Shown one piece after another: positions 1-46,818 of a stretch of DNA of 46,818 nt (positions within the stretch are counted from its first letter, which is position 1; each line of letters opens with the position of its first letter). Origin of the DNA: an uncultured Spartobacteria bacterium (GTDB lineage: Bacteria > Verrucomicrobiota > Verrucomicrobiia > Chthoniobacterales > Chthoniobacteraceae); contig CAIRYQ010000080.1 of NCBI GenBank assembly GCA_903882875.1, positions 1 through 46,818 of the forward strand, written 5' to 3'. Both the position numbers and the translations under genes were made by a program. The notes under the pieces are model-generated. The model saw nothing but the letters and a program-made list of their open reading frames with translations, was not told the DNA's origin and ran no database searches.

Positions 1-7
1 AGCGTGT

Positions 8-284
8 CATGCACTTTGGCAGAGGCGGCGGTGAATCGAGGGCCAAAGGCCCGACACAAGCCAGCCCAGGGCAAGTCCGCGTCTTTCGCGGACGCCGCCC
101 TGGGACATGGGCAAAAAGCCAACAATGCCCTGAAAGGGCGGCACACCTTTGCCGCAAGGGCGGCACACTTTGTCACGCCCTTTCAGGGCTTTGATCCTGT
201 TGGGCCGATGACCCAGGGCGTTGCCCTGGGCTGGCTTGGTACGCACCGTTGGTGCTCAGAGGCAGCTCGCTGCCAAAGTGCATG
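8..284. repeat. Large nested palindromic repeat element
   Basis: A perfect 15-bp inverted repeat (CATGCACTTTGGCAG at 8-22 and its complement at 270-284) encloses a second perfect 17-bp inverted repeat (58-74 and 221-237) and an inner near-perfect pair around 125-139 and 176-190. The whole unit could fold as a long multi-hairpin in DNA or RNA. No open frame in it looks like a gene. It resembles the REP/BIME-like palindromes scattered through verrucomicrobial genomes, which I infer is its class; copy number cannot be judged here. Confidence 0.75.
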
Positions 285-445
285 GCGCGCTTCTGGGCTC
301 CGGCGGAACAACTGTTCCTTGGACAGGCGAACCTGCCGTCATTTCAATCCCGCCCATGCCTCCGCCGCCCATGATCTGGAACCAATCGAAATGGAATCAG
401 GCATTCTGGGCTGCGGGTGCCAACAACAACAACCCACACAAGACC

Positions 446-928
446 ATGACCCAAGACCTCCTCAACCTCGACCTCACCGACGCAGACTGGACGGCAGTAG
501 ATGCCGCCCTCGACACGCTCGAAACGAAACTCGGCGCAAATCTCCTCGACCTCACGCCAGCGCAGCGCAAACAACTCACCAAGATGGGCGACAAAAGCGA
601 AGCCTTCTGCCGCCAGGCGCTCGTCGTCGGCCGGCAAAACGCCGCCAAGCTCCCCACGGACACCGCCGCCGATCTCACCGCCGAGGAGGGCGACCTTTCC
701 TCGCTGGACAAGCTCCGCCCGAGACTCACGCGCATCATCTCCCTCTCGGAAAAGGCCGGTGATTCCGAAGTCGCCCTCGGGAGCGACATCATGGTCTTCA
801 GCCTCACCCTCTACGGCATCCTCAAGGCTCTCGGTGCCGGAGCCGGCCTCGACAACCTCAAGGCCCAGATCGGTGTGCGCTTCGCCCGCGGCCCGAAAGC
901 CGCCAAGCCGGCCGCGCAAAAGCCCTGA
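446..928 (+). CDS. Conserved hypothetical protein, 160 aa
   Basis: The start is the ATG at 446, which opens a protein beginning MTQDLLNLDLTDADW; longer upstream frames run into the palindrome and are unlikely. The product is soluble and mostly helical in appearance, without signal peptide or membrane segment. It has a central stretch LTKMGDKSEAFCRQAL (about residues 49-64) and a later GSDIMVFSLTLYGILK segment, and ends in a lysine/alanine/proline tail. I recall similar short proteins annotated only as hypothetical in several phyla, and no function is known to me. The gene sits between a palindromic element and a 21-bp repeat array that begins about 12 bases after its stop codon, so its 3' untranslated region would contain the array. 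Confidence 0.7.
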   Translation: MTQDLLNLDLTDADWTAVDAALDTLETKLGANLLDLTPAQRKQLTKMGDKSEAFCRQALVVGRQNAAKLPTDTAADLTAEEGDLSSLDKLRPRLTRIISLSEKAGDSEVALGSDIMVFSLTLYGILKALGAGAGLDNLKAQIGVRFARGPKAAKPAAQKP

Positions 929-940
929 TCGCACCCGGTC

Positions 941-1278
941 CGCGGCGTTCCGAAGGCGGCTTGCAAGGTTCGGAACGCCGCCCGCCGGGCTCGGAGCTTC
1001 GCACCGCGAGGCTCTGAAGGCCGCGCGCGGGGCAAAAAGCCCGGCGCGCCGCCTTCCGAACGCGGCGCGCGAGGCTCGGAACGTCGCAGCCCGAGGCTCG
1101 GAGCCCCGCGCGCGGGGTTCGGAACGTCGCGCGCGACCCTTTTTGCCCGGCGCGCAAGGCTCGGAACGCGGCACGCAAGGCTCGGAATGCGGCGCGCAAG
1201 GCTCGGAACGTGGCGCGCAAGGCTCGGAACGTGGCGCGCAAGGCCCGGAATGCGGCGCGCAAGCCACGGAACCCGGAA
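941..1278. repeat. 21-bp tandem array 1
   Basis: About 16 head-to-tail units, nearly all exactly 21 bp with occasional one-base slips (near 1004 and 1089). The consensus is close to CGCAAGGCTCGGAACGYGGC. The five units at 1153-1257 are almost identical, while those nearer the upstream gene are progressively diverged. The period is a multiple of three and units lack stops, so several frames on both strands stay open and translate as heptapeptide repeats; I see no convincing start codon or ribosome site for any of them. The array leads straight into the palindromic element at 1295. Confidence 0.85.
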
Positions 1279-1294
1279 TTCGACCCTTTTCCCG

Positions 1295-1437
1295 TGCTTA
1301 TCCGGTTGCTTGAAACAGACAGGCTCTGCGAGGGCCTTGATAATAGCCCAGCACTTCAGTGCTGGGTACAAGGATGGGAACAACGGGCAAAGTCCCGGCA
1401 GGGACGGCAGAACGCTCCTTCCGCCCCTGCCGGGACG
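1295..1437 (+). repeat. Truncated copy of TIR-bounded palindromic element
   Basis: Starts with TGCTTATCCGGTTGCTTGAA and continues through the hairpin CCCAGCACTTCAGTGCTGGG and an AAGTCCCGGCAGGGAC hairpin. It is collinear and about nine-tenths identical by eye with the left part of the element at 41484-41723. The right half and the right terminal inverted repeat are missing, so this is a truncated copy. Confidence 0.8.
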
Positions 1438-1618
1438 GAAAGCACGGAGGTGGGTGAAGGTGAACGGCGGGCATCGTTCGCAGGCGCACGATTCGATGAA
1501 CCCCAAGGACGCCGCCGCATCGCGATTGATAAGGAGCCTGCCACGACCGCCGCTCCCGATCTCCCCGATACGGTGCGAAGGTCGCCGTTCGCGGAATTCA
1601 GCCCCATCAACCTACCCC
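1438..1618. other. Intergenic, nothing recognised
   Basis: Spacer between the truncated palindromic element and the LTxxQ/PDZ gene. It must hold that gene's promoter, but I cannot point to a convincing -35/-10 pair. Forward frames through this stretch are extensions of the array frame and do not look coding. Confidence 0.4.
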
Positions 1619-3316
1619 ATGAAAAGATACCCCATCCTCATCGCATCCGCCGTCCTGTTGTCGGCGGGAAATCCATTCGCCGGCGAAATCGTCGGCTTCA
1701 AAGCTCAGGTCCAGCCCGGCGGCAATCCTCAGGGCGGCGCTTGGGGCAAGTCCGCGGCGGCATGGTACATCGAGGGCATCGAGAAGACCGTGAAGCTCAC
1801 ACCCGAGCAGAAGGAGGCCATGACGAAAATCATCGAGACGCGCGACAAGGCATCGAAGGAACTGCAGGAGAGGCACGGCGAGAAGATGAAAGCCGCCATG
1901 CAGGCGATGACGGACGCTTACAAGGCCAAGGACAATGAGGCCATCGCCAAGGCGCAGAAAGATTACCAGGCAGCCAGCGCCGACACGACCAAGCTCTTCA
2001 AGCAGGCCCAGACCGACCTCGACAACGTGCTGACCGCCGAGCAAAAGGCGCAGCGGCAGGAGCAGTCCTTCGCGCAAGCCATCAAGTGGATGACCGATCC
2101 GGCCAAACTCAGCGCGGAACAGACCGAGAAGCTCAAGGCCATCCTTGCCAAACAGGGTGCCGTCGGCGGACGCGAGGGCGGCGAACGCGCGGAACACGGT
2201 TGGAATGAAGCCGTCCAGAATGTGCTGACCGCGGAACAGAAGGCGATCATCGCAAAGCACCGCGCCTTGTCCCAAGCAAAGGCCACGGTTGGCCAGGTGA
2301 AACTGACCGCCGAACAGTTGCAGAAGATCGAGGCGGCATACGACGACCTCACGAAGACCGCCAATCCCAACAGCGAAGCCATCGCCCAAAAGCTCTCCGA
2401 GAAAATCAACGGCCTGCTCACCGCGGAGCAAAAGGAGGCGATGAAGAACAACGTGTGGACGCAAGCGGGCGCACCGGCCCGGAAAGTTGCCACAGTGGCG
2501 GCACTCGGACAGCGTGCGGCAGGCTCGCCGCAGGTCATCCGCATCGGCGAGGGCGGCGAAGGGCTCACTGTGACCATCAACGGCGAAAAGGGGAAGGCCG
2601 CCCAAGGCGAACCCAAGAGTTCCGTCGCCCGGACCATCCAGTTCGCCGAGCCCCACTGGCAGAATGAAAAAGGCCCGTGGCTCGGTCTCGCGATGGAGCC
2701 CGCCTCCGAAGCGCTCCGCGCTCAACTTTCCCTCGGAAAGGAAGAGGGGCTCCTCGTCAGCCATGTCGTGCAAAGCAGCCCCGCAAACCGCGCCGGCCTC
2801 GCGCGAAACGACATCCTCCTGCGCCTCGATGACCAGATTCTCGTAGAGCCATCGCAGCTCAGGAAACTCATTTCGATGAAGAAACCCGGCGACCAAGTGA
2901 AACTCACCTATTTGCGCAAAGCCGAGCGCAAGGAAACCACCGCGACGCTCATCGAACACGTCATTCAATCCGCAGAACATCCTACTTTCGAGTGGTCCGA
3001 GGCTCCGGGCCAACATCGCAAGACCGAAGGACGGGACCGTGAAGTGATCGAACACCTCGATCTCCTGCTCCGGAACATAAGAAACAAGCCTCCCGGCGCA
3101 GCCCCGCAGGAAAACCCCTACGTACCCCGGCTCAATCCCGCGCCCGGCGCGCCTCTCCTGCAAAACCCTCACCCGCCCCGGCCCAAAGCCGCTCCGGGCG
3201 CGGCGCTCCCGCAGAATCCACAACCACTCCAACTCAACGTCGTTCCCGGTGCGCCACTTCCGCCGCTCGGCATCCCGGCACCCAAGCCCAACCCTCCGTC
3301 GCCACAGGATCGCTGA
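1619..3316 (+). CDS. Exported LTxxQ-repeat protein with PDZ domain
   Basis: 565 aa from the ATG at 1619, which opens a signal peptide (MKRYPILIASAVLLSAGNPFAG). Residues about 55-290 are helical with at least six LTPEQ/LTAEQ/LSAEQ motifs, as in the Spy/CpxP (LTxxQ) periplasmic family, but with several repeats in tandem. Residues about 350-445 form a PDZ domain: a GPWLGLAM strand opens it and SSPANRAGLARNDILLRL carries the carboxylate-loop and helix features, like the PDZ of HtrA proteases. No protease domain is present. The C-terminus is proline-rich with repeated PGAP/LPQNP motifs. A periplasmic chaperone-like or scaffolding role is inferred only. Much longer in-frame extensions upstream come from the stop-free array and are rejected. 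The final 80 or so bases lie in a perfect tandem duplication. Confidence 0.8.
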   Translation: MKRYPILIASAVLLSAGNPFAGEIVGFKAQVQPGGNPQGGAWGKSAAAWYIEGIEKTVKLTPEQKEAMTKIIETRDKASKELQERHGEKMKAAMQAMTDAYKAKDNEAIAKAQKDYQAASADTTKLFKQAQTDLDNVLTAEQKAQRQEQSFAQAIKWMTDPAKLSAEQTEKLKAILAKQGAVGGREGGERAEHGWNEAVQNVLTAEQKAIIAKHRALSQAKATVGQVKLTAEQLQKIEAAYDDLTKTANPNSEAIAQKLSEKINGLLTAEQKEAMKNNVWTQAGAPARKVATVAALGQRAAGSPQVIRIGEGGEGLTVTINGEKGKAAQGEPKSSVARTIQFAEPHWQNEKGPWLGLAMEPASEALRAQLSLGKEEGLLVSHVVQSSPANRAGLARNDILLRLDDQILVEPSQLRKLISMKKPGDQVKLTYLRKAERKETTATLIEHVIQSAEHPTFEWSEAPGQHRKTEGRDREVIEHLDLLLRNIRNKPPGAAPQENPYVPRLNPAPGAPLLQNPHPPRPKAAPGAALPQNPQPLQLNVVPGAPLPPLGIPAPKPNPPSPQDR

Positions 3317-3499
3317 ATCCAAATTCCGGGGTGCAGGAACGAAGGATGGGATGCCAACTGTCTGCTTCAACGTCGTTCCCGGTGCGCCACTTCCGCCGCT
3401 CGGCATCCCGGCACCCAAGCCCAACCCTCCGTCGCCACAGGATCGCTGAATCCAAATTCCGGGGTGCAGGAACGAAGGATGGGATGCCAACTGTCTGCT
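3234..3499. repeat. Perfect 133-bp tandem duplication
   Basis: 3234-3366 and 3367-3499 are identical by eye over their whole length. The first copy contains the last codons and stop of the LTxxQ/PDZ gene and the second copy repeats them downstream without a gene. The absence of any mismatch implies a very recent duplication or an assembly artefact. Confidence 0.9.
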
Positions 3500-3809
3500 C
3501 CGCTTTCCTGGCATGAGGCTGGGTTCCGATGCGTGAGTTCCGGGTGAATCTCCCCAGCAGACAAATTTCTCTGAAACTGTTTGTGCGTTCCGGGGAACGC
3601 GTTAATCTCCGCGCAGCGTTCGGAAACGGATGCGACAATTTATAAACTGTTCTGGGGGGAACATCGGCCCTCCGTAGCCTTTCGGCCGCGGGGGGCCGAA
3701 CTTTTTTCCGGGGATCGCACGGGGCAAATCGCGGGATTGCGCGCCGGGACACGGACGGGAATGATGCGCGCGACGTGAGCCATTCCGAACACCATCGCCA
3801 GCACAAGCC
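3500..3809. other. Intergenic, possible terminator hairpin
   Basis: About 310 bases without a credible gene. A GC-rich hairpin (TTTCGGCCGCGGGGGGCCGAA around 3678-3698) is followed by a T run (CTTTTTTCC), which has the form of a rho-independent terminator in the plus direction, although far from the stop at 3316. AT-rich CAATTTATAAACTG at about 3639-3652 could be a promoter -10 region for the following glycosyltransferase. Both readings are inferences. Confidence 0.4.
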
Positions 3810-4898
3810 ATGAGGATCGGGCTCGTCCGCAGGGGCTACTCCGCGAGCGGAGGCGCGGAGGCGTATCTTTTCCGTTTTGCAGATGCGGCGCGCGCGGCGG
3901 GGCACGAGCCGGTGCTCGTCTGCGGCGGCGCATGGCCGGGCGACGTGTGGACTCACGAGCGGATCGTCGTGGCCGGGAAGACGCCTGGAGAATTTGCCGA
4001 CCGGCTCGCAGAGCGGCGCGCGGGCGGCGGCTGGGATGTGCTCTTCAGCCTCGAACGCGTGTGGGCGTGCGACGTGTATCGCGCGGGCGATGGCGTGCAT
4101 TCGGCGTGGCTCGATCGGCGCGCGCCATTCGAGTCCGCGTGGCGCGGCTGGTTCCGCAAATTGCAGCGCAAGCACCGCGAGATCATTGAGCTCGAGTGCG
4201 CGCTCTTCACCGGCGGTACACGGCGCGTCATCGCGAATTCGCAGATGGTGAAGGACGAAATCATCCGGCTCTACGGCACGCCTGCGGAGGATGTGCATGT
4301 GATCCACAACGGCGTCCCGATTCACCCCGCAGAACCTGGCGCGCGGGAAAAAGCGCGCGCCGCCCTCGGCCTCGCGCCGGCGGAATACGTAGCGCTCTTC
4401 GCCGGCACCGGCTGGGATCGCAAGGGCCTGCGTCATGCGGTTGCGGCGGTCAACGCGCTGAAAATTCCGATCACGCTGCTCGTCGCGGGACGCGGCGGGC
4501 GCGGTGAACAGCGCGGGCTGCCGCAGTCGGATCGCGTGCGGTTTCTCGGCGCGCTGCCGGGCGAAAAACTCCGCGCAGTGCTCGCCGCCGCGGATGTCTT
4601 CATCCTGCCGACCATCTACGATCCGTTTTCCAATGCCTGCATCGAGGCGCTCGCCGCCGGGCTGCCCGTCATCACCACGACGGCGAACGGCTTCGCGGAA
4701 ATCATCGCGCACAGCGCGGAAGGCCACGCAGTCGCGCCCGGCGACACACGCGCGCTCGCAGATGCGCTCGCGTCGTGGGCCGATCCCGCCCGGCGCGAGG
4801 CCATGCGTCCGCGCCTGCTGGAAAAAGCCGCGCGCTTTTCCGTGGAGGAAAATCTCGCGCGCACGCTCGAAGTGATCACCGCCGCGCAGCGCGGGTGA
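3810..4898 (+). CDS. Glycosyltransferase family 4, WaaG-like
   Basis: 362 aa. The N-terminus MRIGLVRRGYSASGGAEAYL has the glycine-rich donor loop of GT-B enzymes, and residues 94-103 (AGDGVHSAWL) match the acceptor-side motif typical of lipopolysaccharide glucosyltransferase I (WaaG). The C-terminal half has the donor-binding signature DPFSNACIEALAAGLPVIT with an E-x7-E spacing near residues 272-295. The length is normal for the family. It is predicted to transfer a sugar from a nucleotide donor onto a lipid A-core or similar surface glycan at the cytoplasmic face of the inner membrane. It stands alone, followed convergently by a cytochrome c-type membrane protein gene six bases away, so no pathway partners are visible. 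The GT4 assignment is firm; the exact substrate is inference. Confidence 0.85.
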   Translation: MRIGLVRRGYSASGGAEAYLFRFADAARAAGHEPVLVCGGAWPGDVWTHERIVVAGKTPGEFADRLAERRAGGGWDVLFSLERVWACDVYRAGDGVHSAWLDRRAPFESAWRGWFRKLQRKHREIIELECALFTGGTRRVIANSQMVKDEIIRLYGTPAEDVHVIHNGVPIHPAEPGAREKARAALGLAPAEYVALFAGTGWDRKGLRHAVAAVNALKIPITLLVAGRGGRGEQRGLPQSDRVRFLGALPGEKLRAVLAAADVFILPTIYDPFSNACIEALAAGLPVITTTANGFAEIIAHSAEGHAVAPGDTRALADALASWADPARREAMRPRLLEKAARFSVEENLARTLEVITAAQRG

Positions 4899-4903
4899 CC
4901 CGG

Positions 4904-5866
4904 CTACTTCCCCGCCCCACCGCCCGCGGCCGGTGTGTTCGTCGCAAAGGGCGCGCCTTTTTGAATCCACCGGATGATCGTCAGCACCTCGTCGCCGGTG
5001 AGCGCCTCCTTGCCCTTCGGCGGCATCACGCCGTCGTCATCGGGCTGGAGCAGGATGAGCCGCACGACTTCGCTGCCGAGCGGATCGCCGGGCTTGATCG
5101 CGACCTTCTCGCTCTCGCCGCCCTTCAGCGCCACGACGGGATCGTCGAGCCGGTAATCGCCCTTCTGCTTTTCCTTCCCGTGACACTTCGCGCATTTCTT
5201 CTCCAGAATCGGCTGCACGCGCTCGACGAAAAAGCGCTGCTTCTCGTCGAGATTCGCGGGCGTCGCCGCATCCGTCGCTTCCGCCGATTTTTCACCGAGA
5301 AGCTCACGCACAAATGCGGGCGCATTCTCGGTGAGATATTTCGAGCCGTGCGTGAGATTGCCGCCGACGTGCCCCGCGATCACCACCAGCGCCAGCGTGA
5401 CCGCGAGCAACCCGCGGTAGGCGAGCATGGGCACGCGCCGCGTCTCATCGCGGAAGGCGAATCGCTGCACCACGAGCGCGAGCAGCGTCGCCACGACGAC
5501 CGCGATGCCCGTCCAGCGGTGCGACTCCACCTCATGCACCTCGTAGCCGCCGCCCGTCGCGCGCAGGATGCCGAACGCCGCGGCCACGATCCCGCTCAGC
5601 AGGCTCAGCCACAGCGTGAGCTTCGTCACCGGCTTCAGCTCCGCGCTCGGACGCCACATGCGGTAAATTTCCAGCACGCAGACCATCGTGAGAAAGCCGA
5701 TGGGAAAATGCAGCACCACCGCGTGAAACGGCGCGAGGAACGGACGCCACAGGAACGCCTTCTGCACAGCCACGGGCGCGGCATGAGCCGTGATTGTGAG
5801 CGCGGTGAAAATGAACAGCATCACGGCAAAAAAGGATTGCGTGTGGTTTGAGGAACGTCGGTGCAT
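4904..5866 (-). CDS. Membrane protein with DUF2231-like and PSCyt1 cytochrome c domain
   Basis: 320 aa from the ATG at 5866 (MHRRSSNHTQSFFAVMLF), with a signal peptide-like N-terminus. Residues about 45-170 contain four hydrophobic helices with HFPIGF near residue 53, the pattern of DUF2231-type membrane domains. The C-terminal third carries one haem-binding motif CAKCH at 225-229 and the VMPPKGKEALTGDE motif typical of planctomycete cytochrome c (PSCyt1) domains, probably facing the periplasm. It is predicted to be a membrane-anchored electron carrier or sensor; its partner is unknown. The much longer reading frame extending upstream to 7522 overlaps three plus-strand genes and is rejected. 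It ends in an AAGGGAGK-like glycine-rich tail. Confidence 0.8.
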   Translation of the reverse strand: MHRRSSNHTQSFFAVMLFIFTALTITAHAAPVAVQKAFLWRPFLAPFHAVVLHFPIGFLTMVCVLEIYRMWRPSAELKPVTKLTLWLSLLSGIVAAAFGILRATGGGYEVHEVESHRWTGIAVVVATLLALVVQRFAFRDETRRVPMLAYRGLLAVTLALVVIAGHVGGNLTHGSKYLTENAPAFVRELLGEKSAEATDAATPANLDEKQRFFVERVQPILEKKCAKCHGKEKQKGDYRLDDPVVALKGGESEKVAIKPGDPLGSEVVRLILLQPDDDGVMPPKGKEALTGDEVLTIIRWIQKGAPFATNTPAAGGGAGK

Positions 5867-6071
5867 GGGAGGCGTCGGTTTTGGGGCTTTCGACAGCGAA
5901 CCTACTGGCCACCCGGCCCCGCACGCTCTACCGATCTTGCCAATCGCACACCGCACCTTGTCGCCGGTACGCCGCGATCCATGCCGCGAAATGCGCACCA
6001 CGCCCTTGCGCTTCCCCGGAGGATCGCTAAGAAGCGCGCCCCCGGTCGGGTTGACCCGCCGCCCGCGGCAG
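5867..6071. promoter_or_regulatory. Divergent intergenic region
   Basis: About 200 bases separate the minus-strand cytochrome gene from the plus-strand lipoprotein-resB-ccsA operon and must contain both promoters. I could not identify confident promoter boxes. Confidence 0.4.
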
Positions 6072-7124
6072 ATGACATTCCCTCGCTTGAAGCCCACACC
6101 TCTCCTCTTCGCCTTCGCCATTGCCGCCGCCCTCACCGGCTGCGAGCGCAAGATGCCGCGCGTGTATGACGCGCCGAAGGATCGCCCGTTCGTCCCGCCG
6201 AAGGAGACCGCGCAGAACGAGGACGGAGGCCGGGACAACGGAGCCAAACCGCCCGCGCGCGACGAGGAAAAGGTGTGGCGTCCCGCACTGACGTGGACAT
6301 TGCCCGCAGACTGGAAGGACGTGGGAGCGGACGCCGCGAACGTCGGACGCTTTGCCGCAGGCGATGCGTCCGTCGCGATCACCGCGCTCACTTCGATGGA
6401 GGGTAAGGAGACGATCCTGGTGAACATGTGGCGGCAGGTGCGCAAACAGGAGCCGCTCGACGAGGCCGACGCCGCGAAGATGCTCAAGGAAGTCCCGATC
6501 GCAGGAGCAAAGGGCACGATGTTCGAGGTCGCCGACGAGCAGGGCGGGAAGCCGTCGCGCTTCGTCGTGGCGTTCACGCACCGGCCCGAGGGAAGTTTGT
6601 TTTTCAAAATCCAGGGCCCCGACGCCGCAGTCACCGCGCAGAAGCCCGCGTTCTTCGAGTTCTTGAAGACCGTGAAATTTGCCGAGGGCGCCGTGCCCAC
6701 ACCGGCCCCGGCCCCGGAGGCAAAAGGCTGGCCTGTCGAATTGCCCGCAGGCTGGGCCGAAGTCGCGCCGGGGCCGATGCAGCAGGCGAAATTCTCCGTG
6801 CCGGAAAAGGACGGTGCGAAGGCCGAAGTGACCGTCAGCATTTTTCCGAGTGCGACCGGCGGCACCGTGGAAAATGTGAAACGCTGGCGGAACCAGCTCA
6901 AGCTCGCCGCGATCCCCGACGACGAAATCGCGAAGCTCGCCCAGCCGCTCGCAGGCGCGCCCGAAGGCTCGATCATCGTGGATTTGAAAAATGAAGCCCG
7001 TGCGCTCACCGGCGCGATTGTCCCGCGCGACGGCCAGTGGTTTTTCATCAAGCTCCTCGGGGACGCGCCCGCCGTCGCCGCCGCGCGCGAGGCGTTTGTC
7101 ACCTTCGCAACCAAGCTTCCCTGA
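6072..7124 (+). CDS. Lipoprotein with duplicated domain, first gene of cytochrome c maturation operon
   Basis: 350 aa from the ATG at 6072. The N-terminus is a lipoprotein signal with lipobox LTGC (Cys24). The mature protein has two similar halves: TWTLPADWKDVG (about residues 75-86) and WPVELPAGWAEVA (about 218-230) each open a domain in which a surface-exposed 'W...P.GW' start is followed by a beta-rich region ending in FFKIQGP or FFIKLLGDAP and FxxFxxTVKF/FVTFATKL. This suggests an internal duplication. No enzyme motif is seen. Its stop overlaps the start of resB (TGATG), so it is translated with the cytochrome c maturation proteins, and a periplasmic helper role in that process is inferred. 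Confidence 0.75.
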   Translation: MTFPRLKPTPLLFAFAIAAALTGCERKMPRVYDAPKDRPFVPPKETAQNEDGGRDNGAKPPARDEEKVWRPALTWTLPADWKDVGADAANVGRFAAGDASVAITALTSMEGKETILVNMWRQVRKQEPLDEADAAKMLKEVPIAGAKGTMFEVADEQGGKPSRFVVAFTHRPEGSLFFKIQGPDAAVTAQKPAFFEFLKTVKFAEGAVPTPAPAPEAKGWPVELPAGWAEVAPGPMQQAKFSVPEKDGAKAEVTVSIFPSATGGTVENVKRWRNQLKLAAIPDDEIAKLAQPLAGAPEGSIIVDLKNEARALTGAIVPRDGQWFFIKLLGDAPAVAAAREAFVTFATKLP

Positions 7125-9106
7125 TGTCCTCGCTCTGGAAATTCCTCAGTTCGCTCCGTCTCACCGTCTGGCTCCTCGGCATCTCGGTGTTGCTCGTCTT
7201 CCTCGGCAGCCTCGCGCAGGTTCACGAGGGGCTGTGGAACGCGCAGGTGCGCTGGTTCAAGTCGTGGGTCATCACCACCGAGGTCGGAAATTTCCAAATC
7301 CCGTTTTTTCCCGGCGGGCATCTGCTCGGCGGCATGCTGCTCATCAATCTCCTCGCGGCGCATTTCAAGCGGTTCAAATTCAGCTTCGAGAAATTCGGCA
7401 TCCAGCTCACGCACTTCGGCATCATCGTGCTGCTCATCGGGCAGTTCATCACGGACCGGAAGCAGGTCGAGAGCTTCCTCGGGCTTGAGGAGGGCGAGTC
7501 GCGGAATTTTACCGAACATCACCGCGACGCGGAGCTTGTCTTTCTCCGCGACAAGGATGCGGACACCGACGAGGCCGTGTCCTTCCCCGAGGATCTGTTC
7601 AAGCCGCAGGGCTTGTTTTCCAAATCAAAGCTGCCCGCCGATCTCACGCACGGGAAGCTGCCGTTCACCGTGCGCGTGCTGGAGTTCGGCATGAACGGCG
7701 ACGTGCTCAGCCCCGCCTCGGTGAAGACGATGGCAGAGAGGCTGAAGACCGCGCTCGCGACGCTGGACGGGAAATTCTCCACCGCCGAGGCGCTCGCGCC
7801 CGTCGCCGAGGCGGACATTGCAAATGTCGAGCGCGCGATGGTGTGGCGGCGCGCGATGAACAAACTCGGCGGCTCGAATGCGGAGCTGCTCGCCGAAGTG
7901 AAGCGCGAGGCTGCCGACCCGAAGCAAGCCACCGGGCTGATGGCGAAGGTGAAAAAACAGTTCCGCGAGGACATGCTCGGCGCGTTCAAGCAGGCCGGTG
8001 AACGCGCGCGGAAATTCGGCGAGCCGCGCATGGGGCCGGAGATGCAGTTTGTCGCGGAACTCGAAGAGGCAGGCCATCTCGCGGACGCTGAAAAGGAGGA
8101 ATCGAAGGCGACGAACGGCGCCGGGCGCGGCGCACGTATCGTGAACCGCCCCGAGGTGAAGGACGACAAGATGGGTCGCAATTTCCAGTGGGCGGTGATC
8201 GAGATCATCGAGGGCGGCAAGTCGCTCGGCACTTGGCTTGCGTCGTCGCGGCTGAATCCGCAGGAATTCGAGGCAGGCGGCAAGAAGTGGCGCGTGCAGA
8301 TGCGCAATGAGCGCTACTATTTGCCCTACAACCTACAGCTCGTCCGCGCACGGCAGGAGGTCTATCAGGGCACCTCGCAGGCAAAGGAATTCGCAAGCCG
8401 CGTGAGAATCCTCAACGCGAACACGAAGGAGGATCGCGCGACGGACATCACGATGAACAACCCGCTGCGCTACTCGGGTCTCACCTTTTACCAGAGCACG
8501 ATGGGCCAGGGCGAACGCGGCCCCGGCACGGCGGCGCTGCTGTCCGCACTGAGCGGCAGGCCGCCTGAAGATTTTGTCGGCATGGAGGAGAAGGAAGGCG
8601 GACGCACGAGTGGCTTCCAAGTGGTGCAAAATCCGTCCATGCTCGCGCCGTACACGGGCTGCCTGCTCGTGGGATTCGGGATGCTGTGGCAGTTCCTTTT
8701 CCACCTCACCAATTTCCTCGCTAAACGCGCGGGCCTGCCGCCGCCAAGCTTCGGCGTGCCGCACGCGCTGCTGCCGCTGTGCGCGCTGCTCATCATGCTG
8801 CCGGATGTCTTTCTCGCGTGGATTGCGATTAAAAATGGCACGCTGTTCGCGCTCGCGGTGGTGGCCGTCACGCCGTTCATCCGAGGCGTGCTCGCGTGGC
8901 AGGTGTGGCGCGGGAAGTATCTCGTTTTCTCGATGGTGCTGCTGCTCGTGCCGACGATTCTCGCAGTGCCTTTCGCGTTGAAATACCAGGAGACGCACGG
9001 CGCGATGCTGTGGCCCGTGAGCATCGCGCAATTTGCAGCCTTCCTCGGCATCGCCTACGTTGTCTTCAGCAACCGCCCCAGCGGCAGCACACCCGCGCAC
9101 GCATGA
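7124..9106 (+). CDS. resB: ResB/Ccs1-like cytochrome c biogenesis protein
   Basis: 660 aa. Three N-terminal membrane segments (residues about 13-33, 60-78 and 90-108; the second includes LLGGMLLINLLAAHFKRFKF) precede a large periplasmic domain, and further hydrophobic segments after about residue 510 (YTGCLLVGFGMLWQFLFHL and following) close the protein. This is the ResB/Ccs1 layout of System II cytochrome c maturation, in which ResB and CcsA form the haem-delivery synthase. The central charged insert (about residues 195-350) is unusual and lengthens the protein relative to simple ResB. The start ATG at 7124 overlaps the lipoprotein stop and its own stop overlaps ccsA (ATGA), consistent with translational coupling. 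Confidence 0.85.
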   Translation: MSSLWKFLSSLRLTVWLLGISVLLVFLGSLAQVHEGLWNAQVRWFKSWVITTEVGNFQIPFFPGGHLLGGMLLINLLAAHFKRFKFSFEKFGIQLTHFGIIVLLIGQFITDRKQVESFLGLEEGESRNFTEHHRDAELVFLRDKDADTDEAVSFPEDLFKPQGLFSKSKLPADLTHGKLPFTVRVLEFGMNGDVLSPASVKTMAERLKTALATLDGKFSTAEALAPVAEADIANVERAMVWRRAMNKLGGSNAELLAEVKREAADPKQATGLMAKVKKQFREDMLGAFKQAGERARKFGEPRMGPEMQFVAELEEAGHLADAEKEESKATNGAGRGARIVNRPEVKDDKMGRNFQWAVIEIIEGGKSLGTWLASSRLNPQEFEAGGKKWRVQMRNERYYLPYNLQLVRARQEVYQGTSQAKEFASRVRILNANTKEDRATDITMNNPLRYSGLTFYQSTMGQGERGPGTAALLSALSGRPPEDFVGMEEKEGGRTSGFQVVQNPSMLAPYTGCLLVGFGMLWQFLFHLTNFLAKRAGLPPPSFGVPHALLPLCALLIMLPDVFLAWIAIKNGTLFALAVVAVTPFIRGVLAWQVWRGKYLVFSMVLLLVPTILAVPFALKYQETHGAMLWPVSIAQFAAFLGIAYVVFSNRPSGSTPAHA

Positions 9107-10998
9107 AAAAGTGGCTCCCTCTCATCATCACACTCCTCTTCGCAGGCTGGTATGCCGGCAAGCTCCGCGTGCCCGCGGACAAGGACTGGGCGTTCAATGA
9201 CTTTGGCCGCATCCCCGTCGTCGTGGACGGACGCCACATGCCGATGGACACGCTCGCGCGCACGGTGCTCACGCTGTTGCGCGAGAGGCAGGAGGCAAAC
9301 TACGAGCCGTGGAAGGACTGGTGGGAAAAACCGAAGATGGTCACCGCGACCGAGTGGGCGCTGGAGGCGATGGTCTCGCCGGAGATCGCCGACACGCGCC
9401 CCGTGATCCGCATAGACAATCCCGATCTGAAGGGCCTCTTCGATCTGCCGGCGGAAGCGGACAAGGCGAAGCAGACCGACGGCAAACATTTCTCGTGGGC
9501 GCAGCTCCAGCCGAAGTGGAATGAATTCATCTCCGAGGTGCGCCGCGCGTCCGCGAAGGAAGGGGAGAAGCAGACGCCCTACGAGCAGGCGCTCGTGCGG
9601 CTCGCCAGCGGCGCGCAGGCTTATCGGAAAATGAAGCTCACCTTCGGCCCCGCAGCCGAAGGCGATCTCGCCGCCGGGCTCACCGATTACGAGAAGCGCA
9701 TCGCCGCCTGGAGGGACGCATTCAAGGCGAGCCTGCAGGGGCAGGATTTTGATCAGCAGGCCTACGGCTGGGGCGAAGAACAGCGCACATCCGCCGCACT
9801 CATCGCCCCGCGCAAGGGCGCTGAAAAGGCGAGTGACTCGAAATGGGCGAGCGCCTTTGAGGAGGCGCTTGCGCTCGAACGCGGCGAGCCCGCATCCACA
9901 CTCGCGGGCTACGCGGAAATCGCGAAGGCATTCCGCACAGGCGACAAGCCCGGCTTTGCGGCCGCGGTGCGCAGCCACCTCGACAGTATCAAGGCAAAAG
10001 ACGGCTTCGCTGCCGATCTGAACAAGGCCTCCCGTGAACAACTCCTCAGTTTCGCCGCGCCATTCTACTACGGTATGAGCATCGCCGTTTTCGCCGCGCT
10101 CATGGCGATCGCGTCGTGGTTCAGCCCCGCGAAGCTCGAGTGGATGCGCCGCAGCGCCGTGCAGCTCATGGTGCTCGTGCTCGTGATTCACACCGCCGGC
10201 CTTATCACGCGCTACCTGATCGAAGGCCGCCCGCCGGTGACCACGCTTTACACGTCCGCGATTTTCATCGGATGGGCTGCGGCGATTTTCGGGCTCCTGT
10301 TCGAGAAAATCTACCCTTACGCCATCGGTGTCGTCGTCGCAGCCGCGCTGGAATTCGGTGCGCTCTTCATCGCGCATTATCTGCACATCCAGGACGGTGC
10401 TACTTTCAAAGTGCTGCAGCCTGTGCTCGACACGAACTTCTGGCTCGCGACGCACGTCGTCATGGTCACGCTCGGCTACGCGGCGACGTTCTTCGGCGGC
10501 TTCATCGCGATCATCTACATCGTCCGTGCCGCATTCGGCAGTCACCTCACGTCTGATCTTGCGAAGTCGCTTGCTCGGATGGTCTATGCGATCATCTGCT
10601 TTGCGACGCTGTTCAGCTTCGTCGGCACGATCCTCGGCGGGCTCTGGGCGGATCAGAGCTGGGGCCGTTTCTGGGGCTGGGACGTGAAGGAAAACGGCGC
10701 GCTGATGATCGTGATCTGGAATGCGATCCTGCTGCACGCGCGCTGGGGCGGAATCGTGCGCGAACGCGGCCTCATGTGCCTCGCCATCGGCGGCAACATC
10801 GTCACCGCATGGTCATGGTTCGGCGTGAACAACCTCGGCATCGGCCTTCACAGCTACGGCTTCACCTCGGGCGTGATGATCGCGCTCGTGGCCTTCGCCA
10901 TCTCGCAGGTTGCGCTGATCATCTGCGCCTGGTCGCTCTGCGATCCGAGCGTGAAAGACGGGAAATCCAAACGTGAACTTGAGCCGCAGCCGGCGTGA
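9103..10998 (+). CDS. ccsA: CcsA/CcsB-like cytochrome c synthase, extended
   Basis: 631 aa from the ATG at 9103. An N-terminal membrane anchor (residues 4-18) is followed by roughly 300 residues of soluble, periplasmic-looking sequence. From about residue 325 there are seven or more membrane helices with the tryptophan-rich haem-handling motif WGRFWGWDVKENGAL (about residues 523-537) and the conserved histidines of the CcmC/CcmF/CcsA family. It is expected to bind haem and attach it to apocytochrome CxxCH motifs together with ResB; the window itself encodes several CxxCH proteins. The long N-terminal domain is more than the minimal CcsA and is a notable feature of this lineage. It is the last gene of the operon, converging on the gene ending at 11026. 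Confidence 0.88.
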   Translation: MKKWLPLIITLLFAGWYAGKLRVPADKDWAFNDFGRIPVVVDGRHMPMDTLARTVLTLLRERQEANYEPWKDWWEKPKMVTATEWALEAMVSPEIADTRPVIRIDNPDLKGLFDLPAEADKAKQTDGKHFSWAQLQPKWNEFISEVRRASAKEGEKQTPYEQALVRLASGAQAYRKMKLTFGPAAEGDLAAGLTDYEKRIAAWRDAFKASLQGQDFDQQAYGWGEEQRTSAALIAPRKGAEKASDSKWASAFEEALALERGEPASTLAGYAEIAKAFRTGDKPGFAAAVRSHLDSIKAKDGFAADLNKASREQLLSFAAPFYYGMSIAVFAALMAIASWFSPAKLEWMRRSAVQLMVLVLVIHTAGLITRYLIEGRPPVTTLYTSAIFIGWAAAIFGLLFEKIYPYAIGVVVAAALEFGALFIAHYLHIQDGATFKVLQPVLDTNFWLATHVVMVTLGYAATFFGGFIAIIYIVRAAFGSHLTSDLAKSLARMVYAIICFATLFSFVGTILGGLWADQSWGRFWGWDVKENGALMIVIWNAILLHARWGGIVRERGLMCLAIGGNIVTAWSWFGVNNLGIGLHSYGFTSGVMIALVAFAISQVALIICAWSLCDPSVKDGKSKRELEPQPA

Positions 10999-11025
10999 TT
11001 GAGTGGAAAGCGCCGCCGCGCCGCG

Positions 11026-12185
11026 CTACGTGTTCGCCGCCCCATCCGCGGAGAAGATCTTCGTCGGATGCGCCTGGCGCTGAAAGGCACGCGCGATGCC
11101 CACGAGGATCAGCGAACATACCAGCGTGAGCCCGATGCCCGTCAGCGTGGATTCCCACCACAGTGAAACGTAGCTCGTGCCCGCGCTGCGCGGGGCGAGG
11201 TTCAGGCTCACGTTGCGCTGCATGTTTTTCGCCGCAGTCTCGAAAGTGCCGGAGCCCTGCATACGGGGATATTGCACCGCGATGTTGATATCGCACTTCA
11301 CCGCCTTGCCGGCGAGGCTCGCCTCGTCCGGAATCGTGACCCCGACCCAAGGCGTGGAGTTGGTGTTCTTCTCGCTCGACTTCGCGTAGATCGTCATCCC
11401 CCAGTCGTTCTGGTTCGTCTTCGTGACTGCCGGGAAGGAGTTGCTTCCCTCGCGAATCTGCACATCGGCCTTTCCACGCCAGTAGCTTTTGATGCTCGTG
11501 ATGTTTTCCGTCATGTAGATCCGCGTGGAATCACCGGGGCCGACGACCGGCGGGTACGCTTCGGCGTTCGCCTGCCAGCCGCGCGACGAGCGCACGATTT
11601 CCGGGGTCGCCGCGGCGATGACTGCGCCGAGCGCGAGCAAGAGCGACAGCATTTGGACGGTGGATTTCGGCGGGCTGGCGAGGTGCTTCACTGCGCGGGA
11701 TCCGTCGCCGGCCTGATGCAGGATTTTCCCCGAGGCCACATCCGCGGCGGCGCGTGTGACATTCGCCGACAAGTTGCTGTTCGGATTCCACAGGCTTGTC
11801 TTCCAGAGCACAGCCGCCGCGCATCCGGCGATTGCCGTCATCACCCACGTCAGCGTATTGAACTGCACAACATCCGTGCCGCCGAGAATCAGGCCCACAC
11901 CAAAGGCCAGCAGCGCGAACCAGAATACGAGCCACGATTTCCGCGCACGGCGCTGGCCGATCATGTCCGGCTGAAAAAGTCCGCACGTGGGGCAGGGTGG
12001 AGATCCGTGTCGCGTTCGATCGCCTTCTGCGCATTTTTGTTTGCCGTGGCCGATGCCTTCTCGGCGGAGCTGCCCGTGCCGGTGATTTTCCGGACGAACT
12101 CATACGCGTAGCTCCCGTCGCAGCCCACGCATTTGTGATGTTTCCAGCAACGAATCTGAATCGTGGAGGTGTAGGTCTTGGCCAT
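11026..12185 (-). pseudogene. Zinc-ribbon membrane protein gene split by one-base frameshift
   Basis: Read from 12185, the first frame gives 74 aa with CWKHHKCVGC near residues 13-22 and stops at 11961. A second frame, 312 aa from the ATG at 11964, has three membrane segments (about residues 10-30, 38-55, 103-118) and a C-terminal one near residue 280. Between the two, the second frame read upstream of its ATG gives PCPTCGLFQPDM directly before MIGQRR, a textbook second half of a zinc ribbon whose first half is the N-terminal CxxC. One missing C in the CCC run just before this point would explain the break. The intact product would be a roughly 385-aa zinc-ribbon membrane protein. Either the gene is disrupted, the frame is shifted during translation, or the base is a sequencing error. 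Function unknown. Confidence 0.75.
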
Positions 12186-12347
12186 ATGGCACGCATAGGA
12201 AAAATCCGGCGATTCAGAAACACAAATTTTTCCCCCGGGACAGGGGTATTAAAATCATACCGGCGTTCGATGGCAGCTCCCGGGTGGAGCACGCCTTGGC
12301 CGCTGGCGGAAGTGAGTTCGTCGTGTATGCTTCGCGTCCTTTTCCAA
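12186..12347. promoter_or_regulatory. Divergent intergenic region upstream of rimO
   Basis: 162 bases between the split zinc-ribbon gene and rimO. It contains AT-rich ATTAAAATCATACC at about 12249-12262, plausible as a promoter region in a GC-rich genome, though I cannot assign it to one gene. Confidence 0.35.
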
Positions 12348-13874
12348 ATGACCACACGCGCCACGACATCACCCGCACCAAGGGCGGCACGCCACATTCC
12401 GAAAGTCGGGATGATCTCGCTCGGCTGCGCGAAGAACCTCGTGGATGCGGAAATCATGCTCGGCGATGTGCTCGCGCGAGGGATGCAAATCACGAATGAC
12501 GCGGATCAGGCCGACGTGCTGATCGTGAACACTTGCGCGTTCATTGATTCGGCGAAGGAGGAGAGCATCGAGGCCATCATCGAGGCGCACGAAGCGAAAG
12601 GCCTGAAGAAGAAACACAAGAACCAGAAGCTGATCGTCGCGGGTTGCATGAGCCAGCGCTTCAGCGTGGAGCTGGCCGTGGAATTCAAGAGCGACGTGGA
12701 TGCGTTCATCGGGCTCGATCAGGTGAAAGATGTCGGCGGGATCATCGAGCGGGTGCTCGGGCGTGGGGCGGAGAAAAGTGCTCAGTCCTCAGTGCTCAGT
12801 GCTCAGAAGAACGGGCGCGTGCCAGTCACCAGTCACCAGTCACCAGTCACAGACGCGAAAGCCGACGTGCTCCTCCACGACGAATGGCAGCCGTTGAATC
12901 TCGTCTCGCGCAAACCGGTTTACATCCCCGACTGGGACACGCCGCGCGTCCGGCTCACGCCGCCGCACACCGCGTACACAAAAATCGCCGAGGGGTGCAA
13001 TCACCCGTGCAGCTTTTGCGTCATCCCGCAGATGCGCGGGCGGCATCGGTCGCGCACCATCGAGAGCGTCGTCGCGGAAGTGCGCGGGCTCGTCGCGGAG
13101 GGCGTGAAGGAGATCAACCTCATCAGCCAGGACACGACTTACTACGGCATGGATCTGTGGGCGGAAAAGGCGGGGCCGCGGCAGAAGGTGGATCCGTCTC
13201 GCGGTGTCACGCTCGTGCATCTGCTGCAGGAGCTGGACAAGATTAAGGGCGATTTTTGGATCCGCCTGCTCTACACGCACCCGGCGCACTGGAGCGACGA
13301 ACTCATCGAGTGCATCGCGAAGACGCGCCACGTCGCGCGCTACGTGGACATGCCGCTGCAGCACATCCACCCGCGCATGTTGGAAATCATGAAGCGCGAG
13401 ACGAGCAGCGAGCACATTGAGAATCTCATCACGCGCATCCGTGCCGGCATCCCCGGCATCGCGATTCGCACGACCTTCATCGTCGGCTTCCCCGGCGAGA
13501 CGGAGGAGGAATTTGAATACCTCCTCGACTTCATCGCACGCACGCGGTTCGAGCGGCTCGGCGTGTTCATGTATTCGCAGGAGGAAGGTTCGCGCGCCGC
13601 GAAAATGGAGGGCCAGCTCCCGGCGAAGGTGAAGCAGGCGCGCTTCAAGAAGGCGATGAAGCTCCAGCAGAAAATCGCCGCCGAGATCAGCAAGGCACAG
13701 GTCGGCAAGACGGTCCGTGCCGTCGTGGACCAGCCGCTCATCGCCCGCGGCGAGACCGACGCGCCGGACATTGACGGCCGCATCCTGCTGAAGAAGCCCG
13801 CGCCCGTCGGGGAGTTCGTGAACGTGCGAATCACCGGCACGCAGGTGTATGACCTCGTGGGTGAGGTGGTGTAA
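12348..13874 (+). CDS. rimO: Ribosomal protein uS12 methylthiotransferase RimO
   Basis: 508 aa from the ATG at 12348. The N-terminal UPF0004 domain has the three cysteines that bind the auxiliary cluster (Cys27 in SLGCAKNLVDAE, Cys63, Cys100). The radical SAM motif CNHPCSFC (Cys217, 221, 224) follows, and a TRAM-like domain ends the protein (residues about 430-508, GKTVRAVVDQP and VNVRITGTQVYDLVGEVV). The SLGCAKNLVD motif separates RimO from MiaB. The enzyme methylthiolates the conserved aspartate of ribosomal protein S12. Between the first two domains (residues about 143-172) is an insert coded by two sets of heptanucleotide repeats. The first codon may be later than chosen, since the extreme N-terminus is not conserved. 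Confidence 0.95.
   Translation: MTTRATTSPAPRAARHIPKVGMISLGCAKNLVDAEIMLGDVLARGMQITNDADQADVLIVNTCAFIDSAKEESIEAIIEAHEAKGLKKKHKNQKLIVAGCMSQRFSVELAVEFKSDVDAFIGLDQVKDVGGIIERVLGRGAEKSAQSSVLSAQKNGRVPVTSHQSPVTDAKADVLLHDEWQPLNLVSRKPVYIPDWDTPRVRLTPPHTAYTKIAEGCNHPCSFCVIPQMRGRHRSRTIESVVAEVRGLVAEGVKEINLISQDTTYYGMDLWAEKAGPRQKVDPSRGVTLVHLLQELDKIKGDFWIRLLYTHPAHWSDELIECIAKTRHVARYVDMPLQHIHPRMLEIMKRETSSEHIENLITRIRAGIPGIAIRTTFIVGFPGETEEEFEYLLDFIARTRFERLGVFMYSQEEGSRAAKMEGQLPAKVKQARFKKAMKLQQKIAAEISKAQVGKTVRAVVDQPLIARGETDAPDIDGRILLKKPAPVGEFVNVRITGTQVYDLVGEVV
12779..12850 (+). repeat. Two 4x7-bp heptanucleotide repeats inside rimO
   Basis: 12779-12806 is four copies of TGCTCAG (the second is TCCTCAG) and 12823-12850 is four perfect copies of CAGTCAC, separated by 16 bases. 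They fall in the linker between the UPF0004 and radical SAM domains and keep the frame open. Repeat number change would alter the linker length or frame. Confidence 0.9.
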
Positions 13875-13982
13875 TGGAACTTCCACGGATGAGTATCCGA
13901 GCTCTGATTCTCGCGATTCGGAAAGCAATGGGTTGCCAAACTGGAAGCCAACAGGCAGCAATGCTGCTACTCTCCTGTAAGA

Positions 13983-14666
13983 ATGAGCAACGCAACACGA
14001 ACCCCTGAAGCCGAAGGCCTAGATGTGGTGTTGGTGGGATCGTTCAACCCTGCAATTTTCCACCCGGAATGGTTTTTCCGACAAGGCATCGTCAGCGAGC
14101 AAGATGCAGCCGAAGCGAAGATTCAGGATGTCAGCGGGGAAATCACGATCGTTCAGCTCTCCGGTATTCGCATTCAGTGCGTCAGTGATCGGTTCAGTCT
14201 GGCGACGAAGAATATTTCGAATGCAGAACGGATACAGGACATGATTCGACACACCTTCAATCTGTTGTCCCACACGCCAATTACGGCCTGTGGCATCAAC
14301 CCTCACGTCCACTACCAAGTGAGCAGTGATGCCTACTGGCACACGATTGGCCATATGCTCGCGCCGAAAGAGTTGGTCTGGAACGATCTCATGGATCAGC
14401 CGGGAATGCAGTCGTTGACCATCCGGTCTCCTCGATGCGGAGAATTTGCAGGCGAAATCAATGTTACGGTGGAACCATCAGCGAAGCATCGCCCGGGCAT
14501 TTTCGTTCGAGCGAACTACCATTACGGCTTACCCGATGACTCGGTGCATGCTGGAGCCGCAGAATTGTTGCTGAAGTTCATTGAGAGCGAGTGGAAGCCG
14601 GCGTGCGGATTCGCGCGAAAAGTCGCCGACCAAATTTTTGAGAAAATCAAACCAGACCATGAGTGA
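13983..14666 (+). CDS. Unrecognised protein, first gene of three-gene operon
   Basis: 227 aa from the ATG at 13983. I do not recognise the family. The protein is soluble, with no signal peptide. It starts VVLVGSFNPAIFHPEWFFRQ and carries RFSLAT (about residues 76-81), a hydrophobic middle and a YHYGLPDDSVHAG stretch near the C-terminus; the alternation suggests an alpha/beta fold. The overall shape recalls sporadically distributed conflict-associated proteins such as TIGR04255, but I see no decisive motif. The gene and its two followers are AT-richer than neighbours, suggesting transfer. The downstream start lies inside its last codons (ATG at 14659, stop at 14666), so the two are translationally coupled. 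Confidence 0.75.
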   Translation: MSNATRTPEAEGLDVVLVGSFNPAIFHPEWFFRQGIVSEQDAAEAKIQDVSGEITIVQLSGIRIQCVSDRFSLATKNISNAERIQDMIRHTFNLLSHTPITACGINPHVHYQVSSDAYWHTIGHMLAPKELVWNDLMDQPGMQSLTIRSPRCGEFAGEINVTVEPSAKHRPGIFVRANYHYGLPDDSVHAGAAELLLKFIESEWKPACGFARKVADQIFEKIKPDHE

Positions 14667-15252
14667 AGCACTATCGACATCGAGCATTCCGCTAATGTGG
14701 GCTGCAAAGGAAGAGCGGCGCGGTGAAGCGTTGCCGACTGGTTTTTTTCTCTTCAAAGAAGAACAAGGTCTAGTCGTTCTCCGCGGTGCCACCGAGACAC
14801 AAGAGACGGCATCCGACAGCGACGTCACCATAGCCAATTCAACAACGACAAGCACGGTTGAAAAAAGTTCGGCGTCTGCGAAACCGCGCCGTGTCCCGCA
14901 GACAAGAACGATTCGTAGTCACCCGGAACAACGCTACATCCTGCTCAAGAAATACGAGGGATTCGTGACAGCCCGTAACGAGGAGAGTTTTTCGGCACGA
15001 CTGTTCGAGAACAACAACGATTACCCGGCGGTTGAGGCGGAATTCGACTTGGAAGAAGTTTCGGAAACCGATCGTGAACGGATCGTGGAAGGAGCACCGT
15101 TGGTGTGGACGATCGGCTATGCTTACGAAGGCAGCACGCTGAAGCGCGAGTCTCTGATCTATCTGCGCCGACTTCCGGCTTGGAGCGACAAGGAGCTTGA
15201 AAAAGGCCGGACCGCAGCGGATGACCTGACTCGTGGCATCCAATGGGAATAA
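14659..15252 (+). CDS. Unrecognised protein, second gene of three-gene operon
   Basis: 197 aa from the ATG at 14659, overlapping the previous gene by 8 bases and overlapped at its end by 20 bases by the MBL gene. Residues about 45-90 are serine/threonine-rich and look disordered (TIANSTTTSTVEKSSASAKP). The second half, from about residue 95, is a compact beta-rich domain (YILLKKYEGFVTARNEESFS, ARLFENNNDYPAVEAEFDLE, LVWTIGYAYEG) that could be an OB-like or small barrel fold, by appearance only. No catalytic motif is seen. The strict order and double overlap argue for a physical or functional complex with both neighbours. Confidence 0.75.
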   Translation: MSEALSTSSIPLMWAAKEERRGEALPTGFFLFKEEQGLVVLRGATETQETASDSDVTIANSTTTSTVEKSSASAKPRRVPQTRTIRSHPEQRYILLKKYEGFVTARNEESFSARLFENNNDYPAVEAEFDLEEVSETDRERIVEGAPLVWTIGYAYEGSTLKRESLIYLRRLPAWSDKELEKGRTAADDLTRGIQWE

Positions 15253-16387
15253 ACTGACCATCGCTCCCAGTTCGCAGGAACTGGAGGTGTCTGTGTTTGG
15301 GCCTGGGTTTGGGGAATGTGTTCTCCTGCATCTCGGAGACGGCAATTGGGCGGTCATTGATTCCTGCCTCGACGCCACATCCAAGCAACCTGCTGCGCTA
15401 CACTATCTCAACGGGTTTGGTGTAACCCCGGCCGCTTCCATCCAGCTTGTCGTCGCCACACATTGGCATGACGATCACATGGATGGCATCAGCAAGGTTT
15501 TTCAAGCGGCCACGGGCGCAATCTTCGCCTGCACGGCGGCAGTGCAGCAGCCAGACTTCAATGAGGTTTTGGCCGCATGGACGGGGACACAATCCTTGGC
15601 TGGCGGCTCAGGGATTGATGAACTTCGAAGCATTCTTGCTGAACTACGAAAACGGAGCACCAGTGCCCGTAAGGTTGCCCCAAAGCTTGCGGGTGTAGGC
15701 AGGGTGCTATGGCCGATAAACGGCAAGCCCAACCCGTGCGGAATGTCCATCAAGTGTCTATCGCCATCAGACGCGGCGGTGCTGGCGACCATCAGCAGAC
15801 TGAAAGGAATCGCTCCTGTCTCATCGAAGATCCGGCGACGTCTGCCGCTCCTAAAGGAAAACGACACCTCCGTCGTGTTGAGTGTCGAGGCTTCAGGGCA
15901 TCGTGTCTTGCTTGGTGGGGACTTGCACGTCAGGGCCGACCGATCGCTGGGTTGGCTCGCTATTGTTGATGACCATGAAGGCTCAGACGCCAGACATCAT
16001 GCTTTCAAGGTGCCACATCACGGTTCGCCGACAGGCGACCACGATGATGTTTGGAGCAAATTGACGGTGGAACAAACCTGTGCAGTCACAACCCCCTTCG
16101 TGGGAGGGAGTGTCCGCCTGCCATCCGTAGAAGATTGTCGGAGGATTCTGTCGAAAACGCAGAACGCTTACCTTTCCGCACCGCCGCTTCCAGGGAAGTT
16201 TCGTGATACCAACAAGGCTGTGGAAAGAACCGTGCAGGAAACAACCCGCTCAGTCCACTTCGTGCCGGGCAAGTATGGCCACGTCCGATTGCGAAAGCTT
16301 CTGAACGGAGCTCCTAGCACACCATGGCAAGTTGAGTTGTTCGGCTCGGCGGTCAGCATGTCGGATTATGTCCGTTCATTTTCCTGA
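15233..16387 (+). CDS. MBL-fold metallohydrolase, ComEC-like, third gene of operon
   Basis: 384 aa from a GTG at 15233 (no suitable ATG before the conserved start VSVFGPGFGECVLLHLGDGNW). The metal-binding motif HWHDDH is at residues 77-82, a second-site Asp in LLGGDLH at 230 and PHHGS at 261-265, the order found in the ComEC/Rec2 type of metallo-beta-lactamase fold, which includes nucleases. There is no membrane domain, so this is a soluble stand-alone version. Such stand-alone ComEC-like MBL proteins often appear in phage-defence or conflict operons. With two unknown partners it would supply the catalytic activity, most plausibly a phosphodiesterase/nuclease, which is inference. The following intergenic region contains the second 21-bp array. 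Confidence 0.85.
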   Translation: MASNGNKLTIAPSSQELEVSVFGPGFGECVLLHLGDGNWAVIDSCLDATSKQPAALHYLNGFGVTPAASIQLVVATHWHDDHMDGISKVFQAATGAIFACTAAVQQPDFNEVLAAWTGTQSLAGGSGIDELRSILAELRKRSTSARKVAPKLAGVGRVLWPINGKPNPCGMSIKCLSPSDAAVLATISRLKGIAPVSSKIRRRLPLLKENDTSVVLSVEASGHRVLLGGDLHVRADRSLGWLAIVDDHEGSDARHHAFKVPHHGSPTGDHDDVWSKLTVEQTCAVTTPFVGGSVRLPSVEDCRRILSKTQNAYLSAPPLPGKFRDTNKAVERTVQETTRSVHFVPGKYGHVRLRKLLNGAPSTPWQVELFGSAVSMSDYVRSFS

Positions 16388-16560
16388 GAGTCGGCTCAAC
16401 GATTGTTCTGTTGCTGAGCCGCGCCCTTCGTAGGCAAACGCAAACGCGACGAAAACAAGCGCGACCGACACCGCGAGGCCGCCCCAGAATTGCGGCCAGT
16501 GTGCGAAACCACCGGAGAGCCTGAAAACGGCTGTTTTCCGGATTTCGGATTCCTGAACTT
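16376..16560 (-). pseudogene. Possible remnant of small membrane protein next to array 2
   Basis: On the minus strand a frame ending at 16376 codes HWPQFWGGLAVSVALVFVAF followed by AFAYEGRGSA, a clear single membrane helix with a tryptophan-rich lead-in. The frame continues upstream without stop into the 21-bp array and has no good start codon. It could be the C-terminal end of a gene interrupted by the array, a short gene with a rare start, or chance. Confidence 0.3.
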
Positions 16561-16586
16561 TCAGAAAATAGATATTGTGGCCGGAA

Positions 16587-16796
16587 AACTGGGCTTTCTG
16601 GCTGAAAAGCGGTACCGCTTTGTCGCAAACGAGTACCCGTTTGCGGTAAACGAGTAATCGGATGCCATGGACGGGTACTCGTTTCCGGCAAACAAGTACT
16701 CGGATGCTGTGGACTGGTACTCGTTTCCGGCAAACGAGTACTCGGATGCCGTGGACAGGTACCCGTTTCCGGCATTTCGGTAGCTGTTCTGACAGG
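16587..16796. repeat. 21-bp tandem array 2 with 42-bp higher-order repeat
   Basis: Ten consecutive units of exactly 21 bp. The core units at 16629-16775 alternate between two types: ACGGGTACTCGTTTCCGGCA-like and ACGAGTACTCGGATGCCGTG-like, so a 42-bp higher-order period is visible. Outer units (16587-16628, 16776-16796) are diverged but keep the spacing. The GTAC core recurs at the same place in nearly every central unit. The unit sequence is unrelated to arrays 1 and 3. On the minus strand a frame reads through as a 14-residue peptide repeat, with no credible start. Confidence 0.85.
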
Positions 16797-16952
16797 TTTT
16801 CGCCGCCTTGCAGCGCCAACACCCCGGATATGGCCCCGCCCGGCGGCACTTGGCCACGGTCACGTTCGAACCGGATTCCATCGCGTGAGCTTGCGGGCCT
16901 CGCCTGCTTTGCCGCCGTCCTGTGCGCAATCAGCGCGGGGTGCGGCGGAAAA
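16797..16952. other. Intergenic, nothing firm
   Basis: A plus-strand frame resembles a lipoprotein signal (FAAVLCAISAGCGG around 16905-16948) but then runs antisense through the MBL gene, so it is at best a fragment. Otherwise nothing is recognised. Confidence 0.3.
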
Positions 16953-17993
16953 TCACTGCTGCACCGGGACGGGCCTGGCATTCGAACGCATCGCGGTGTG
17001 CGGGCGGAACTGCGGGGCGGTGTCGTGATCATCCGCGGTGGCCGTCTTCGGGAGGAACGGCTTGCCACCGAGTTCGACGAACACCTTCTCGACCTGCGCG
17101 GGCAGGAAATTGCCGACGTAGCGCGCGATGCGCTCCTGCTTTTTCAGCGTGTCGCGGATTCCCTCGACGGCCTGTCTTACCTCGTCCGGTTCCTTCCCTG
17201 TTAATTTTTTGACTTCAGCGGTGAGGGCGGCGAAATACGCCTGCTGATCTTCGAGAAGTTCCGCACCTCCAATGGGGCCGTGGCCGGGGCACACGGTTTT
17301 TGCGCCGAGCTTTTTCGCGGTTTCGAGCGTCCGGATCCAGTCGCCGACATTGCCGTCGGCGGTGTAGTTATAGGGGCCGTTCACGCAGGCGTCGCCGGTG
17401 AAGAGGATCTTTTCATTCGGCAGCCACGCCCAGCCGTCGCCGTGCGTGTGCGCGACGCCGAAATGGAGCAGCTCGACGCGGTGCCTGCCGTCGTCAAAAA
17501 TCATCTCGGATTTGTAGAGCAGAGTCGGCGGCTTGAGCTTGCTTGCGGCGACATCGGGGCGCGTCTTTGCCGCATCTTCCCAGCGTCCCGGCTTGTCGCC
17601 GAAAAGTCCGGTCTCGTATTTTTTCATTTCGCTGAGGACGCCCTCGTGCGCGATTGGAGTTGCGCCATTCTCGACCCAGACCTGATTACCATACGCGTGG
17701 TCGCCGTGGTGGTGCGTGTCGAATGCGAAGCGGATGGGCTTGTCGGTGATCGCCTTGATCTTCGGGATGATCTCCTTCGCGCCGGAGGGGAAGTTGCCGT
17801 CAATGACGAGCACATAGTCATCGAGGATGATCCAGCCGTTGTTGCAATGCCCGTGCGCCTTGAGGTCGCCCTCGTGAAAGTACACCTCGGGCGCAAGTTT
17901 TGCGACCTCGTTCACCTCCGCCGAACAGCGGAGGGCGGGGATGAGTGCGGATGCGAGGACGGCGAGGAGGCGGGCGGGGTTTGAGGGATTCAT
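16953..17993 (-). CDS. Exported MBL-fold hydrolase
   Basis: 346 aa from the ATG at 17993, chosen because it opens a signal peptide (MNPSNPARLLAVLASALIPA). A second upstream frame extension of 49 codons has no such feature. Metal motifs are FDTHHHGDHAYGN (HxHxDH), a His in AHTHGDG, FTGDACVNG and PGHGP, the full set of the class B/glyoxalase-II-like metallo-beta-lactamase family with two zinc ions. It is predicted to be a periplasmic hydrolase of unknown substrate; similar proteins are commonly annotated as MBL-fold metallo-hydrolase. It is not related in layout to the operonic MBL protein at 15233. It lies in the same direction as, but about 190 bases away from, the gspF-like gene. Confidence 0.88.
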   Translation of the reverse strand: MNPSNPARLLAVLASALIPALRCSAEVNEVAKLAPEVYFHEGDLKAHGHCNNGWIILDDYVLVIDGNFPSGAKEIIPKIKAITDKPIRFAFDTHHHGDHAYGNQVWVENGATPIAHEGVLSEMKKYETGLFGDKPGRWEDAAKTRPDVAASKLKPPTLLYKSEMIFDDGRHRVELLHFGVAHTHGDGWAWLPNEKILFTGDACVNGPYNYTADGNVGDWIRTLETAKKLGAKTVCPGHGPIGGAELLEDQQAYFAALTAEVKKLTGKEPDEVRQAVEGIRDTLKKQERIARYVGNFLPAQVEKVFVELGGKPFLPKTATADDHDTAPQFRPHTAMRSNARPVPVQQ

Positions 17994-18029
17994 GGCGCGT
18001 GTTTGTGGCATGGGATGCGTGGAGATTCG

Positions 18030-18212
18030 ATGTTGAAGTTTGCCGATTTCCGAGAGCCGGAATCCAACGCACACACACTCGATGTCCACATCCACTGCGG
18101 CTTTGCGATCTACTATTGGGACGATTTGGCGGACCGGCACATCAAGGTGCTCCGCATCCGCCGCGCTGACGTGAGGTTCGCCGTGGTCAGTGCCGGTGCA
18201 GGCCGCCGGTGA
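18030..18212 (+). CDS. Possible small protein, 60 aa
   Basis: ATG at 18030 preceded by GGAG six bases upstream. It codes MLKFADFREPESNAHTLDVH and a basic tail, with GC-rich third codon positions in keeping with real genes here. It overlaps the 3' end of the minus-strand gspF-like gene by 26 bases. No homolog is recognised. A chance frame remains possible. Confidence 0.3.
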   Translation: MLKFADFREPESNAHTLDVHIHCGFAIYYWDDLADRHIKVLRIRRADVRFAVVSAGAGRR

Positions 18213-19545
18213 GCTTGAAGACGGCGATCAGGATTCCGTAGATCACCGTGCCGATGACGGCGGCGATCATCACCATCACGATCGGCGGGATGAGCGTGCT
18301 GACGACTTTCACCTGCTTGTCCAGCTCGCGCTCGTACACGTCGGCGATGAGGTTCATCGTGTCGGAAAATTTCCCCGTCTGCTCGCCGACGCCCATCATG
18401 TCCACAAACATCTCGGGGAAGATTTTTTGGTGCGCGAGCGCGTTCGAGAGCGTCGCTCCGTCCACGACCGCGGCGCGGACTTCCATCATGCGCAGGCGGA
18501 TGAATTCGTTGCCCGCGATGTCCTCGAGCAGCTCGAGCGCGCGCAGGAGCGTGACGCCGTTCTGCGTGAGCGTGCCGAGCGTGCGGGCGAACTGCGCGTA
18601 CAGCCGGAAGCGCGGGATGCGGCTGAACACCGGCACCGTCCATTTGAACCGCCCCCAAGTCACGCGGCCCGACGGCGTGGCGATGAACGCGCGGAACAGC
18701 AGGAACGCGCCCGCAAGCACGCCGAGCACGAGCCACCAGTAGCGGGTCAGCGCGTTATTGATGTCGATGATCATCTGCGTCGGCCCCGGCAGTTGCGTGC
18801 CCGTGTCCTTGAAGAACGAGATGAGCTGCGGCACCATCGTGTTCATGAAAATCACGATCAGCCCGATGCCGATCACGACGAGCACGGCGGGATAGAGCAG
18901 CGCCTGCTGCACGCCGTCGCGCAGTGCCTTTACCTCGCCGATGTGGATGGTGAGTCGGCGCAGGATCGTCGGCAGCGAGCCGGACGCCTCGCCGGACGAG
19001 ACCATGTTCACGTAGAGCGGCGAGAAGATGCGCGGGAAATCGCGCATCGCCTGAGAGAGGCTGCGTCCGTCCACGAGCGACTGGTGGAGCGATTTGGAAA
19101 GCGCCTGAAGCTTTGGGTGCTTGAGGCGCTTCACGAGCACGCCGAGCGATTCGTCGAGCGTCATGCCCGCGCCGAGCAGATGTGCGAGCTGCTCGCTGAA
19201 AAGATACTGCTGCGAATAGCTGAGCTTCATTCCGCCGACTGCCGGTGGTGGTGACGACGCGGCACCGGACTTCGTTGCGAGAGTTTTTTCACCGGCTTCC
19301 GGGTTCTTTGCGGGCGGCGATTTTGCGAAGGATGTTTCCTTCGGTGTCTGCGCCCCAGCCGCGGAGGCCGCCGGACTTTTCTGTTGCGAAACCACGCCAG
19401 CTCCGACCTCGACCGGCTGCACCCGGATCGGCACACATCGCTTTTGCTCGACCATCGCGATTGCCGCAGAACGATCGTTGGCTGTCACGACACCATCCAC
19501 GAGCGTCCCCTGGGCATTTCGCGCGCTATATCGGAATTCGGGCAT
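18187..19545 (-). CDS. Type II secretion/pilus assembly inner-membrane protein, GspF family
   Basis: 452 aa from the ATG at 19545 (MPEFRYSARNAQGTLVDGVV, the usual GspF opening). A proline/alanine-rich linker at about 65-105 separates it from two T2SSF domains: residues about 120-240 (LFSEQLAHLLGAGMTLDESL, PLYVNMVSSGEASGSLP) and about 320-440 (FARTLGTLTQNGVTLLRALE, MFVDMMGVGEQTGKFSD). Three membrane helices end the domains. It is the platform protein that couples the cytoplasmic ATPase to pseudopilin assembly. No gspE or pseudopilin gene is adjacent, so in this genome the system is dispersed, or this is a stray paralog. A strong hairpin follows upstream of its start, separating it from the PEP-CTERM gene. 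Confidence 0.88.
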   Translation of the reverse strand: MPEFRYSARNAQGTLVDGVVTANDRSAAIAMVEQKRCVPIRVQPVEVGAGVVSQQKSPAASAAGAQTPKETSFAKSPPAKNPEAGEKTLATKSGAASSPPPAVGGMKLSYSQQYLFSEQLAHLLGAGMTLDESLGVLVKRLKHPKLQALSKSLHQSLVDGRSLSQAMRDFPRIFSPLYVNMVSSGEASGSLPTILRRLTIHIGEVKALRDGVQQALLYPAVLVVIGIGLIVIFMNTMVPQLISFFKDTGTQLPGPTQMIIDINNALTRYWWLVLGVLAGAFLLFRAFIATPSGRVTWGRFKWTVPVFSRIPRFRLYAQFARTLGTLTQNGVTLLRALELLEDIAGNEFIRLRMMEVRAAVVDGATLSNALAHQKIFPEMFVDMMGVGEQTGKFSDTMNLIADVYERELDKQVKVVSTLIPPIVMVMIAAVIGTVIYGILIAVFKLTGGLHRH

Positions 19546-19572
19546 GGGGCGCGGATGCTGCGTCTCCGGAAA

Positions 19573-19606
19573 GCACAAAGGCAAGCCCGCAGGTTTGCCT
19601 TTGTGC
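19573..19606 (-). terminator. Terminator hairpin after PEP-CTERM gene
   Basis: A perfect 12-bp stem GCACAAAGGCAA/TTGCCTTTGTGC with a 10-base loop. It lies between the PEP-CTERM stop (19630) and the next minus-strand gene start (19545), where a terminator is expected. The T run after the stem is weak (TTTCC). Confidence 0.65.
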
Positions 19607-19629
19607 CGAATGAAAGTGGAAGGTCGTGT

Positions 19630-20346
19630 CTAAGCGCGTTTGCGGTGGCGCAGCCCCGCCAAGGCGGCAGCAGCGACAGCACCGAGAGCGAGAGTCGAAG
19701 GTTCCGGTACGGGCGCAACCGAAGCAAGCTGGAGAGCGTTGTTCGAACTCCCGAATCCCGCAGCCTGCAAAGATGCGTTGTTTGCTCCGGCGGTAAACGT
19801 ACCGAACAATTCTTTGCTGCCCGCTGTGGTGAGGGCGTCGAGATCAATTGTTATTGGGGTTCCGGGATCACCCGGGAACTGCCAAGCAGCACCGACAGAA
19901 GGAACAAGAGCCTTCGGGACATAAACGATGGCCTGCTGCAACACGGTGTCAACCGCTGTGCTCAATGATGCATTGTTCGACGACTGCAATGCCCAAAGGT
20001 AGATCTGCTGGTTGGCAAAACCAGTATTTGTCTGGTTCCCCAAAAACAAACCACCAACTCCCTGCGTAGAATTGACTTGTCCAGAGCTAAATGGAACAAA
20101 GTCCGCCTTAAGTGTAGCGGTACTGTTTATACCACTCACTGTCGCCGCATCAATGGTGATTTGAGCATCTGACAAGGTCGCAAAATAGCCGATCTGAATC
20201 CAATTGCCAATAGGCAATGCGACATTCGATTGGTTAATCACCCCGGTGCTCCCGTTGGTTCCCCAAGAAACCGTTGCACCGTACGCGGAAAAAGTCCCAA
20301 ACAGGACGAAAGTGCAAATTAAAAATGAGTGGATGGATTTTTTCAT
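19630..20346 (-). CDS. PEP-CTERM sorting domain protein
   Basis: 238 aa. It has an N-terminal signal peptide (MKKSIHSFLICTFVLFGTFS) and a C-terminal PEP-CTERM signal: VPEPSTLALG at about 213-222, a hydrophobic helix and a basic end RHRKRA. Between them is a secreted domain rich in Asn, Ser and Thr with no catalytic motif. Such proteins are recognised by exosortase (EpsH), processed and exported to the cell surface, often as components of extracellular polymer or biofilm. It shares lower GC and the same orientation with the neighbouring TIGR02597-like gene, 22 bases upstream, so the two are probably one transcript. Confidence 0.92.
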   Translation of the reverse strand: MKKSIHSFLICTFVLFGTFSAYGATVSWGTNGSTGVINQSNVALPIGNWIQIGYFATLSDAQITIDAATVSGINSTATLKADFVPFSSGQVNSTQGVGGLFLGNQTNTGFANQQIYLWALQSSNNASLSTAVDTVLQQAIVYVPKALVPSVGAAWQFPGDPGTPITIDLDALTTAGSKELFGTFTAGANNASLQAAGFGSSNNALQLASVAPVPEPSTLALGAVAAAALAGLRHRKRA

Positions 20347-20368
20347 CTTGAACGGTCAAGGTAGAGCC

Positions 20369-21442
20369 TCAATTGAACGTCGCCGGAAACTGCGGTGCAA
20401 CCCAATTAAATGGTGCACCAGAACGCTTGATAAACAGAGCTGTCCCAGCCGGAATCGCCGTGTTCCCGGCGTCAGTGTTCAGATCACTCGCCGACACCCA
20501 TGCGTTCAGTAAAACATTGCGACCCGAAGTTTGGTAAAAATAGGAAACAAATCCGGTGCCATTCCAAAATACCACCTGATCAGCAGTTGCAGCGCTGCCA
20601 GCGGCCAGTCCTGTTGCTCCATCCCCAGTGTATAGCCCGGAGTTACTGAGCGTCATTCCTGATGCATAAACATTACCCAATAGACAGTAGCCAGATAGTA
20701 CTGGTAACGAAGTCTGGCCAGTTTTCACCGCGCCGTTCAAAACTAAACTCAACGAACCACTTTGTTTCCTCGCGATCACGATTCCATCCCCCGGATAGAT
20801 TACGGTATTTCCAGCATCGGTGTTTAGATCGCTGGCTGAAACCCATGCGTTTTGGAGCACGTTACGTCCAGCGGTCTGGTAAAAATAGCCAACGTATCCA
20901 CCGTTTCTGAAAAGCTGGATCTGATCGGCGGTTGCGGCAGAACCAGAACCAAGCCCGACTTGATTCGCCGTGCCAAAGACGCCAGCGATTGTCCAGTGGG
21001 GACGAATTCGATACGACGCTCCGCTAGTGATCCCGACTGCAAGCGAACTGCCCAAGGTCAATGTTTTGGCAGTTCCGTCGGTCGTTACTATGTCGTAAAT
21101 CGTCCCGGCACCGGGACCGGATAGAATCTCGACATAATGCGTGGGCGGGGCTCCTGTCGTGGTGCTGTTGTACTGGTTGTTAGTCCACGAAGCGCCGGCG
21201 TCAGCCAGTATCGTGGAGCCGCCGACAGACGTCGTGGTTGACTGAAATGCCACAGGCTGCTGCAAGGCGAGCGATGTAAATGTGTAAGCTATCGGAATCG
21301 TTCCACCAGTTCCGCTGATGTTGAGTGTTACAAACCCAACGGGATCGGTGGCGGACGTCTGCGCCTGAGCGCCCGGGTGGGCAAGGGCAGACATGGCGAC
21401 AACGGCGGCGAGACTGCGGAAGATCGAGGCGTTCGTTTTCAT
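20369..21442 (-). CDS. Exported repeat protein resembling TIGR02597 (Verrucomicrobia)
   Basis: 357 aa from the ATG at 21442, selected for its signal peptide (MKTNASIFRSLAAVVAMSAL, cleavage after AQA). Upstream in-frame codons are not conserved-looking. The C-terminal half holds a duplicated module with SAATADQ followed by an aromatic GxVxYFYQTxGRNVL stretch and NAWVSASDLNTDAGNT (about 198-240 and 305-345). This closely fits the Verrucomicrobia-specific exported family TIGR02597, as I remember it; a search would settle it. There is no sorting signal. Secreted structural or binding role is inference. It is probably co-transcribed with the PEP-CTERM gene. Confidence 0.85.
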   Translation of the reverse strand: MKTNASIFRSLAAVVAMSALAHPGAQAQTSATDPVGFVTLNISGTGGTIPIAYTFTSLALQQPVAFQSTTTSVGGSTILADAGASWTNNQYNSTTTGAPPTHYVEILSGPGAGTIYDIVTTDGTAKTLTLGSSLAVGITSGASYRIRPHWTIAGVFGTANQVGLGSGSAATADQIQLFRNGGYVGYFYQTAGRNVLQNAWVSASDLNTDAGNTVIYPGDGIVIARKQSGSLSLVLNGAVKTGQTSLPVLSGYCLLGNVYASGMTLSNSGLYTGDGATGLAAGSAATADQVVFWNGTGFVSYFYQTSGRNVLLNAWVSASDLNTDAGNTAIPAGTALFIKRSGAPFNWVAPQFPATFN

Positions 21443-22045
21443 CGGAAGTGCGGGTTTTGTTCTGTGTGCGCTGAGTTTATGGGGTCTGATGCCGACTCCC
21501 GAATTTACCGACAGTTTCTTTATCAAGGTTACGGGTGACGGCAATGTTTTTATTGTAAATTTCCGCCCACAAAGATCCCGCATTTTCAAGTCTTGGCGAT
21601 GATGGAAGTTGGAAAAATCAGGATGCCCGACTGGGGATCCGACGGCACGCGCTGCCTCGCGGATTGCACTGAAGCGCCCGATGCCGCCGAGCATCAAGTC
21701 TCTCCGCCTATCCCGATGGTCGCGGTGCGGTGCCAATGGGCTGATGAAAACGCCCGGCGGGCTTGTCGGCAAACTGCACCCCGCGATGAAGCTCTACCTT
21801 CGGGTCACTTATTCGCCCGATCCATCGAAAGGCGGGCAACCTCCGGCCTCATCGAGCAAACCGTCGAAGCGCCTCGAAATCCAGTCGTGGACGCATATTC
21901 GCCAAAAATAATCCCGCTTTCGGATCCCGCGCCATGCGACTCGGGATTGTCCAAGCGGAATGATGAGTCCTGCGAGCTGTTTGGAAGCCCTCTGAGGCGC
22001 GGCGTTCGCAGCGGAGTTTCTCGCCGCCCGATTGTTTCAATCGTA
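21443..22045. other. Intergenic, AT-rich at left, no gene recognised
   Basis: 603 bases between the TIGR02597-like start and the DUF1501 stop. The left 150 bases contain AT-rich segments such as ATTGTAAATTTCC (21552-21564) and should hold the TIGR02597 promoter. Frames in the rest show no domain or codon pattern I trust. Confidence 0.5.
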
Positions 22046-23443
22046 TCACGCGATGATCTCGCGCACGACGCGGCCCGAGACATCGGTGAGACGGAAGTCG
22101 CGGCCGGCATAGCGATACGTGAGGCGCTCGTGATCAATGCCGAGCAGGTGCAGGATCGTCGCGTGCAGATCGTGGACGTGGACGGGGTTCACCGTCGCGT
22201 TCATTCCGAATTCATCCGTCTCGCCGTACGCGAGACCGCCGCGAACGCCGCCGCCCGCGAGCAGTGTGGAGAAGCCGGTATGATGATGATCGCGCCCAGC
22301 TTTCTTCGCATCCTTGCCGTCTGTTTGCGAGTAGGGCGTGCGCCCGAATTCGCCGCCCATCACGACGAGCGTGTCGTCGAGCATCCCTCGTTGCTTCAGA
22401 TCCGCGATGAGCGCGGCGGCGGACTGGTCGGCGTCGGCGCAGAGCTTCGGGTGCTGCGTGTTGTGATTTGAATGCGTATCCCACGGCTGCGTGCCGGTGG
22501 CCGTGTAGTACACGGTGACGCAGCGCACGCCGTCCTCAAGGAGACGCCGTGCGAGCAAGCACGAGCGTGCGAACGGCGTCTCGCCATATTGCGCGCGCAC
22601 CGCCGCAGGCTCACGGCTGATATCGAAGGTCTGCATCGCCTCGCGCTGCATCTGGAATGCGGTCTCCATCGCGCGGATCTGGCCGTCGAGTTCCGGGTCG
22701 CCCGCGCGCTGCGCGAGGTGGCGCTGGTTCAGCTTTGCGAGCAGGTCGAGCTGCTCGCGCTGTTCGCTGTGCGCGATGAGCGGATTGCGGATGTCTGCGA
22801 TCAATTTTTCCACCGTCATGTCCGACGTGAGCACGCTTGCGGCCTGGTATTCCGCGGGGAGGAAGCTGTTGCTCCACAGCGCGGGGCCGACGACGATCTG
22901 GTTGCTCGGACGGAGCACGATGTAGCCGGGCAGGTTTTTGTTTTCCGTGCCGAGGCCGTAGAGCAGCCACGAGCCGAGCGAAGGACGGATGGGCTGGAGA
23001 TTTCCCGTGTGCATCGCGAGCAGCGCGGGCTCGTGGTTCGGCACGTCCGTGTGCATCGAGCGGATGATGCAGCAGTCATCAATCACGCGCGCGAGATTCG
23101 GCAGCGATTCGCTCACCTCGATGCCGCTCTGCCCGTGCTTTGAAAATGTGAATGGCGACGGCATGAATCCGGTGGACTTGCTCTTTCGGTAAAGCTCGCC
23201 GCTCGGCTGCTGTCCCTCGAATTTCGCGAGTGAGGGCTTTGGATCAAACGTGTCCACATGCGACGGCCCGCCATTCAGAAAAAGAAACACGAGCCGTTTC
23301 GCGCGCGGCGCAAAGTGCGGCAGCCGCGGACTGGAAAGCCCGGCGGCTTGCGCAACGGATGCGAGGCCGAGCAGCCCGAAGCCCGCGCACATTTTGCCGA
23401 GCATTTCGCGGCGAGTGAGAAATCGTGAGGAGTCAGTCCACAT
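22046..23443 (-). CDS. DUF1501 exported protein
   Basis: 465 aa from the ATG at 23443. The N-terminus MWTDSSRFLTRREMLGKM then a hydrophobic stretch is a Tat-type signal (with an RR pair). The body has LVFLFLNGGPSHVDTFDPKP (about 50-69), GEFGRTPYSQ and a C-terminal DLHATILHLLGIDHERLTYR stretch, the hallmarks of DUF1501, a family with an alkaline-phosphatase/sulfatase-like fold. The start overlaps the stop of the DUF1553 gene, so the two are translationally coupled. These pairs are typical of Planctomycetes and Verrucomicrobia, exported and thought to act in polymer or sulfate-ester breakdown; the reaction is not established. Confidence 0.92.
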   Translation of the reverse strand: MWTDSSRFLTRREMLGKMCAGFGLLGLASVAQAAGLSSPRLPHFAPRAKRLVFLFLNGGPSHVDTFDPKPSLAKFEGQQPSGELYRKSKSTGFMPSPFTFSKHGQSGIEVSESLPNLARVIDDCCIIRSMHTDVPNHEPALLAMHTGNLQPIRPSLGSWLLYGLGTENKNLPGYIVLRPSNQIVVGPALWSNSFLPAEYQAASVLTSDMTVEKLIADIRNPLIAHSEQREQLDLLAKLNQRHLAQRAGDPELDGQIRAMETAFQMQREAMQTFDISREPAAVRAQYGETPFARSCLLARRLLEDGVRCVTVYYTATGTQPWDTHSNHNTQHPKLCADADQSAAALIADLKQRGMLDDTLVVMGGEFGRTPYSQTDGKDAKKAGRDHHHTGFSTLLAGGGVRGGLAYGETDEFGMNATVNPVHVHDLHATILHLLGIDHERLTYRYAGRDFRLTDVSGRVVREIIA

Positions 23444-25643
23444 AGAGCATGGGGTTCGAGATGAGCAGAATTTGCGCGTATTCATCCCAGCGCGTCATGC
23501 CGGGCGACGACGACGGACGCCGGAGAAAATCCGCCGCGAGCGCGCGCTCCGCGTCATCGGGTTCGCGTGCGAGCGTCATGCGGTATGCGTTCGTGATGCG
23601 CGCCGCGTCGTCCGTCGCACCCGCTTGCAATCGCGCCGCGAAGGACGCCGCATTTTTCAGCATGAAGGGGCTGTTGAGCATGAAAAGTTTCTGCATCGGC
23701 GTCGTCGTCACGGATCGCTGCTCCGAGTGGACGTTCGCATCCGGGTAGTCGAAACGCATGAGCTGTTCGGAGAGTTTCAGCCGGCTCACGAACGCGTACA
23801 CGGTGCGGAACGCATTGTCCGGCGCATCAATGTCCGCCGACTGCCCGCCGACGGATTCGGTGAGCCTGCCGCTGTGCGCGAGGACGGAGTCGCGCCATTG
23901 CTCGAACGTGAGACGCCGCCGGTTCATGCGGGAAAAAAGATGGTTGTCCGGATCGCGCGCGAGCTTCCCGGAGTCGCACGACGATGCCTGCCGGTAGGTC
24001 GCCGAGAGCGCGATTTCGCGGACGAGCGCTTTCACCGACCATCCGCCGTCCATGAAGCGCCGCGCGAGATCGTCGAGCAGTTCGGGATTCACCGGCATCG
24101 CGCCCGAATGACCAAAATTGCTCGGTGTCGAGACGAGCGGCTTGCCGAGCAGCAGCGCCCACACGCGGTTCACGAAGACGCGCGCCGTGAGCGGGTTCTC
24201 ACTGCTCGCGATCCGCTCCGCGAGTTCGCGGCGTCCGCTGCCGTCGGAAAATGCGGACGCGTCCTTTTTGTCCAGCACCTCGATGAAACGCCGCACGACG
24301 ACCGGCCCCTTGCTGTCCACATTGCCGCGCAGGAAGACATTCAGATCCTGCGGCTTCGCATCCTCGACAATGTGCATCACCGCGGGATCCATTTCCGCCG
24401 CCTTCGTGCCCTCCTTCATCGTCTTTCCGTCGGGCGTCTTGTTCACCATCGCGGTGCTCGCGAAGACTCCTGCGAGCGCGTAGTAGTCGCGCATCGAGAT
24501 GGGATCAAACTTGTGATCGTGGCAGCGCGCGCACGCGACCGTGAGGCCGAGCATCGTGCGGCACACGGTGTCCACGCGATCCTCCCATTCGTCCGCCATC
24601 ACGTCGAGCCGGCCGCGGTTGTAGTACTTCGGGCCGAGGCCGAGAAAGCCGAGCGCCGCGAGGTCCGAGGGATCGGTGCCGGGCATCCGATCCGCCGCGA
24701 GCTGGAGCTTCATGAACTGATCGTACGGGATGCCGCGGTTGAACGCATCAATCACCCATGCGCGGTAGCGATACGCGTGAGGGTAGAAAAATTTCGTGTC
24801 CTTGCCGACCTGATGCGCCTGATCCTCCGCGTAGCGCGCGAGCGGCAGCCACATGCTCGCCATGCGTTCGCCGAAACGCGGCGACGCGAGCAGCCGGTCC
24901 ACGAGGGATTCGATTGCGGATTGCGGATTCCGCGCCGCGGATTGGACGAAGGTGTCCACTTCCTCCGGCGTCGGCGGCAGTCCGGTGAGATCATACGTGA
25001 GCCTGCGGATCAGCACCGCAGGCGCGGCGCCGGGCTCGGGAGCGAGGCCGCTTTTTGCGAGCGCGGATGCGATGAAGAAATCGAGCGGCTGCTTGGCCCA
25101 TGCGTTTTTCGCCGCGGGCACGGGCTGCGATCGCTGCGGGATCTTGAACGACCAGAAGTCGCGATCCTTGTCCGTGATCACCTTAGTGGCTGGCGCGGCT
25201 GTGGGCTTCGGTGCTGTGCCCGCATCCGGGTTTTCCGGCGCTGGCCAGTGCGCGCCGTTGTCAATCCACCGCGCAATCGCCGCGATTTGATCCGGCTTCA
25301 GCCGCTCGCCTTTCGGCGGCATCACGTCGTCGGACTTGGATGATTTGATGCGCGCGACCAACTGGCTCTCCGCGCTCTTGCCGGGCACGAGCGCCGGCTC
25401 GCCCGAATCGCCGCCGCTCATCACATCCGCTTTCCGATCCAACCGCAGACCGCCCTTCTGCTTTTCCGGCCCGTGGCACTTGAAGCAGCTCTCCTCGAGC
25501 AGCGGGCGCACCTCCTTTTCAAACTGCGCGACGAGATCCACAGCCGCGGACGAGATCGCCGCATTTGAAAACGACAAGACCGGCGCGAGGAAAATCGCGC
25601 GGAACAAATGACAGATGTGGATGGTTTTTGCGGAGGATCGCAC
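23433..25643 (-). CDS. PSCyt1-DUF1549-DUF1553 exported cytochrome-type protein
   Basis: 736 aa from a GTG at 25643. A signal peptide (residues about 12-33) leads to a PSCyt1 domain with one haem motif CFKCH (53-57) and VMPPKGERLKPDQIAAIARW. DUF1549 follows (LTYDLTGLPPTPEEVDTFVQ; ARCHDHKFDPISMRDYYALA contains another CxxCH) and then DUF1553 (ENPLTARVFVNRVWALLLG; RRRLTFEQWRDSVLAHSG). The layout is shorter than the homolog at 37127. It is expected in the periplasm or outside, with covalently bound haem matured by the ResB/CcsA system. The DUF1501 gene follows with overlap. The operon lacks a sulfatase, unlike the plus-strand copy. Confidence 0.92.
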   Translation of the reverse strand: MRSSAKTIHICHLFRAIFLAPVLSFSNAAISSAAVDLVAQFEKEVRPLLEESCFKCHGPEKQKGGLRLDRKADVMSGGDSGEPALVPGKSAESQLVARIKSSKSDDVMPPKGERLKPDQIAAIARWIDNGAHWPAPENPDAGTAPKPTAAPATKVITDKDRDFWSFKIPQRSQPVPAAKNAWAKQPLDFFIASALAKSGLAPEPGAAPAVLIRRLTYDLTGLPPTPEEVDTFVQSAARNPQSAIESLVDRLLASPRFGERMASMWLPLARYAEDQAHQVGKDTKFFYPHAYRYRAWVIDAFNRGIPYDQFMKLQLAADRMPGTDPSDLAALGFLGLGPKYYNRGRLDVMADEWEDRVDTVCRTMLGLTVACARCHDHKFDPISMRDYYALAGVFASTAMVNKTPDGKTMKEGTKAAEMDPAVMHIVEDAKPQDLNVFLRGNVDSKGPVVVRRFIEVLDKKDASAFSDGSGRRELAERIASSENPLTARVFVNRVWALLLGKPLVSTPSNFGHSGAMPVNPELLDDLARRFMDGGWSVKALVREIALSATYRQASSCDSGKLARDPDNHLFSRMNRRRLTFEQWRDSVLAHSGRLTESVGGQSADIDAPDNAFRTVYAFVSRLKLSEQLMRFDYPDANVHSEQRSVTTTPMQKLFMLNSPFMLKNAASFAARLQAGATDDAARITNAYRMTLAREPDDAERALAADFLRRPSSSPGMTRWDEYAQILLISNPMLYVD

Positions 25644-25688
25644 GGTGTGGAAGCCTGCGAGGGAAACGACCGTCCGCAGCAGCCGGTC

Positions 25689-26025
25689 TTAGCCGGACAA
25701 TCTCGATTCCCCGAGTGCGGACGCTGGCGATGTTGTGGCTCCGTCACCCGCCCAAGTCACCGCACCGTCGTCGACGGTAATTCGCCGCCGCGCGGATCGT
25801 TTCGGCATTGAACGCCGCGACCCGCGGCTCATCCGCTGTGGCGGGCGGAACTTCGATGCCGTCCGTCTTGTAGTGAAAGGCGGGCTTCGGCTTCGCAGCG
25901 TCGGCGGCGAAGGCCGCGCAGCTTCCGAGCAGCGTGACGATCGGAATGAGGAACATCTGCACGGCCGCCGAGGGCGGGCTGCCGTTGATGCTGCGGGCGT
26001 GCGTTGAGTTTTTGGAGGGACGCAT
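25689..26025 (-). pseudogene. Truncated N-terminus of an exported protein
   Basis: From the ATG at 26025 (or 25956, which opens signal peptide MFLIPIVTLLGSCAAFAADA) a frame codes PAFHYKTDGIEVPPATADEP, AFNAETIRAAANY and then breaks; one base later the adjacent frame continues DDGAVTWAGDGATT and stops at 25689. The two halves join naturally at about 25785, a one-base frameshift. I recall similar openings in planctomycete and verrucomicrobial exported proteins of the squalene-cyclase-like/A-macroglobulin complement type, which are several hundred residues long. Here only about 100 residues remain, so this is a truncated, frameshifted remnant. Confidence 0.6.
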
Positions 26026-26071
26026 GACGCGCTCGTAGCAAAGCGCGCCGCGGCCGCCAAGCGTGAACGCG

Positions 26072-27619
26072 CTACGGCGGGAGCCAGCCGTGCGCGGTGA
26101 GGAATTGCCGCAGCGCCGGGTCTTCGCGGGAGAGCGGCGGGAGCCAGAGGCCGAGTTCGGTGCGCTTCCAATACTCGCCGGAGGGATCGTCGCTTGCGGT
26201 AAATTCGTAGCGGTAGTAGCGGGCGCGGATGAAGCGCGGCGGCTCGTGCGGGAACGGATTCGTCGCGAGCAGGCTGAGTGCGCCGGGGTCGTTGTGCAGG
26301 AGCTTCCAGACGAGATGCACGGTCCACGGGTACTGCGCGTGGTTCGACATCGCGGCGAACCAGATCGCCCAGTCGAGCCGCGGCTGGTACGGCGCGATGA
26401 AGCACGGCGTGCGGCGCGGGTCACCAGGCTTCGCGGGAAAATCGTATTCGCGCCACGCGGTGCGCTCGGTGATTTCAGCGTCGGTCGTTCCTTCAAAAAT
26501 GATCTCATGCCGTTCACGTCCGACGGTGCCGAATGCGCCGTAGGTGTTCACGAGGTGCAGCGGATTGAACGATGTGTTCATCGCCTGATCCTTCGAGAGC
26601 AGATTCATGACAGGATCGAGGCTGAGAATCGCGGTGAGCACGAAGATCATGAGGATCGTGAACGTCGCCGGAGATGCGGCCGGCACGGAGGCTTCGCGTG
26701 ATTTTTCCACACGCGCGGCGAACGCGCGCGGGACAAGGCGCGCGAGCAGCGAGTCGTCGAAGCACGCGAGGAAGGGGACGATCGTGAGCCAGTTCAGGAA
26801 GGAAAGATTGCCGCTGAAAATGAGGATGAACTGGAAACTGACGAGCAGCACGCCCGCGATGTGCCGCGCGATGCGCGGGCCGAATGCGAACCACGGCACG
26901 ACCAGCTCGATGAAGTGATTCCACAGCACGCCGAACTTGTGGAACCACAGCGGCATCGTGTGCAGCCAGCGGCTGAACGGATTCGGAATCGGCTGCGTGA
27001 GGTAGTGGTAGCTGAGGGCCGTGAGATCGCGCCAGCACACGTCGCCTCGGAGCTTGATGAGCCCCGCGCCGAGCATGATGCGGAAGCCGAGCCAGCGGAA
27101 CAGCCAGATGACGAGCACCGGCGGCGGATGCCGCGGGAATGGCCGCGTGTCGAGCAGTGGGCAGAGAAAAATCGCGAGGAAGCCGGTCTCGAGGAGCTGG
27201 AATTCCCAGCCGTAAGCGTACCAGTCCTGCCCGATGTGGACGAACGACATGTAGATCGCCCACAGCGCGGTCATGACGAGCGCATTCGCACGTCCACACA
27301 GCACGACGAGCGCGAGCGCGAACCCGATCCACGCCCATGTCACCAGCGCGGCGTCGGAATGCCCGAACCAAAACAGGCCGGGCATCTGCATGAATGCGGC
27401 GCTGCGCGAGTGCGCGTAGTGCTCGACGGCTATGAGGAAGGTGCCGACCGGCAGCAGACCGTGTTCGCCGACGAGCGGAACCATCTGCCGCGCCGCACAC
27501 AGAAAGGCGATCGCGTAGATGAAGCCGATCCAGCGCAGGATGATGAACCGCGTGAGCCAGTAGCCGCGTGAGGCGCGGTCAAAAAAGTCGGTGGGGTTGC
27601 TTTCGGTTGCGGCTGCCAT
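26072..27619 (-). CDS. Lipase maturation factor-like membrane protein
   Basis: 515 aa. Multiple membrane helices through about residue 345 (for example FIILRWIGFIYAIAFLCAAR, LVTWAWIGFALALVVLCG, IAGVLLVSFQFILIFSGN). LLETGFLAIFLCPLL and the loop LGFRIMLGAGLIKLRGDVCW with LTQPIPNPFSRWLHTMP are signature features of the LMF1 family, as is the soluble C-terminal domain beginning VNTYGAFGTV. In animals LMF1 helps lipases fold in the endoplasmic reticulum; bacterial homologs have no established function. It is in the same direction as the pyrF gene, 65 bases away. Confidence 0.88.
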   Translation of the reverse strand: MAAATESNPTDFFDRASRGYWLTRFIILRWIGFIYAIAFLCAARQMVPLVGEHGLLPVGTFLIAVEHYAHSRSAAFMQMPGLFWFGHSDAALVTWAWIGFALALVVLCGRANALVMTALWAIYMSFVHIGQDWYAYGWEFQLLETGFLAIFLCPLLDTRPFPRHPPPVLVIWLFRWLGFRIMLGAGLIKLRGDVCWRDLTALSYHYLTQPIPNPFSRWLHTMPLWFHKFGVLWNHFIELVVPWFAFGPRIARHIAGVLLVSFQFILIFSGNLSFLNWLTIVPFLACFDDSLLARLVPRAFAARVEKSREASVPAASPATFTILMIFVLTAILSLDPVMNLLSKDQAMNTSFNPLHLVNTYGAFGTVGRERHEIIFEGTTDAEITERTAWREYDFPAKPGDPRRTPCFIAPYQPRLDWAIWFAAMSNHAQYPWTVHLVWKLLHNDPGALSLLATNPFPHEPPRFIRARYYRYEFTASDDPSGEYWKRTELGLWLPPLSREDPALRQFLTAHGWLPP

Positions 27620-27684
27620 GCGGCTGGGGATAAAGGCCCGAGAAAAGCACGAAAGGGGACGGAGCGCAGGCTTGCAAAGCTGCG

Positions 27685-28416
27685 CTACTCGGCGAACAGC
27701 CGCGCGATTTCATCCTGCATCGCCTGCGCGGCGGCGCGCGGGTCGGGCGCGTTGCGGATCGGGCGGCCGACGACGATGTGATCCGCGCCCGCAAGGAATG
27801 CTTCTTCGAGAGACATCGTGCGCTTTTGATCATCGCCGCCGCGCTCGCTCGCGGCGCGGATTCCCGGTGTGATGATGAGCGGCCCGTGGCCGAGTTCGCG
27901 GCGCAGGCGCGACGCTTCCTGGCCGGAGCAGATGAGGCCGTCAATGCCCGCCTCCACCGCACGCCGCGCGCGCATCGAGACGAGATCTTCGACCGTGCCG
28001 CTCCAGCCGAGTTCCGCGATGTCGCTCGTGTCGAGACTCGTGAGCACCGTCACCGCGAGCAGCTTCATCGCGCCCTTCACCGGCACGGCGCCCGCGTAGA
28101 TGGACGACACGCCGTGCAGCGTGCAGCAATACGCGCCGCACCGCGCGAGATTAGCCACCGCGCCGCGCACGGTCGCGGGCACGTCGTAGAATTTCAAATC
28201 GGCGAACACCTTTTTCCCGCGCGCCTTCAGTTCGTCGAGCACCTCGAAGTATTGCCCGCTCATGCAGAATTCGAGGCCGAGCTTGTAGAAAGTCACCGCG
28301 TCGCCGAGTCGATCGATCCACGCGAGCGCGTCCGCCTTTGTCGGCACATCGAGCGCGAAGATGAGGCGGTCGGATGGAGCGATGGATTTTGTCGAGAGAA
28401 GCGTTCGGTCGGCCAT
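27685..28416 (-). CDS. pyrF: Orotidine 5'-phosphate decarboxylase
   Basis: 243 aa from the ATG at 28416 (MADRTLLSTK). The core motif FADLKFYDVP with Asp73, Lys75 and Asp78 supplies the DxKxxD catalytic tetrad of the OMP decarboxylase barrel. LICSGQEASRLR and the phosphate loop HIVVGRPIRNAPDP near the C-terminus complete the fold. It converts OMP to UMP, the last step of de novo pyrimidine synthesis. The size and motifs are those of the short bacterial class. Thirteen in-frame codons upstream of the chosen start are not conserved-looking. Confidence 0.95.
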   Translation of the reverse strand: MADRTLLSTKSIAPSDRLIFALDVPTKADALAWIDRLGDAVTFYKLGLEFCMSGQYFEVLDELKARGKKVFADLKFYDVPATVRGAVANLARCGAYCCTLHGVSSIYAGAVPVKGAMKLLAVTVLTSLDTSDIAELGWSGTVEDLVSMRARRAVEAGIDGLICSGQEASRLRRELGHGPLIITPGIRAASERGGDDQKRTMSLEEAFLAGADHIVVGRPIRNAPDPRAAAQAMQDEIARLFAE

Positions 28417-28541
28417 GGTGCGCTGCGAGATGCCGGATGCGGTCGTGCGACGCAATCGGTTTTGCGCAGGCCGAAGCTTTCAGGCCGCCGTTCGCTTCGC
28501 CTGAGCCGTTCTCATCGGGAGCGCGCACTCGCTTCGAAATT

Positions 28542-30083
28542 TCACCGCGCCTGTTTTTCCTCCGGCTCCGAAGTGAAGCCCGCCTCGGTGCGCGTGAGTT
28601 CGGCTTTCATTGCGGTGCGCAGCGCGGCGATGCGATCGGCGTGCGAGGGATCGGCGATGGCGTTCTTCAGTTCCTCGGGATCGTTTTTCAGATCGTAGAA
28701 TTCCTCGCCGGATGCGCGGTCGAGGTAGTGGATCAGTTTGAAGCCGTCGCGCACGACGGCGGCGTAGAGCGGCACACCCTGGTAATTTTTCTGCGTCGCA
28801 CCCGTCGCGATTGTGTGTGAGACGGCCGCGCCGTATTCATTGCCCATGTGCTCGAAGAGGCACGCGTGCGGCCACTCGGCGGCGGCGGGATTTTTCAGCA
28901 GCGGCGTGATGTCGCGGCCGTGCGTCTTCCACGGCACGGTGACGCCGCTCGTGGCGAGGAAAGTGGCCGCGAGATCCGCGCCGGAGACCGGCTTGTCGCA
29001 ATATGCGCCGGTGGGAAAACGCGACGGCATCGAGACGATGAGCGGCGAGCGGTAGTTCGCATCGTAGGGTGCGAGCTTCGTGCGGAAGCCGTGCTCGCCC
29101 ATCGCGAAACCCTGATCCGCGGAATACACGACGAGCGTGTTTTCGAGCTGGCCCGTCTCGCGCAGCGCGGCGATGAGCGCACCCACGCCTTCGTCCACGG
29201 GCGGCACGCACTCGTTCACCTGCCGCACCCAGTCGTCGAAACGCTTGTCCTTCTTCGCCTCGCCGAACGCCTCGCCGCCCTTGCCTGCGAGCGGATGTCC
29301 GTCCGCGCCGCGCGTCCATGCCTGCGTCTTGTTCAGGTAGTCGGGCTTGCCTTCGCGCGGAGGGAAAATGTCCGCAGGCACGGACACCGGCGCGTCCTTG
29401 TAGAGCCCCTTGTGTCGTGCGGCGGGCACCGAGGGACCGTGGATGTTTCCGTAGCAGAGCCACAGGAACCACGGCTTTGACGCATCGCGATTTTTTCCGC
29501 GCACATACTCGCAGGCCCAGCGCGTGTAATTGTCCGCAGGGTAGCCCTCGATTGTCTGCGTCACGCCGTCCACTTCCATGATCTCCGTCTTGTAGTACGC
29601 GCCCGCATTTTCCGGATGCAGCGGGCGGTTCCACACGAGCTGGTGATCCCAGTCGCGGCCCCAGCCCGCGTCCGTGCCCGTGTGCCATTTGCCGATCTGC
29701 GCGGTGTGGTAGCCCTGCGCGCGCATCTGCGCCGGGATGAACGGGCACTGCTGCGGATCGTATTTGCTGCCGGGATATGATCCTTCCATCGTCATGCTCT
29801 CGATGCCGTGCGGCAGCCGTCCCGTGAGGATTGTCGCGCGCGACGGCATGCACCACGAGCCGAGATACGCCGCGTGAAAACGCACGCCGTTTTTTGCGAG
29901 CGCGTCAATGTTCGGCGTCTTCACCCACTTCCAAGACTCGGGGTAGCAGCCGACGGTCTTGTAGCTTTGGTCATCCGCGAGGATGAAAAGGATGTTCGGT
30001 CGTTTCGCTTCCGCATCGGCGCGGGTGCCGATGATGAAATGAACAAGCGCAGCGAGGAGCATCAGGATGCGGTGGATTTTCAT
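28542..30083 (-). CDS. Exported sulfatase, cysteine type
   Basis: 513 aa with a signal peptide (MKIHRILMLLAALVHFIIGT). Asp37-Asp38 in LFILADDQ bind calcium. The formylglycine motif is C78-M-P-S-R82 followed by ATILTGR, the standard CxPSR sulfatase signature. GKWHTGTDAGWG and a KLIHYLDRASGEEFYDLKND C-terminal segment are family-typical. The product should be activated by a formylglycine-generating enzyme encoded elsewhere and hydrolyse sulfate esters of polysaccharides in the periplasm. It is a single gene, divergent from the ABC exporter genes across a 400-base gap. Confidence 0.93.
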   Translation of the reverse strand: MKIHRILMLLAALVHFIIGTRADAEAKRPNILFILADDQSYKTVGCYPESWKWVKTPNIDALAKNGVRFHAAYLGSWCMPSRATILTGRLPHGIESMTMEGSYPGSKYDPQQCPFIPAQMRAQGYHTAQIGKWHTGTDAGWGRDWDHQLVWNRPLHPENAGAYYKTEIMEVDGVTQTIEGYPADNYTRWACEYVRGKNRDASKPWFLWLCYGNIHGPSVPAARHKGLYKDAPVSVPADIFPPREGKPDYLNKTQAWTRGADGHPLAGKGGEAFGEAKKDKRFDDWVRQVNECVPPVDEGVGALIAALRETGQLENTLVVYSADQGFAMGEHGFRTKLAPYDANYRSPLIVSMPSRFPTGAYCDKPVSGADLAATFLATSGVTVPWKTHGRDITPLLKNPAAAEWPHACLFEHMGNEYGAAVSHTIATGATQKNYQGVPLYAAVVRDGFKLIHYLDRASGEEFYDLKNDPEELKNAIADPSHADRIAALRTAMKAELTRTEAGFTSEPEEKQAR

Positions 30084-30486
30084 AGGTTCAGTGCGGAAGA
30101 AAAAGTGCGGGCGGTCTTCCTCTCATAATCTTGCTCGCAATCCCAGCTTGCTCTTTGCCACACCATTCGGCCCCGACGTTCAAGTCCGCCGCGAAAAGCC
30201 TCCTCGAAGCGTTTGCTGGAATTGGCGCGCCGCACCGTCACCCCGGAGCTGTCCGATCCGCGGACGGACGCACGGCACGATCAGAGACATCGTGCAACGG
30301 TGACGATGACACAGAGGATAAAATCCGGGAGTCTGCCACCCGATGCCGTCTTCGCGTTCGGATCTTTTTCGCTGCATTCCCTCTATCAGTACCATTTCAA
30401 AAATCACCGGAAGCAGGACTTATCAAACAGCCTCTGAACACCGCCCTTGTTGCGCAATGCGCCGCTTCTGCTAAAGCTGCGCGCCC
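30084..30486. promoter_or_regulatory. Divergent intergenic region, sulfatase and ABC genes
   Basis: 403 bases that must hold both promoters. A near-palindrome CACGATCAGAGACATCGTG lies at about 30277-30295 (arms CACGAT/ATCGTG), a possible operator. No gene is recognised, and the small plus-strand frames have no credible features. Confidence 0.45.
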
Positions 30487-31437
30487 ATGCCGGATCCGAT
30501 CATCGTCCTCGAAAATCTTCGCAAAGCCTACGGCGCGACGATTGCGGCGAACGATCTGAACCTCTCCATCCCGCGCGGCGAAATTTTCGGTTTCCTCGGT
30601 GCGAACGGCGCGGGCAAGACGACGACGATACGCATGCTCTGCGGCCTCACGCGGCCCACGTCCGGGCACGGATTCATTGACGGCCTCGACGTGTGGACCG
30701 ACCGCTACCGCATCCGCTCGAAGTTCGGCTACGTCGCGCAAAAATTCAGCCTCTACCCTGATCTCACCGTCACGGAGAACCTCGCATTTTTCGGTGGGGC
30801 ATTTCGCGTCCCGCGCGGGGAACTCGGCGCGCGCATCGAGACGCTGCTCGCGCAAATGGATCTCGTCGGCAAACGCGACGCGATGGCCGGCAGCCTCTCC
30901 GGCGGCATGAAGCAATTGCTCGCGCTCGCGTGCGCGCTCGTGCATGATCCGCCGCTGCTTTTCCTCGACGAGCCGACGAGCGGCCTCGACCCCGTACACC
31001 GCCAGCAGCTCTGGAATCTGCTCTACAACCTCGGCCACGCGGGGACGACCATCTTCGTCACCACGCACTACATGGACGAGGCCGAGCGATGCACCGAGGT
31101 CGGCTTTGTGCGCGAGGGGCGGCTCCTCGTGAAGGAAACGCCGCGCAGGCTGAAGGCATCGTTCAAGTCAAAGCTGCTCGAACTCGAAGTGGATCCCGTG
31201 ATGCCCGCGCTCGCCGCATTCCGCAGCGCGCCCGGCGTGCTCGATGCCACGCTGCGCAGCGGCCACGCGCGCATCTACGCCGCCGATCCGGAATCGCTGC
31301 TGCGCGAATGGCAGCGCGAGTGGCCTTTTCCCGAGCTGAAATGGATCCACCACGCGTGGGTGGAGCCGGACATGGAGGATGTCTTCAAGGCGTGGTCGCA
31401 GGGCTACACGCAACTTTTCGACAGCACCGCTTCATGA
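30487..31437 (+). CDS. ABC transporter ATP-binding protein (ABC-2 exporter)
   Basis: 316 aa. Walker A is GANGAGKTT (38-46), the signature LSGGMKQ (137-143), Walker B LLFLDEP (157-163) with the D-loop SGLDP, and the switch histidine in TTHYMDEAER. The C-terminal extension of about 95 residues is like the DrrA/CcmA group of drug or polymer exporters. It hydrolyses ATP to drive export via the permease encoded next, whose start overlaps its stop (ATGA), so they are coupled. Only one permease is present, so the permease probably dimerises. The substrate is unknown. Confidence 0.92.
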   Translation: MPDPIIVLENLRKAYGATIAANDLNLSIPRGEIFGFLGANGAGKTTTIRMLCGLTRPTSGHGFIDGLDVWTDRYRIRSKFGYVAQKFSLYPDLTVTENLAFFGGAFRVPRGELGARIETLLAQMDLVGKRDAMAGSLSGGMKQLLALACALVHDPPLLFLDEPTSGLDPVHRQQLWNLLYNLGHAGTTIFVTTHYMDEAERCTEVGFVREGRLLVKETPRRLKASFKSKLLELEVDPVMPALAAFRSAPGVLDATLRSGHARIYAADPESLLREWQREWPFPELKWIHHAWVEPDMEDVFKAWSQGYTQLFDSTAS

Positions 31438-32660
31438 GCAAAATGAACATCCGCTCGATCTGGAACGCAGTCGCAAGCGTCGCGCTGAAGGAGTTTCTCC
31501 ACGTCTGGCGCGACAAGCGCATCCTCGCGCTCATCATCATCCTGCCGCCGTTTTTCACGCTGCTCTTCGGCCACGCATTCGAGGGCACGGAGCTGACCGG
31601 CGTGCCCGCGGTGATCGTGGATCGCGATGGCACCGAGCAGAGCAAGAAGCTCGTCGAACATCTCGGAAAAAAGAAAACCTTCGCGTGGACAAAACTGGGT
31701 GACGCCAGCGGAGATCCCGATTTGCTCCGGCTGCGTGCGAGCGCCGCGCTCGTGATTCCGAAGGACTGGACGAGCACGCTCGAAGCCGGAACGCCCGTAC
31801 CGCTGAAGCTTTTCCTCGACGGCACCGACGCGACTTCCGCCGACGAACTCGAGGGCCGGCTGCGCGAAATGCTCGGCGAATTCCAGGGCCAGGACGACGT
31901 GCAGGAACTCACCGTGAAGCCGCTTTTCGAGGAATTGCCTCCGGAGGTTTTCGACGCGCTGAAGGCCGTCACGCCCGAGAGCCGCGCGAAGCTGAAGGTG
32001 GAATTCCAAAAGCTCGTGAAGCCGTGGCAGCCCGAAACGCGCATCCTTTACAACCCCGGCCTGCGGTTCATTGATTTCGTCACGCCGGGAATCATCGGCC
32101 TCATCCTGCAACTGCTCACCGTCACGCTCATGGCCTGCACCATCGCGCGCGAACGCGAGGCCGGCACGCTCGCGCAGCTCATCGTCACGCCGCTGCGCCG
32201 CATGGAGATCGTGATCGGAAAAGTGCTGCCTTACCTCGGCATCTCGCTGTTCCTCATCGGCGTCACCATCGGCGTCGCGCACTTCCACTTCGGCGTGCAT
32301 TTCCGCCAGCCGTTCATGCTCGGCATCATCTGCCTGCTCTTCCTGCTCTGCTCGCTCGGATCCGGCCTGCTCATCTCGGCATTCTGCCACACGCAGACGC
32401 AGGCGATTCAGTTCGCCGTCTTCTACCTGTTGCCCGTGTTCCCGCTCTCCGGGGCATTCGCACCCATCGAGCGCCTGCCCGCAGGTGTGCGCCTCGTGTC
32501 GGACGTGTTTCCGCTCACGCATTTTTGCGAAGCCTTCCGCATGGCGAGCCTGCGCAACGCGGACTTCTCATTCTTCGCCGGCGACCTCCTTTTCCTCGCC
32601 GTCGGCGCAATCGTGACCTGCGGCGGCGCGGCGTGGATCCTGAACAGGACGGATGCGTGA
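31434..32660 (+). CDS. ABC-2 type transporter permease
   Basis: 408 aa from the ATG at 31434. One N-terminal membrane helix (ILALIIILPPFFTLLFGHAF, residues about 30-50), a long extracytoplasmic loop to about 220, then five membrane helices. The E-R-E-x-GT motif at about residue 240 (REREAGTLAQLIVTPL) is the YhgE/YbhS/DrrB-like ABC-2 marker. This architecture with a large first loop is that of the ybhR/ybhS-type permeases. It forms the channel with the ATPase. A much longer in-frame extension upstream is the shadow of the ATPase gene and is rejected. Confidence 0.9.
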   Translation: MSKMNIRSIWNAVASVALKEFLHVWRDKRILALIIILPPFFTLLFGHAFEGTELTGVPAVIVDRDGTEQSKKLVEHLGKKKTFAWTKLGDASGDPDLLRLRASAALVIPKDWTSTLEAGTPVPLKLFLDGTDATSADELEGRLREMLGEFQGQDDVQELTVKPLFEELPPEVFDALKAVTPESRAKLKVEFQKLVKPWQPETRILYNPGLRFIDFVTPGIIGLILQLLTVTLMACTIAREREAGTLAQLIVTPLRRMEIVIGKVLPYLGISLFLIGVTIGVAHFHFGVHFRQPFMLGIICLLFLLCSLGSGLLISAFCHTQTQAIQFAVFYLLPVFPLSGAFAPIERLPAGVRLVSDVFPLTHFCEAFRMASLRNADFSFFAGDLLFLAVGAIVTCGGAAWILNRTDA

Positions 32661-33017
32661 GTGCTCCGCACGTCAGAGGTGCATTTTGAAAAAATCGCAG
32701 TGATTCCCAATGGAGTGCTGGCGTGGCGTGGGGAGCACAGGCGACTCGCTTGGCAGATGGGGCGTCTGCTCTTCAGCGGTTCACTTTCGGATCCCTGAAT
32801 GTTTGCGGAGTCAGCTTATGAATGATTCGCCTTAAGATAGGCGGCGCGCGAGATCGCTCCTCAGCGGCAGCAAGTCTTCGGCCTTCGGCTTCATCGCGGG
32901 AGCGGAAAAGTTGCCGCGCGCGATGCAACCGTCAGCACCTTCGGCAGTCCAACGTTTGCCGCAGCCATCGGTCTTCGTACAGGAATTTTTCCCACCGAGG
33001 AGGCAGCCGAAAGAGCG
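32661..33017. other. Intergenic, no gene recognised
   Basis: A 190-codon plus-strand frame across 32822-33400 is rich in Arg, Ser and Cys with no recognisable domain and is probably a chance frame. I see no transporter terminator with a clear T run. Confidence 0.4.
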
Positions 33018-33346
33018 TCACTCGACAGTTGCGATATTCTCTGATGGTCGCCTCTCGTTTTGCTTCGGCAGCCGAATCTCGCCCCGACGGCGCGGGCTCT
33101 TCCCCGAATTTAAAACCAAGAGCCAAGTGCCGACTATGGCCAGCGCCGAAACGGCCAGCGCGCCAAGCGCGAGCCACCTCTCCGTGCGGCTTCTGGGCAA
33201 ACCCGTGCCGCATTCCGGGCAATGCCGGGATAGAAAACATGGGAGCAATTCCTACAAATCGTGGTGATTTTCGTGATGTGAGAGTGGTGCCTTGGAAGAC
33301 TGTCCCGGGCTTTCGCCCGGCAAGCCGCGCGTGTTGCGCAGCTCAT
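33018..33346 (-). pseudogene. Possible zinc-ribbon single-pass membrane protein, frameshifted
   Basis: A minus-strand frame from 33248 codes HCPECGTGLPRSRTERW followed by a membrane helix (LALGALAVSALAIVGTWLLV) and a basic tail, stopping at 33018. Just upstream, in another frame, ICRNCSHVFYPG appears, which would supply the first CxxC of a zinc ribbon. One indel near 33225 would join them as CxxC-x9-CPxC. Either the gene is frameshifted or the short 76-aa frame with one CxxC is the real product. No function is assigned. Confidence 0.45.
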
Positions 33347-33524
33347 ACATGCCTCTTACAAGGTCGTCCGTGTTTATCTATACCTATGCTGTATATTTAA
33401 TATTCGGAATCCGGCAACAGGATTTTTAAGCCACTGTCCGCCACAAACTCCCGCCGTCCCATTCTTGCGGGCAGTTTGGGTTTGCCATTCCACCCAGACT
33501 CAATCTAGTTAAGGGCACTACTTA
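33347..33524. promoter_or_regulatory. Promoter region of rrf2-type regulator
   Basis: AT-rich TATACCTATGCTGTATATTT at 33380-33399 is the most promoter-like stretch here. A small inverted repeat TTAAG-N7-CTTAA at 33509-33525 ends on the A of the Rrf2 start codon and could be an operator for autoregulation, although 5-base arms are weak evidence. Confidence 0.4.
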
Positions 33525-34106
33525 ATGACGCTCACCAAAAAAGGCGAATACGCGCTGCGTGCCATGATTCAGCTCGGAATTGCCAAATCTCTCGGCAGGG
33601 AAATCGTGCCGGTTTCCGAACTCGCCCAAAGCAACCAGCTCCCCCTGAAATTCGTCGAACGCATCCTGCTCGAATTGCGTGAGGCGGGCTACATCGAGAC
33701 GCAGCGCGGGAAAATGGGCGGATACCGGGTCGCAAAGCCGCTGAACAAAATCAGCATGGGCGAAATCACCCGGCTGATTGACGGCCGCCTCGCCCCCATC
33801 GCCTGCGCCAGCGAAACCGCGTATGCGCGATGCACCTGTCCGGATGAGGAGCACTGCGGGCTGCGCATGCTGATGATTGATGTCCGCAACGCCATCGCCA
33901 ACATCCTCGACAAGTACACGCTCGGTGACGTGGTGGATGTCACGGTCCGCAAGATGAGGCGCGACAAGGTTCCCATGCCATTCAGCGTTGGAAAAGTGGA
34001 TGTGGAACGATCAAAACGACGCAAAGCCGACCCGGCAGCGGGCTTTCTCAGCGCGCTCGGCATCTCCACGCATGGAAAAGATGCACCTCTGAGCAAGACG
34101 CGATGA
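33525..34106 (+). CDS. Rrf2-family transcriptional regulator with cysteine cluster
   Basis: 193 aa. The N-terminal winged helix MTLTKKGEYALRAMIQLG, with LPLKFVERILLELREAGYIE and GKMGGYRVAKP, is diagnostic for Rrf2. Four cysteines at 94, 103, 105 and 111 (CASETAY-AR-CTC-PDEEHC) lie where IscR/NsrR-type members bind an iron-sulfur cluster, with different spacing from E. coli IscR. The long basic tail (about 150-193) is additional. It likely senses iron-sulfur, redox or sulfur status. Its stop overlaps the start of a YezD-like gene (ATGA). In Firmicutes the Rrf2 protein CymR controls sulfur metabolism, which fits with the YezD link, but the target here is unknown. Confidence 0.9.
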   Translation: MTLTKKGEYALRAMIQLGIAKSLGREIVPVSELAQSNQLPLKFVERILLELREAGYIETQRGKMGGYRVAKPLNKISMGEITRLIDGRLAPIACASETAYARCTCPDEEHCGLRMLMIDVRNAIANILDKYTLGDVVDVTVRKMRRDKVPMPFSVGKVDVERSKRRKADPAAGFLSALGISTHGKDAPLSKTR

Positions 34107-34288
34107 GGGACACCGACTCCGGCAAAGAAAATGCACCACCTTGCGAGGAGTTGGAGGAGGTCGTCCGCCAATCGGTAACAACAATGCGTTTCGTCACGGT
34201 GGAAATCGTCATTCACGAAGGCTGCGTGACGCAGGTGGCGGCCACCGAAAAGATCCGCCTCGCGGGCAAGGATGGCCTGAGCGGTTAG
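34103..34288 (+). CDS. YezD-like (DUF2292) small protein
   Basis: 61 aa from the ATG at 34103. The segment TVEIVIHEGCVTQVAATEKI at about 32-51 fits the YezD/DUF2292 pattern (strand, IHxGxVxQxxxTEK, R). Members of this family are often beside sulfur assimilation genes. Translation is coupled to the Rrf2 gene by the four-base overlap. The molecular function is not known. Confidence 0.75.
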   Translation: MRDTDSGKENAPPCEELEEVVRQSVTTMRFVTVEIVIHEGCVTQVAATEKIRLAGKDGLSG

Positions 34289-34380
34289 CTCCGCATGCTT
34301 TCAGTCTGCCGTACCCGCGACGGCTTCGAGTCACACCGGATCACCGAGCGGGCGGCATTCAGTCCTCGTACAGTCCAGCT

Positions 34381-35230
34381 ATGAAAAAACCGCTTCCGCT
34401 CATCTTCGCCGGATCGCTCTTGCGTCATGGCACGCATGGCGCGGAACGGTTCCGGTTGTCCGATCACCTCCTGCTCGATCTCTTCCACATGCCGATCGTC
34501 GAGCCCTATGCGATCAGCGAGCCGTTTTCCACGGCGGGAAAAGTGAACCTCAACTCGCGGCTCGCGGGCTTCCCGTGGATTCGCCGCACGACTGCGCTGC
34601 GCGCCGTGCTGCACGGCTCGCGCGTCACCGCAGTGCCCGCCGAGGACGTCGAGATTTACAAGGACAACGCCTCGCTGAAGCCCATCGCAAAGAACTACCG
34701 CTACCTCATCAGCCGCGATGAGACCATCAAGGGGCTCGAACAGGTCTTCGACGAATACACGACGAAAGGCCACGACTTCGGCTTTTACAAATCCGCCTCC
34801 GACCTCTGCGAACGCTACCTCTACCCCGAGGGCACCACAAATGCGGGCATCATTAAATTCGAGGCCGGCGAGCAGGCCATCAAGAACTTCTGGAAAGCCA
34901 ACACGCTCACCGGGGACAATCTCCGCGAGCGTCCCTGCAACGACCTGCTGCCGCGCCTCACGACGAAGTCCAACAGCTTCACCATCCACATCCGCGCGCC
35001 GGCACGGCTGCCGAGCAGCGCACGTGGCGGGAGCGTCCCGATTCAATTATTTCAGAATATCGGGGCGAAACGAGCATCGAGCGCTATGTAGATTCCGCAT
35101 GCCGCCGTGTTTCGACAAGACGAATGCAGCGACCAAGCAGCGCGGCGATTTCATCGCCGTGGACAAGCAGTCGCTGGAATCCGCTTACCGGTTCCGGGTC
35201 GTCCACTCGAAACGTTGTGCGCCGAAATAG
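34381..35230 (+). pseudogene. Degraded 3' part of Verru_Chthon cassette protein A gene
   Basis: From 34381 one frame codes a short leader (MKKPLPLIFAGSL) and then FRLSDHLLLDLFHMPIVEPY, AISEPFSTAGKVNLNSRLAG and LRAVLHGSRVTAVP, features of the C-terminal part of Verru_Chthon cassette protein A (TIGR02600-type, over a thousand residues). The reading frame breaks near 35020; then EYRGETSIERYVDSA is read in a second frame and AYRFRVVHSKRCAPK plus the true stop (35228-35230) in a third. So at least two indels have occurred and most of the 5' end is missing. The remaining cassette genes B-D are not in the window. Confidence 0.8.
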
Positions 35231-35267
35231 GCTCCGCCAACATTTTCACCCCATCACCCAGCCAGCC

Positions 35268-37130
35268 ATGAAAACCACGATCCTCCACCTCCTCGCGGCC
35301 ATCTTGCTCCCCGCCGCACTCCACGCGGCTGAAGCTCGCAAGCCAAACATCCTCATCATCGTCGCCGACGATCTCGGCTACGGCGAACTCACCGTGCAAG
35401 GATTCACGAAGGACATCCCGACGCCGCAGATTGATTCCATCGCGCAGAACGGCACGCGCTTCACGAGCGGCTACGTGTCCGGCCCGTATTGCAGCCCCAC
35501 GCGCGCGGCGCTGCTCACCGGGCGATACCAGCAGCGCTTCGGGCACGAGTTCAATCCCGGCCCCGCGCCGAAGCCCGAGGTGAAATTCGGCCTCGACCTC
35601 ACGCAGAAGACCTTGGGCGACCGGCTGAAATCCGTCGGCTACGCGACGGCTTGGATCGGAAAATCGCACCTCGGCTACGACCCGGAGTTTCACCCGCTCA
35701 AGCGCGGATTCGATTACTACTTCGGCTTCCTCGGCGGCGCGCATTCCTACCTCGATCTGGATCGCGATGGCCGCGATCCAATCCAGCGCAACGGCAAGCC
35801 GGTCGAGCAACTCGACTACCTCACCGAGGAGCTTGGCCGCGAGGCGTCGGGCTTCATCGAGAAAAACAAGGATCGTCCGTGGCTCACGTATCTCGCCTTC
35901 AACGCCGTCCACGCGCCGCTTCAGGCCACGGAAAAATATCTCTCGCGATTCCCGAACATCACCGACCCGAAGCGCAAGAGCTTCGCCGGACTGCTCTCCG
36001 GGCTCGATGACGCCGTGGGCGTGGTGCTCGCGAAACTGCGCGAGACGGGCCAGGAGGAAAACACGCTCATCTTTTTCATCAGCGACAACGGCGGCCCCAC
36101 ACCATCCACGACTTCCGGCAACGGCCCGCTGCGCGGCTTTAAGGCGCAGACGTGGGAAGGCGGCGTGCGCGTGCCGTGGATCGTGCAGTGGAAGGGCAAG
36201 GTCCCCGCGGGAAAAGTGGACGACCGGCCGGTCATCCAGATCGACATCCTGCCCACGGCTCTCGCAGCCGCAGGCATCGAGCCGGATGCCGGCGCGAAGC
36301 TCGATGGCGTGAATCTTCTGCCCTACCTCAAAGGCGAAAAGACCGAGCCGCCGCACGACGCGATCTGCTGGCGCTTCGGCCAGCAGATCGCGATTCGCAA
36401 AGGCGACTGGAAACTCGTGAAGGGCGCAGGCGAAGGCTTGCCGCGCGGAAACTCCGGAGGCGTCGCGAACACCGAGGGCGCGCACCTTTACAACCTCGCG
36501 AAGGACATCGGTGAGAAAGAGAATCTCGCGGAGAAGGAGCCGGCGAAATTCAAGGAACTCGCCGCCGCCTGGGACGAATGGAACAAGGGCAACATCCCGC
36601 CGAAATGGCTGCCGGGTGACGGCGGACCCCGCCGCGGCAATCAGGTCGCGGCAGCGCCAGGCGCGAAGGCCGCCGCGGCGAAAGGCCCGTGGAAAAGCGG
36701 CGACACCCTCGGTCGCGATGAATCGCCGAAGGTCGCATCGCACGGCCTCGCGATCACCGCGCAGATCGAGTCCGCATCTCCGAAAGGCGTGATCCTCGCG
36801 CAGGGCGGTGGCGCGAACGGCTACGCGCTTTTCGTGCACGACGGCAAACTGGCCTTCGCCGTTCGTGCGAAGCGCGAACTCACCGTAGTCACCGCATCCT
36901 CCGCCCTCGAAGCGGGCTCGCACAAAGTGTCCGCCGAACTCACACCGGAAGGCAAAGTGACGCTGAGCGTGGATGGCCATGTCGTCGGCGAAGGAAAGGC
37001 CGGCACCGTGCCCGTCCAGCCCGGCGAAGGCCTCACCGTCGGCGGGGACGGAAACAATTCCGTGGGCGAATACGAAGCCCCGAACGATTTCTCCGGCAAA
37101 GTAACCAACGCAAACGTGATCATCCGATGA
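35268..37130 (+). CDS. Exported sulfatase with C-terminal LamG-like extension
   Basis: 620 aa from the ATG at 35268, which opens a signal peptide (MKTTILHLLAAILLPAALHA). Asp34-Asp35 (IIVADDLGYGE) bind the metal and C75-S-P-T-R79 in YCSPTRAALLTGR is the formylglycine site, here CxPTR rather than CxPSR. GKSHLGYDPEFHPLKRGFD and FISDNGGPTP are arylsulfatase A-type motifs. After about residue 465 a linker rich in Ala and Lys leads to a beta-rich C-terminal domain (ALFVHDGKLAFAVR, VTLSVDGHVVGEG) similar in form to LamG/concanavalin-like domains, perhaps binding the substrate glycan. It is the first gene of an operon with DUF1553 and DUF1501 proteins, overlapping the next by ATGA. Confidence 0.93.
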   Translation: MKTTILHLLAAILLPAALHAAEARKPNILIIVADDLGYGELTVQGFTKDIPTPQIDSIAQNGTRFTSGYVSGPYCSPTRAALLTGRYQQRFGHEFNPGPAPKPEVKFGLDLTQKTLGDRLKSVGYATAWIGKSHLGYDPEFHPLKRGFDYYFGFLGGAHSYLDLDRDGRDPIQRNGKPVEQLDYLTEELGREASGFIEKNKDRPWLTYLAFNAVHAPLQATEKYLSRFPNITDPKRKSFAGLLSGLDDAVGVVLAKLRETGQEENTLIFFISDNGGPTPSTTSGNGPLRGFKAQTWEGGVRVPWIVQWKGKVPAGKVDDRPVIQIDILPTALAAAGIEPDAGAKLDGVNLLPYLKGEKTEPPHDAICWRFGQQIAIRKGDWKLVKGAGEGLPRGNSGGVANTEGAHLYNLAKDIGEKENLAEKEPAKFKELAAAWDEWNKGNIPPKWLPGDGGPRRGNQVAAAPGAKAAAAKGPWKSGDTLGRDESPKVASHGLAITAQIESASPKGVILAQGGGANGYALFVHDGKLAFAVRAKRELTVVTASSALEAGSHKVSAELTPEGKVTLSVDGHVVGEGKAGTVPVQPGEGLTVGGDGNNSVGEYEAPNDFSGKVTNANVIIR

Positions 37131-39772
37131 AAGCCCAGCATTCCCGTTTTACAGTCATGAGCCCGAAACTGATCACCGCAGCCGCAGTCCTCGCGTCGTT
37201 CGCTGCGACTGCGCTCGCATTGGAGACCGCGACCGACGAGGCGAAGGTCGAGTTTTTTGAAAAGAAGGTGCGGCCGATTTTGGTGGATCATTGCTACCAC
37301 TGCCATTCGGCGGACACGAAACCTGCGGGAGGGTTGCGTGTGGATGATCGGAATGGGCTGCTGATCGGCGGTGATGCGGGCGCGGCGATCGTGGCGGGCG
37401 ATCCGGATAAGAGCCTGCTGATCGAGCGTGTGCTGCATGAAAATCCGAAGCGCAAGATGCCGAAGGAAGGTGAGCTGCTCACGGAGGCGGAGGTGGATGT
37501 TTTGAAGCAATGGATCCGCGATGGCTTGGCTTGGCCGCGCGAGCGCATCCCGGCGTATATAGGGAAGAAGCGGCCGGATTTTGAAAAGCTGAAGGCGGAG
37601 CACTGGGCGTGGCAGCCGTTGCAAAATCCGAAGCCGCCCGAGGTCGCGGATGCGAAGTGGGCTCGCGATGATGTGGATCGCTTCATCCGCGCGACGCTGG
37701 AAGCGAAGGGCCTGAAGCCCGTTGCCGATGCGGATGCCGCGACGCTCGTGCGGCGTGTGAAATTTGATCTCACCGGCCTGCCGCCGACGCCGGAGGAGAT
37801 CGAGGCATTCAAGAATGACCGCTCGCCGGATGCGTTCTCGAAGCTGGTGGATCGTCTGCTGGCGTCGCCGCAGTTTGGCGAGCGCTGGGGGCGTCACTGG
37901 CTCGATGTCGCGCGCTACGGCGAGTCCACCGGGCCATCGCGCAACATCCCGTATCCGCACGCGTGGAAATATCGCGACTACGTGATTGATGCGGTGAACC
38001 GCGACGTTCCGTTCGACCGTTTCCTCCGAGAGCAGATCGCCGGCGACCTGCTGCCTGCCGCGAATGACGCGGAGCGCAATCGCCAGCTCACGGCGACGGG
38101 CTTCCTCGCGCTCGGCGTGAAGGATGTGAACCAGCGGTTCAAGACGCGCTTCCTCATGGACAATGTGGACGAGCAGATTGACACCGTCTCGCGTTCCGTG
38201 CTCGCGCTCACGGTGAGCTGCGCGCGCTGCCACGATCATAAGTTCGACCCGATTCCCGTGACTGACTACTACGCTCTCGCGGGCATTTTCTCGAGCACCG
38301 AGAACGCCGCCGGCGTTCGCAACAAGATGGGCGGCGGCGGACTCGACTACTACGATCCCGCGGCGCTCGTTCGACTCGCGGGCGACACGGCTGCCGCGTC
38401 GCCTCAGCAGCTCGCGAAACTGAAGGCTGACCTGGCCGTCGCAAAAAAGGCGTGGGACGAAATCCGCGGTACGCCCGAGGGGCTGAAACTCGCGCCCGAC
38501 GGCAAGCCGACGCAGCGTCCCTTCCGCCTGAAATACGAGACGCTGCAGACGGAGCTGAACTCGTTCACCGACCCCGCGGAGCGCGGCCTCGCGGTTCACG
38601 GCGTGCGCGAGGGAAAGACGATCGGCGACACGGAAGTGCGCATTCGCGGTGAAGCCGAGCGCATCGGCCCGACGGTGCCGCGCGGTTATCTCACGACCTT
38701 CGCGGTGCCTGAGGCGCAGCCCGTGGACCCGCAGCACAGCGGGCGTCTCGAACTCGCGCGCTGGCTCACGAGTCCGCGCAATCCGCTCACGGCGCGCGTC
38801 GCGGTGAATCGCGTCTGGCAAAATCTTTTCGGCACCGGGCTCGTCTCGACGGTGGATAATTTCGGCGTGAAGGGCGACGTGCCCTCGCATCCCGAGCTGC
38901 TCGATTTTCTCGCGCAGCGCTTCATCCGCGAAGGCTGGTCGGTGAAAAAACTCGTTCGCGAACTCACGCTCACGCACGCGTATCAGCTCGGCACGGATGC
39001 GCCTGCGAAGCTGCATGACATCGATCCGGAAAACCGGCTCGTGTGGCGGCATTCGCCGCGGCGGCTCAGCGCGGAGGAATTGCGCGACGCGATCCTCGTC
39101 ACCGCGGGACGGCTCGACACGAAGCCCGCGGGGCCTTCGCCGGTGAAGGAGCTGAAGATGATCGAAATGCGCGACAACGGTCCCGAGGCGCGCAAGGTCG
39201 TCGAGGCCGCGGACAATGCAGTCGCCCGCAGCGTCTATCTGCCGCTGCTCCGCGGCGTGACGCCGAAGGCGCTGGAGGCATTCGATCCCGTCTGCCAGAC
39301 GCTCGTGAGCGGACGCCGCGAGAGCACCACGGTGCCGACGCAGGCGCTGTATTTTCTGAATTCCACATTCGTCCGCCAACAGGCGCTCGCGCTCGCGGAG
39401 CGGCTGCTCGGCAGCGAGGCAAAGTCGAACTCCGAGCGGATCGAGGCCGCATATTCGCTCGTGCTCGGCCGCCAGCCGACGAGCGCGGAACTCGATCGCA
39501 CCGCGCGTTTCCTCGATGACTACGCCGCGAGCTTCGAGGTCGGCGAAACCGCGCTCCAGCAGATCGCATCCGCACAAGCGGCGTCCGGCGAAAGTGCCGG
39601 AGCCAGCGCGGCCACCGCGCCTCCCGGCCAGGCGGTGAATCCCGACGACGTCGAGCGCACGCCCGAACTCGCAAAGGAAGCGCCCGTGAAACCGAAGGAC
39701 ACCGCGTCCGTCGCGTGGATGAGTTTCGTCCAGGCGCTCTACGCCTCCGCGGAATTCCGCTTCGTCCCGTAA
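37127..39772 (+). CDS. PSCyt1-DUF1549-DUF1553 exported cytochrome-type protein
   Basis: 881 aa from the ATG at 37127. After a signal peptide (MSPKLITAAAVLASF...) come the haem motif CYHCH (56-60), the KMPKEGELLTEAEVDVLKQW PSCyt1 ending, DUF1549 (FDLTGLPPTPEEIEAFKND; SCARCHDHKFDPIPVTDYYA with a second CxxCH), a helical insert and DUF1553 (NPLTARVAVNRVWQNLFGTG; RRLSAEELRDAILVTAGRLD). It has a glycine/alanine-rich loop near 815-835. The inner Met11 is an alternative start with a better signal peptide. The product is exported, probably haem-bearing, and part of the sulfatase operon. Its enzymatic role is unproven in the family. Confidence 0.93.
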   Translation: MKAQHSRFTVMSPKLITAAAVLASFAATALALETATDEAKVEFFEKKVRPILVDHCYHCHSADTKPAGGLRVDDRNGLLIGGDAGAAIVAGDPDKSLLIERVLHENPKRKMPKEGELLTEAEVDVLKQWIRDGLAWPRERIPAYIGKKRPDFEKLKAEHWAWQPLQNPKPPEVADAKWARDDVDRFIRATLEAKGLKPVADADAATLVRRVKFDLTGLPPTPEEIEAFKNDRSPDAFSKLVDRLLASPQFGERWGRHWLDVARYGESTGPSRNIPYPHAWKYRDYVIDAVNRDVPFDRFLREQIAGDLLPAANDAERNRQLTATGFLALGVKDVNQRFKTRFLMDNVDEQIDTVSRSVLALTVSCARCHDHKFDPIPVTDYYALAGIFSSTENAAGVRNKMGGGGLDYYDPAALVRLAGDTAAASPQQLAKLKADLAVAKKAWDEIRGTPEGLKLAPDGKPTQRPFRLKYETLQTELNSFTDPAERGLAVHGVREGKTIGDTEVRIRGEAERIGPTVPRGYLTTFAVPEAQPVDPQHSGRLELARWLTSPRNPLTARVAVNRVWQNLFGTGLVSTVDNFGVKGDVPSHPELLDFLAQRFIREGWSVKKLVRELTLTHAYQLGTDAPAKLHDIDPENRLVWRHSPRRLSAEELRDAILVTAGRLDTKPAGPSPVKELKMIEMRDNGPEARKVVEAADNAVARSVYLPLLRGVTPKALEAFDPVCQTLVSGRRESTTVPTQALYFLNSTFVRQQALALAERLLGSEAKSNSERIEAAYSLVLGRQPTSAELDRTARFLDDYAASFEVGETALQQIASAQAASGESAGASAATAPPGQAVNPDDVERTPELAKEAPVKPKDTASVAWMSFVQALYASAEFRFVP

Positions 39773-39791
39773 ACCGAAAACTTCCCACACC

Positions 39792-41156
39792 ATGTTTCAA
39801 CCCATGCAAAATCCCATCTCACGCCGCTCACTCCTAAAATCCGCCAGCGGCGGCTTCGGCTACCTCGCACTCGCCGGCCTGCTCGGACAGCACGCGCCCG
39901 CCGCCATCGCGCAGCATCCGCTGCTGCCGAAAGCGCCGCATTTTCCGCCGCGCGCGAAACGCATCATCTTCGTCTTCATGGAAGGCGCGATGTCCGGCGT
40001 GGATACGTTCGACTACAAGGCCGAGCTGCAAAAAAATGGCGGCAAGGGCGGACCCGGCGGCGGCACGCTCACGGCGTCGAAATTTGCGTTCAAGCAATAC
40101 GGCCAGACGGGCTCGTGGTTTTCCGAACTGCTGCCGAACATCGCGCAGCACGCGGACAAACTCTGCTGGCTGCGCGGACTGCACACCGACACTCCCGCGC
40201 ATCCGCAGGCCGTCGTGCAGCTCCACACCGGCAGCGCGAATGCCGCGCTCACGCGCCCGAGCATGGGCGCGTGGCTGCTCTACGGACTCGGCACGGACAA
40301 CCAGGATTTGCCCGGCTACGTGACGATCAATCCTTCGCCGAATTTCGGCGGCGCGGTGAACTACGGCAGCGCATTCCTGCCCTCGCATTTCCAAGGCACG
40401 CGCATCACCGACGCCGGATTTTTGCCAAACATCAAGGCCGCGAGCACGACGGCGCTCCAGCGCAAGCAGATCGATCTCATCCAGGCGATGAACCGCGATT
40501 TTGCCGCGACGCCCGGTGCGCCGGATCCCGTCGAGGGCATCATCGAATCCTACGAGACCGGCTTCCGCATGCAGGGCAAAGTGCCCGAGCTGCTCGACAT
40601 TTCCAAGGAGCCGCAGGACGTGCGCGAAGCCTACGGCATCAAGGACGGACCCGGCGGCTCATTCGCGCGGCAGTGCCTCATGGCGCGTCGGCTCAGCGAG
40701 GCCGGCGTGCGGTTCGTCGAGATCACGCAGGGCGGCTGGGATCATCACAACAATTTGCACAAAGGTCTCATTGACCGCACCGGCAGCGTCGATCAGCCGA
40801 CCGCCGCACTTCTCGCCGACCTCGAACAGCGCGGCCTGCTCGAAGACACGCTCGTCCTTTTCGGCTCCGAATTCGGCCGCCAGCCCACCGCGCAAGGCCC
40901 CGACGGACGCGACCACAACATCACCGGCTACTCGATGTTCCTCGCGGGTGCGGGCGTGAAGAAAGGCTTCACCTACGGCGGCACGGACGAGTTCGGTATC
41001 AAGGCCGTCGAAGGCCGTATGCACACGAACGACCTCCACGCCACGCTGCTCGCGCTGCTCGGGCTCAACCACGAGCAGCTCACCTACCGCTACGCCGGCC
41101 GCGATTTCCGGCTCACGGATGTGGCGGGGGAGGTGGTGAAGGACATCATCGCGTAG
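39792..41156 (+). CDS. DUF1501 exported protein
   Basis: 454 aa. The N-terminus MFQPMQNPISRRSLLKSASG then GFGYLALAGLLG is a twin-arginine signal. Family motifs are IIFVFMEGAMSGVDTFDYKA (about 58-77), FGSEFGRQPTAQGPDGRDHN and DLHATLLALLGLNHEQLTYR near the C-terminus. It is the paralog of the protein at 22046-23443 and the last gene of the sulfatase operon, 19 bases after DUF1553. A 21-bp repeat array begins 4 bases after its stop codon, so the operon's transcript probably runs into the array. Confidence 0.93.
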   Translation: MFQPMQNPISRRSLLKSASGGFGYLALAGLLGQHAPAAIAQHPLLPKAPHFPPRAKRIIFVFMEGAMSGVDTFDYKAELQKNGGKGGPGGGTLTASKFAFKQYGQTGSWFSELLPNIAQHADKLCWLRGLHTDTPAHPQAVVQLHTGSANAALTRPSMGAWLLYGLGTDNQDLPGYVTINPSPNFGGAVNYGSAFLPSHFQGTRITDAGFLPNIKAASTTALQRKQIDLIQAMNRDFAATPGAPDPVEGIIESYETGFRMQGKVPELLDISKEPQDVREAYGIKDGPGGSFARQCLMARRLSEAGVRFVEITQGGWDHHNNLHKGLIDRTGSVDQPTAALLADLEQRGLLEDTLVLFGSEFGRQPTAQGPDGRDHNITGYSMFLAGAGVKKGFTYGGTDEFGIKAVEGRMHTNDLHATLLALLGLNHEQLTYRYAGRDFRLTDVAGEVVKDIIA

Positions 41157-41160
41157 GCGC

Positions 41161-41475
41161 AGCGCGCTGCTCATGTTGCGGGTGCAGACTGCGCATCCTG
41201 CCGTGCAGGCTGCACCGGTGGTTGCGAAGCGTGCGAATGGCCGCGTGCATCCTGCGTCTGCCACCGTGCGTCCTGCCATCGCCTGCGTGCGCGCTGTCAT
41301 CTTCGTCATGCGCTGTGCGTCGCCCCGCGTGCGTGGTGTCGCCTCCCGCGTGCAGTGTGTCAGCAGTGCCGTGCAGCGTGTCAGTGCCCCTGTGCAGGGT
41401 GCTTTTGGCCATTTTCATGGTGTCAGCACCCGAGTGCAGCGTGTCTGCACCCCCATACAGGGTGCTTTCGGCTCA
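41161..41475. repeat. 21-bp tandem array 3
   Basis: Fifteen units of exactly 21 bp with no slip, starting 4 bases after the DUF1501 stop (the first unit is the most diverged). The consensus begins GTGCRNNNTG. From 41182 onward every unit has TG at positions 9-10 and almost all have C at position 4, while the rest varies widely. Units nearest the palindromic element (41350-41454) resemble each other most. The next in-phase 21 bases (41476-41496) contain the left terminal repeat of the element, whose leading TG falls on the unit's TG. Frames across the array are open but lack starts. Confidence 0.88.
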
Positions 41476-41483
41476 TTTCGCCC

Positions 41484-41723
41484 TGCTTATCCGGTTGCTT
41501 GACACAGACAGGCTCTGCGAGGGCTTCGAGAATAGCCCAGCACTTCAGTGCTGGGTAAAAGATGGTGAAAACGAGCAAAGTCCCGTCAGGGACGGCAGAA
41601 CGCTCCTTCCGTCCCTGGCGGGACTTTGTTTTTCTGGAACCTCCGGTTCCCAGCGCTGAAGCGCTGGGCTATTTTCACGGCGTTCCCTTTCACCACGCGC
41701 TGTGTCAGGCAACCGGATAAGCA
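41484..41723. repeat. 240-bp palindromic element with terminal inverted repeats
   Basis: 24-bp terminal inverted repeats with one mismatch (TGCTTATCCGGTTGCTTGAC at the left; complement ending at 41723). Inside are the hairpins CCCAGCACTTCAGTGCTGGG, a long stem AAGTCCC-GTCAGGGAC with its complement GTCCCTGGCGGGACTTT, and CCCAGCGCTGAAGCGCTGGG, so most of the element is self-complementary. No gene is inside. It has the features of a MITE or REP/BIME-type element mobilised in trans. The copy at 1295-1437 is its left part. Confidence 0.88.
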
Positions 41724-41836
41724 CGCATTTCGCCATGTTAGCGCCCGATTATTTCGTGCTTGTCATGCTTTCTCCCTCTCCTTACCCTCGCGGAACCTCA
41801 ATCACACCATACCCAACCCCAGCCATCCTTCACCCC

Positions 41837-42559
41837 ATGAACAACCGCGAACTCGCCCGCACCACCTGCTTTAACAACATGGACGCCTTCGGCAAAGCCA
41901 GGGCCACCGACCTCGCCGATGCCGCCGCAGACAGCGACGGACGCAAGAAGGCCAAGGCCCTCGCGAAATTCGGCGAACTCACCGCCCTGAACGGCAGCAT
42001 CGCCACGGTCGTCGCCACGCAGCAGAGCGGTGGAAAATCCGTCGGCACCACCAGCCGCGGCGTGCTGCGCGACGCACTCACCGGCGACCTCCGCGAATGG
42101 AACCGCACCGCCGCCGCCGTCGCCGAAGACCTGAAGCGCCCCGAGATCATGGACGGCTTCCGCATGCCCCACGGCAACAACGACACCGAACTCGCGGGCA
42201 CCGCCCGCGCCTTCATCCAGTCCGTCGCCGACCTCACGCTGCACGACGCCTTTGTCGAGCACGGCCTGGATGACGACTTCGAGGACGAGCTGAATGAACG
42301 CATCACCGACTTCGAGGCATCGCAGGAGGCCCAAAGCACCGCCGGCCAGACCGCCAGCGGCGCCACCGACGCCCTCGACGAACTCATCAGGACCGGCATG
42401 GGCATCCGCAAGAGCCTCGACGCCCTCGTGAACAACCTCTTCAAAGGCAACGCCACCATCATCGGCCAATGGGCCGCCGCCAGCCACGTCGAACGCCAGG
42501 GCACGCGAAAGGCGAAGCCGGCCACAGGCGGCGGCACTGCGCCCGCGCCAAAAACGTAA
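41837..42559 (+). CDS. Hypothetical protein, 240 aa
   Basis: Start ATG at 41837 (MNNRELARTTCFNNMDAFG). The upstream in-frame extension overlaps the palindromic element and is rejected. The protein is soluble and predominantly helical, rich in Ala and Asp, with a central LREWNRTAAAVAEDLKRPEI and a Lys/Ala/Pro tail. I do not recognise its family beyond a resemblance to other short uncharacterised helical proteins. Like the gene at 446 it borders a palindromic element and 21-bp array, though on the other side, and the two proteins do not look homologous. Confidence 0.7.
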   Translation: MNNRELARTTCFNNMDAFGKARATDLADAAADSDGRKKAKALAKFGELTALNGSIATVVATQQSGGKSVGTTSRGVLRDALTGDLREWNRTAAAVAEDLKRPEIMDGFRMPHGNNDTELAGTARAFIQSVADLTLHDAFVEHGLDDDFEDELNERITDFEASQEAQSTAGQTASGATDALDELIRTGMGIRKSLDALVNNLFKGNATIIGQWAAASHVERQGTRKAKPATGGGTAPAPKT

Positions 42560-42580
42560 GTCCGTGCTACGCTCCACGCC

Positions 42581-42778
42581 ATGAGCAGCCTTGCAGAAAT
42601 TGAAAACGCCGCCGACTCGCTCTCCAGCGAGGAAAAGGAAGAACTCCTCCGCTTCCTCGCCATGCGCCTTCGCAAAGAACGCGCCCTACCGAAACCGCGC
42701 ATCTATTCCGACGACGAACTCGCCACGATGCTCGCCGAGGATGAAGCCGACGGAGAACGCTTCCGGCAGGGCCGTTGA
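42581..42778 (+). CDS. Antitoxin of PIN-type toxin-antitoxin pair
   Basis: 65 aa, MSSLAEIENAADSLSSEEKE. The early ADSLSSEEKEELLRFLAMRL helix pair is typical of small antitoxins for PIN toxins, followed by an acidic flexible C-terminus that would wrap the toxin. Its stop overlaps the TTG start of the toxin. It probably also represses its own operon. Confidence 0.75.
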   Translation: MSSLAEIENAADSLSSEEKEELLRFLAMRLRKERALPKPRIYSDDELATMLAEDEADGERFRQGR

Positions 42779-43194
42779 ACATCTTCCTCGATAGCAGCGT
42801 CGCCGTCGCCGCGAGCCTGTCGGCCACCGGCGCATCGCGCGAAGTTTTCCACCACGCCGCCCGTCAGGGCTGGCGATTGTTCATTTCCCCCTGGGTGCTC
42901 CGCGAAGTGCGCGACAACCTCGCCAACAAACCGCCCGAGGCCGCGCGTGCGTGGGTTTCACTTCGCGGCAAGGCCACCGTCGAGAACGACGAACTGACCT
43001 TCGACTGGCCGATTGTCTTCGAGGCATCCAAGGACAAGCCCGTCCTGTTCAGTGCGCTCGCGTGCGCAGACGTGTTGCTCACGCTCGACCGCCGCGACTT
43101 CCGCGACCTGCTCGGCCAGACCATCTACGGTCTGCGCGTGCTCACACCCGGCGAATTTTTTCGTATCGAACGCGAGGGCAGACGGCTGCGCTGA
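42775..43194 (+). CDS. PIN-domain toxin
   Basis: 139 aa from the TTG at 42775, chosen because it opens MNIFLDSSVAVAASL with the first acidic residue of the PIN nuclease site (Asp6) and overlaps the antitoxin stop (TTGA). LREVRDNLANKP holds the second conserved acidic residue, and ACADVLLTLDRRDFRDL the third and fourth, giving the magnesium site. GLRVLTPGEFF closes the domain. It is predicted to cleave RNA when free of antitoxin. A decayed second PIN gene follows directly. Confidence 0.85.
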   Translation: MNIFLDSSVAVAASLSATGASREVFHHAARQGWRLFISPWVLREVRDNLANKPPEAARAWVSLRGKATVENDELTFDWPIVFEASKDKPVLFSALACADVLLTLDRRDFRDLLGQTIYGLRVLTPGEFFRIEREGRRLR

Positions 43195-43371
43195 CAGTCT
43201 TCGCGAAGCAAGCAGAATACGCTGGCAGGCGATGCGCTGCTCCGGCTCGCCTACGACTCCGCCGCCCGCCGCATCATCACCCACAACTTCCGCCACCTCA
43301 GACCGGCACGCGCGCTGGGCATCGAAGTCTTGCCGCCGCGCGAGTTCGCACCGATGATTCCCGCGCCATGA
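43195..43371 (+). pseudogene. C-terminal remnant of a second PIN toxin
   Basis: The frame ending at 43371 codes GDALLRLAYDSAARRIITHN then FRHLRPARALGIEVLPPREF, which is the last third of a PIN-family toxin (ARRIITHNxRxFxxAxxLGIxVLxPxEF). No start or catalytic N-terminus precedes it. Its stop overlaps the following antitoxin start (ATGA), preserving the toxin-antitoxin order of that family. Confidence 0.7.
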
Positions 43372-43596
43372 CGCTCCACATCGAACTGCCCGAAAGCATC
43401 GCCCGCCAGGCCCGCGACCTCGCCGCCCGCGAACACATCACCGTGGACAGCCTCATCGCCGCCGCCCTCACCGCGCAACTCGACCCCGCCCCGCCCCGCC
43501 ATCGCCGAGCGTGCCGCCCGTGTGGACTGGCCGCGCGTGGATGAAATCCTCGCCCGCGTCCCCGCCGCCCCACCGGTTCCGGGCGACGAGAAATAG
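43368..43596 (+). pseudogene. Frameshifted HicB/RHH-like antitoxin of the decayed PIN pair
   Basis: The ATG at 43368 opens MTLHIELPESIARQARDLAA, then REHITVDSLIAAALTAQL, a ribbon-helix-helix-type antitoxin start. The frame then stops early at 43544. In the adjacent frame AERAARVDWPRVDEILARVP and APPVPGDEK continue to a stop at 43596, matching the usual C-terminus. The break lies at a CCCCG repeat near 43486-43502 (three copies). A fourth copy would restore the frame. Confidence 0.7.
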
Positions 43597-43655
43597 CCCG
43601 AGCCCGGCGAGCCGCACACCGTTCAAAGCAAGCTGGAGGCTTTGCCGGAAATTAG

Positions 43656-43726
43656 CCGGGGGTCGAGCGAGCTTGCCGCGTGAGGGCTGAAAGCCCTTTT
43701 ACGCGGAAACGAGCGACCACCCCCGG
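43656..43726. repeat. Imperfect palindrome
   Basis: CCGGGGGTCG at 43656-43665 pairs with CGACCACCCCCGG at 43714-43726, and an inner stem CCGCGTGAGGGCT / AGCCCTTTTACGCGG closes around a GAA loop near 43690. It is another REP-like structure, different in sequence from the elements at 8 and 41484. It lies between the decayed antitoxin and the methyltransferase gene, and could terminate or insulate transcripts. Confidence 0.7.
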
Positions 43727-43854
43727 ATCACGTCCACCAATTCCATGCACCCCGGAGGCGGTGCCGGAAATCTTCATCGCCGTCTTGCACCCATTTGTTT
43801 CTTCATTAACAGTCGCCGCCGATGCGCCGCCGTCCTCCCTCGCAACGACAGACG

Positions 43855-44913
43855 ATGACAACAGCCTGTGCCGTGGATTTGTTCTGCGGTGCCGGTGGCC
43901 TCACGCGCGGACTCATGGATGCAGGCATTCCGGTCGCCGCCGGTTATGATGTGGATGAAGCCTGCCGCTTTCCTTACGAGCACAACAATCACGGTGCCGA
44001 ATTCCAAAAAGTCAGCGTCGCGGAACTCTCCGCCGAGGCGCTCGCCGCGCACTATCCGGCAGGCCACACACGCGTTCTCGTGGGCTGCGCGCCGTGCCAG
44101 ACTTTTTCAAAATACACACAGGGCCTCGACAACGGCGATGATCCGAAATGGACGTTGCTCGACGAATTCGCCCGCCTCGTGCGCGACGCGAAGCCTGACA
44201 TCGTCTCAATGGAAAACGTGCCCGAACTGCAACGGCACGACGTCTTCGCCCGCTTCCTCGTCACGCTCGTGGACGAAGGATTTCACTTCACCGAAGCCGA
44301 GGAAAAGTGGGTCGCCTATTGCCCTGACTACGGCATCCCGCAGCACCGGCGGAGGCTCGTCCTCGTCGCATCGAAGCTCGGCCCCATCGAATTGATTCCG
44401 CCCACCCACACCGGCAGGAAGCAACGCAATGTCCGCGCCGCGCTGGGCAAACTGCCGCCACTGAAAGCTGGTGAGCAATGCGCCGCCGACCCGCTCCACC
44501 GCACCAGCGAACTTTCCCCGCTCAATCTCAGCCGCATCCAGCACTCCACTCCCGGCGGCACTTGGCGCGACTGGCCTCCCCGCCTCGTGGCGAAATGCCA
44601 CCAGAAGAAAACCGGCACGACCTACCCCGGCGTCTATGGCCGCATGGAGTGGGACAAACCCTCGCCCACCATCACCACGCAATTCTTCGGTTTCGGCAAC
44701 GGGCGCTTCGGCCACCCCGAGCAACCCCGCGCGATCTCGCTGCGCGAAGGAGCGATTCTCCAGTCATTCCCCGAGGACTACGAGTTCGTGGAAGAAGGTG
44801 GCGACTACTGTTTCAAGACAATCGGTCGGCTTATCGGAAATGCGGTGCCGGTGCGGCTGGGGGAGGTAGTGGGGCAAACAATCCGAAATCACTTGGAAGC
44901 ATTTCAGAGATGA
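43855..44913 (+). CDS. DNA cytosine-5 methyltransferase
   Basis: 352 aa from the ATG at 43855. Motif I is DLFCGAGGL (8-16), the catalytic PCQ motif IV is GCAPCQTFS (Cys81), ENVPEL (120-125) is motif VI, QHRRRLVLVA (163-172) motif VIII, then a short target recognition region, SPTITTQ (motif IX) and GNAVPVRLG (motif X). All catalytic motifs are intact, so the enzyme should methylate C5 of a cytosine in an unknown site using S-adenosylmethionine. Its stop overlaps the start of the ATPase-nuclease gene (ATGA), so it looks like the modification half of a restriction-modification pair, protecting host DNA. Confidence 0.95.
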   Translation: MTTACAVDLFCGAGGLTRGLMDAGIPVAAGYDVDEACRFPYEHNNHGAEFQKVSVAELSAEALAAHYPAGHTRVLVGCAPCQTFSKYTQGLDNGDDPKWTLLDEFARLVRDAKPDIVSMENVPELQRHDVFARFLVTLVDEGFHFTEAEEKWVAYCPDYGIPQHRRRLVLVASKLGPIELIPPTHTGRKQRNVRAALGKLPPLKAGEQCAADPLHRTSELSPLNLSRIQHSTPGGTWRDWPPRLVAKCHQKKTGTTYPGVYGRMEWDKPSPTITTQFFGFGNGRFGHPEQPRAISLREGAILQSFPEDYEFVEEGGDYCFKTIGRLIGNAVPVRLGEVVGQTIRNHLEAFQR

Positions 44914-46718
44914 AAAACTACCTGCTCACCATTGACCTCAATACGCTGAAACACCTCGGCATTGGCCTCTACAGCAACATCCCCGCAGTGCTCTCGGAGG
45001 TCGTGGCGAATTCTTGGGACGCAAACGCGCGCAATGTCGAAATCACCATCAGCAACGACGGAACCTCCATTTCGGTGAAAGATGATGGATGGGGTATGAC
45101 AGAGAGTGAAATCAACTCCCGTTTCTTAAAGGTCGGCTACCGGAAACGTGACGACCCTCACGCGCCGAAATTGAAAGGGCGCTTGCCGATGGGGCGTAAA
45201 GGCATCGGAAAACTCGCGTTGTTCTCTATCGCTGACACCATTGAGGTTCACAGCATCAAGCTCGACGAGAAGAAGCGGTTGCTTGAGCGCAACGGGTTCA
45301 TCATGCGGGCCAGCGCGATCGAGGCTGCGATGAAAGATGGAAGGGCGGACTATCAACCGGACGTTGTCCCAGAGAAGGCCATTAAGCTTGCTGAGGGCAC
45401 GCTCATCACAATTACGAACCTCAAGACCGGCAGCCAAGTTACGGAGCCGTTTCTGCGTAAGCGAATCGCGCGTCGTTTCGGTGTCATCGGGAAGGAACAC
45501 GGTTTTGTAGTTTCGGTTAACGGCAAGCCCATCACGTTGGAAGACAGAGACTACTTCGGACGGCTCGAATACATCTGGTGTGTCGGTGACGAAAGCGATG
45601 AGTATCTTAAGCAGGCCAAAGGCGTGCGTCGCCACGAAAAACTGTCTGGGGTCATTGATGAGGCCAAAGGCTTCACCGTTTCCGGTTGGGTTGGAACCAC
45701 CGCAGAACACAAGGCCGTCGAACAAGGCAACAATGGCGTTGTGATTTTTGCGCGTGGCAAGGTGATCCATGAGAACATGCTGCCAGACCTGAAAGAAGGA
45801 CGCGTATTCAGCAAATACGTCATCGGTGAGTTGCGGGCTGATTTTTTGGACGTGGACGGCGACGAAGACATAGCGACCAGCGACAGACAAAGCATCAAGG
45901 AGACAGACCCGCGCGTTGAGGCGCTACGGCGATTCGTGAAAGACAGCGTGCTGAATCGCATCGGCAATATCTGGACGGACTGGCGTAACGACGACGGAGC
46001 TCAAGATGCCCTCGACAAGAATCCAGCAATTCAAGAGTGGTATGGCAGCCTCGGTTCCCGGCATCAGAAGTTCGCAAAATCCCTCCTCGCAAAAATCGCC
46101 GGATTTCCCACCGAGGACGATGATTTGCGGCGCACGCTTTACCGCCACGGCATTCTTGCGTTTGAGACGTTGGCGGCACGAGACGGACTTGATGCTCTCA
46201 ACCAAATTGAAACGGCCGCTGACGTGAGGCGATTGCTCGACCTGTTCAAGGACTTCGAAGAACTGGAGGCCGCTCATTACTGGCACATCACGAAGACACG
46301 CGTTGGTGTCCTGAAGAAGTTCGAGAAGATTGCTCCCGCCGCCCGCGAAGCTGTGATTCAGGATTTCATCTTCAAGAATCTGTGGCTGCTCGACCCATCG
46401 TGGGAACGGGCCTCCACGGACCAGCGCATGGAGGAATCCGTGACCAAAGAGTGGAAAAAGATTGATGCCAAACTTTCCAAGGACGAGCGCAAGGGCCGCA
46501 TAGACATCCGTTATCGGACTGCCGCTGGAAAGCACATCATCATCGAACTCAAACGCTACGCGCGAAAAGTTCAGGCCGAAGAACTCACCACACAGGTTCG
46601 GAAGTATCAATCCGCTCTTCGCAAATGCCTCAAAAAAGCCTTCCCCCATGACCCTGAGCCGCAAATCGAAGCTATCTGCATCCTAGTGCAACGTAACATT
46701 GACTTCGGCCACACATGA
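44910..46718 (+). CDS. GHKL (MORC/MutL-like) ATPase with C-terminal PD-(D/E)xK nuclease, probable restriction enzyme
   Basis: 602 aa from the ATG at 44910. The N-terminal ATPase has the N box EVVANSWDANA (30-40), G1 DDGWGM (58-63) and G2 MGRKGIGKLA (94-103), as in Hsp90, MutL and MORC. A middle beta/helix part follows. The C-terminus has GRIDIRYRT then HIIIELKRYAR with Asp532, Glu546 and Lys548, a PD-(D/E)xK nuclease core. Iyer, Abhiman and Aravind (2008) described MutL/MORC-like ATPases coupled to cytosine methylases in restriction-modification systems, and this gene pair fits that description. ATP-dependent closure of a dimer on unmethylated DNA followed by cleavage is the likely action, which is inference. 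Confidence 0.88.
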   Translation: MKNYLLTIDLNTLKHLGIGLYSNIPAVLSEVVANSWDANARNVEITISNDGTSISVKDDGWGMTESEINSRFLKVGYRKRDDPHAPKLKGRLPMGRKGIGKLALFSIADTIEVHSIKLDEKKRLLERNGFIMRASAIEAAMKDGRADYQPDVVPEKAIKLAEGTLITITNLKTGSQVTEPFLRKRIARRFGVIGKEHGFVVSVNGKPITLEDRDYFGRLEYIWCVGDESDEYLKQAKGVRRHEKLSGVIDEAKGFTVSGWVGTTAEHKAVEQGNNGVVIFARGKVIHENMLPDLKEGRVFSKYVIGELRADFLDVDGDEDIATSDRQSIKETDPRVEALRRFVKDSVLNRIGNIWTDWRNDDGAQDALDKNPAIQEWYGSLGSRHQKFAKSLLAKIAGFPTEDDDLRRTLYRHGILAFETLAARDGLDALNQIETAADVRRLLDLFKDFEELEAAHYWHITKTRVGVLKKFEKIAPAAREAVIQDFIFKNLWLLDPSWERASTDQRMEESVTKEWKKIDAKLSKDERKGRIDIRYRTAAGKHIIIELKRYARKVQAEELTTQVRKYQSALRKCLKKAFPHDPEPQIEAICILVQRNIDFGHT

Positions 46719-46732
46719 GATAAGATTGGCGA
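46719..46732. other. Short gap before transposase gene
   Basis: Fourteen bases separate the nuclease stop from the next ATG. Any left end of the insertion sequence would have to be here or inside the 3' end of the nuclease gene; I see no confident terminal repeat. Confidence 0.3.
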
Positions 46733-46818
46733 ATGGCCATTCAACCATTGATTCTTACTGATACCGAACGCATGGAACTTCAACGACGGGTGAGATCGCG
46801 TAGCGTTCGAGCAGAGGA
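46733..46818 (+). CDS. IS630-like transposase, 5' part (runs off window)
   Basis: ATG at 46733 opens MAIQPLILTDTERMELQRRV and RSRSVRAE, open to the window edge. The pattern LTDxERxELxRxVRSRSxxxxxAxR is the usual start of IS630/helix-turn-helix transposases. Only about 28 residues are visible, so completeness cannot be judged. Its presence marks the edge of the accessory region. Confidence 0.7.
   Translation, partial: MAIQPLILTDTERMELQRRVRSRSVRAE

Follow-up and report, generated by a model that had tools for sequence, protein, structure and literature searches.

A tandem array in a Spartobacteria genome belongs to an apparently lineage-specific class of roughly 21-bp minisatellites whose units may be protein-recognition sites

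Plasmid iterons and partition-site repeats are direct repeats of ~17–22 bp, a length near two helical turns, and a protein reads them from one face of the DNA. Iterons adjoin a rep gene and share a single consensus. In TIGR-Tas systems, the arrays are associated with a Nop-domain effector. Independent tandem arrays are expected to vary widely in unit length, and unrelated noncoding arrays that nonetheless have one common length would point to a common ruler, either mutational or functional. In lake Planctomycetota, noncoding deletions at intergenic tandem repeats are described in a published study (PMC9426551). Here we consider a stretch of 46,818 nt from an uncultured Spartobacteria bacterium of the family Chthoniobacteraceae, Verrucomicrobiota (GCA_903882875.1, contig CAIRYQ010000080.1), analyzed as a whole and referred to as the window. 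It contains an array from a set of 21-bp minisatellites that probably numbers about 70 or more across the genome. The features of the window that bear on the argument are as follows.

39792–41156, + strand: DUF1501 gene, last in the sulfatase – DUF1549/DUF1553 – DUF1501 series of genes that precedes the array
41161–41181, + strand: degenerate first unit of the array, in which TG is missing at positions 9–10
41182–41482, + strand: array core, comprising units 2–15 plus the 7 leading bases of unit 16
41474–41482, + strand: left copy of a 9-bp target-site duplication
41483–41725, + strand: 243-bp miniature transposon-like element in unit 16, bounded by terminal inverted repeats and containing REP-like hairpins in its inner part
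41726–41734, + strand: right copy of the 9-bp target-site duplication
41735–41769, + strand: continuation of the array in register, the remainder of unit 16 and a weak unit 17
1031–1280, + strand: second 21-bp array of the window; its consensus is unrelated, and a further copy of the element lies behind it at 1296–1436
16612–16775, + strand: third 21-bp array of the window, with a 42-bp superperiod; members of its family also lie on contigs C26 and C30

The stretch at 41161–41475 consists of fifteen contiguous 21-bp units with zero indels. Its identity at lag 21 was 0.531, compared with 0.284 ± 0.027 in 500 dinucleotide shuffles, and exceeded the shuffle maximum for any lag between 3 and 89 (0.415). 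From 41182 onward, TG occupies unit positions 9–10 in 14/14 units and C occupies position 4 in 13/14, so the exact period and the TG core claimed in the original prediction both held. The placement of the array four bases behind the DUF1501 stop codon (which ends at 41156) is correct for position 41161; unit 1 lacks the TG, and the recognizable array therefore begins only at 41182. The proposed end at 41475 did not stand. When the sequences on either side of the 243-bp element were rejoined, a 16th unit was restored with an array-profile score of 7.4, above the 99.9% quantile of all 21-mers in the window (6.6), and a weak unit 17 followed (score −0.3). Two other repeats were noted in the window: a perfect 133-bp tandem duplication at 3234–3499 (two copies, 100% identity), and adjoining heptamer repeats of AGTGCTC (4.3 copies, 12777–12806) and CCAGTCA (4.1 copies, 12822–12850).

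Since the element splits unit 16 and the array continues on its far side, the array predates this copy of the element and is not part of it. Insertion into or beside arrays is a recurrent pattern. The element gave 75 match rows in its own genome and was matched in 14/40 genomes of the family, its own genome counted. Among the 21 distinct copies in the genome that could be assigned a locus, 13 had a 21-, 22- or 42-bp array no more than 400 bp away, while the same was true of 8.6% of the noncoding sequence in the window plus 40 further stretches (binomial p = 1.5e-9); four of the other eight were at a contig end or within 116 bp of one. By eye, a 9-bp duplication was likewise present at the copy in L013 and was not seen at the copy in L014. 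The inner part of the element resembles REP hairpins, and of the three matches to Y1_Tnp that the genome contains, the one at C92:13522-13872 has element matches on its flanks.

Comparison of units within the array revealed how it has grown. Units 11–13 and 14–16 are identical at 47/63 positions, and mean similarity between units decays from 11.4/21 at lag 1 to 7.4/21 at lag 11, which together indicate local block duplication. Head-to-tail contiguous copies made by duplication define a minisatellite, and the array has this structure. The original prediction had argued against simple tandem duplication on the grounds that the columns vary nonrandomly; the nonrandom columns are real, but so is the duplication. 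The same units argue against a CRISPR array, as predicted, being contiguous, lacking an invariant repeat block and showing conservation that is graded by column.

To assess column constraint, we simulated change at a uniform rate on the tree inferred for units 2–17 with joined flanks. The dispersion of changes per column was 1.38, compared with 0.57 ± 0.17 in simulations, none of which (0/150) was as high, bearing out the claim of nonrandom constraint. The quiet columns are 2–4 (TGC) and 9–11 (TGY). Over-dispersion at p ≤ 0.02 was found in 9/19 arrays (this one and 8/18 others, including a coding array in alaS), with the proviso that the test relied on a single rate, a UPGMA tree and arrays trimmed by hand, and that context-dependent mutation could mimic part of the signal. 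Statistically, then, about half of the tested arrays have some columns that are fixed and others that drift.

These results bear directly on a purely neutral account, in which slippage or unequal exchange, perhaps aided by small inverted repeats, favors steps of ~21 bp, the units are functionless, and conserved columns reflect mutation context or recent common ancestry. We consider this account a real possibility, if somewhat short of probable. The absence of significant constraint in 10/19 arrays is in its favor, and so are several further observations: we found no counterpart of the window array in 9/9 congeners, a transposon insertion has been tolerated, and one array sits in a coding loop whose insert is missing in seven congeners. 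Against it, the uniform-rate simulation was rejected for the arrays listed above, and a neutral 21-bp ruler would itself need a cause.

We then surveyed the period of arrays across the genome (5.78 Mb in 129 contigs), scanning the window and 60 further stretches (1.215 Mb) for periods of 10–63 bp, with genes defined by home-made calling. All 16 noncoding arrays had a period of 21 (13 arrays), 42 (two) or 43 bp (one), while the 14 arrays covered by open reading frames had periods of 12, 18, 21 (eight arrays), 42 and 45 bp. Extending the scan to periods from 4 bp with a shorter scan window left 16/17 noncoding arrays at 21, 42 or 43 bp, the remaining one being 7 bp. The noncoding label depends on the gene-score cut-off (the C15 array, L152, for example, is 85% or 0% covered by open reading frames), which leaves the period unaffected. 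Arrays occur in co-directional (+/+ and −/−), convergent (+/−) and divergent (−/+) gaps, as well as inside alaS, and the suggestion that their placement is special to 3' untranslated regions was thus not upheld. Across loci, arrays carry whole-unit block duplications and lie mostly between genes.

For comparison, 80 loci from outside (1.173 Mb, from other organisms as judged by title, mostly Planctomycetota) gave 21-bp noncoding arrays in 1/4 cases with the long scan window and 2/7 with the short one, all of them in a single locus (L083) that by eye is Cys/Ala-rich and coding-like. The excess in our genome was significant in both settings (Fisher p = 0.0035 and 0.0027, respectively), in line with the genome-wide excess that the original prediction had called for. 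Arrays of this period in related genomes, which it had named as further support, were found as well. In 60 stretches from relatives totaling 1.156 Mb (140 kb of it from other genera of the family; gene model trained on our genome), 7/14 noncoding arrays had a period of 21 or 42 bp; the other seven had periods of 7 (four arrays), 8, 9 and 12 bp (one each). The first 363 kb scanned contained no 21-bp array, and later stretches were positive. So far, the class has been seen in several species of one genus, and the outside samples are free of it, barring the coding-like locus. Searches of the open-access literature turned up no account of such 21-bp arrays from Verrucomicrobiota.

In 800 kb of the genome (40 stretches chosen by coordinate rather than at random, six starting at a contig start) we counted 10 such arrays, omitting two inside a low-complexity gene (L148), which extrapolates to about 70 in the whole genome. 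The 20 contig-start stretches are array-richer, a biased density, since assemblies break at repeats.

To see whether arrays are related to one another, we compared 34 hand-trimmed arrays of the genome in every register and on both strands against 2,244 column-permuted comparisons. Most consensus units are unrelated. Eleven of the 34 arrays share units across loci, in four families that exceed or nearly exceed the null maximum:

L011, L012 and L242
L158, L249 and the window array at 16612
L152 and the first L188 array
L197 (1601-1978), L233 (1070-1426) and the second L188 array (12902-13384), within which the pair L197–L188 alone has p_emp = 0.00045

The pair L181–L158 also exceeded the null maximum and was not counted as a family. 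The 12-mer ACGAGTACTCGG occurs 13 times in the genome, always inside three arrays (4 occurrences for the backward control), and CCGGTCNGACYGG is confined to C15, C68 and C111 (control 0), the C68 sites lying inside alaS. Within this genome, matches to the half-site pattern of the window array were found in that array, on C25 (L248) and on C91 (control 0); L248 is also its best profile match, a weak one (p_emp = 0.0009, uncorrected for 561 pairs). Separately, we noted an outward-reading word, GAAAA(A)CGGC/CGCC, at one end of 8/26 arrays of the genome and no more than 50 bp away (L147, L158, L188, L190, L197, L011, L013 and L030), with two more matches within 200 bp that read inward. It resembles a polar flank mark, and array growth may have some polarity; a reading of the word as a CRISPR-like leader was dropped.

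The alaS gene of this genome (G000; tRNA-synt_2c) encodes ~100 residues of SSPTGGA repeats (residues 320–424), and the one in a congener, G002, carries a different 14-residue repeat in the equivalent loop. In seven other congeners the flanking segments are adjacent or ≤30 nt apart with no comparable insert, and among the nine congeners searched G003 had no alaS match at the cut-off. The repeats thus appear to be independent gains at one tolerant loop. With 21 divisible by 3, they leave the reading frame intact. The core of the alaS unit also builds the array on C15, suggesting that the process behind the arrays operates at the DNA level rather than on this protein. We note that the G002 alaS frame (L201:4549-8199) has, in addition to its 42-bp repeat, an in-frame segment similar to an IS200-like/RAYT transposase (Y1_Tnp E = 0.00075; 20.1 bits, under the cut-off of 23).

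A decayed or live heptad-repeat protein gene, 21 bp being seven codons, was the alternative that the original prediction had set against itself. All three forward frames are indeed open over the window array, as a seven-codon period would allow, and the alaS array is truly coding. Yet changes in the window array, summed from the constraint test, fall evenly over codon positions (34, 32 and 29) with no third-position bias, and the two open reading frames over it have no Pfam match above the cut-off (the best, LPP, had E = 0.032). Elsewhere, stops interrupt all six frames of L141, L017 and the second L188 array, and the existence of 22-bp arrays alongside the 43-bp one argues against codons as the ruler. 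We therefore regard a protein-gene origin as highly improbable.

We next considered whether the units act through secondary structure. Of 31 arrays (28 from our genome and three from relatives), 11 exceeded random units from the genome in palindromy at p ≤ 0.05 (Fisher p = 1.3e-8; the window array, with p = 0.106 and 0.18 in two tests, is not among them), as the neutral account would have it if hairpins drive slippage. Thirteen folded better than their column-permuted versions on both strands (z < −1.64), and none (0/31) folded worse on both. An RNA-level element, in which arrays are transcribed and units fold into hairpins, could draw on the same folding result, but several observations make it improbable. 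The window array lies outside the better-folding set (z = −0.5 and −0.2 against column-permuted versions; −1.5 and −0.2 against shuffles). The two strands fold about equally, arrays occur in divergent gaps too, and the window contains no Rfam match. Covariation within units was significant (max-null p ≤ 0.02) in only 4/32 arrays, and we dropped hairpins as a general reading.

The best single hint at mechanism comes from sister arrays and not from the window array. In the family of L197, L233 and the second L188 array, the conserved bases form a dyad, GNANNNNTNC, a motif picked after inspecting the units and expected 1.3–1.6 times per array. L197 has 15/15 matches in one phase, L233 has 11 and 4 in two phases, and the matches in L188 fall into three phases (9, 7 and 1), two of which are neighbors. 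A hairpin would require the inner pairs of the dyad to co-vary; a dimeric protein would not. Across the 47 sites there was no co-variation (Watson–Crick fraction of 0.28 vs. 0.29 for pair 1:8, p = 0.66; 0.43 vs. 0.45 for 3:6; 0.26 vs. 0.48 for 4:5), a result that fits protein recognition better than a hairpin. The alternating single conserved columns of this family are also hard to explain by tract conversion under neutrality. The most frequent inner-base words at these sites were GGCC (nine), TCCC (nine), GGGA (six), TCCA (four) and GCCC (four).

The idea of helical phasing, put forward in the original prediction, received a mixed answer. Over 30 arrays, there was a 10.5-bp excess for purine (z = 2.8) and for A (z = 2.6) among 70 values examined. 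For A/T, there was no excess at 10.5 bp (z = 0.0), which speaks against phased A/T bending, and there was one at 7 bp (z = 3.6). An origin from heptamers was rejected: although lag 7 is the top off-register lag of the window array (z = 2.4), its z averages 0.19 across 34 arrays.

Taken together, we judge the chances about even that these are minisatellites specific to the lineage and built on a ~21-bp ruler, with units that are, or once were, recognized by a protein. Speaking against this reading, 10/19 arrays lack significant column constraint, the palindromy of the window array is not significant, and L248, its sole candidate relative, matches it weakly. Both protein recognition and the cause of the ruler are what we infer from patterns in the sequences. 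The fixed columns would be contact points of a putative sequence-specific DNA-binding protein, with successive binding sites in each array spaced by about two helical turns. For the window array, the constrained TGC (2–4) and TGY (9–11) could represent two half-sites 7 bp apart. The ~21-bp period would be set by a DNA-level process that makes or keeps arrays, and not by codons. A stronger version, which we think unlikely, envisages genus-wide phased recognition arrays, with tens of homotypic clusters in many families made by dedicated copying in 21-bp steps; the binder of the GNANNNNTNC family may then be a dimer. The lineage is well suited to testing such ideas, as arrays are numerous and one is in frame within an essential gene. 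If units do serve as binding sites, chromosome marking in Verrucomicrobiota would gain a new layer.

How does this class compare with described systems? A TIGR array is not indicated, as PF01798 had no match in our genome while the control was positive in 4/14 genomes. Unlike plasmid iterons, the arrays differ from one another in consensus, the window array lies next to DUF1501 and to a protein that has no Pfam match, and ten flanking proteins tested included no replication initiator. The REP/RAYT system (PMC3733652) has a likeness in the REP-like hairpins of the element inside the window array and in the element-flanked Y1_Tnp match at C92:13522. REPs, however, are dispersed palindromes with a shared tag, while most of the 34 arrays lack a common consensus, and with the nonsignificant palindromy of the window array this led us to reject a REP or BIME assignment. 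The prokaryotic heptamers of the SPADE survey (PMC6344855) are echoed in the 7-bp A/T signal of the 21-bp units and in the 7-bp arrays of relatives; here the main unit is 21 bp, a period unmentioned in the main text of that survey. The closest likeness is to bacterial minisatellites, with which the arrays share head-to-tail copies, a mostly intergenic location, whole-unit duplication and absence at the compared sites of relatives. They differ in that one period dominates the sampled noncoding arrays despite unrelated units, and in that constraint differs from column to column in about half of the tested arrays. Among bacterial minisatellites, the class stands out for a single dominant unit length spanning several families, and it has so far been seen in one genus.
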